Below, piece by piece: positions 1-33,713 of a stretch of 33,713 nucleotides of DNA. The notes under the pieces are model-generated. The model ran no database searches and was not told the DNA's origin. It was given only the letters and a program-made list of their open reading frames with translations. The translations under genes and the position numbers were made by a program. Origin of the DNA: an uncultured Clostridia bacterium (lineage in GTDB: Bacteria; Bacillota_I; Bacilli_A; RF39; UBA660); contig CAMVAF010000015.1 of the NCBI GenBank assembly GCA_947165365.1, positions 1 to 33,713 of the forward strand. Reading direction: 5' to 3'. Positions within the stretch are counted from its first letter, which is position 1. The number at the start of each line of letters is the position of its first letter.

Positions 1-3
1 TAT

Positions 4-78
4 TGCCCCATAGCCAAGCGGTAAGGCTCTGGACTCTGACTCCAGCATGCGTTAGTTCGAATCTAACTGGGGCAGCCA
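4..78 (+). tRNA. tRNA-Gln (anticodon CTG), CCA encoded
   Basis: A full cloverleaf can be drawn. The acceptor stem is TGCCCCA (4-10) with TGGGGCA (68-74), followed by discriminator G and an encoded CCA. The anticodon stem CTGGA/TCCAG encloses loop CTCTGAC, giving anticodon CTG, which reads CAG. The T arm is GTTAG/CTAAC around TTCGAAT (51-67). G as discriminator fits tRNA-Gln. It may be the last member of a tRNA cluster that begins upstream of the window, since a terminator follows at once. Confidence 0.96.
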
Positions 79-88
79 CTTGAAAGTT

Positions 89-115
89 AATTGTTGTAAT
101 TCAACAATTTTTTTT
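89..115 (+). terminator. Rho-independent terminator of the tRNA
   Basis: AATTGTTG (89-96) and CAACAATT (102-109) form an 8-bp stem around a 5-base loop, followed by a run of T to 115. Confidence 0.85.
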
Positions 116-175
116 ATAAAAAATTTTCTTTTGTTAACATTTGTCTATTATTAACATTTCCTATCTAAAATATGA

Positions 176-181
176 TATATT
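176..181 (+). promoter_or_regulatory. Possible extended -10 of the 202 gene
   Basis: TGA directly precedes TATATT (176-181), an extended -10. No good -35 stands at 17 bases (TTAACA lies 19 bases upstream), so the call rests on the -10 and its position just ahead of the gene. Confidence 0.45.
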
Positions 182-201
182 TATTTTGTTAGAGGGTCAA
201 A

Positions 202-957
202 ATGAAGAAAGATTTTTTTAAAGATATCTTAAAAAAAGATATTGATATTTTTATTCATGAATATGAAAAATATTTAGATAAAGATCAATTAGATAAATTA
301 AATAATATTGATTATGATAATATTGTCACTACAAATGATACCAAGTATCCTTTTGGTGTTACAATGTTTGATAAAATATATCTTTCAAGTTCAAATGAAG
401 AATTAATTGACTCTTTAAAATTAATGCCAAACTATAATACTCAAAAGTATGAAGCAAGATGTAAAAACCTTTCATCCTACATTAAATATATGTGTGATAA
501 TGGTTATGATTTAAATAATTTATATGAAGATATTATAATGTATTTTATTTTTGATTTAGTAATAAAAAATCCATCATTCTTAATTAAAGGATTTATTAAT
601 CAGGAAATTAAATTCTTATCAATTAAATATGATATAAAACCATCATTTATTTATGAAAGGGAAGAGAATATTGCTACAATTCTAACTAATATCTTAGGAT
701 TAGAAGAGACTAGAAAAATGATGTTTAAAAGTGAAATAGATACTTATAAATATTTGATAGATAAATTTGGATATCGCTATGCTAATTTATTTTATAATGC
801 TTGCCTATTAACAAATAAAGAATATGATAAATTAAAAGATAATAATTATGAAGGAATAAATGGTTTATTTGATTATATAAATAATTATGATAATTTATCA
901 TATGGTGAAGTATATAATTATTTATTAGATTTTGAAATAGAAAACAATATTAGGTAG
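202..957 (+). CDS. Unknown cytoplasmic protein, 251 aa
   Basis: I do not recognise a family. The product has no signal peptide and no membrane segment and is rich in Asp, Asn, Lys and Tyr, as expected in this AT-rich genome. It looks mostly alpha-helical, with an amphipathic helix near residues 95-130. The ATG is preceded by GAGGG at a good distance, and an extended -10 lies just upstream. The frame runs without interruption and its codon use matches that of the neighbours, so the gene is probably real. The 3' end lies inside a hairpin shared with the gap before tspO. The context (a tRNA before, a membrane sensor after) says nothing about its role. Confidence 0.75.
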   Translation: MKKDFFKDILKKDIDIFIHEYEKYLDKDQLDKLNNIDYDNIVTTNDTKYPFGVTMFDKIYLSSSNEELIDSLKLMPNYNTQKYEARCKNLSSYIKYMCDNGYDLNNLYEDIIMYFIFDLVIKNPSFLIKGFINQEIKFLSIKYDIKPSFIYEREENIATILTNILGLEETRKMMFKSEIDTYKYLIDKFGYRYANLFYNACLLTNKEYDKLKDNNYEGINGLFDYINNYDNLSYGEVYNYLLDFEIENNIR

Positions 958-972
958 TTCTAATATTGTTTT
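941..972 (+). terminator. Terminator-like hairpin over the stop codon of the 202 gene
   Basis: AACAATATTAG (943-953) pairs perfectly with CTAATATTGTT (960-970), with A-T pairs outside it. The stem includes the TAG stop. The T tail (TTTTATTAT) is short, so termination may be partial. Confidence 0.55.
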
Positions 973-999
973 ATTATCATATATTTTATTGGTGATAAA

Positions 1000-1476
1000 A
1001 TGTTAAAAAAATTAAATATTAATAAGTCTTTAATTATTAGTATTATTATTCCCTTAGTTGTAGGATTACTATCTAGCTTATTAACGCTTAATTCCTTTAG
1101 TAAATTTAGTTTACTAGATAAACCACCATTATCTCCTCCAGGATGGCTTTTCCCTGTAGTATGGACAATTCTTTATGTTTTAATGGGTATTAGTAGTTAC
1201 TTAATATATGAAGAAAATGATGTACATTCTGATTGCTGTCTTAAAATATATTTATTAAGTTTATTTGTTAATTTATTATGGAGTCCTGTATTTTTTAGTT
1301 TAGAATTACGTCTATTTGCTTTTATTATCATAATTGTTTTAGATTTATTAGTAGCCTATACTATTCTTTGTTATTATAAGGTAAATAAAAAGGCAGCTTA
1401 TCTTCAAATACCATATCTTATATGGGTATTATTCGCTACCTATTTAAATCTTGCAGTATATCTTTTGAATCGATAA
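1000..1476 (+). CDS. tspO: TspO/MBR family tryptophan-rich sensory protein
   Basis: This is a 158-residue membrane protein with five predicted helices, the normal size and topology of TspO, the bacterial relative of the mitochondrial translocator protein. Family hallmarks visible are the KPPLSPPGWLFPVVWTILY stretch after helix 1, the LLWSPVFF segment in helix 3, and PYLIWVLFATYLN in helix 5. TspO proteins bind porphyrins and related ligands in the membrane; what this one binds cannot be read from sequence. The ATG has an upstream GGTGATA. A terminator follows immediately, so it is probably transcribed alone or with the 202 gene. The start is well supported because helix 1 follows it directly. 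Confidence 0.93.
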   Translation: MLKKLNINKSLIISIIIPLVVGLLSSLLTLNSFSKFSLLDKPPLSPPGWLFPVVWTILYVLMGISSYLIYEENDVHSDCCLKIYLLSLFVNLLWSPVFFSLELRLFAFIIIIVLDLLVAYTILCYYKVNKKAAYLQIPYLIWVLFATYLNLAVYLLNR

Positions 1477-1497
1477 TTATCGGTTCTTCTTTTTTTC
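1467..1497 (+). terminator. Terminator of tspO
   Basis: GAATCGAT (1467-1474) and ATCGGTTC (1479-1486) form an 8-bp stem with one G-T pair and an AATT loop, followed by TTCTTTTTTTCT. It spans the stop codons of both tspO and the convergent ligase gene. Confidence 0.75.
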
Positions 1498-3186
1498 TAA
1501 TGAAACATAATCTACTTTTCCTATTTTAGTTTTCGGAATACTATCAATAAATTCATATTGATATGGTAGGGAATACTTCGCAATATTTTTACTAACAAAT
1601 TTCTTTATTGAATCAAGGGTTTCATTATTAGGTTTATATCCAGGATTTAATACAATAAATGCTTTAGCCACCTGGACTTTATATGGATGTGGTATTCCAA
1701 TTACTACAGAACAGTTAACTGAAGGGTGCTTATCAATAACACTTTCAATATAAGAAGGGTATAGGTTATATCCACTAGATATTATAATTCTTTTAATTCT
1801 TTGTTTAAAGAAAATCATTCCTTCATCATCTTTATATCCCATATCTCCTGTGTGTAACCATATTTTACCATCCTCATGTTTTCTTAAAGCTTGCATCGTT
1901 TCTTTTGTTTCATTAAGATAACCTAACATAACAGTAGGACCAGAGAAGCATATTTCTCCTTCTTCACCATTTTCTACTTCACTGTGGGTTTCTGGTTTTA
2001 CAATCTTGCATTCCATATCAGGGAAAGGTATTCCAATACAACCCTCTCTCATTTCTGTAGGAATAGATAGTACTGTAGCTGCAGTACTTTCAGTTAACCC
2101 ATATCCCACACGAACTTTAGCGTTTGATCCGTATTTCATTAAGAAATCATCTATTTTCTTTTTTAAATTAGGATTTAGAGTATCACCACCAGAAATAATA
2201 TTAGTAATACAAGATAATTCATTCTTTTTAAATTTAGCGTTTGTTAAAGCCTCAAAAAGAGTAGGGACACCAACAATAAAATTAGGATGATACTTCTTAA
2301 TTAATTTTTTAAATTTCTTATGATTAAATTCAGGAATTAAAATACATTTCATTCCTACACATAAAGTTGTATGAAGACAAACTCCTAAACCAAATCCATG
2401 AAATATAGGCATAATTGCTAAAATAATTTCTTTAGGTTTTGGCATAACAATTTCTTTAGCTTGCATAGCTAGTGCATTAAAATTTAAATTAGATAATAAT
2501 ATTCCTTTTGGAATACCAGTAGTTCCACCACTATATAATATAACAGCCGGATCATTCATATCTCTTTTAGAAACAAATGGTCCAATATAATTATCCCCAA
2601 GTATTAAAAAATCTTGCCACATGGTAATAATATCAATTTCTGGAAGATGCATCTTTCTTCCTCTTGCTAAATAATATAAGAATTTCTTATCAAATTTCAT
2701 GTTTTCGGATGCATTGGTAACAATGATATTACTAAGTTTTGATTCTGATAAAATATTAACTATTTTACTAACAGCAATATCAATCGTTATAATAACCTTA
2801 CTATTTGATAATTTAAGAAAATCTAAGATTTCGTTTTCACTTGATAATGGGTGAATAATATTAGAAATAGCACCTATCATATTAATAGCGTAAAACATGA
2901 TAATGGCTTCTGGCATATTAGGAAGACAAAGTGTTACTACATCACCTTCCATAACACCAATGGCTTTCAAGGCTTTTGCACATTTTTCAATATTTTTAAC
3001 AAACTTTTGATAAGTTACTTCTCTTCCAAAATATTCATAGGCAATATAATTAGGATGCTCTTTAGCAGTATCTAAAAAGTGTTCATAAATCATTTCATTT
3101 TTGTATTCCAAGTGACTATGTAAATTAGGATAATATTTTTCTATTAAATTAGTATTCAAAGTCTTTTTTTTCAAGAATTTCATCAT
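1477..3186 (-). CDS. AMP-forming acyl-CoA synthetase/ligase family protein
   Basis: This ANL-superfamily adenylating enzyme of about 569 residues would activate a carboxylic acid to an acyl-adenylate and pass it to CoA or another thiol. The phosphate-binding motif YSGGTTGIPKG is near residue 218, followed by GYGLTEST, the hinge region TGDMGYKDDEG with KQRIKRIIISSGYN, and a C-terminal KTKIGKVDY with the expected catalytic lysine. Overall it resembles long-chain fatty-acyl-CoA ligases, but the substrate cannot be assigned. I start it at the ATG at 3186, seven bases after AAGGA; ATGs at 3192 and 3183 are alternatives. It overlaps the end of the E2-like gene by about 38 bases, indicating translational coupling. 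Confidence 0.9.
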   Translation of the reverse strand: MMKFLKKKTLNTNLIEKYYPNLHSHLEYKNEMIYEHFLDTAKEHPNYIAYEYFGREVTYQKFVKNIEKCAKALKAIGVMEGDVVTLCLPNMPEAIIMFYAINMIGAISNIIHPLSSENEILDFLKLSNSKVIITIDIAVSKIVNILSESKLSNIIVTNASENMKFDKKFLYYLARGRKMHLPEIDIITMWQDFLILGDNYIGPFVSKRDMNDPAVILYSGGTTGIPKGILLSNLNFNALAMQAKEIVMPKPKEIILAIMPIFHGFGLGVCLHTTLCVGMKCILIPEFNHKKFKKLIKKYHPNFIVGVPTLFEALTNAKFKKNELSCITNIISGGDTLNPNLKKKIDDFLMKYGSNAKVRVGYGLTESTAATVLSIPTEMREGCIGIPFPDMECKIVKPETHSEVENGEEGEICFSGPTVMLGYLNETKETMQALRKHEDGKIWLHTGDMGYKDDEGMIFFKQRIKRIIISSGYNLYPSYIESVIDKHPSVNCSVVIGIPHPYKVQVAKAFIVLNPGYKPNNETLDSIKKFVSKNIAKYSLPYQYEFIDSIPKTKIGKVDYVSLEKKKNR

Positions 3187-4027
3187 TTGCATTTCCTTCC
3201 AATAATTCTGGGTTTCTTAAGATATAATCAAATAAGTTAACAGCTTTTGAAAAGTATACACCATCTGCTATTCTCTCGTCTAAGTTAATTCCAAATTCAA
3301 CTACATCACGAACCTCTATTTTATCATTTTCCATAACAACAGGTTCTTTATGAATATCCCCAATTGTAATTAAAATTCCATTAGTTCCAAAGTTAGTTAA
3401 ATGATGGTATATGGCACCACATTTTATACTACCTAAATTAGATAGAATAACGGTACTATTATAGATTAAATCATTATTTAAACTTTTTGGTAATAAATCA
3501 TGTCGATCCATAAATTTAGCTCCTGGTGCAATAATATATTTTAGCATCCAATTAGGGAATTTATCTAACATATCTAAAGAATCATCAGAACTATTTTGTT
3601 CTTTTTTATTTCTAAAAGTATCTACTTTATCTTTAATCTTTTTACCAAGAGTATTAATATTGTCATTAGGATCAACCTTAATTAAACTCATAACTTCCTT
3701 AGCATTATCAGAAAAATCTACTTTAGCTGTAAAAGTTATAATAACATCATTCCTTTGATAACAATTATGATTAATAATATATCTATTTAGTTTTGGTCTA
3801 TTATAAATAACCTTACTAATAGCGATTGAAAAAGCATGAAAATAAGTAATACCTGTATTTTCTTTTTTCTTTTTATTCATATATTTTACTAAATCAGTTA
3901 CATCAACTTTTCTATTAATATATACATCTGCATCCTGTCTATCTGTTAAATAAGTTAAAAGCCTCATCATTGCGGGCATCTTTATTCTTTTAGCATCCCT
4001 TCGATCTCTAAATTTTTTCTTTCCCAT
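3149..4027 (-). CDS. Stand-alone E2-like (2-oxoacid dehydrogenase acyltransferase fold) protein lacking the catalytic His
   Basis: The 292-residue protein has the chloramphenicol acetyltransferase/E2 catalytic fold without lipoyl or E1-binding domains. Recognisable parts are the N-terminal FRDRRD stretch, helix HAFSIAISKVIYNRPKLNRYI, the strand ILSNLGSIKCGAIYHH, and the C-terminal LDERIADG, which sits where E2 enzymes have DHRxxDG. The catalytic His is therefore Glu. I recall Clostridia homologues with DERICDG, annotated as E2 subunits, so the change appears to be a subfamily trait and not decay. The start is the fifth codon of the longest frame (4027), five bases after GGAGG. It is the first gene of a unit with the acyl-CoA ligase, so a CoA-linked acyl transfer or binding role is plausible but unproven. 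Confidence 0.8.
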   Translation of the reverse strand: MGKKKFRDRRDAKRIKMPAMMRLLTYLTDRQDADVYINRKVDVTDLVKYMNKKKKENTGITYFHAFSIAISKVIYNRPKLNRYIINHNCYQRNDVIITFTAKVDFSDNAKEVMSLIKVDPNDNINTLGKKIKDKVDTFRNKKEQNSSDDSLDMLDKFPNWMLKYIIAPGAKFMDRHDLLPKSLNNDLIYNSTVILSNLGSIKCGAIYHHLTNFGTNGILITIGDIHKEPVVMENDKIEVRDVVEFGINLDERIADGVYFSKAVNLFDYILRNPELLEGNANDEILEKKDFEY

Positions 4028-4094
4028 CATATCCTCCATAACATATATTTAATTATAAAGAAAAAAATATTTTTTGTAAAGAGAATATACATAA

Positions 4095-4123
4095 TTGACA
4101 AGTAACCTAATTTATGATAAATC
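4095..4123 (+). promoter_or_regulatory. Promoter of the EamA-type transporter
   Basis: A perfect TTGACA (4095-4100) stands 17 bases before TAAATC (4118-4123), preceded by TGA as an extended -10. The -10 itself is poor. Confidence 0.55.
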
Positions 4124-4141
4124 TATTATGATAGGTGATAT

Positions 4142-5008
4142 ATGTTACTAAGTATTATTTTATCATTATTAGTAGTTTTATTATGGTCATATGGAGATAT
4201 AAATTATTCAAAACTATCTTCTAAATTAGATAAGATAAATATTTATTTCTATCAATATTTTATTAAATCATTAATTTATTTATTATTTACCATTATTTTT
4301 AATATTTCCTTATTTACAAGTTTTAATATCACTCATTTTTTTATTTTTTCATCAGTAATATTTTGTGATTTAGCAGCTTCTATAGCTGTTTATTATGCTG
4401 TAAGTAAAGGTAAATTATCCATAGTAAGTCCTATTATGGCAGCTTACCCTATAGTTACTATTTATTTAGGAATTACTCTTCTTCATGAAAAACCATCATT
4501 TATAAGTATTTTATTGTCTATGATTATCACAGTATATATTATTATTTTATCAAAAACATCATCTAAAGATACTAATCATAAATCTCATAAAAGAAGTATT
4601 ATTTATGCCATAATATATATGTTTTTAATAGCATTTTCTACTTACTTTGAAAAAGATATCTATAATAATAACCTATCTATTTATGAATTATATTATTATA
4701 AAGGTTTAGTATACTTATTAACCAGTTTAGGTTTTTTAGGAATATTATTCTTTAAAAAAGATAAGCTCCATAAATTAAATAAAGATATTATTAAAGGAAG
4801 TATTCTAACACCAATAGGTAATGTATTCTATTCCCTTGCTATTAGATTAGGAGATATCATCTATATTTCACCAATAACCTCGATGTATTCTATATTAACC
4901 AATTATTTAAGTGTTAATATTTTAAAAGAAAAACTATCAATAACTGAAAGAATATCGATATCCCTAATTCTTTTATCCACAATATTGTTGATAATTATTT
5001 CTTTATAA
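4142..5008 (+). CDS. EamA/DMT-superfamily transporter
   Basis: The 288-residue protein has about ten hydrophobic helices in two homologous halves, the architecture of drug/metabolite transporters of the EamA type. The second half starts near residue 151 after a short Lys- and His-rich linker. Typical features are the ISPITSMYSILTNYLSV stretch before the last two helices and the matching IVSPIMAAYPIVTIYLG in the first half, each followed by a glutamate-containing turn (HEKPS, KEKLS). These proteins usually move small organic metabolites; the substrate is unknown. AGGTG precedes the ATG. It is probably a single-gene unit. Confidence 0.88.
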   Translation: MLLSIILSLLVVLLWSYGDINYSKLSSKLDKINIYFYQYFIKSLIYLLFTIIFNISLFTSFNITHFFIFSSVIFCDLAASIAVYYAVSKGKLSIVSPIMAAYPIVTIYLGITLLHEKPSFISILLSMIITVYIIILSKTSSKDTNHKSHKRSIIYAIIYMFLIAFSTYFEKDIYNNNLSIYELYYYKGLVYLLTSLGFLGILFFKKDKLHKLNKDIIKGSILTPIGNVFYSLAIRLGDIIYISPITSMYSILTNYLSVNILKEKLSITERISISLILLSTILLIIISL

Positions 5009-5026
5009 AGGTTGTATATTTTTCTC

Positions 5027-5055
5027 TAGTCAAAATAATAAATCTATGGTATTAT
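5027..5055 (+). promoter_or_regulatory. Promoter of the HD-domain gene
   Basis: TAGTCA (5027-5032), 17-base spacer, TATTAT (5050-5055) preceded by TGG. Confidence 0.55.
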
Positions 5056-5100
5056 ATATAATGTTTAAAAACATATAATTAATACAGAAGGTGAAAAAAA

Positions 5101-5838
5101 TTGATAAAAGATAAATTAATAAATAAACTATTTGATAAATATAAATTAAATGATAATGAAAAATTAGAATTATATAACATAATGAAAGATATCTATTTCC
5201 ATCCAGAATTTCAAAAAAGATTAACTAAAGAATTTCCACATCATGGAAGTTTTACATTAGGTGATCATATTATTAAAGATGCTATTGTAACATATAAATT
5301 AAGTAAAAAATATGAAAAAAGAAAAAGAAAAAAACCATATAATACTAAATTAGCAGTAACTATTGCGATGTTTCATGATTTGTATACTGAATGTTGGCAA
5401 AATAGTGAAGAAAAACCAAAACATTTTTATAATAAACATGGATTTCGTCATCCTGTAGAAGCGGTAATTAATGCCTATAATTGGTATCCTGAAATATTTA
5501 AAAATGAACATGACTCTAAAATCATTATTGATGGTATTCTTCATCATATGTATCCACTTCCAGTAACTTCATATATTGATAGTAAAAATAATCAAAATGA
5601 ATTAAAAAACTACATTTTAACAAGTAATTTAGATGATAAAATAAAACAAATAATGATTGATAGTACTAAAAGACATAAAATATATAAGGTTTCCATATCA
5701 AGGAGTAAATATAAAGAAGGAAGAATTATGAGTAAAGCAGATAAGAAAGTTGCAAGTCGTGAATTAAATAATTATCATTCTGCCAAAGCCCTAATTACTG
5801 GTACCAATAAAAGATTACTAAAAAAAATTGAAAAATAA
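5101..5838 (+). CDS. HD-domain protein, TTG start
   Basis: The 245-residue protein carries the metal-binding pattern of the HD phosphohydrolase superfamily: His56, the FHD pair (His92, Asp93), HGFRH (113-117) and the HH pair at 148-149. HD proteins hydrolyse phosphate esters of nucleotides or related compounds, but the substrate is not evident. The C-terminal third is basic (SKADKKVASRE and following), which could contact nucleic acid or ribosomes; that is a guess. The start is TTG, chosen because AGAAGGTG lies eight bases upstream and no ATG occurs before residue 28. It has its own promoter and stands upstream of the CarD-family gene. Confidence 0.85.
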   Translation: MIKDKLINKLFDKYKLNDNEKLELYNIMKDIYFHPEFQKRLTKEFPHHGSFTLGDHIIKDAIVTYKLSKKYEKRKRKKPYNTKLAVTIAMFHDLYTECWQNSEEKPKHFYNKHGFRHPVEAVINAYNWYPEIFKNEHDSKIIIDGILHHMYPLPVTSYIDSKNNQNELKNYILTSNLDDKIKQIMIDSTKRHKIYKVSISRSKYKEGRIMSKADKKVASRELNNYHSAKALITGTNKRLLKKIEK

Positions 5839-5841
5839 TTC

Positions 5842-5870
5842 TTACATCAAAAATTTTAAAATGATATAAT
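5842..5870 (+). promoter_or_regulatory. Promoter of the CarD-family gene
   Basis: TTACAT (5842-5847), 17-base spacer ending in TGA, and a consensus TATAAT (5865-5870). Confidence 0.7.
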
Positions 5871-5893
5871 ATTATTGAAATTGAGGCGATAAT

Positions 5894-6364
5894 ATGTATC
5901 AAAAAAATGAAATGATTGTATATAAAAAGGATGTTTGTAAAATTACTGATATTAAAGAAATAAATAATCTTAAGTATTATATCTTAAATCCTATAAATGA
6001 TGATAGTTTAAAAATTCAAGTACCAATTGATAATAAAGATATTAGAAATTTAATAAGTAAAGATGAAGTAAATAAGATAATTAAGAAAATGCCAAGTATT
6101 GAGATAATTAAAAATAATAATAAATTATTAGAAAATGAATACAGAAATTTACTAAAAGATGGTAGTTTTGAAAGTCTAATTAAAATTATTAAGACTGCCT
6201 ATTTAAGGAATAAAGAGAGATTAGATAACAACAAAAAGAAACAAGAAAAAGATGATTATTATCTAGAACTTGCGGAAAAATATTTATATACAGAATTTTC
6301 TGTTGTTTTACAGAAAAATATTAATGAAATGAAAGATTATATTTTAAATACTTTAGGTGAGTAA
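5894..6364 (+). CDS. CarD/CdnL/TRCF RNA-polymerase-interacting domain regulator
   Basis: At 156 residues this has the size and layout of CarD-family regulators, which bind the RNA polymerase beta subunit and modulate promoter opening. The N-terminal Tudor-like domain is seen as MIVYKKDVCKITDI followed by the YYILNP and KIQVPID strands and the IRNLIS turn (residues 7-60). The helical C-terminal domain contains EYRNLLKDGSFESLIKIIK and a closing YLELAEKYLYTEFSVVL helix. Its own consensus promoter and single-gene arrangement fit a global regulator. Family membership is clear; which genes it affects cannot be told here. Confidence 0.85.
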   Translation: MYQKNEMIVYKKDVCKITDIKEINNLKYYILNPINDDSLKIQVPIDNKDIRNLISKDEVNKIIKKMPSIEIIKNNNKLLENEYRNLLKDGSFESLIKIIKTAYLRNKERLDNNKKKQEKDDYYLELAEKYLYTEFSVVLQKNINEMKDYILNTLGE

Positions 6365-6389
6365 AAGTATTATAATATAATCTTTTTTA

Positions 6390-6419
6390 TTGAAAACAAA
6401 GTAATTCTTATGATATACT
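6390..6419 (+). promoter_or_regulatory. Promoter of the methyltransferase/pseudouridine synthase pair
   Basis: TTGAAA (6390-6395), 18-base spacer ending in TGA, TATACT (6414-6419). The ATG follows about 17 bases after the -10. Confidence 0.7.
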
Positions 6420-6436
6420 TTTCCCGTAGGTGATTT

Positions 6437-7297
6437 ATGAAAGTAGTAAACGATTACATTGATTTTGAAATAATTGATACAAGTGATGGAATGAAATATG
6501 AAAGATGGGGAAATATTTATTTATTAAGACCAGATCCATTAGTTATTTGGAATAATGGTGATTTATCATTAAAATACCATAATATTAATAGTATTTATCA
6601 TAGAAGTAACAAAGGTGGTGGATATTGGGAAGATTTAAAAAATGTTCCTGATAACTGGAGTATCTCATATCATGATATGAAATTTAATTTAAAAAAAATG
6701 GGTTTTAAACATACTGGTTTATTCCCAGAACAAGCTATTAATTGGAATTATATAAGAGAAAAAATTAAAGAATCAAAAAGAGATAATATTAAAGTATTAA
6801 ATTTATTTGCATATACAGGAGGAGCTACTATAGCCGCAATGATGGAAGGTGCATCTGTAACACATGTTGATTCTTCACGTGGTATGGTTTCTCATGCTAA
6901 AGAAAATGTTAAATTAAATCATTTAGATGAGACAAAAGTAAGATTTATAATCGATGATGTTATTAAATTTGTTAAAAGAGAAATAAGAAGAAATAATAAA
7001 TATGATGCGATAATTATGGATCCACCTGCTTTTGGAAGAGGGGCTAATGGTGAAGTTTGGGATATTGAAAAAGATTTATATGAATTAATAACATTATGTA
7101 ATGAACTTTTGTGTGATAAACCATTATTTATGTTAGTGAATTCTTATTCTGGACTTTCTCCAACTGTTCTTTATAATGTCCTAAAATTAACAAACAAAAG
7201 AAAAGGTAACATCTCCATTGATGAAATAGGACTACCTATAAAAAATAATGATTTAATATTACCATGTGGTATTTATGGAAGAATTGATTATGAATAA
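6437..7297 (+). CDS. Class I SAM-dependent methyltransferase, RlmI/RlmK-like
   Basis: The 286-residue protein has the Rossmann methyltransferase core of the COG1092 type: SAM-binding motif LNLFAYTGGA at 121-130, the acidic VDSS strand end near 144-147, DDV near 173, and the catalytic MDPPAFGRG at 194-202. These enzymes usually methylate cytosine in 23S rRNA, but this protein lacks the N-terminal PUA domain of RlmI, so the target is uncertain. The first 100 residues form the strand-rich module seen in the shorter members of the family. It overlaps the downstream pseudouridine synthase by eight bases, pairing two likely RNA-modifying enzymes in one transcript. Confidence 0.87.
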   Translation: MKVVNDYIDFEIIDTSDGMKYERWGNIYLLRPDPLVIWNNGDLSLKYHNINSIYHRSNKGGGYWEDLKNVPDNWSISYHDMKFNLKKMGFKHTGLFPEQAINWNYIREKIKESKRDNIKVLNLFAYTGGATIAAMMEGASVTHVDSSRGMVSHAKENVKLNHLDETKVRFIIDDVIKFVKREIRRNNKYDAIIMDPPAFGRGANGEVWDIEKDLYELITLCNELLCDKPLFMLVNSYSGLSPTVLYNVLKLTNKRKGNISIDEIGLPIKNNDLILPCGIYGRIDYE

Positions 7298-7952
7298 TTT
7301 AACCGTTTTATATGAAGATAATCATATTATTGTTGTTGTAAAACCAATAAATATCCTAAGTCAAAAAGATTCTACGAATGATTTAGATATGCTTACCATC
7401 ATTAAAGATTATTTAAAAGAAAAATATCATAAACCAGGTAATGTTTATTTAGGACTAGTTCATAGACTTGATAGAGTAGTAGGTGGAGTTATGGTCTTTG
7501 CTAAAACCAGTAAGGCTGCTGCGCGTCTATCGAATGACATAAGAGAAAATAAAGTTCATAAAACATATCTGGCAATTTGTCATGGAAAAACCAAAGAATC
7601 TGATACACTAAAAGATTTTATAAAAAAAGAAAGTGATTTTAAATCCGTTATCACAACTAAAGAAGAAGGAAAACTTGCCATCCTTGATTATAAGTTAATC
7701 GATTATAATAAAGAAAAAGATTTAAGTTTAGTAAAAGTTAACCTTAAAACAGGAAGACATCATCAAATAAGATGTCAATTTAAAAATATGAATCACCCTT
7801 TAGTAGGAGATAAAAGATATGGAAATGATAACTATAATAATATCGGACTTTTTGCTTACAGCCTAACATTCATTCATCCCGTGAAAAAAGAAGAAATGAC
7901 TTTTACATATCTTCCAAATCACTATCCTTTTAATCTATTTAATATTAAATAA
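7290..7952 (+). CDS. RluA-family RNA pseudouridine synthase
   Basis: The 220-residue protein has the catalytic motif HRLDRVVGGVMVFAKT with Asp61 as the expected nucleophile, followed by KTYLAICHG and the LKTGRHHQIRCQF motif that closes the active site. No S4 domain precedes the catalytic domain, so it belongs to the short RluA-type enzymes that convert uridine to pseudouridine in tRNA or rRNA. The frame opens upstream at 7266, but I choose ATG 7290 because GGAAGA lies seven bases before it and the mature protein then begins with the family's NNLTVLYEDNHIIVV strand. It is translationally coupled to the methyltransferase by an eight-base overlap. Confidence 0.9.
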   Translation: MNNLTVLYEDNHIIVVVKPINILSQKDSTNDLDMLTIIKDYLKEKYHKPGNVYLGLVHRLDRVVGGVMVFAKTSKAAARLSNDIRENKVHKTYLAICHGKTKESDTLKDFIKKESDFKSVITTKEEGKLAILDYKLIDYNKEKDLSLVKVNLKTGRHHQIRCQFKNMNHPLVGDKRYGNDNYNNIGLFAYSLTFIHPVKKEEMTFTYLPNHYPFNLFNIK

Positions 7953-7956
7953 GAAA

Positions 7957-8103
7957 ATGACTTGTGTCAATATTTTTACTAATTATGAACTAGAAAAAAT
8001 GGCAAAAGAACTTGCATATATTGAAGAATATCCTGATGAATATAAAAGTTATAATAATAGAAAAAAATTGAAAGATGCATTATTATTAGATGATAGATTT
8101 TAA
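7957..8103 (+). CDS. Possible small protein of 48 aa, unknown
   Basis: A short frame starts four bases after the pseudouridine synthase stop. Its composition (MAKELAYIEEYPDEYK followed by a basic stretch and LLLDDRF) looks like a genuine charged helical peptide and not random AT-rich DNA. No Shine-Dalgarno is visible at the first ATG, and the second ATG (8002 region, before AKELAY) is not better. It may be a fragment of a longer lost gene. Confidence is low. Confidence 0.3.
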   Translation: MTCVNIFTNYELEKMAKELAYIEEYPDEYKSYNNRKKLKDALLLDDRF

Positions 8104-8195
8104 GATAAAATATTTACTTATTTTCATAAAAAAAACAATAATATAAATAAAAATAATTTGTTAGAAAAATATTTGTATAATTTTGCCAAAATTTG

Positions 8196-8224
8196 TTGAA
8201 GAGGACAATTATTTATGATAACAT
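8196..8224 (+). promoter_or_regulatory. Candidate promoter of the toxin mRNA
   Basis: TTGAAG (8196-8201), 17-base spacer ending in TGA, TAACAT (8219-8224). A start near 8231 would place the 5' end of the mRNA exactly at the base of the long inverted repeat (8233). Confidence 0.5.
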
Positions 8225-8232
8225 TATGCATA

Positions 8233-8260
8233 GGAAATATTCAGTTGTTGGATGTCTACC
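8233..8260 (+). repeat. Left arm of long imperfect inverted repeat flanking the toxin gene
   Basis: Bases 8233-8246 pair with 8509-8522 (14 pairs, one wobble) and 8247-8260 pair with 8488-8501 (14 pairs, one wobble); bases 8502-8508 bulge out. In the toxin transcript the two arms would tie the 5' end to the 3' end. Bases 8258-8263 (ACCTCC) can also pair with the toxin Shine-Dalgarno at 8328-8333. Confidence 0.8.
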
Positions 8261-8303
8261 TCCTCACCTTGATTTATAAATTATAAAAATATAAAAGAAA
8301 GGG

Positions 8304-8323
8304 CTAACAATTCATATTGTTAG
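8304..8323 (+). promoter_or_regulatory. Leader hairpin just before the toxin Shine-Dalgarno
   Basis: CTAACAAT (8304-8311) and ATTGTTAG (8316-8323) form a perfect 8-bp hairpin with a TCAT loop, ending three bases before GGGAGG (8327-8332). Such a hairpin can limit ribosome access or set up the fold that exposes or hides the Shine-Dalgarno. Confidence 0.6.
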
Positions 8324-8341
8324 TTTGGGAGGTTTGATATA

Positions 8342-8425
8342 ATGAAAATGAAAACTTTTGTATTGAGAGTCTTAAATTTTATTACTATCATTTTATTATT
8401 GATAATCATTTTAAGATTAATTTAA
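8342..8425 (+). CDS. 27-residue hydrophobic peptide, candidate type I toxin
   Basis: The peptide begins with four charged or polar residues (MKMK), a short amphipathic part with one Arg, and then a single membrane-spanning run (FITIILLLIIILRLI) ending close to an Arg. Size and pattern are those of type I toxin peptides that insert in the membrane. A very strong GGGAGG stands nine bases before the ATG, stronger than at most genes here, as expected when the Shine-Dalgarno has to be sequestered. ACCTCC in the leader is a perfect complement to it. A promoter on the other strand drives a convergent RNA through its 3' end. I do not recognise the peptide as a named family member; the assignment rests on architecture. 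Confidence 0.65.
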   Translation: MKMKTFVLRVLNFITIILLLIIILRLI

Positions 8426-8431
8426 TAAAGA

Positions 8432-8473
8432 AAGACATCTAATTCTAACGATTACATTAGAATTAAATGTCTT
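8432..8473 (-). terminator. Terminator hairpin of the antisense RNA, inside the toxin 3' UTR
   Basis: AAGACAT (8432-8438) and TAATTCTAA (8440-8448) pair with TTAGAATTA (8457-8465) and ATGTCTT (8467-8473); only one C-A mismatch. The T-rich tail is on the minus side, so it mainly stops the antisense RNA. Confidence 0.7.
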
Positions 8474-8487
8474 CTCAAATCATTTTG

Positions 8488-8528
8488 GGTAGACATTCAA
8501 CACACAAAAACTGAATGTTTCCCTTTTT
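8488..8528 (+). terminator. Right arm of the inverted repeat, also a possible terminator of the toxin mRNA
   Basis: ACATTCA (8493-8499) and TGAATGT (8512-8518) make a local hairpin followed by TTCCCTTTTTT. The same bases form the right arm of the long inverted repeat, so this segment has two mutually exclusive folds. Confidence 0.55.
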
Positions 8529-8560
8529 TAATATATGCAAGGCGCCTTGCTTACATACTA

Positions 8561-8589
8561 ATAATACCATAAAATATTGTTTATTTCAA
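8561..8589 (-). promoter_or_regulatory. Promoter of the antisense RNA
   Basis: Reading the minus strand: TTGAAA (8589-8584), 17-base spacer ending in TGG, TATTAT (8566-8561). This is one of the best promoter matches in the window. Confidence 0.75.
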
Positions 8590-8627
8590 TAGATTTTGCA
8601 TAAGAATCATTAATAGCATGTATATTA

Positions 8628-9539
8628 TTATATTTTAATATCTTTAATTACATCTTTTAAAGTATCAATAGATTTTTTAAATCTTGTCTTTTCATCATCA
8701 TTTAATTTAAAAGGTAATCTTTTAACAGCACCATTTTTATTGATTAAAGTAGGGTATCCTATAAAAATATCTTCTTCATCAATATAACTTGAAACAGTTA
8801 AAATAGCATTTTCATCATTTAAAATAGCATTAGTAATTCTTGTTGTAACCATACCAATACCATATGAAGTATTACCTTTCATTTTGATAATATTGTATGC
8901 CATATTTTTAACTCGATCTTCAAAATATATTTCTTCTTCACGAGTTAAATATTCATTAAGATTTGCAAGACCAACTGTCGCACAAGAATAAGGGACAAGC
9001 TCGGTATCCCCGTGTTCCCCAATAACATAAGCATGAATGTTTTTAGGGTTAATTTGTAAATGATTTCCTATTTCATATCTTAGTCTTGCAGAATCAAGTG
9101 TTGTTCCGGTACCAATAATTTTTTCTTTAGAAAAACCGGTTATCTTCCATGTAATATAACTCATGATATCAACAGGGTTAGTAGCAATAATAAAAATACC
9201 ATTAAAATTATATTTCATTACATTACTTAAAATATCCTGAAATACTTTGATATTTTTATCAATTAAATCAAGTCTAGTTTCCCCAACTTCTTGATTACGA
9301 CCTGCTGCAATCATAATGATTTTAGCGTCCCTACAATCACTATAGTCACCTGATTTGATATCAATCTTACTAGGTCCAAAAGGAAGTCCATGATTAAGAT
9401 CCATCGCTTCTCCCATAGTTTTTTCTTTATTAATATCAATAAGCACTAATTCATTAACACTAGTTTTTTGATTTAACAAAGAATAAGCATAACTCATTCC
9501 AACATTTCCACATCCAATAATAACAACTTTATTTTTCAT
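8628..9539 (-). CDS. ldh: L-lactate dehydrogenase
   Basis: The 303-residue enzyme reduces pyruvate to L-lactate with NADH, regenerating NAD in fermentation. The GCGNVG dinucleotide motif is at residues 9-14, AAGRNQEVGETRLDL contains the active-site-loop Gln (lactate rather than malate specificity) and the catalytic Arg, ATNPVDI follows, and IGEHGDTE holds the catalytic His. Length is normal for the family. I start at ATG 9539, six bases after GAGGAG; the longer frame's ATG at 9545 touches the Shine-Dalgarno. A TATAAT preceded by TGT lies upstream. It is a single-gene unit facing the toxin-antitoxin locus. Confidence 0.94.
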   Translation of the reverse strand: MKNKVVIIGCGNVGMSYAYSLLNQKTSVNELVLIDINKEKTMGEAMDLNHGLPFGPSKIDIKSGDYSDCRDAKIIMIAAGRNQEVGETRLDLIDKNIKVFQDILSNVMKYNFNGIFIIATNPVDIMSYITWKITGFSKEKIIGTGTTLDSARLRYEIGNHLQINPKNIHAYVIGEHGDTELVPYSCATVGLANLNEYLTREEEIYFEDRVKNMAYNIIKMKGNTSYGIGMVTTRITNAILNDENAILTVSSYIDEEDIFIGYPTLINKNGAVKRLPFKLNDDEKTRFKKSIDTLKDVIKDIKI

Positions 9540-9556
9540 AATCATCTCCTCTAATT

Positions 9557-9562
9557 ATTATA
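9557..9562 (-). promoter_or_regulatory. Extended -10 of ldh
   Basis: On the minus strand TGT precedes TATAAT (9562-9557), 18 bases ahead of the ATG. No convincing -35 is visible. Confidence 0.5.
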
Positions 9563-9629
9563 ACAATTTTTTATACTTTTTAATACCATTTTACATAATT
9601 TATGTTAGAATATATATCTAGGTGGTCTT

Positions 9630-10454
9630 ATGAGATTAAGAAATATTAGTTATCTCTATACTATTATTATGTTTCCTTTTTTATTAATATTATGGATTCT
9701 TATATCTTTAAATATGTTAAAAAGTGATATTTATTTTTTTAGTGGGATAGTCTTATCATTTATTTATCTATATTATTTTATCGTATGTTTATTTTGTACA
9801 ATCTCTGATATCAAATATAGTAATCAAAAATGGCATGTTGTTTTATTAATTTTATTTCCCTTTATTTACATACCTTATTTTTATGGTAAATATATCTCTC
9901 AAAAAGATTCATTAATGTGTAATATTATATCTATTTTAAATATTATTTTAATTGTTGTTTTTAAAATAACCTTTGATCATAGTTACAGTAATTACTTATT
10001 GAATAATTATAAAAAAAATATTAAAATTAATGAAGATTATACATATTTAGATAAAAGTAATTTATTCACTATTGATGTGGATAAAAATTATGTATGTAAT
10101 AATGATTTAGGAGAATATGATTTAACTTGTGAAGATAATAATACTGATTCTTTTATCGGTATTTATCTATATGAAAGAGATAATTATGATGAAAAAGATT
10201 TACTAGATATCTTAAATTTTCATATTGAACAAACAATATCTTATATTAAAGAAAATAATTATGAGTATCGACTTTCCCAAGATAAATATACAATTGTTAA
10301 GTATAACGATATGATAGTTTATTTAGATAGTCATTATTATGAAGTAAATGATACAGTATATTATTTAATTATTATTAAAGAAACAAAAACATATCAAGAT
10401 AATAAAGATGATTTTGAAAGATTAGTAAAAAGTATAAAGTTTAAAGAGGTGTAA
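9630..10454 (+). CDS. Membrane protein with C-terminal extracytoplasmic domain, unknown
   Basis: The 274-residue protein has four hydrophobic segments in its first half (about 10-28, 38-60, 68-86, 94-113) and a soluble C-terminal half of roughly 150 residues, beginning with a conserved-looking YLDKSNLFTIDV stretch and probably exposed outside the membrane. I do not recognise the family. The ATG follows AGGTGG. One base separates it from the L,D-transpeptidase gene, so the two are translated from one transcript and the product may work at the cell surface or in wall assembly. The promoter is an extended -10 (TGTTAGAAT near 9603-9611) without a clear -35. Confidence 0.8.
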   Translation: MRLRNISYLYTIIMFPFLLILWILISLNMLKSDIYFFSGIVLSFIYLYYFIVCLFCTISDIKYSNQKWHVVLLILFPFIYIPYFYGKYISQKDSLMCNIISILNIILIVVFKITFDHSYSNYLLNNYKKNIKINEDYTYLDKSNLFTIDVDKNYVCNNDLGEYDLTCEDNNTDSFIGIYLYERDNYDEKDLLDILNFHIEQTISYIKENNYEYRLSQDKYTIVKYNDMIVYLDSHYYEVNDTVYYLIIIKETKTYQDNKDDFERLVKSIKFKEV

Positions 10455-10455
10455 T

Positions 10456-11835
10456 ATGAAAAAAGGAATTATTATAGGTGTTATATCATTAATAGTATTA
10501 TCAATTTCAGTTATTGTCATTTATCCTATATATAAAGAAAAGAAAGAAATAAATAGTATTCATAATGAAATAAAATTAATGAATAATTATTTAGAAGATA
10601 AAGAACATATTGATAATTTAAAAAATATTATTAATGATGATATCGCCAGTGGAGAAAGAAAAGATATTGAAAATAATATTGATAATTATATCAATGATTT
10701 AATAAATGTTAAAGATAAGTTAGATAATCTAAATAATAAAGAAAAAGATCTATTTAAAGAATTTAATAAAGATAAACAAGAAGAAATAACAAAAAGTTTA
10801 GAAATAGATAATAATACTATTAAAGAAATTAAAGAAAATCTCACTACTGTTAAAGAGAAATATCAAAATAAAAATGAATTTATTAAAGATATAAAACTAG
10901 ATTTATTAACTAATAAAATAGATGAATTAGAAGAAAAAATTACTAATAATGAAAAGATAAATACTTATTTAAAGAGTAATAATAAAACTTGGAATAAAGA
11001 AGAAGATAAAGTAATCTTTTTAAAAAGAAAAAATTATAATGAATATCAAAAATTAAATATTAATAATTTGAATTATGAATTAATTAGTGATACCAAAGGA
11101 CCTAATATTAACGCTAAAGATATTACTATTAATAAAGGAACTAAAATAAATATTAAAGATAAAATTTCATGTATCGATGATGTTGATGATAAAGTAGAGT
11201 GCATTATTGATGGAACATATGATAATAATAAAATAGGTACATATAAAATAAAGATAACATCAAGTGATACACAAGGCAATAAAAGTGAAAAAACAATTAA
11301 TTTAAAAATTCAAGAAAAGAAAGTTAATAAACATAAATATTATATTGAAGTTATAAGAAATCATAATATTGTTATTGTTTACGGACTAGATGAAAATAAT
11401 GAATATAAAAAAATTGTTAAAGTATTCACCTGTTCTGTAGGAAAAAATAATAAAACTCCAACAGGTACTTTTAAAACTAGTGATAAATCATCTTGGGGAT
11501 GGCTTGTAGGTAATGTATATGGACAGTACTATACTAGAATAACAGGAAGTATTCTATTTCATTCAGTACCATATTATAAAAAGAATAAAAGTACTTTAGA
11601 ATGGGAAGAATATAATAAACTAGGTACGGCAGCTTCTAAAGGTTGTGTAAGGCTAGCGGTATCTGATGTCAAATGGATTTATGATAACTGTAAAAGTGGT
11701 ACCACAGTAAAAATATATGATGGAGAGATACCTAAAGGCATTACTAAACCATCAACAATTAAAATAGATGCATCAAGTCCTAATAAAGGTTGGGATCCAA
11801 CAGACCCCGATAAAAATAATCCTTGGAAAAAATAA
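10456..11835 (+). CDS. L,D-transpeptidase (YkuD domain) with bacterial Ig-like domain
   Basis: The 459-residue protein has an N-terminal membrane anchor (5-25), a charged coiled-coil region (30-175), an Ig-like domain of the DUF5011 type around 213-285 (GPNINAKDITINKGT then GTYKIKITSSDTQGN), and a C-terminal YkuD domain from about 293. The active site is seen as ILFHSVPY (366-373) and SKGCVRL (394-400) with catalytic Cys397. The usual SHGC is SKGC, a variant I believe is common in Gram-positive YkuD proteins. It would form or edit peptidoglycan cross-links outside the membrane. The MurE of this window makes DAP stems, a normal substrate. It is transcribed with the 9630 gene and followed by a strong terminator. 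Confidence 0.9.
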   Translation: MKKGIIIGVISLIVLSISVIVIYPIYKEKKEINSIHNEIKLMNNYLEDKEHIDNLKNIINDDIASGERKDIENNIDNYINDLINVKDKLDNLNNKEKDLFKEFNKDKQEEITKSLEIDNNTIKEIKENLTTVKEKYQNKNEFIKDIKLDLLTNKIDELEEKITNNEKINTYLKSNNKTWNKEEDKVIFLKRKNYNEYQKLNINNLNYELISDTKGPNINAKDITINKGTKINIKDKISCIDDVDDKVECIIDGTYDNNKIGTYKIKITSSDTQGNKSEKTINLKIQEKKVNKHKYYIEVIRNHNIVIVYGLDENNEYKKIVKVFTCSVGKNNKTPTGTFKTSDKSSWGWLVGNVYGQYYTRITGSILFHSVPYYKKNKSTLEWEEYNKLGTAASKGCVRLAVSDVKWIYDNCKSGTTVKIYDGEIPKGITKPSTIKIDASSPNKGWDPTDPDKNNPWKK

Positions 11836-11848
11836 TTCCAAGGATTTT
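11818..11848 (+). terminator. Terminator of the L,D-transpeptidase unit
   Basis: AATCCTTGGAA (11818-11828) and TTCCAAGGATT (11836-11846) form an 11-bp stem over the stop codon, followed by TT. Confidence 0.75.
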
Positions 11849-11956
11849 GCTATTTGCACAATATAATTGACATTTCTATAAAATAATTATTATTTTATAA
11901 TAAATAAATTCTCTAGACAACTATATAAATCCATATTATAATTATTTTGAGGTAGT

Positions 11957-13132
11957 ATGAAACAAATAGAAAAAGATAATCTAAAAAATCTAGGTATTAA
12001 TAATATCTTTGAATTAATAAAAGATCCATCTATCATTGAATTTCGAAAAAATATTAATTATGTTATTGATACATTAGGTAATACTAATATTTTAAATAAA
12101 GTGTATTCTTATTATGATGAAATATTAAATTCTTATAAGCAAGATACTAAATTATTTAAAGATTATGAAATATGTTTAAAAGAAATAGAAAAACATGGTT
12201 TTATTAAGAAAAAAGATCGAGAAGATTACTTAATTAATAGTAAATTATATTATAATTTTGATAGTGATTTTATAAATAATCCCAAAGTTTATTTACAAAA
12301 ACTAACTAGTAAAAAGATTAGTGAAATAGTAGTAGATTATTTATTTTCTGATAATATATATAATGTTTTTTTAAACATTGAAGAAATTATTAGATATCAT
12401 GAAAATAATAATATTTCTTTAATTAGTAAAAATATTATTAATTTTTATAAAAAAATATATTTTATTGATAGTTTAGAAAACACCGAAAAAATAGAATTAT
12501 TAAATATATTTAAAAATAGTTATATTGATATGATGTATTATTATCACTTGAATTTAATGAAAATTGATTCATATAAAAAAATAAATAATAAACTATTAAA
12601 ATTTAATGATTATAAGACATATGATTATCAAAATAAAAAAGGATATTTATTAGCAAGAAGTTTGCATACACCTTGGAATGATAAAACTACTAATATTAGA
12701 GATTCATATTTTATAGTTGATTTAAGTAAACCTAAATTATTTCATAATGATTATCTTTATGGATATAATAATTTAAATATTAATAAAATTATTCATGTAT
12801 CAAATAGAGATGCTGCATCAACGAATAATAAACATAATAATATTTTTGTTAATAGAATTATGAGTATTGATGAATTAACTAAAGGCAAAATGAATGAAAT
12901 TCAAATACTTAATGAAAAAAAGAATCATTATTATTTATCAAGAAAACCAGACTATATGATAGCTTTAGAAAAAGTAAGTGATAAAATATTAAATGAAAGT
13001 AAGAGATTAGATATACCAATAGTTATTATTAAAAAAGAAAAAGTAAATAATATTAAAGAAGATAATAATATATTAAATATAACTTATACTAGTGATTTAT
13101 CTTTTGAAGAAGAAAGAAATAAAAGAAGATAG
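11957..13132 (+). CDS. Unknown protein, 391 aa
   Basis: No family is recognised. The first 200 residues look helical (Asn- and Lys-rich, no membrane segment). The second half is mixed alpha/beta with several distinctive stretches: KKGYLLARSLHTPWNDKTTN (near 228-247), a YFIVDLSKPKLF strand, HVSNRDAASTNN, and a C-terminal KPDYMIALEKVSDKILNESK followed by IPIVIIKKEK. The block of conserved-looking polar residues suggests an enzyme or a nucleotide- or peptide-binding fold, but I cannot name it. GAGGTAG precedes the ATG at a normal distance. It lies between two terminators or promoters and is probably transcribed alone, ahead of obg. Confidence 0.78.
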   Translation: MKQIEKDNLKNLGINNIFELIKDPSIIEFRKNINYVIDTLGNTNILNKVYSYYDEILNSYKQDTKLFKDYEICLKEIEKHGFIKKKDREDYLINSKLYYNFDSDFINNPKVYLQKLTSKKISEIVVDYLFSDNIYNVFLNIEEIIRYHENNNISLISKNIINFYKKIYFIDSLENTEKIELLNIFKNSYIDMMYYYHLNLMKIDSYKKINNKLLKFNDYKTYDYQNKKGYLLARSLHTPWNDKTTNIRDSYFIVDLSKPKLFHNDYLYGYNNLNINKIIHVSNRDAASTNNKHNNIFVNRIMSIDELTKGKMNEIQILNEKKNHYYLSRKPDYMIALEKVSDKILNESKRLDIPIVIIKKEKVNNIKEDNNILNITYTSDLSFEEERNKRR

Positions 13133-13152
13133 CAAAAATAATAAAAATATGA

Positions 13153-13158
13153 TATAAT
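13153..13158 (+). promoter_or_regulatory. Extended -10 of obg
   Basis: TATAAT (13153-13158) directly preceded by TGA. The -35 position (TAGCAA) is weak. Confidence 0.55.
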
Positions 13159-13185
13159 ATCCCGTAATTAAAGGAAGTGATCCAA

Positions 13186-14457
13186 ATGTTTATTGATGAA
13201 GTTAATATAAAAGTTATTGCAGGAAACGGTGGAGATGGTTGTACTGCTTTTCGAAGAGAAAAATATATTGAAATGGGAGGACCTTATGGTGGTAATGGTG
13301 GCCATGGTTCTAATATCATTTTAAAAGTTGATACTGGTCTTCATACTTTAATTGATTTAAGATATATGAAATTAATTAAAGGAGAAAAAGGAGAAAATGG
13401 TGAAGGTAAAAACAAACATGGTAAAGCTGCTAAAGATATTATTATTAAAGTACCACAAGGAACAGTAGTAACTGATCTTGATACCAATAATGTTATTTGT
13501 GATTTAAAAGAAAAAGGGGACGAGATTATTATCGCTAAAGGTGGAAGAGGTGGTCGTGGTAACACTGCTTTTAAAACCAGAAGTAATCCTTGTCCAACAT
13601 TCTCTGAAAATGGTGAACCAGGAGAAGAAAAACATTTAAAACTAGAATTAAAATTACTTGCTGATGTCGGATTAGTTGGTCTTCCATCTGTTGGTAAAAG
13701 TACATTCCTTTCTAAAATAAGTTCGGCAAAACCAAAGATCGCAGATTATCACTTTACAACTTTAAGTCCAAATTTAGGCGTTGTAAAAACCATTGATAAT
13801 CGAAGTTTCGTAGTTGCCGATCTTCCAGGACTTATTGAAGGCGCTAGCGTTGGAGTTGGTTTAGGAGATAAATTCTTAAAACATATTGAAAGATGTAAAG
13901 TAATTGCTCATATTATCGATATGTCAAGTTCCGAAGGAAGAGACCCATATGAAGACTATTTAACTATTAATAAAGAATTAGAAACATTTAGTAAAAAATT
14001 AATAAAAAAACCAATGATTGTTATCGCTAACAAAATGGATATGCCAGATAGTCTTGATAATCTAGAAAAATTTAAAAAACAAGTAGATTGTGAAGTATAT
14101 CCAATATCCGCAATAAATAATGAAGGTATTAATGAAGTTCTAGTTCATCTAGCAGATATGTTAGAAAGTATTAAAGATGAACCCCTTTATGATGAAGAAG
14201 AAACAACATCTCATATCCTTTACAAATTTGAAAAAGAAAAACCATTTACTATTACTAAGGAAAATGATGAATTTGTCATATCATCATCTGAAGTCGAAAG
14301 ACTATTTAAAATGACAAAATTCAATTCTGAAGAAGGAATGCTAAGATTTGCCAGACAATTAAGAAATTTAGGAATTGATGATGAATTAGAAAAAATGGGA
14401 GCTAAAGAAGGAGATATGGTAAGAATCCTAGACTTCTATTTTGAATATCGAAAATAA
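13186..14457 (+). CDS. obg: Obg/CgtA GTPase
   Basis: The 423-residue protein is the essential ribosome-associated GTPase involved in 50S assembly and stress signalling. All three domains are present: the glycine-rich Obg fold (1-158, GGDG, GGPYGGNGG and GGRGGRGN motifs), the G domain with GLPSVGKST at 165-173, the switch region DLPGLIEGAS, NKMD and SAI motifs, and the C-terminal OCT domain (LYKFEKEKPFTI onward). The frame opens with GTG at 13177, but the family begins MFIDEV, and AAGGAAG stands eight bases before ATG 13186, so I start there. A terminator follows. Confidence 0.97.
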   Translation: MFIDEVNIKVIAGNGGDGCTAFRREKYIEMGGPYGGNGGHGSNIILKVDTGLHTLIDLRYMKLIKGEKGENGEGKNKHGKAAKDIIIKVPQGTVVTDLDTNNVICDLKEKGDEIIIAKGGRGGRGNTAFKTRSNPCPTFSENGEPGEEKHLKLELKLLADVGLVGLPSVGKSTFLSKISSAKPKIADYHFTTLSPNLGVVKTIDNRSFVVADLPGLIEGASVGVGLGDKFLKHIERCKVIAHIIDMSSSEGRDPYEDYLTINKELETFSKKLIKKPMIVIANKMDMPDSLDNLEKFKKQVDCEVYPISAINNEGINEVLVHLADMLESIKDEPLYDEEETTSHILYKFEKEKPFTITKENDEFVISSSEVERLFKMTKFNSEEGMLRFARQLRNLGIDDELEKMGAKEGDMVRILDFYFEYRK

Positions 14458-14459
14458 TG

Positions 14460-14488
14460 ATATAGGGATTATAATCTCTATATTTTTT
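14460..14488 (+). terminator. Terminator of obg
   Basis: ATATAGGGAT (14460-14469) and ATCTCTATAT (14474-14483) with one G-T pair and a TATA loop, then TTTTTATT. Confidence 0.8.
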
Positions 14489-14522
14489 ATTTACACATAA
14501 TATAAAAAATAAATGAAAAAAG

Positions 14523-14551
14523 TTTACATTAATGTAAAAATATGATAGTAT
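14523..14551 (+). promoter_or_regulatory. Promoter of the TasA/pilin-like surface gene, with a 16-base palindrome over the -35
   Basis: TTTACA (14523-14528), 17-base spacer ending in TGA, TAGTAT (14546-14551). The perfect palindrome TTTACATTAATGTAAA (14523-14538) covers the -35 and the first part of the spacer, a plausible dimer operator. Nothing in the window identifies a regulator. Confidence 0.55.
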
Positions 14552-14584
14552 TAAATTATAAAATAGAAGAAAGTAGTGGTAAAT

Positions 14585-14635
14585 ATGATATTAAATAAGT
14601 GTCAAATAGTGTCAATCGGGGGGGGTCATTATTAA
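14585..14635 (+). other. Leader with G8 tract and a possible 16-codon upstream reading frame
   Basis: Between the promoter and the surface gene there is a run of eight G (14618-14625), unique in this AT-rich window. A short frame ATG (14585) to TAA (14633) would read MILNKCQIVSIGGGHY across it. The direct repeat AGTGTCAA (14598-14605, 14608-14615) lies just before the run. No clear Shine-Dalgarno precedes the short frame, so its translation is uncertain. Confidence 0.4.
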
Positions 14636-14715
14636 AGACCTATCCCTATAGAATAAGAGATTCATAAAGAAAAATTATTTAAAGAAATAATAAAAATATA
14701 GAAGGAGAAAAAATT

Positions 14716-15996
14716 ATGGAAGAAAAGAAAAATAAATTTTTAATAAAAAGTTATAAGCAAATGTTTATGGTAATAGGAATATTTACTTTAGTATTATTGG
14801 TTGGTGGAACAGCATATGCCTTTTTTAATTACACAAGAACAGGTTCTGCCAATACATTAAGAACAGGAAGAATATATTTTAGTACAGAGCAAACAAATAA
14901 TAATACGATTACATTAAATAATATTTTTCCAATGACTAAAGAACAAGCACTTGCTGATACAAGTACAAATGGTACATTAGTAGTAACCTTTACTGGAGAT
15001 ACAACATATACTGAAGGAATAGAATATTTATTAACAATAGATTCAGTAACAAGAACAGCCAATGTACCAATAAGTTTAATAATGGATGTAAATGTAACCG
15101 AAAATAGTGTAGCAGTAGCAGAAAATACCAATTATTATACTGCAAGAGAAGCAAAGAATACATCAATGTATAAAGCAGAAGGAGAAGATATCGTAATTAA
15201 TAGTACCAATCATAAAATTATAACAGATCTAGAAACAGGAAAATATCTTCTTGCGGGATACATAAAGAGTGGACAATATGGAGTAAGAGGTACAGTAACG
15301 ATAAAAGCCTTTATCGATGCCGATAATATTTTAATTACTGATACTCCAAATGATCAAAGTGGAAATCCTCCAACAGGATCAACCGATGGAACAATCACCA
15401 CAGGAAAAACAGTAATATCAACAGCAGATTGGAATGCTTTACAAACAAATGGAATAAGCTTTAAAGTAAGAGGAGAAGCAAATCCAGGAATCTGGGTACC
15501 AGCACCAGCTCAAGGAACAATAGAATCATGTCCAGGATGTAAATTTATTTATTCAACAACTGCAATGTATACAACATGGAATGATCAAATTCAAACACCA
15601 ACCCAAATAACAAGCGGGTTATATGATAGTTATGATGAATTAATAGCAACAACGGGGAAAAATTATTTCTTGGGAGTAAAATTAAATAATAATAATGAAG
15701 TAACGAATGCCTATGCATGTGGAATAAAAGATGGAATTCCATTCTGTATTGAGGGAACAAGTGATGGAAGTAAATACACAGCAAATCAAACATTAATAAA
15801 TGGAGCAAATTTATGGAATAACACATGTACTGTAGAAAGTAATTATACATCATGTGGACCATGGGATAACGCTTCTGTTTCTGCTTATGCTGATTCTGAT
15901 GACTATGTTGATGCTGGCGTTGGTACTTACGGCATCTGCAGTGTGACTCCGTATGGCGACTTTAGGTGCGATGATTCCTCTGGTGAGGGAGCGTAG
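14716..15996 (+). CDS. Membrane-anchored surface protein, TasA/pilin-like, with diversified C-terminus
   Basis: The 426-residue protein starts with a basic segment and one membrane helix (16-37) followed by AFFNYTRTGSANTL, the pattern of TasA/camelysin-type exported fibre proteins (GG-A-FF-TGS-NT). A beta-rich exterior part follows. The C-terminal 165 residues hold four pairs of Cys, with two similar hairpins, ACGIKDGIPFC and GICSVTPYGDFRC. From codon 384 on, base composition changes sharply (see the separate entry at 15862). GGAG stands ahead of the ATG. It has its own promoter with palindrome and a G-run leader. The role is likely adhesion or fibre formation at the surface; this is inference. 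I could not assign a family with certainty. Confidence 0.75.
   Translation: MEEKKNKFLIKSYKQMFMVIGIFTLVLLVGGTAYAFFNYTRTGSANTLRTGRIYFSTEQTNNNTITLNNIFPMTKEQALADTSTNGTLVVTFTGDTTYTEGIEYLLTIDSVTRTANVPISLIMDVNVTENSVAVAENTNYYTAREAKNTSMYKAEGEDIVINSTNHKIITDLETGKYLLAGYIKSGQYGVRGTVTIKAFIDADNILITDTPNDQSGNPPTGSTDGTITTGKTVISTADWNALQTNGISFKVRGEANPGIWVPAPAQGTIESCPGCKFIYSTTAMYTTWNDQIQTPTQITSGLYDSYDELIATTGKNYFLGVKLNNNNEVTNAYACGIKDGIPFCIEGTSDGSKYTANQTLINGANLWNNTCTVESNYTSCGPWDNASVSAYADSDDYVDAGVGTYGICSVTPYGDFRCDDSSGEGA
15862..15996 (+). other. Compositionally foreign, adenine-depleted 3' module of the 14716 gene
   Basis: From GAT at 15865 through AGT at 15942, 26 codons in a row end in T or C, while the preceding gene prefers A-ending codons (GCA, ACA, GGA). 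In 15871-15993, 18 of 123 bases are A (about 15 percent) and 62 are G or C (about 50 percent). NNY codons with few adenines are what adenine-specific mutagenesis of AAY codons leaves, as in the variable region of a diversity-generating retroelement. Horizontal exchange of a 3' cassette is the alternative. Confidence 0.55.
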
Positions 15997-16250
15997 TAGT
16001 AGTCCCGCCAGATTTTCCAAATACTTAATTTATTGAGGGATTAATAAAAAAGATTGGAAACAAGAGTATTCTTTGCATAATATAGTGTGTAAATTCTGAA
16101 AATAGAATTACAAACACACTATATTTTTTGTTGTAGTAAAGTAGTAAAAGAAAGTTAGATGATACATATTTAGTAGTATATGTAATAAAAAAAACATAAC
16201 TATAGATATTTATAATTTTTTTTCTTAAAAAGGTATGTTAGAAGAAATAC
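15997..16250. other. Intergenic stretch after the TasA/pilin-like gene
   Basis: It begins with two further in-frame TAG codons directly after the stop (15997-16002), then a G+C-rich tail to about 16011, a loose inverted repeat TTTCCAA/TTGGAAA (16014-16020, 16054-16060), the terminator at 16079-16129 and a small hairpin TACATAT/ATATGTA (16163-16184). I see no gene, no retroelement template repeat and no RNA of known type. Confidence 0.6.
16079..16129 (+). terminator. Nested-stem terminator of the TasA/pilin-like gene
   Basis: AATATAGTGTGT (16079-16090) pairs perfectly with ACACACTATATT (16114-16125); inside it AATTCT and AGAATT form a second stem. Four T follow. Confidence 0.85.
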
Positions 16251-16279
16251 TTGACTTTTAAAAGGAATTGTGGTATTAT
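16251..16279 (+). promoter_or_regulatory. Promoter of the Cys-repeat surface operon
   Basis: TTGACT (16251-16256), 17-base spacer ending in TGG, TATTAT (16274-16279). A strong GGGGGG Shine-Dalgarno (16297-16302) follows before the ATG. Confidence 0.75.
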
Positions 16280-16310
16280 ATACGGCATAAATTGATGGGG
16301 GGATTAATTT

Positions 16311-18605
16311 ATGATTTTGGATGAATATGATATCTTAAGAAAGAAAAATAAGAAGAAAGGTTTTGCAGCCTTTGATTTACTAATTTATATTGCAATTGTA
16401 TTACTTGCAATTATCATTTTTGCTTTCATAATTGGAAAGGTTAATAAAAATAAAACAACTGAAACTGATAATGGAAGTAAAACAACCAGTGTAATAACAG
16501 AAAATAATGGTTCTAGTGAGGTAGTTAATAATAATGAATCAACTGATGTAGTAACAATTGATCCAAAAGCAGAAAGAACATATTATGAAAATATTAAAAA
16601 TATTAAAGATGCAGCAGTAAACTACTTTACTAATGAAAGATTACCTAAAACAAAAGGTGAAACTACTAAATTAACATTAAAGAAAATGCAAGATAAAAAA
16701 CTTGTATTAAATGTTATTGATAGTAAAGATAACTTTTGTGATGGTGAAAAGAGTTATGTTGAAGTAACAAAAGATACTAATGAATATGTAATGAAAATAT
16801 ATTTATCTTGTACAGATAAAGAAGATTATATTATTGTTCATTTAGGATGTTATGATTACTGTAAAGATAACATTTGCGAAAAGAAAGAAGATATTAAAGA
16901 ATTTGAATATGAATATAAAAAAGCAACAGAATGTGTTATGACAGATTGGTCTTCTTGGAGTGAATGGAAAACAAAAAGAGAAGCTACAAATAGTAATAAA
17001 AAAGAAGAAATAAAAACAGAAACCAAAAAACAAGAATATACTGATACGATAAACGCTACAAAATCACCTGTAACTTATAACTGTGATGGATACCCAGGAT
17101 ATAAATTAAGTGGTAATTTATGTGTTAAAGAAACAACTACTAAAGATGTTATTGATGCAACACCAAGTACTTATTCATATAGTTGTAGTGATTATCCAGG
17201 ATATTTTGTTGAAGGGGATAAATGTGTTAAAATAACTACTAAAAAAGAAACAAAAAATGCAACTAAAATAGAAGGAAAATATTATTGTCCAGAAGGATAT
17301 ATATTAAATGGTACAAAATGTGAAAGAACAATTACTAAGACATCAACAAAAGATGCCACAAAAAATCCAATAACTTACTATTGTCCAGATGGATATAAGT
17401 TAAATGGTACAAAATGTGAAAGAACAGTCACAAAGACATCAACAAAAGATGCCACAAAAAATCCAATAACTTACTATTGTCCAGAAGGATATAAGTTAAA
17501 CGGAACAAAATGTGAAAGAACAGTTACTAAAACATCAACAAAAGATGCCACAAAAAATCCAATAACTTATTATTGTCCAGAAGGATATAAGTTAAATGGC
17601 ACAAAATGTGAAAAAACAGTTACAAAGACATCAACAAAAGATGCAACACCAAAATATAGTACTAAAAAAGAATATTATACATGTTATAAACAAGAATGTA
17701 CTACTAAAACTGTATTTAGTTGTGCAACTGGAACATGTAAGATGACTCCACAAACAAGTTGTGAGAATAAAGCAAAAACATGTTCAAAAGATGTATCTTA
17801 TATTAGCAGTTACACATGTCCAACAGGATATACCCTAAATGGAACAAAATGTACAAAGAAATATAAAGATACTGAAAAAATAGATGCAAGTAAAAATCCA
17901 CAAACATATTCATGTCCAGAAGGATATACTCTAAATGGAATAAAATGTACAAAGAAATATGATGAATTAGAAAAAATAGATGCAAATAAAAATCCACAAA
18001 CATATTCATGTCCAGAAGGATATACTCTAGATGGAACAAAATGTACAAAGAAATATGATGAATTAGAAAAAATAGATGCAAATAAAAATCCACAAACATA
18101 TTCATGTCCAGAAGGATATACCCTAAATGGAACAAAATGTACAAAGAAATATGATGAAATAGAAACTATTAATGCTAATAAATATAATGATACCTATAAA
18201 TGTGAAACTGGATATATTTTAGATAATAAAACTTGTATTAAAGAAATAACAGAAAAAGATACTAAAAATGCTAAAAAAGTATCAGGTGGTTATATTTGTA
18301 AAGCAGGTTATATTCAAAAAAATAAAAAATGTGAAAAAACAATTACAAAGGTAGATACTAAACTAGCTTATCAAAATAAAGTAACTTATTCTTGTCCAAG
18401 TGGATATAGTCTAAATGGTACAAAATGTACTAAGAAAATAAATAAAGACATTAAAGTAACTTATTATCGCTATGCAACAAGAAGCTGTAATGGTGGTAGT
18501 GTTGATACTAAATGGAGTTATTTAGATAATGAAGAATTATTATCTAACGGATATAAATTAACTGGCAAAAAAAGAGAAGTTAAGGTAACAGTAAAAGAAA
18601 AATAA
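16311..18605 (+). CDS. Pilin-like surface protein with array of 32-residue Cys repeats
   Basis: The 764-residue protein begins with KKKGFAAFDLLIYIAIVLLA, resembling a type IV prepilin N-terminus (cleavage after Gly17, Phe at +1) except that position +5 is Asp, not Glu. A globular part follows (90-200, with YFTNERLP and several Cys), then a WSSWSEW stretch near 213 recalling thrombospondin type 1 repeats. From about residue 250 to 715 there is a run of repeats of 32-34 residues with the core CPEGYxLNGTKC. The C-terminus is basic and has no LPXTG motif or second membrane helix. It is probably anchored by its N-terminal helix and extended outward by the repeats, as a stalk or adhesin. It is transcribed with the 18620 gene, 14 bases downstream. 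Confidence 0.75.
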   Translation: MILDEYDILRKKNKKKGFAAFDLLIYIAIVLLAIIIFAFIIGKVNKNKTTETDNGSKTTSVITENNGSSEVVNNNESTDVVTIDPKAERTYYENIKNIKDAAVNYFTNERLPKTKGETTKLTLKKMQDKKLVLNVIDSKDNFCDGEKSYVEVTKDTNEYVMKIYLSCTDKEDYIIVHLGCYDYCKDNICEKKEDIKEFEYEYKKATECVMTDWSSWSEWKTKREATNSNKKEEIKTETKKQEYTDTINATKSPVTYNCDGYPGYKLSGNLCVKETTTKDVIDATPSTYSYSCSDYPGYFVEGDKCVKITTKKETKNATKIEGKYYCPEGYILNGTKCERTITKTSTKDATKNPITYYCPDGYKLNGTKCERTVTKTSTKDATKNPITYYCPEGYKLNGTKCERTVTKTSTKDATKNPITYYCPEGYKLNGTKCEKTVTKTSTKDATPKYSTKKEYYTCYKQECTTKTVFSCATGTCKMTPQTSCENKAKTCSKDVSYISSYTCPTGYTLNGTKCTKKYKDTEKIDASKNPQTYSCPEGYTLNGIKCTKKYDELEKIDANKNPQTYSCPEGYTLDGTKCTKKYDELEKIDANKNPQTYSCPEGYTLNGTKCTKKYDEIETINANKYNDTYKCETGYILDNKTCIKEITEKDTKNAKKVSGGYICKAGYIQKNKKCEKTITKVDTKLAYQNKVTYSCPSGYSLNGTKCTKKINKDIKVTYYRYATRSCNGGSVDTKWSYLDNEELLSNGYKLTGKKREVKVTVKEK
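17280..17663 (+). repeat. Tandem repeat block A, four 96-bp units
   Basis: Units start at 17280, 17376, 17472 and 17568, each coding YYCPxGYxLNGTKCE plus a KTSTKDAT linker. Units 2-4 are nearly identical in DNA except the tail of the last. Confidence 0.9.
17811..18386 (+). repeat. Tandem repeat block B, six 96-bp units
   Basis: Units start at 17811, 17907, 18003, 18099, 18195 and 18291, each coding YxC..GYxL..xxC plus a linker. The units at 17907, 18003 and 18099 are nearly identical in DNA; the last two are diverged. A further core begins at 18387. Confidence 0.9.
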
Positions 18606-18619
18606 AGGGGGAAATTATA

Positions 18620-20329
18620 ATGATAAAAAATATTAAATTAAGTAAAAGATTATTATCACTACTTACTGGAATGGCAATTGGTATAACTCCAATTGCAGCA
18701 TCTAGTGAAACTAAAAGTACTCAAGGATTTACTTTAGTAAAACAAGAAATGAAGATTGAAGGAAATGATCTTAATATTGACAATTATACTAAAGAAATGG
18801 AAAAAGCATATAACTATTTAAAACAATTTATTGATTATGATAATTTACAATCTGATTTACAATGTTTATATTATATTAGTAATAGAACCTATATGAATAC
18901 TGAAGTAAACAATGATTTAATTGATTATGAAGCTATTTATGGAAATGATAATATTGCTAAAAATTTTGAAAATAGTTTTAGATTAATTAATATAATTAAT
19001 GAGTATAATGAAAATACTATTAGAAATGATTATACAAATAATACCATGGATATTAATCATTTAATTGATGTAAGTTTATTATGTTATGATAGTCATGATA
19101 GAGAAATAGTAAGAAGTATGTTTGAAAATTACTTTAATGCATACAAAAATAATCGTTTTGAAAATAAAGATTATACTAATGTATTTAAAGAATTAACTAC
19201 TTTAAATTCAGAAGAAAAATTAAATAATGCCCATGAATTACATACTGGAACAATGTGGTTATCAGAAATTACTTTAGGAAGAGAAGTAATTGAAATGTTA
19301 CATGATGATATGTTAAATGATTATAGTATCGAAGAATTATCAAAATATTTCATAAGAGAAGAACTTGAAAAAGGTAATTGGATATTAAGAGATGATGTAT
19401 CACTAGACCTTAATTGTTTAAGTGAATTAGAGTATGAAATCTTTAATTTAGGAGAACTTGAAACATTTGCCTATGATCAAGTAAATAATAATATTTATAA
19501 ATTATTTGATGCTCAAAATATGGAAAAGAAAGAAAATATTATGCTTGATAATGAAGAGTTATCAGAAGATGATAATGACTATCAAAAATCACAATGTTTT
19601 GAAGAAAATATTCAAAATGCATACTCATATCTTCTAAATTATATTAATTATGATCATATGAAAAGTGATTTACAATGCTTAAGTTATTTAACTAATAGAG
19701 AATATTTAACAGAAGATGAAGAAAATAATTTAATTAATAATGGCGTTGTATATCAAACAAATTTTGAAACTGAAGAAGGTTTACAAAATTTCATGCAAGC
19801 TTATAGTTTAATAAATGTTATTCTAGATTATAATCAAAGTGTTATAAGAAATGATTATGAAAATAATACCATGGATATCAATCATTTAGTTGATCCAAGT
19901 ATTATATGTATAGATAATAATGATAAAGAAATAGTTCATAATATACATGTTCAATATTTTGAAGCATATAAAAATGGTCGTTTTGAAAACGAAAATTATT
20001 ATGAAGTATTAAAAGAATTAGTATCTAATGGAAACTTATCAGTTGGTGCAATGTGGCTTTCTCGTAATATTATTGGTGGAAATACAATGCAAATGTTACG
20101 TGATGATATGCAAGAAGATTATGAAAGAAAAGAATTAGATAAATACTTTATTGCTAAAGAATTAAATAAAGGTCAATGGTTCTTAAGAGAAGATATTAAT
20201 GTTACAATGAATGATTCTAATGAATTATCACGTGAAGTATATAATTTTAAAGAACTATGGCAATATGTTTATGATAATGTCAATAATGATTTATTTGCAT
20301 CATTCCAAGTAGATTGTAAAACAAAATAA
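18620..20329 (+). CDS. Secreted protein with tandemly duplicated domain, unknown
   Basis: The 569-residue protein has a typical signal peptide (MIKNIKLSKR, hydrophobic LLSLLTGMAIGITPIAAS, cleavage near residue 28). The mature part is two copies of one domain of about 240 residues (58-300 and 329-566). Shared landmarks are SDLQCLxYxxNR, IRNDYxNNTMDINHL, GxMWLSxxxxG followed by MLxDDM, and a closing Tyr-Asp plus VNN. Each copy is helical and acidic with conserved Cys (one per SDLQC motif). I know no family for it. AAGGGGG precedes the ATG. Lying 14 bases after the Cys-repeat protein and followed by a terminator, it is very likely co-exported and may bind the repeat protein or the same surface structure. 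Confidence 0.78.
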   Translation: MIKNIKLSKRLLSLLTGMAIGITPIAASSETKSTQGFTLVKQEMKIEGNDLNIDNYTKEMEKAYNYLKQFIDYDNLQSDLQCLYYISNRTYMNTEVNNDLIDYEAIYGNDNIAKNFENSFRLINIINEYNENTIRNDYTNNTMDINHLIDVSLLCYDSHDREIVRSMFENYFNAYKNNRFENKDYTNVFKELTTLNSEEKLNNAHELHTGTMWLSEITLGREVIEMLHDDMLNDYSIEELSKYFIREELEKGNWILRDDVSLDLNCLSELEYEIFNLGELETFAYDQVNNNIYKLFDAQNMEKKENIMLDNEELSEDDNDYQKSQCFEENIQNAYSYLLNYINYDHMKSDLQCLSYLTNREYLTEDEENNLINNGVVYQTNFETEEGLQNFMQAYSLINVILDYNQSVIRNDYENNTMDINHLVDPSIICIDNNDKEIVHNIHVQYFEAYKNGRFENENYYEVLKELVSNGNLSVGAMWLSRNIIGGNTMQMLRDDMQEDYERKELDKYFIAKELNKGQWFLREDINVTMNDSNELSREVYNFKELWQYVYDNVNNDLFASFQVDCKTK

Positions 20330-20356
20330 GTTTTAGGTTTATCCTAAAACTTTTCT
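20328..20356 (+). terminator. Terminator of the surface operon
   Basis: AAGTTTTAGG (20328-20337) pairs perfectly with CCTAAAACTT (20343-20352), then TTCTC. Confidence 0.75.
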
Positions 20357-20362
20357 CTATTA

Positions 20363-20391
20363 TTGAGAAATAATAAATTATATAGTATAAT
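20363..20391 (+). promoter_or_regulatory. Promoter of yceD-rpmF
   Basis: TTGAGA (20363-20368), 17-base spacer, consensus TATAAT (20386-20391). Here no TG precedes the -10. Confidence 0.75.
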
Positions 20392-20406
20392 TACATTGAG
20401 GTTATT

Positions 20407-20841
20407 ATGATTATAGATTTACAAAAATTAAATTATGTTGATAAAATAACAATTAATGATAATATAGATATTCCAAAACATTATTATCAAGATTCGGAAA
20501 TATTAAATTTAGATAAAGTTATGGTAAACGGGGAAATAACAAATGATCTTAATGAAGATTATTTGATAGAATTACAAATTAATTCTAAAATGATTTTAAG
20601 AGATTCATTAACCTTAGAAGAAATTCCATATGATTTTACTGTTAATATTGAAGAAACTTTAGAAAAATCTGTAAAAACACTTGATTTAATTGCATTTTTA
20701 TGGCATTATATTATGTTGGAAGTTCCCTTAAGAATTACTAAAAATGAAGGAAGTTATCCAAAAGGAGAAAACTTTCGTGTTATTAGTGAAGAGGAATATA
20801 ATAAGATGAATAATCCTTTTAAAGATTTTCATTTGGAATAA
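20407..20841 (+). CDS. yceD: YceD/DUF177 family protein
   Basis: The 144-residue acidic protein matches the YceD (DUF177) family in size, in its position directly before rpmF, and in the pattern of alternating strands with a central VNGEITNDLNEDYLIELQI stretch and ILRDSLTLEEIPYDF. YceD proteins are linked to 23S rRNA/ribosome maturation by conserved pairing with L32, and their exact action is not settled. The usual paired Cys after the second strand are absent here. GAGG precedes the ATG. It is separated from rpmF by 16 bases and shares its promoter and terminator. Confidence 0.85.
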   Translation: MIIDLQKLNYVDKITINDNIDIPKHYYQDSEILNLDKVMVNGEITNDLNEDYLIELQINSKMILRDSLTLEEIPYDFTVNIEETLEKSVKTLDLIAFLWHYIMLEVPLRITKNEGSYPKGENFRVISEEEYNKMNNPFKDFHLE

Positions 20842-20857
20842 GAAAGGAGAATAAGTA

Positions 20858-21049
20858 ATGGCTGTACCTTTTAGAAAAGTTTCAAAAACAAGAAAAAGAA
20901 TGAGAAGAGCTCATAATGCATTAGAGCCAAAAACTGTAACAGTTTGTCCAAATTGTGGAGAAACTATTAAACCACATCGTGTATGTAAAAAATGTGGATA
21001 TTATAAGAAAGAAGAAGTTATTAAAAAAGAGACTAAAGAAGAAAAATAA
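20858..21049 (+). CDS. rpmF: Ribosomal protein bL32, zinc-binding form
   Basis: The 63-residue protein begins MAVPFRKVSKTRKRMRRAHNAL, the clear bL32 signature, and carries a complete zinc ribbon, CPNCG (about 31-35) and CKKCG (about 44-48). The C-terminal tail after the ribbon is Lys- and Glu-rich. AAGGAG stands before the ATG. A hairpin over the stop codon ends the operon. Confidence 0.97.
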   Translation: MAVPFRKVSKTRKRMRRAHNALEPKTVTVCPNCGETIKPHRVCKKCGYYKKEEVIKKETKEEK

Positions 21050-21062
21050 TCTTCTTTTTTTT
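21035..21062 (+). terminator. Terminator of yceD-rpmF
   Basis: AAAGAAGA (21035-21042) and TCTTCTTT (21050-21057) around the stop codon, followed by T to 21062. Confidence 0.8.
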
Positions 21063-21093
21063 GTCAAAAAATGTCAAGTGCTTTATTTTGATA

Positions 21094-21122
21094 TTAATAA
21101 ACGCATATTATTATAGTATACT
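21094..21122 (+). promoter_or_regulatory. Promoter of mraY
   Basis: TTAATA (21094-21099), 17-base spacer, TATACT (21117-21122). Confidence 0.5.
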
Positions 21123-21141
21123 TATTAGTAGAGGAGGAAGT

Positions 21142-22122
21142 ATGTATCTATTAACAAAAGTTGTTCTAGCAGTTATGTTAGGTTTTGTATCATCTGCATT
21201 AGTAGGTCTTGTATTAGTTCCTCTATTAAAAAGGATGAATATAGGGCAAAGAATTAGTACATATATGAGTTTTGCACATCGAAGTAAAGAAGGTACACCA
21301 ACAATGGGAGGCTTAATCTTCATTATTTCCACAATTTTGGTTATGGCTTTTCTTTTAATAACTAAAAAAGTAACTTTTACCAATGATTTAAAAATTGCTT
21401 TATTTGTTTTTATTAGTTATGCTTTTATTGGTTTCTTAGATGATTATTTAAGTATTAAAAAAGGTAAAAATGAAGGATTAACTGTTGTTCAAAAATTTTT
21501 CTTACAATTAATAGTAGCTTTAGTATTTTTCTATTTATATATGCAAAATGGTGGTAAAACATCACTTATCGTTACAACTTTAGGTATTCATATTGAAATG
21601 AAGTGGCTTTATGGAATCTTTATTTTATTTATTCTAGTAGGTAGTTCTAATGCTGTTAATTTAACTGATGGATTAGATGGACTAGCAGCAGGACTATCAT
21701 CAATTGCCTTTATCGCTTTCAGTTTAATAAGCTTAATGGTTGGTTATACTGATATGGGTATTTTTACTCTTGTATTAACAGGAAGTTTAGTAGGATTTTT
21801 AATATATAATGCATATCCAGCTAAGGTCTTTATGGGAGATACTGGAAGTCTATCCCTGGGAGCTATTATGGGGACTATAGCTATAATAACTCATCGTGAA
21901 GTAACTTTATTGATTGTTGCTTTAGTATTTGTTATCGAAACATTATCAGTAATTATCCAGGTATTCTGGTATAAAACATTTCATAAAAGATTATTTTTAA
22001 TGACTCCAATTCATCATCATTTTCAAAAACTTGGTTGGAGTGAAGTTGAAATAGTAAGAACCTTTTGGGTTTTTGGATTTCTCCTTGCAATGGCTGGAAT
22101 AATCTTTGGTGTATGGATATAA
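21142..22122 (+). CDS. mraY: Phospho-N-acetylmuramoyl-pentapeptide transferase
   Basis: The 326-residue membrane enzyme transfers phospho-MurNAc-pentapeptide to undecaprenyl phosphate, making lipid I. About ten helices are seen, with the family motifs GTPTMGG near residue 45, FLDDYLSIKKGKNEGL with the Asp pair, the NAVNLTDGLDGLAAG motif, FMGDTGSLSLG, and the TPIHHHFQKLGW histidine motif near the C-terminus. The open frame extends upstream to a TTG at 21061, but that lies inside the rpmF terminator; ATG 21142 follows a near-perfect GAGGAGG by four bases. It stands alone here, away from murE and ftsW on the other strand, so the dcw cluster is dispersed in this genome. Confidence 0.96.
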   Translation: MYLLTKVVLAVMLGFVSSALVGLVLVPLLKRMNIGQRISTYMSFAHRSKEGTPTMGGLIFIISTILVMAFLLITKKVTFTNDLKIALFVFISYAFIGFLDDYLSIKKGKNEGLTVVQKFFLQLIVALVFFYLYMQNGGKTSLIVTTLGIHIEMKWLYGIFILFILVGSSNAVNLTDGLDGLAAGLSSIAFIAFSLISLMVGYTDMGIFTLVLTGSLVGFLIYNAYPAKVFMGDTGSLSLGAIMGTIAIITHREVTLLIVALVFVIETLSVIIQVFWYKTFHKRLFLMTPIHHHFQKLGWSEVEIVRTFWVFGFLLAMAGIIFGVWI

Positions 22123-22150
22123 AAAAATAGTTTACAAAGACTATTTTTTT
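22121..22150 (+). terminator. Terminator of mraY, overlapping the next promoter
   Basis: AAAAAAATAGT (22121-22131) pairs with ACTATTTTTTT (22140-22150). Its loop holds most of the -35 of the CotH gene promoter. Confidence 0.75.
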
Positions 22151-22159
22151 TGTTATTAT
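22131..22159 (+). promoter_or_regulatory. Promoter of the CotH surface gene
   Basis: TTTACA (22131-22136), 17-base spacer ending in TGT, TATTAT (22154-22159). Confidence 0.7.
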
Positions 22160-22192
22160 TAAATTATAGAAAAATAGAAAGAAGTGATGACT

Positions 22193-24856
22193 ATGGAAGA
22201 AAAGAAAAAAAATAAATTTTTAATAAAAAGTTATAAACAAATGTTTATGGTAATAAGTATATTTACCTTAATTTTATTAGTAGGTGGCACAACTTTAGCT
22301 TTCTTTAACTATACAAGAACAGGTGGTGCAAATACTTTAAAAGTAGGAAGAATAAGTTTTGTAACAAGACAAACCAAAACCATTAGTTTAACCAATCTAT
22401 TTCCCATAGATCCAACAAATAATGAAGAAATGTCTGACGCTACCAAAGTAGGTACATTAGAAATTGAAATAGAAGGAGATACTGATTATAATCAAGGTGT
22501 CGAATATCTAGTATCAAGTGAAAATACTAATATTACTACGTCAAATGGTAGAGTAGTTCCTATTAGTTTAGATATCGAAGTAACTAATTTAGGAACAGAA
22601 AATGCTAATTATTTTACTGCCAGAGAAAGTAAAAATGCAACAATTTATAAAAGAATAATAGGTGATGCTTTAACTGATGATGAAAGAATACTAGTAGGTT
22701 TTATTAAACCAAATACAACAAGTGGAACCATTGAAGGAGTAAATGGTAAAATAACTATTAAAGCATATCTAGATAAAAATAAAATATTAATAAGTGATAC
22801 CTATAATGGTACAGAATCAGATGATATGGGTACACCTAATTCTTTAGCGGAAGGAAAAACGGTATTAACAACCGAAGAATGGAATAATATCTCAAGTACA
22901 GGAGTATCATTTCAAATAAAAGTAGAAGCCAATGAAGGAATATGGGTAAAGGAAAACCAAATGAATATTAGAAGACTTGATTTTACAAGTAATAATCCAT
23001 CAATGACAATTGCTCAATTAAATTCTTCAGGAGATAAGACCATCAAATTAAATACAACCGTAGTTGTTAATGAAGGTAGTGCTGATGAACAAACATTGTA
23101 TGCCCAAATGAAATTACAAGGAACATCAAGTTTATCATATGATAAGAAAAATTATACTATTACTTTTTATAATGACGAAGAATTAACTGATAAAGCAAAA
23201 ATTGATGTAGGAAAAGATTGGGGAGATCAAAGTAAATATTGTCTTAAGGCAAATTGGATTGATTATACACAATCTAGAAATATTGTCTCAGCAAGACTAG
23301 CATCTCAAATGCAAGAAAAATATAACTTATTTCAAACAACACCTAATAATGGACTAATTGATGGATTTTTTATTGAAGTATATATTGATGGAAATTATCA
23401 AGGTTTATTTACAATGAATATACCAAAAGGTGATTGGATGTTTAATATGGATAGTAGTAATCCAAATCATATTTTAGTAGCAGGGGAAAATCCTAATAGA
23501 GGAAGTTCAACATCTTTTAGAGCGTTAACAAATGTATCACAAGATGGAATTGATTGGTCTGTTGAAGTAGGTGAAGTAAACGAAGCAACATATACAAAAT
23601 TAAATCGTTTAATTAGTTTTGTAATGAATTCATCAGATACTGAATTTAAAAATAATTTTAATCAATATTTAAATTTAGATGCAACTCTTAATTATTTTGC
23701 TTTTATTGAAATAGCTAGTGCAACAGATAGTCTTGGTAAAAACATGTTATTAGCAACATACGATGGAAATGTATGGTATCCATCATTATATGATTTAGAT
23801 ACAACATGGGGAATTGTTTTTGATGGAAGTGGAACTCTTTATCCCCAAAAATCTTATAATGAATATAGTGGAGGAGATAATTTACTTTTAGAAAGAATTA
23901 TTAAAAACTTTCCTGAAGAATTGGAAAATCGTTATAAAGAATTAAGAAGTACAGTTTTATCTAATCAAAATATTATTAATACATTTAATGAATTTTATGG
24001 TACAGCAACAAATGAAATGTGGCAAAGAGAACACACAAAGTGGCCAAATATTCCTAACCCAACAAGTGTTGTTAGTGGTACAACAGGAATTAACCAAATT
24101 ACTACTGATTTGAGTTATCATGCAAACTTTGCCGATTCTTTTATGGATAGTATTTATATCCCTCCAAGAACATATAATGAAAGTAATTTAATATTTAGTT
24201 TAAATACTCCTTATCAAGGAGCCCCTTATAAATATATGGATACTGGTATTAAATTATATACGGATACAAGTGATGCCAACTCTCACTATACAATATTAGC
24301 AAAATATACTCCAAATAGCGATTCAACATCTGAAGAAGAAACATTATTATCAGAAACATCTACATGGCATGGCGATGGAATACGTGATGGAATAATTGTT
24401 CATGATAGTAAAATACATAGTATGACTTCCTTTCATGTTGGTACAGATTTAACAAGAAATGGATATGAAGGACTTGCAAGATATACAGTTGGCGATAGTA
24501 GTTATTTTGCTATCACCATCGATAGCGGAGTATACCGAATTTTTGGAATGGTTGATGATAAAAATGGCGACTATGGTGGTTTGTGTACTCCTGAAAGAAG
24601 CGATGTTTATGATGCCTGTTATGATACTCCAGTAAATGGAAGACTTGACATGCGAAAGAAAAATAATAGTTTAAATGATACAAGTTACGTTAAAGGAAAT
24701 CTTACCATTGGTTCAACATTCTTTTTAAATGGTGATACTCAAGATATTCCATATGCCGAAAATTCATTTACTGGTGTAATAAGTGAGTTATATGTATATA
24801 ATCGTATTCTTACTAATTCTGAAATTAGAACAAAAATATTATCAATGCAACAATAG
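22193..24856 (+). CDS. Surface-anchored CotH-kinase and LamG-like protein
   Basis: The 887-residue protein has three parts. Residues 1-256 are a membrane-anchored TasA/camelysin-like module almost identical at its start to that of the 14716 gene (YKQMFMV, then LAFFNYTRTGGANTL). Residues about 257-600 are a CotH-type kinase domain: GTSSLSYDKKNYTI, CLKANWID with the Arg-containing RNIVSARLA, GLFTMNIPKGD, and YDLDTTWG near 533-540, where CotH kinases have their metal-binding Asp pair. Residues about 664-887 resemble a laminin-G/concanavalin-like domain ending in ISELYVYNRILTNSEI. CotH kinases phosphorylate proteins or attach to spore coat and surface proteins. Start ATG 22193 is set by similarity to the 14716 gene and by GAAAGAAG upstream. 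Followed by a terminator. Confidence 0.87.
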   Translation: MEEKKKNKFLIKSYKQMFMVISIFTLILLVGGTTLAFFNYTRTGGANTLKVGRISFVTRQTKTISLTNLFPIDPTNNEEMSDATKVGTLEIEIEGDTDYNQGVEYLVSSENTNITTSNGRVVPISLDIEVTNLGTENANYFTARESKNATIYKRIIGDALTDDERILVGFIKPNTTSGTIEGVNGKITIKAYLDKNKILISDTYNGTESDDMGTPNSLAEGKTVLTTEEWNNISSTGVSFQIKVEANEGIWVKENQMNIRRLDFTSNNPSMTIAQLNSSGDKTIKLNTTVVVNEGSADEQTLYAQMKLQGTSSLSYDKKNYTITFYNDEELTDKAKIDVGKDWGDQSKYCLKANWIDYTQSRNIVSARLASQMQEKYNLFQTTPNNGLIDGFFIEVYIDGNYQGLFTMNIPKGDWMFNMDSSNPNHILVAGENPNRGSSTSFRALTNVSQDGIDWSVEVGEVNEATYTKLNRLISFVMNSSDTEFKNNFNQYLNLDATLNYFAFIEIASATDSLGKNMLLATYDGNVWYPSLYDLDTTWGIVFDGSGTLYPQKSYNEYSGGDNLLLERIIKNFPEELENRYKELRSTVLSNQNIINTFNEFYGTATNEMWQREHTKWPNIPNPTSVVSGTTGINQITTDLSYHANFADSFMDSIYIPPRTYNESNLIFSLNTPYQGAPYKYMDTGIKLYTDTSDANSHYTILAKYTPNSDSTSEEETLLSETSTWHGDGIRDGIIVHDSKIHSMTSFHVGTDLTRNGYEGLARYTVGDSSYFAITIDSGVYRIFGMVDDKNGDYGGLCTPERSDVYDACYDTPVNGRLDMRKKNNSLNDTSYVKGNLTIGSTFFLNGDTQDIPYAENSFTGVISELYVYNRILTNSEIRTKILSMQQ

Positions 24857-24896
24857 TATAAAGTTAAAAACTACAATGAATAAATAATTGTTAGTC

Positions 24897-24924
24897 AAAA
24901 AGTACTTGAAAAAAGTACTTTTTT
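24897..24924 (+). terminator. Terminator of the CotH surface gene
   Basis: AAAAAGTACTT (24897-24907) and AAGTACTTTTT (24913-24923) form an 11-bp stem ending in a T run. Confidence 0.85.
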
Positions 24925-24999
24925 GTTATCCCATAAATTATCAAGAATATCATAAAATAAGAATTATTGAATAACTAATCATTAATATTAATTAATAAG

Positions 25000-26085
25000 T
25001 TATTTTTTGTTTTCTTTCGATATTCCTAAAATTATTCCAATACTTATGGAACTAATAAGTAAGCTTGATCCACCATAACTTAGAAAAGGCAAGGTAACAC
25101 CGGTTACAGGTATTAAACCAATAACTACCGATAAATTAAGAATTGTTTGAATAATCATTTGAAAAATTAAACCAAAAGACAAATATTTAGTAAAACTATC
25201 TTCGCTGTCTAAAGATATTTTAATTGATCTATAAAGCATAAATGAGAAAAGAGATACAACAATAAGTACACCTAAAACGCCAAATTCTTCAGATATAATA
25301 CTGAAGATAAAATCTGTTTGTGGTTCAGGTAAATAAAAATGTTTTTGTCTACTATTAAATAATCCCATACCAAGTACTCCACCAGGCCCTATACTATATA
25401 AACTTTGAATAATTTGAAAACCAGTACCTAAAGGATCGGACCATGGATTAAGAAAAGAAGTTATTCTATCCATTCTATAAGGAGCAATCATTACAAGTAC
25501 AATAATTCCAATAATTCCGATAACACCTAATATAACAAAAAATTTCATATTAACACCGGCTATAAATAATAAACTAATAATACTTATTACGATAATCATT
25601 CCCGTACCAAAATCAGGTTCTAACATAATTAAACCAAAAATTATTATTAAAACCAAAAGTATTGGAATTACCCCTTTTTTATAATCCTTTAAAAATTTAT
25701 TATTTTTAGATAAATACTTTGATACAAAAATAATAAGTGATAATTTAGCAAATTCAGATGGTTGTATTCCAAAACCACCTATTCCAAACCAACTTCTTGA
25801 TCCATTTCTAATAACCCCTATACCTGGTATTAAAACAAGTATTAATAAAAAAATAGATATTCCCAGTAATTTATTAGCATTTTTATAATAAAAAGATGAA
25901 TCAAGTCTAGATAATAAAAGCATTAAAATAATACCAATAATAACAAAGAATCCTTGGTATATCAAATAATGAAATTCATTATTAAATTTATATTCAGCCC
26001 ATATATAACTTGATGAATAAATCATTAATAATCCAAATAACATAAGTACAATTATATCTAGTAATAGCCATTTATCAATTTTCAA
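25000..26085 (-). CDS. ftsW: FtsW-type SEDS peptidoglycan glycosyltransferase, TTG start
   Basis: The 361-residue membrane protein has about ten helices and the SEDS motifs: NGSRSWFGIGGFGIQPSEFAK, EPDFGTG with the catalytic-type Asp, GMGLFNSRQKHFYLPEPQTD, and PVTGVTLPFLSYGGSS near the end. LPEPQTDFIF favours FtsW/SpoVE over RodA, which usually has an Ala-His in that place. SEDS proteins polymerise lipid II at the septum with a class B penicillin-binding protein. The start is TTG (26085-26083) preceded by AGGTGAT; no ATG is near. It is transcribed alone on the minus strand, divergent from the 26179 gene. Confidence 0.92.
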   Translation of the reverse strand: MKIDKWLLLDIIVLMLFGLLMIYSSSYIWAEYKFNNEFHYLIYQGFFVIIGIILMLLLSRLDSSFYYKNANKLLGISIFLLILVLIPGIGVIRNGSRSWFGIGGFGIQPSEFAKLSLIIFVSKYLSKNNKFLKDYKKGVIPILLVLIIIFGLIMLEPDFGTGMIIVISIISLLFIAGVNMKFFVILGVIGIIGIIVLVMIAPYRMDRITSFLNPWSDPLGTGFQIIQSLYSIGPGGVLGMGLFNSRQKHFYLPEPQTDFIFSIISEEFGVLGVLIVVSLFSFMLYRSIKISLDSEDSFTKYLSFGLIFQMIIQTILNLSVVIGLIPVTGVTLPFLSYGGSSLLISSISIGIILGISKENKK

Positions 26086-26124
26086 AATATCACCTATAGA
26101 TTATATGAATTAATCTATTTAAAT

Positions 26125-26153
26125 TTGACAATTCTATCAATAAATGGTATCAT
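26125..26153 (+). promoter_or_regulatory. Promoter of the membrane protein/amidoligase operon
   Basis: Perfect TTGACA (26125-26130), 17-base spacer ending in TGG, TATCAT (26148-26153). The transcription start near 26160 excludes an upstream start codon for the first gene. Confidence 0.85.
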
Positions 26154-26178
26154 ATTAAGACGTTTTAGGGAGTATGTT

Positions 26179-26988
26179 ATGGATATTATAAAGAAGGTAA
26201 ATGATGATATTCAAGAAATCGAATATATAATTAGTCATGAGAAACAAATTAATAACAAAAATAAAACAATTAAAAATTTAAAAATAACTAAAAATATTAT
26301 GAAATTAACTCTACCATATATTATAACTCCTATCATATCTTTTGTATCCATGTCACAATTGGGACATTCACCAATAAATTACGAACATGTTAAAGATAGT
26401 GAAAAAATCTTAAAAACCATTGATAATTTAGGTAATATAACAGAAATAAATCAATATGATGAGATAAAAGACATTTATAATGTTATTTATTATTATCATC
26501 AGTGGAAATTAAAAGATAATAATGAATATCAAAGAGTAGTTAATAAATATATGATTGATTATCCCAAATTTATTAAAGATATAAATACCAAAGATAACCA
26601 AGAAATATTAAGGTTACTAAATGACCCAGATATTCTAGAAAAGGAATATATTATTGATAATAATCAAACAATGATTGAAACAAAAAATAATATAACCAGC
26701 GATGAATTAAATGAAAAAGAATACTTTAAAATAATTATTTATGATGAGAATAATGACAATTTTATTATTCGCGAACAAAATACATTAGAAAATGTAAAAG
26801 ATATTATAAAATATATACTTTTAGTAACACTACTTGAATGTATTATAAAATTATTATATAAGAATCAAGAAAAGAAAATAAAAGAAGAAATCAGAAGGAT
26901 AAATAAAGATTATACTCCTTTAGATATGGATACACTTCAAAAAAAATTAGTAATTAGAAAAAATAATTTAAGGAGATTAATGGAGTAA
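26179..26988 (+). CDS. Two-helix membrane protein, unknown, in operon with an amidoligase
   Basis: The 269-residue protein has a short charged N-terminus with a coiled-coil look (residues 1-35), a membrane segment (about 42-62, LPYIITPIISFVSMSQ), a domain of some 145 mostly polar residues, a second membrane segment (about 209-228), and a basic C-terminal tail. The topology suggests that the central domain is on one side of the membrane, probably outside. The frame is open from 26125, but that is within the promoter; ATG 26179 follows AGGGAG by six bases. It is three bases ahead of the amidoligase gene, so the two proteins probably act together. I do not recognise the family. Confidence 0.78.
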   Translation: MDIIKKVNDDIQEIEYIISHEKQINNKNKTIKNLKITKNIMKLTLPYIITPIISFVSMSQLGHSPINYEHVKDSEKILKTIDNLGNITEINQYDEIKDIYNVIYYYHQWKLKDNNEYQRVVNKYMIDYPKFIKDINTKDNQEILRLLNDPDILEKEYIIDNNQTMIETKNNITSDELNEKEYFKIIIYDENNDNFIIREQNTLENVKDIIKYILLVTLLECIIKLLYKNQEKKIKEEIRRINKDYTPLDMDTLQKKLVIRKNNLRRLME

Positions 26989-26991
26989 CAC

Positions 26992-28005
26992 ATGGATAAT
27001 AATGATATATTTAAATACTTAAAACCATCTGATAATGATAGTTTAAGTAAATTAAAAGGAAAAGATATATTAAATATTATAGAATTATTAGATAATGATT
27101 TAGATTTAAGAAATAATTTAGGTTTAGATCCAACTATTACTTTTGGCTTAGAACTAGAATATGAAAATATTCATAGTTATAATGATAAAGAACCACTTGA
27201 ATCTATTAAGGAAAAACTACAAAAAACATATTGGGTAAGTAAATATGATTCTACTTTAAATTTTGGAGTAGAAATAAATTCTCCTGTTTTACGTGATAAT
27301 AAAGAAAACTGGTTATTTCTTGATGATTTGATAAAATTTATTAAACCATATGTATCGATAGGTGATAAATCAGGAGGTCATATTCATGTAGGCGCACCTA
27401 TTTTAGGAGATAATAAAGACAGTTGGTTGAATTTTTTGAAATTATGGTCAACTTATGAAAACATAATCTATCGTTTTACAAATGGAGAATTTATAACAAG
27501 TAGAAAAAGTATAGCTCAATATGCAATGCCTACAATGAAAGAATTTAAAAATTTTTATGGTATTTTAAAAAATAGTAGTTTAGATAAAATAATTAAATTT
27601 TTAAGAAATACCAGAAGATATCAGTCAGTTAATTTTTGGAATGTTAGTGAAAATCATATTAATGAACTTTTATTTAAAAATACTATTGAATTTAGATGCC
27701 CAAATAGCAGTTTAAGTAGTATTGTATGGCAAAATAATGTTAATCTATTTACTAAGATGTTATTATATTGTAAAAGTAAAAACTTTAATGATAATATTAT
27801 TGATAATCGATTTATAATAAATAATTATAAATATGATAATTTATACCTATATGATGAAATATTTCTAGACCAAGCTTTAGAATTTGTTGATCTTATTTTT
27901 ACTAATAATCTAGATAAAATTTATTTTTTAAAACAATATTTTAAATCATTTGATTTAAAAAAAGAAAAAACATATAAAGAACCAAAAATCTTAATAAAAA
28001 AATAG
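26992..28005 (+). CDS. Amidoligase-family enzyme (glutamine synthetase/GCS-like fold)
   Basis: The 337-residue protein shows the signature of the predicted amidoligase family (Pfam Amidoligase_2): FGLELEYE at 51-58 for metal and ATP binding, VEINSPVL at 93-100, SGGHIHVGA at 127-135, and TIEFRCPN at 231-238. These enzymes are thought to join an amine to a carboxyl group with ATP, forming peptide or isopeptide bonds on small peptides, wall parts or proteins. Neither a glutamine amidotransferase nor a peptide substrate gene is next to it; the only partner is the membrane protein before it. The start follows GGAG in the end of that gene. The C-terminus ends in a basic PKILIKK tail. Confidence 0.83.
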   Translation: MDNNDIFKYLKPSDNDSLSKLKGKDILNIIELLDNDLDLRNNLGLDPTITFGLELEYENIHSYNDKEPLESIKEKLQKTYWVSKYDSTLNFGVEINSPVLRDNKENWLFLDDLIKFIKPYVSIGDKSGGHIHVGAPILGDNKDSWLNFLKLWSTYENIIYRFTNGEFITSRKSIAQYAMPTMKEFKNFYGILKNSSLDKIIKFLRNTRRYQSVNFWNVSENHINELLFKNTIEFRCPNSSLSSIVWQNNVNLFTKMLLYCKSKNFNDNIIDNRFIINNYKYDNLYLYDEIFLDQALEFVDLIFTNNLDKIYFLKQYFKSFDLKKEKTYKEPKILIKK

Positions 28006-28041
28006 TTAAATTCTTTTAATGAATTCTTTAACTATTTTTTT
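27996..28041. terminator. Bidirectional terminator between the amidoligase gene and punA
   Basis: AAAAAAATAGTTAAA (27996-28010) pairs perfectly with TTTAACTATTTTTTT (28027-28041). The stem covers both stop codons, with a T run in each direction. Confidence 0.85.
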
Positions 28042-28827
28042 AAAGTTTTCTTCAGCTTTTAAAGCTGTTTTTTTAACATCTTCATGAGTAAGTATTTCAT
28101 TAGTAACTCCAGCAGCCATGTTGGTAATACAACTAATTCCGACTACTTTAATAGAAGAATGATGAGCAACTACTGCCTCAGGAACAGTACTCATTCCCAC
28201 AGCATCAGCTCCTAATATTTTTAAAGCTTTAATTTCCGCTGGTGTTTCATATGTAGGACCTTTCATGTAGGCATAAACACCTTCCTTATATTCCCCAATG
28301 ATATCATTCATTACATCTTTTAAAATATTGATATATTCTTTATTATAAAGATTAGACATATCAATAAATCTTTCTCCAAATTCTTCCATATTAGGTCCGC
28401 GTAACACTGATTCTGCAAAAAATGATAACTGATCACGTATAATCATTAAATCGCCCTTTTTGAAATTTTCGTTAATACCACCAGCAGCATTAGTTAAAAT
28501 AATTGTTTCAATACCCAATAATTTAAAAATACGAATAGGGTAAGTTACCTTTTGTAAATCATATCCTTCATAGTAATGAAATCTTCCATTCATGGCAATA
28601 ACAGGAATTTTATCAAGGGTTCCAAATATTAATTCTCCTTTATGCCCAACAACAGTAGATACCGGAAAATTAGGAATATCCTTATAATTAATAATAACTT
28701 TATTTTTTATATCATCAGCTAAACTTCCTAAACCTGATCCTAAAACAATTGCAATTTTTGGTATTTTTTTAACCTTATCTTTAATAAAATTTACTGATTC
28801 CATCATCTCATTTATATAATTATTCAT
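28006..28827 (-). CDS. punA: Purine-nucleoside phosphorylase (class I trimeric type)
   Basis: The 273-residue enzyme splits purine nucleosides with phosphate into base and ribose-1-phosphate for salvage. Visible motifs are VLGSGLGSLAD at the phosphate site, VGHKGEL, GRFHYYEGY, TNAAGGINENF, YMKGPTYETPAEI with the purine-binding Glu, and VGMSTVPEAVVAHH followed by ISCITNMAAG. The SCITNxAAG stretch with Asn fits 6-oxopurine (inosine/guanosine) specificity. Length is normal. The ATG (28827) overlaps the stop of murE, so they are coupled. Confidence 0.94.
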   Translation of the reverse strand: MNNYINEMMESVNFIKDKVKKIPKIAIVLGSGLGSLADDIKNKVIINYKDIPNFPVSTVVGHKGELIFGTLDKIPVIAMNGRFHYYEGYDLQKVTYPIRIFKLLGIETIILTNAAGGINENFKKGDLMIIRDQLSFFAESVLRGPNMEEFGERFIDMSNLYNKEYINILKDVMNDIIGEYKEGVYAYMKGPTYETPAEIKALKILGADAVGMSTVPEAVVAHHSSIKVVGISCITNMAAGVTNEILTHEDVKKTALKAEENFKKIVKEFIKRI

Positions 28828-30196
28828 TTACTACCATCCTTTCTTTAATGTTTTCTAAGACAATTTCTTTATCACTAAAATGTATTTTTTCTTTGCCAAT
28901 TATTTGATAATCCTCATGACCTTTACCAAGTATTAGTAAGATATCATTTTCTTCTAACAAATCAATTCCTTTGATAATGGCGTCTTTTCGATTAAAAATA
29001 ACTAAATGATTATCTTTTTTTACACCTTCTAAAATATCTTTCATGATGTTATTGGGATCCTCACACCTAGGATTATCATTAGTATATATAGCTAAATTAG
29101 AATATTCTTCAGCAATATGTCCCATTATTGGTCTTTTTGTTCTATCTCTATCACCACCACAACCAATAATAGTAATTATTTTACCTTTTCTAAATTCTAA
29201 AGCAGTTTTTAAAACATTTTCCATAGCATCGGGAGTATGAGCATAATCAACAAAAATACTGTTTGTTCCATACTTAATCATTTCCATCCTACCAGGAGGA
29301 GGGGATAATTTTTCATTTAAATCCAATATTTTATTAATATTAATACCAAGACCATTTAATATCATTAAACTAGTTAAATAATTATAAATGTTATATCTTC
29401 CTACCATGTTAATATGGTTATGATATAATTCTTTATTATAAGAAAATGAAAAATCAGTTCCCAAATTAGTAAAATTCATATGATTTATTAAGACATCACC
29501 ATGTTTATTACTAATAATAATATTATGATTATCTTTGTTTATAAAAGATTCATAATTTTCATCATCACCATTAATAACAGCAATTTTTTCATTTCTTGTT
29601 AAACTAAATAATTTCATTTTAGCTTTTTTATATTCTTCCATTGTTTTATGAAAATCCAAATGATCTCTTGTTAAATTAGTAAATGCTACAGCATCATATT
29701 TAAGTCCATAAATTCTTTCTAGTGCCAAAGCATGAGAACTTACTTCCATAACAATATATTTACAGTTATTTTCATAAGCCTCAATTAGCATTTCATAAAG
29801 TAAATCAATATCTGGGGTAGTATTATTTAGTTCTCTTTTTACATTACTATAATAAAAACCTATTGTTCCAATATATGCTGTTTTATATCCTAAATCATTT
29901 AACATTTGATATATTAAAAAACATGTTGTTGTTTTACCATTTGTTCCCGTAACACCAATTAATTTCATTTTAGAAATATCATTATAATAAGTATTATATA
30001 AATATTCTTCTAAGTATTTTCGAGTATCAGCAACTACCACAGTTTCTACATCATATTGTCCTTTTTCACATATTATTTTTTTAGCACCTCTATCTATTGC
30101 ATCTAAAATATAATCATGTCCATCTCTATTAACATTTCTAATAGCAATAAAAGTATCTCCTTTTTCTATTTTTCTTGAATCTGTTTTAATTTTCAT
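28820..30196 (-). CDS. murE: UDP-MurNAc-tripeptide synthetase, meso-DAP type
   Basis: The 458-residue cytoplasmic ligase adds the third amino acid to UDP-MurNAc-L-Ala-D-Glu. The ATP loop GVTGTNGKTTT is at 81-91, EVSSHALALERI carries the central Glu and His, LTRDHLDFHKTMEEYKKAK follows with the carbamylated-Lys site, and the C-terminal domain begins near SPPPGRME. The amino-acid selecting motif is DNPR (374-377) followed by ExP, typical of meso-diaminopimelate enzymes rather than the Lys type. GAAGGA precedes the ATG. A strong minus-strand promoter lies upstream and punA overlaps its 3' end by eight bases. Confidence 0.95.
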   Translation of the reverse strand: MKIKTDSRKIEKGDTFIAIRNVNRDGHDYILDAIDRGAKKIICEKGQYDVETVVVADTRKYLEEYLYNTYYNDISKMKLIGVTGTNGKTTTCFLIYQMLNDLGYKTAYIGTIGFYYSNVKRELNNTTPDIDLLYEMLIEAYENNCKYIVMEVSSHALALERIYGLKYDAVAFTNLTRDHLDFHKTMEEYKKAKMKLFSLTRNEKIAVINGDDENYESFINKDNHNIIISNKHGDVLINHMNFTNLGTDFSFSYNKELYHNHINMVGRYNIYNYLTSLMILNGLGININKILDLNEKLSPPPGRMEMIKYGTNSIFVDYAHTPDAMENVLKTALEFRKGKIITIIGCGGDRDRTKRPIMGHIAEEYSNLAIYTNDNPRCEDPNNIMKDILEGVKKDNHLVIFNRKDAIIKGIDLLEENDILLILGKGHEDYQIIGKEKIHFSDKEIVLENIKERMVVNE

Positions 30197-30216
30197 ACTT
30201 CCTTCTTTCTAGATTT

Positions 30217-30245
30217 AGTATATCATTATCTATTTTTTTATTCAA
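30217..30245 (-). promoter_or_regulatory. Promoter of murE-punA
   Basis: On the minus strand TTGAAT (30245-30240), 17-base spacer ending in TGA, TATACT (30222-30217). It is back to back with the promoter of the 30321 gene. Confidence 0.75.
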
Positions 30246-30262
30246 TTATTTTTTAACTATTA

Positions 30263-30291
30263 TTGCATGTATGACATTAAATTGATATAAT
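30263..30291 (+). promoter_or_regulatory. Promoter of the small membrane protein gene
   Basis: TTGCAT (30263-30268), 17-base spacer ending in TGA, consensus TATAAT (30286-30291). Confidence 0.75.
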
Positions 30292-30320
30292 AAATAAGTA
30301 AAATTCAAAAGGAGTATAAG

Positions 30321-30617
30321 ATGAATGTTAAAGGACTATTATTAGTTATAAATTGTCGTTTTATTCTTCCTGTAGTATGTGTATTTACAGGAGGTTGGTT
30401 TTTATTTGGTACATTAAATGAATCTGAACCCAAATATTGGTTAATATTAATATCATGTTTATTATACATCTTGATATCTATTATTTTAGGTTTTAAATGT
30501 GTTTATAATATTGCAGCTAGTAATAGTGATTCTAAGGATAAAAAAATCTTTGTTATTGGTATTACCATATTAATCATTATATTAATTATTTTCTTTAAAA
30601 TATATTTTAAAAGATAG
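30321..30617 (+). CDS. Small three-helix membrane protein, unknown
   Basis: The 98-residue protein consists of three hydrophobic segments (about 5-30, 40-62, 74-95) with short polar links and a basic end. AAAGGAG precedes the ATG and a near-consensus promoter lies upstream, so it is surely expressed. No family can be named; many small membrane proteins look alike. Confidence 0.75.
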   Translation: MNVKGLLLVINCRFILPVVCVFTGGWFLFGTLNESEPKYWLILISCLLYILISIILGFKCVYNIAASNSDSKDKKIFVIGITILIIILIIFFKIYFKR

Positions 30618-30636
30618 TACCATCTTTTACATATAT
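30608..30636 (+). terminator. Terminator-like hairpin after the small membrane protein gene
   Basis: TAAAAGAT (30608-30615) and ATCTTTTA (30622-30629) pair over the stop codon, but six bases separate the stem from the T run; moderate support. Confidence 0.5.
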
Positions 30637-31304
30637 TTTTTTATATTAATAATTAAATTATCTTTTTTAGTACTAGAAATAATATTATCAAATTTAAATT
30701 TACCAATTTTTCTAATAGAAAATGTATCATTAATTTTTAATACCTTATCATAATCTTTAAGTATTTCATCATTATAGATAACCATTTTATCTTTAATTAT
30801 TTTTTTAACATCCTCACGATTTGTATGAATTACTTTAGCAATAACACAATCAATTCTTAAACTTTTAGTAATAACTTTAATATCAATAAAAAGAGGTTCA
30901 TAATCATTAAGATAATCTAAATCTCTTTCGATTAAATTAATATAACTGTGTTTAATTTTCCTAAATTCTAAATTAAAGTAATCCAACATATATCTAAAAG
31001 TATAAAAATAATAATGATTATTATAAATAATAATATCACCAAATAAAGAATCATCAATTCCTAAATTCATTAAACTTCCTAGAATATCTTGATGTCTTAT
31101 TTTTTCTTTAATCTCTATTTCTAATAAAATAATATCAGGGATTTTACTATATATAATAACTTTTTCACTATAATTATTTGGTTTATAAACACTAAAACTA
31201 TTTTTCTTTAATCTATTTATAACATTATTAGTATCACTCTTATTCAAAAAGAAGGTATAGCCATTATTATAAAATCTATTGATTTCTTTTTCAAACTCAC
31301 TCAT
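30627..31304 (-). CDS. ylmH: YlmH-like S4-domain RNA-binding protein
   Basis: The 225-residue protein has the YlmH layout: an N-terminal domain of about 140 residues (strands around VIIYSKIPDIILLEIEI, then GDIIIYNNHYYFYTF) and a C-terminal S4 RNA-binding domain, SLRIDCVIAKVIHTNREDVKKII followed by KVLKINDTFSIRKIGKF. In Bacilli, YlmH binds the ribosome in the Rqc quality-control pathway and lies near cell-division genes; here it stands alone. It is slightly shorter than the usual 250-260 residues, mostly at the N-terminus. GGTGAT stands before the ATG. Confidence 0.85.
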   Translation of the reverse strand: MSEFEKEINRFYNNGYTFFLNKSDTNNVINRLKKNSFSVYKPNNYSEKVIIYSKIPDIILLEIEIKEKIRHQDILGSLMNLGIDDSLFGDIIIYNNHYYFYTFRYMLDYFNLEFRKIKHSYINLIERDLDYLNDYEPLFIDIKVITKSLRIDCVIAKVIHTNREDVKKIIKDKMVIYNDEILKDYDKVLKINDTFSIRKIGKFKFDNIISSTKKDNLIINIKKYM

Positions 31305-31394
31305 AAATCACCTAAAACTATTGTAACATAAACATTATGTAAACACTATTTCTTTTTTTTAAAATTTATGTTACTATATAACAAAGGAAAACTT

Positions 31395-31910
31395 ATGAAA
31401 TATATATTTATCTATCTTACAACAGTTATCACCAGTATGGGAATGGAATTTATTAATGAATTACGTTATTACAAGGAACTTGGAGATCATCATCTCAAAG
31501 TTGATTTAGAAAAATTTCGTAATATTCGAAATGATCTTAATATTAATAATACCAATTTATTTTATTTAATACCATTTATGAATATGCTATTGGTTTTATA
31601 TAATACTTATAATTATGAAGATAAAAAGAAAAATTTCTTTTTACTACTTAATACATTTCATTTAATATTACCAATGACTTTTGAAGAAATAGAAGAATAT
31701 CAAAATAAACCTACTGGTTTAACGGCTTATAACATATCTAAAAGACACAATAATATCGAAAAGAATAATCATGAATATGAAGTAGAGATGAATAATTATG
31801 ATAAATCTCCTAATAAAGAAAAAATCGAAGAATTAAGATTATTAAAAGCAGAATTATTAAGAAATAATAATATTATTGATAAACCAAAAGTGTTAATTAA
31901 AAAGAAATAA
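31395..31910 (+). CDS. Unknown membrane-associated protein, 171 aa
   Basis: The protein has a hydrophobic N-terminal segment (MKYIFIYLTTVITSMGMEF), a second hydrophobic stretch near 55-70 (YLIPFMNMLLVLY) and a third near 80-95, then a charged helical tail of about 75 residues ending in KPKVLIKKK. I do not recognise it. The frame opens at 31368, but ATG 31395 is chosen because AAAGGAAAA stands before it and the promoter is an extended -10 (TGTTACTAT, about 31370-31378). The same basic tail motif (PK-LIKK) ends the amidoligase. Confidence 0.7.
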   Translation: MKYIFIYLTTVITSMGMEFINELRYYKELGDHHLKVDLEKFRNIRNDLNINNTNLFYLIPFMNMLLVLYNTYNYEDKKKNFFLLLNTFHLILPMTFEEIEEYQNKPTGLTAYNISKRHNNIEKNNHEYEVEMNNYDKSPNKEKIEELRLLKAELLRNNNIIDKPKVLIKKK

Positions 31911-31971
31911 TTATTTTTTAAAATATGATAATTTTTTTTGATAGACTATTTAATTTTTATAGTATTTATGT

Positions 31972-31977
31972 TAATAT
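31972..31977 (+). promoter_or_regulatory. Extended -10 of the 31995 gene
   Basis: TGT precedes TAATAT (31972-31977); the -35 is poor. The same TTTATGTTA sequence precedes the 9630 and 31395 genes. Confidence 0.45.
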
Positions 31978-31994
31978 ATAATAGAGGTAGTGTT

Positions 31995-32660
31995 ATGGGA
32001 AAAATAAAATTAGGGTATTGGTTTTTAACAGATAATAGTGCATCTGTATCACTCATGAATCTCCATGCAGAAGTTAAAATTTTAAATAATAATGAGTTTA
32101 TATACTTTCAATTAACTATTACAGACAGTAATATGGAAACAGCTAATTTTAATTTTTATACTTTAGAAGATGCTGTTACTTTTGTAGAAAACGTTGCTAG
32201 CAAATGTTCATCGAAAGAAGAAGTATCAGAAAAATATAATGATATGCTTAACCAAGGATTATTTAAATTACCATGTGAAATAAAACCACCAAAAGAAAAT
32301 GTGATTACACTATCTTTGGAAGAATTAAAACAAATACTTTTAAAATATTATAGTAGAATAAAAAAAGGCAATATTTCAATTAATATAGAAAATTATATTG
32401 ATTTTAATAAGAAACCTAAAATAGTTTTTTATTTAATTGAATACATGGAATATTATGGAATCCAAAATATATTAACAGAAAAAGATATTGAAAAGGTATT
32501 AATTAACTATTTAGATTTTTATGGATATGAATTAGTTAACTATGAATATAAAGAAGAAATGAATTCAACATCTGATTTACCAATGTATAATTGTATTAAT
32601 ATTAATGTTGTTTCTAAAGAGGATAATAACCAAAAAAAATATCAAAAAAAACTTAAATAA
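31995..32660 (+). CDS. Unknown cytoplasmic protein, 221 aa
   Basis: No family is recognised. The N-terminal 90 residues form a strand-rich domain (GYWFLTDNSASVSL, FIYFQLTITDSN, then ANFNFYTLEDAVTFVENV), followed by a helical middle (LSLEELKQILLKYYSRI) and a last domain of mixed structure. There is no membrane segment after the chosen start. The open frame extends to 31938, but that part covers the promoter; AGAGGTAG stands before ATG 31995. It is followed at once by the asnS promoter and T-box. Confidence 0.72.
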   Translation: MGKIKLGYWFLTDNSASVSLMNLHAEVKILNNNEFIYFQLTITDSNMETANFNFYTLEDAVTFVENVASKCSSKEEVSEKYNDMLNQGLFKLPCEIKPPKENVITLSLEELKQILLKYYSRIKKGNISINIENYIDFNKKPKIVFYLIEYMEYYGIQNILTEKDIEKVLINYLDFYGYELVNYEYKEEMNSTSDLPMYNCININVVSKEDNNQKKYQKKLK

Positions 32661-32681
32661 AATATATATTTGTAAAAAAAC

Positions 32682-32710
32682 TTGACAAACTATTAGTAAA
32701 TGCATAAAAT
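32682..32710 (+). promoter_or_regulatory. Promoter of asnS
   Basis: Perfect TTGACA (32682-32687), 17-base spacer, TAAAAT (32705-32710). Confidence 0.8.
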
Positions 32711-32716
32711 AAAAAT

Positions 32717-32965
32717 ATAAATTGTTGATGAAGAGAAGTAATATTAATAAACTTAAAAGCGAGTTAATAAATGGTGAAAGATTAACAAAGAAATATTAAT
32801 ATGAATAACACTTTGGAGAGCTTTTTGAAATTAAGTAGAAAAGACGGAGGTTTACCGTTATCTAAACTATGGTTTATTGACCAAAAAGAGATTACTAAAA
32901 TAGTAATAATTAGGGTGGTACCGCGAGTTAAGAGTCCTCGTCCCTTTGGATGAGAGACTCTTTTT
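32717..32965 (+). promoter_or_regulatory. T-box riboswitch, specifier AAC (Asn)
   Basis: The T-box sequence AGGGTGGTACCGCG is at 32912-32925, followed by the terminator AAGAGTC/GACTCTT with T run (32930-32965). Stem I starts with the AGAGAAGTA region (about 32730) and carries the specifier AAC at 32784-32786 followed by purines, after GGTGAAAG. Uncharged tRNA-Asn would pair with the specifier and the T-box bulge and allow readthrough into asnS. The spacing to the asnS ATG is short, as usual. Confidence 0.95.
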
Positions 32966-32986
32966 ACATATATAGGAGGGATTAAA

Positions 32987-33713
32987 ATGGATGTAAAAGA
33001 ATTATTAAAAGATGCTAAAAAATATGAAGGGAAAAAGATTACTTTATCTGGATGGGTAAGAAATCATCGTAAACAAAAAGAATTTGGATTCATTGATTTT
33101 TCTGATGGTACTTGTTTTAAACACTTACAGCTTGTTTATACTAATAAACTTAAAGATTTTGATGAAATAACTAAAATTAAGATAGGTTCTAGTATTGAGG
33201 TAGTAGGGACTCTTATTAAATCAGAAGGAGCTGGACAAGATTATGAAGTAACTGTATCTAAAATTAAATTACTAGGAGATTGTCCTGATGAATATCCCAT
33301 ACAACCTAAAAGACATACAAGAGAATTTTTAAGAGAGGAAGCTTACTTAAGACCAAGAACTAATTTATTTCAAGCAGTATTTCGAGTAAGAAGTGTCGCT
33401 GCTATGGCTATTCATACTTATTTTCAGGAACATGGATATGTTTACTTCCATGCACCACTTATTACTGCCAGTGATTGTGAAGGGGCAGGTCAAATGTTTC
33501 AAGTAACTACTCTTGATTTAAATAGAATTGCAAAAAGTGGTAAAATTGACTATTCTAAAGATTTCTTTGGTAAATCAGCAGGATTAACGGTATCAGGACA
33601 ACTTGAAGCCGAAACTTTTGCTCTTGCTTATAAAAAAACATATACTTTTGGACCAACTTTTAGAGCCGAAAACTCTAATACCAAAACCCATGCTAGTGAA
33701 TTTTGGATGATTG
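32987..33713 (+). CDS. asnS: Asparaginyl-tRNA synthetase, 5' part, cut by the window end
   Basis: The first 242 residues of a class IIb synthetase are present. The anticodon-binding OB domain is seen as ITLSGWVRNHRKQKEFGFI (residues 18-36) and the KLLGDCPDEYPIQPKRHTREFLR linker pattern. The catalytic domain begins with motif 1 around AAMAIHTYFQEHGYVYFHAP, then SDCEGAGQMF, SGQLEAE and motif 2 FRAENSNTKTHASEFW, with Asn-type rather than Asp-type residues. It charges tRNA-Asn. GGAGGG precedes the ATG. The 3' end is beyond the window, so the C-terminal half cannot be judged. Expression is under the T-box just upstream. Confidence 0.97.
   Translation, partial: MDVKELLKDAKKYEGKKITLSGWVRNHRKQKEFGFIDFSDGTCFKHLQLVYTNKLKDFDEITKIKIGSSIEVVGTLIKSEGAGQDYEVTVSKIKLLGDCPDEYPIQPKRHTREFLREEAYLRPRTNLFQAVFRVRSVAAMAIHTYFQEHGYVYFHAPLITASDCEGAGQMFQVTTLDLNRIAKSGKIDYSKDFFGKSAGLTVSGQLEAETFALAYKKTYTFGPTFRAENSNTKTHASEFWMI

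Follow-up and report, generated by a model that had tools for sequence, protein, structure and literature searches.

The gene at position 14716 of the window (the whole 33,713-nucleotide stretch of DNA analyzed, presumably of a rumen bacterium, i.e. contig C15 of assembly G000, which comprises 1.41 Mb in 51 contigs and is 82% complete) has a 3' end of odd composition, which raises the question whether this end is the variable region (VR) of a diversity-generating retroelement (DGR), as a first-pass annotation had proposed. The A-rich, A-ending codon style of the gene holds to about position 15860 and then changes. Adenine accounts for 18/123 bases (14.6%) in 15871-15993 vs 43.1% in the rest of the gene, and G+C for 50.4% vs 31.3%; the depletion described at first (18 of 123 bases; G+C about 50%) was thus reproduced, as was the run of 26 successive codons ending in T or C (NNY), which covers 15865-15942 and is the longest in the gene. 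The other open reading frames of the window contain NNY runs of up to 16 codons, and the expected chance of a 26-codon run is about 5e-8 per start position at an NNY frequency of 0.52. Among the other coding 123-nt stretches of the window, the lowest adenine content is 24.4% and the highest G+C content 41.5%. The odd composition continues beyond the stop codon, into the segment GTAGTAGTAGTCCCGCCAG.

The features of the locus are summarized in Table 1; the gene limits and the two cysteines in the tail hairpin are as described in the first-pass annotation. The encoded protein was without a match among protein-family models. Its N-terminal half recurs in further surface proteins from this genus, one of them the target of a lectin-type DGR in genome G003, and the scaffold part of its C-terminal domain is as A-rich as the remainder of the gene. 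A paralogue with the same N-terminal half is encoded at 22184-24856 of the window, in which a CotH kinase domain replaces the Cys domain. Neither a reverse transcriptase (RT) nor a template repeat lies within the window, as had been claimed.

Table 1. Coordinates of features at the window locus and in the complete DGR of genome G012 (locus L135)
Sequence	Feature	Position	Strand	Description
Window	Target gene	14716..15996	+	426 aa; N-terminal hydrophobic segment, exported-protein N-terminal half, C-terminal Cys-rich domain
Window	Scaffold part of C-terminal domain	15520..15870	+	conserved; CPGCKF, GKNYFLG and ACGIKDGIPFC motifs
Window	Putative variable region	15871..15993	+	adenine-depleted domain tail; NNY codons where template has AAY
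Window	Variable-region core	15886..15912	+	at AAC/AAT codons of the G004:C98 partial and the G137 complete templates
Window	Core codons	15886, 15892, 15898, 15904, 15910		TAT, GAT, GAT, TAT, GAT
Window	Two Cys of variable region	15937..15939, 15967..15969	+	
Window	Conserved 3' segment	15993..16011	+	GTAGTAGTAGTCCCGCCAG; stop codon at 15994; common to G004:C50 and G004:C98
Window	Candidate hairpin	16029..16048	+	8-bp stem including a G-T pair, 4-nt loop
G012	Target gene	3882..5255		
G012	Template	about 5475..5599		
G012	Avd	5775..6152		
G012	RT	6136..7278		

The A-poor 3' end is, very probably, a DGR variable region of a type specialized on a small cysteine-stapled module. Two genomes of the same bacterial family, G137 and G012, encode complete DGRs in which the variable region is the tail of a domain homologous to that of the window, each with a template repeat, an Avd gene and a GxxxSQ/YMDD reverse transcriptase. 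For G137 (locus L209), target, template, Avd and RT all lie within about 3 kb; the target tail ends SSVSGAHAYGDGGVRVSPRSGDNCSVGTYGGGAYCYY, and the template, which starts at 1215, reads SSSSNANCNGSSVNNANANDNSNVNVNPSSGNNCNVNNDGNANC. Between template and variable region, adenines are changed at 26/48 positions and other bases at 15/112 (p=2e-7), and the adenine excess is gone when the roles of template and variable region are swapped (2/24 vs 40/139). For G012 the corresponding counts are 15/34 and 1/88 (p=4e-9). The Fisher tests assume independent sites, which codons and shared ancestry break, and all p-values are to be read as guides. The main alignments tolerate mismatches at template adenines; a neutral alignment for G137 gave the same result.

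Tails homologous to the G012 template were found on further contigs of this genome (C29, p=3e-4; C26, p=0.008 in a gappy alignment; C58 and C17, p about 0.06-0.07), a distribution consistent with one template that would serve several targets in trans. The N-terminus of the G012 target is a member of the SipW-dependent biofilm matrix proteins (TIGR04090). Genomes G335 (loci L212, L213 and L214, i.e. several tails) and G148 (L211) contain further A-depleted Cys-module tails, most of them with the downstream element described below; no RT is present in the stretches fetched around these four loci, and the tails are candidates for additional trans targets.

At the level of codons, the template motif ANANDNSNVN of G137 aligns with ANANTNGNVN of contig C98 in genome G004 and with AYADSDDYVD of the window, and 10 of 12 aligned AAY codons of the G137 template are NNY in the window (in two gap-free blocks picked by eye). 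Over the whole length and with neutral scoring, the window shows no adenine excess against the G137 template (25/48 vs 63/123); this comparison is uninformative because the genera are too far apart, and therefore only the codon-level alignment and a partial template from the same genus are informative for the window.

The module is present in three of five genomes of the window's genus; the relatives were deposited as metagenome genomes of uncultured Erysipelotrichaceae (G003 is RUG14705 and G004 is RUG12925; the RUG series is presumably from rumen). Contig C98 of G004 contains a variable copy at 69-235 and a second copy at 498-700, outside any plausible gene. The first 58 bases of the latter (498-555) form a partial template with AAC, AAT, AAT, AAC and AAT at five codons that differ in the variable copies, and all five sites are NNY codons in the window (the core codons of Table 1). 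Against this partial template, changed adenines and changed other bases number 6/11 and 1/47 for G004:C98a, 7/11 and 1/47 for G003:C10, 8/11 and 6/41 for G004:C50, and 6/11 and 5/40 for the window (p=0.007). Judged from these alignments, the pattern in G004:C98a and G003:C10 is a DGR signature, and G004:C50 and the window would carry a weaker, older-looking one. The adenine-richness of the second copy is confined to its 5' half and its 3' half is VR-like, so that it is read as either a mosaic or a mis-assembly and not as a complete template. When the window was tested by codon position against the two relatives nearest to it, only one comparison of six reached significance. Three paralogues of the genus (L014, L011 and L005, on G003:C41, G002:C125 and G002:C70, respectively) have moderately A-depleted, NNY-rich tails and no known template.

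A conserved post-VR element follows variable regions of this type in several relatives. The sequence AATCTTGAATC lies 3' of the variable regions in G004:C98a, G004:C50, G012, G148 and G335, and precedes a hairpin whose stem letters vary between genera with pairing kept (GCATTTTT/AAAAATGC, TATTTTGC/GCAAAATA, and CATC/GATG flanked by CCCC/GGGG); after the hairpin follows a last motif, GTGCCGAAC..GTGTAGGCAC or GCGCCGAAC..GTGTAGGCGC. Downstream in G137 lie a hairpin (AAAATTCC/GGAATTTT) and, again, this last motif; apart from these elements, the motif was not found in 1.1 Mb of fetched loci, which had been chosen for the Cys-module family. A template leader block, ATATAGGGRTATTCTRAT, is common to G004:C98 and G012 (p about 0.006); a pattern scan for this leader across the bacterial family, with two mismatches, gave mostly chance hits. 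The post-VR element and the templates were without a match in Rfam. The window matches the 3' segment of its relatives as far as CCCGCCAG (16011) and then diverges, and no recognizable conserved post-VR element is present 3' of its module. Its candidate hairpin (Table 1) stands at the place of the relatives' post-VR hairpin and is unexceptional for the A+T-rich DNA here. The putative variable region lies, as in the BPP-1 system, at the 3' terminus of the coding sequence; efficient homing in BPP-1 needs a hairpin downstream of the variable region (PMC3240598). The conserved segment GTAGTAGTAGTCCCGCCAG at the end of the window gene is a candidate for the end of the homing-initiation sequence.

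The first-pass annotation had suggested looking in the rest of the genome for a template, i.e. a copy of the module rich in adenine, next to an RT gene. No template copy matching the module is present in the 82%-complete assembly (51 contigs), which contains a single copy of the module, no RVT_1 match and no intact RT; a partial template beside a variable copy was found instead in the same genus, as described above. The sole RT-like stretch of the assembly (C46:2801-3139) corresponds to about residues 19-131 of the RTs of the genus, has an internal stop and lacks the catalytic half. It lies behind a surface-protein gene that is truncated by the contig start and whose tail, HFWTMSPSSFYSSNAYAYEFYVSPTGVMNYHYVTYGHGLRAV, resembles a lectin-type variable region; nuclease genes, which we take to be DUF1016-like, follow the decayed RT fragment at this locus (L200:2-3142). 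This locus is a broken DGR. The genome thus holds DGR traces, of another type and broken, and since the RT fragment goes with a variable region of the lectin type, it says little on the Cys-type system.

The RTs of the Cys-type DGRs have the GxxxSQ motif, a mark of DGR RTs, as well as the YMDD motif; they match RVT_1 and phrog_1423. Among solved structures, their best match is the 8ub7 reverse transcriptase series, presumably the BPP-1 DGR complex. The RTs of G012 and G137 are 61% identical and were grouped apart from the lectin-type RTs with support 1.0. The Avd of G012 matches bAvd (E 5e-9) and NF033474 (E 2e-8), both below the curated Pfam/NCBIfam cut-offs, as well as phrog_3206, 'Avd protein of DGR' (E 1e-11), and its homologue in G137 is 68% identical. 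The genomes G003 and G004 of the window's genus each encode one complete lectin-type DGR (G003:C3 and G004:C29) with its own template, and the only RTs found in these two genomes are those of the lectin-type DGRs. The lectin-type template differences comprise 27 adenine and four other positions in L082, and 21 adenine and four other positions in L079. The C-termini of the lectin-type RTs (L079:1159-2628 and L082:7790-9262) match MutS domain I (E 1.5e-4 and 1.1e-6, respectively), which suggests, by profile matching, that a MutS-like piece is fused to these RTs; no such stretch is present in the Cys-type RT of G012.

By prediction, the module is a small beta unit with two Cys, carried by an exported protein. 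Its domain family is widespread in this bacterial family, and the homologous tail is A-depleted in many members too. An AlphaFold model of the domain alone was obtained with moderate confidence (pLDDT 70, pTM 0.69) and has C-terminal strands at model residues 120-125, 130-134, 138-142 and 147-151; the template Asn positions therefore fall in strands and their turns. The full-length model (pLDDT 33) was unusable. The domain-only model gave no clear match in the PDB, with lectin folds absent among the matches listed, and there was neither a sequence link of the domain to solved structures nor a profile link between the module and the tails of lectin-type DGR targets in the genus (hhalign probability 0.09%). 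The module may still have a divergent lectin fold, although nothing found here supports one; annotated DGR variable regions are reported to be systematically C-type lectin folds (Roux et al. 2021, PMC8144416). A phage origin of the module was considered and is unsupported: viral contigs and phage records are without relatives of the domain, the 3' segment or the exact post-VR motif.

For the writing of the window's tail we propose a route modelled on known DGRs. The DGR reverse transcriptase and Avd, as encoded in the relatives, would together copy a template-repeat RNA with runs of AAC/AAT and miscopy its adenines, such that AAY codons become NNY codons and other bases are kept; the cDNA would then replace the 3' end of the surface-protein gene, presumably guided by the conserved sequence around the stop codon and the downstream hairpin element. 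The window's tail most likely owes its sequence to a Cys-module DGR that acted in trans and would be located elsewhere in the window's own genome or in that of an ancestor. The proposal that the gene is a DGR target is hence supported as to the origin of the tail: in its favor are the composition and NNY run, the homology between the module and the variable regions in the complete DGRs of G137 and G012, the adenine-specific changes there, the partial A-rich template in the genus, the AAY to NNY replacements, and the RT and Avd genes. Counting against it are the lack of a template or intact RT in the 82%-complete assembly, the finding of RTs in G003 and G004 only with lectin-type templates, the confinement of adenine-richness to the 5' half of the in-genus template, the missing post-VR element at the window, and the single significant result among the codon-position tests.

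Two explanations outside of a DGR appear improbable. The least probable is an ordinary amino-acid or codon bias, i.e. a tail rich in Gly, Ala, Asp, Tyr and Ser that happens to need NNY codons; all these residues are indeed encoded by NNY or T/C-rich codons, and a similar residue pattern occurs in many homologues without a detected DGR. However, homologues of similar residues without A-depletion exist (e.g. L007 and L195), so that the fold does not force the composition; the NNY run length and the adenine depletion exceed all else in the window, and the bias leaves the adenine-specific pattern in the relatives unexplained. Scarcely more credible, and already disfavored, is a cassette exchange or horizontal transfer in which a foreign 3' block, richer in G+C, replaced the old tail by recombination. 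The sharp composition switch and the extension of the conserved block past the stop codon would fit such an event, but the tail is the natural end of the domain family and is shared by homologues without the composition change, the variable copies change at template adenines and keep third and non-adenine bases, and the same module has complete template/RT systems.

The standing of the module today is a separate matter within the DGR explanation. The window module may now be frozen, i.e. a relic written by an ancestral DGR whose element has died in this lineage, with the tail now an ordinary gene end; as a sub-case of the DGR explanation, this reading does not compete with it. That the genome shows no trace of an RT beyond an N-terminal fragment, decayed and interrupted by a stop, that the 82%-complete assembly yielded no template, and that the post-VR element is absent 3' of the module all speak for a relic, whereas the A-depletion of the module is still strong, and DGR loci are often at contig breaks (the copies at G004:C98, G137:C1 and G335:C98 lie near contig ends) in an assembly of limited completeness. 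We give a frozen and an active module about even chances, because no template or intact RT was found in this assembly and no recognizable post-VR element behind the module.

The Cys-module systems resemble the DGR of Bordetella phage BPP-1 (Mtd target, Avd, bRT) in the template/variable pair with adenine-specific changes, the order of Avd and RT, the location of the variable region at the gene 3' end and the hairpin 3' of it (PMC3240598). They differ from it in being cellular and not phage-borne, with an exported surface-type protein as target and a variable module without detectable relation to the C-type lectin; furthermore, RT and Cys template do not occur together in the window's genus, and the loops of the Cys-type hairpins are not GRNA and their stems are often A+T-rich. 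The lectin-type DGRs of G003 and G004 share the genus of the window and the Avd-like and RT genes, and the G003 target has the N-terminal half of the window protein; their variable region, in contrast, is a lectin-type tail (WxxSPSxF...GxRxxxS(L/I)), and their RT, of 490 aa and with the MutS_I-like C-terminus, is about 40% identical to the Cys-type RTs. Like the cellular DGR targets of a global survey, which have C-terminal variable regions on modular, often membrane-bound proteins and are enriched in Firmicutes, the window protein has its putative variable region at the C-terminus; the annotated variable regions of that survey, however, were found to be systematically C-type lectin folds, and remote trans targets were beyond its reach (Roux et al. 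2021, PMC8144416). The TIGR04090 family (TasA/camelysin-like), to which the G012 target belongs by its N-terminus and the window protein does not by any model match, is without a recorded DGR in the literature searched.

A further reading, which we consider rather probable, is that of a Cys-module DGR lineage of uncultured gut Bacilli. This lineage would have its own RT clade and a distinctive two-hairpin post-VR element, and would be specialized on a disulfide-stapled beta module that is not a lectin and forms the tip of exported proteins of matrix type. It would serve several targets in trans within each genome and, in one genus, coexist with a lectin-type DGR on proteins that share the N-terminal half. 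A large survey concluded that DGR variable regions are near-universally lectin folds, a fold seemingly uniquely tolerant of massive variation (PMC8144416). If structural work confirms that complete DGRs diversify a small Cys-stapled module, a different, simpler scaffold would be shown to tolerate such variation. The findings also suggest a single template that acts in trans to vary the tips of several surface proteins in uncultured gut bacteria, an arrangement missed by surveys that are limited to short contigs.

Other features predicted in the window comprise a protein in which a Cys-rich (cEGF-like) repeat recurs about nine times in near-identical form (16311-18605), a T-box leader toward the window end (32716-32948; Rfam RF00230, 119.8 bits), and a tRNA-Gln gene (4-78).
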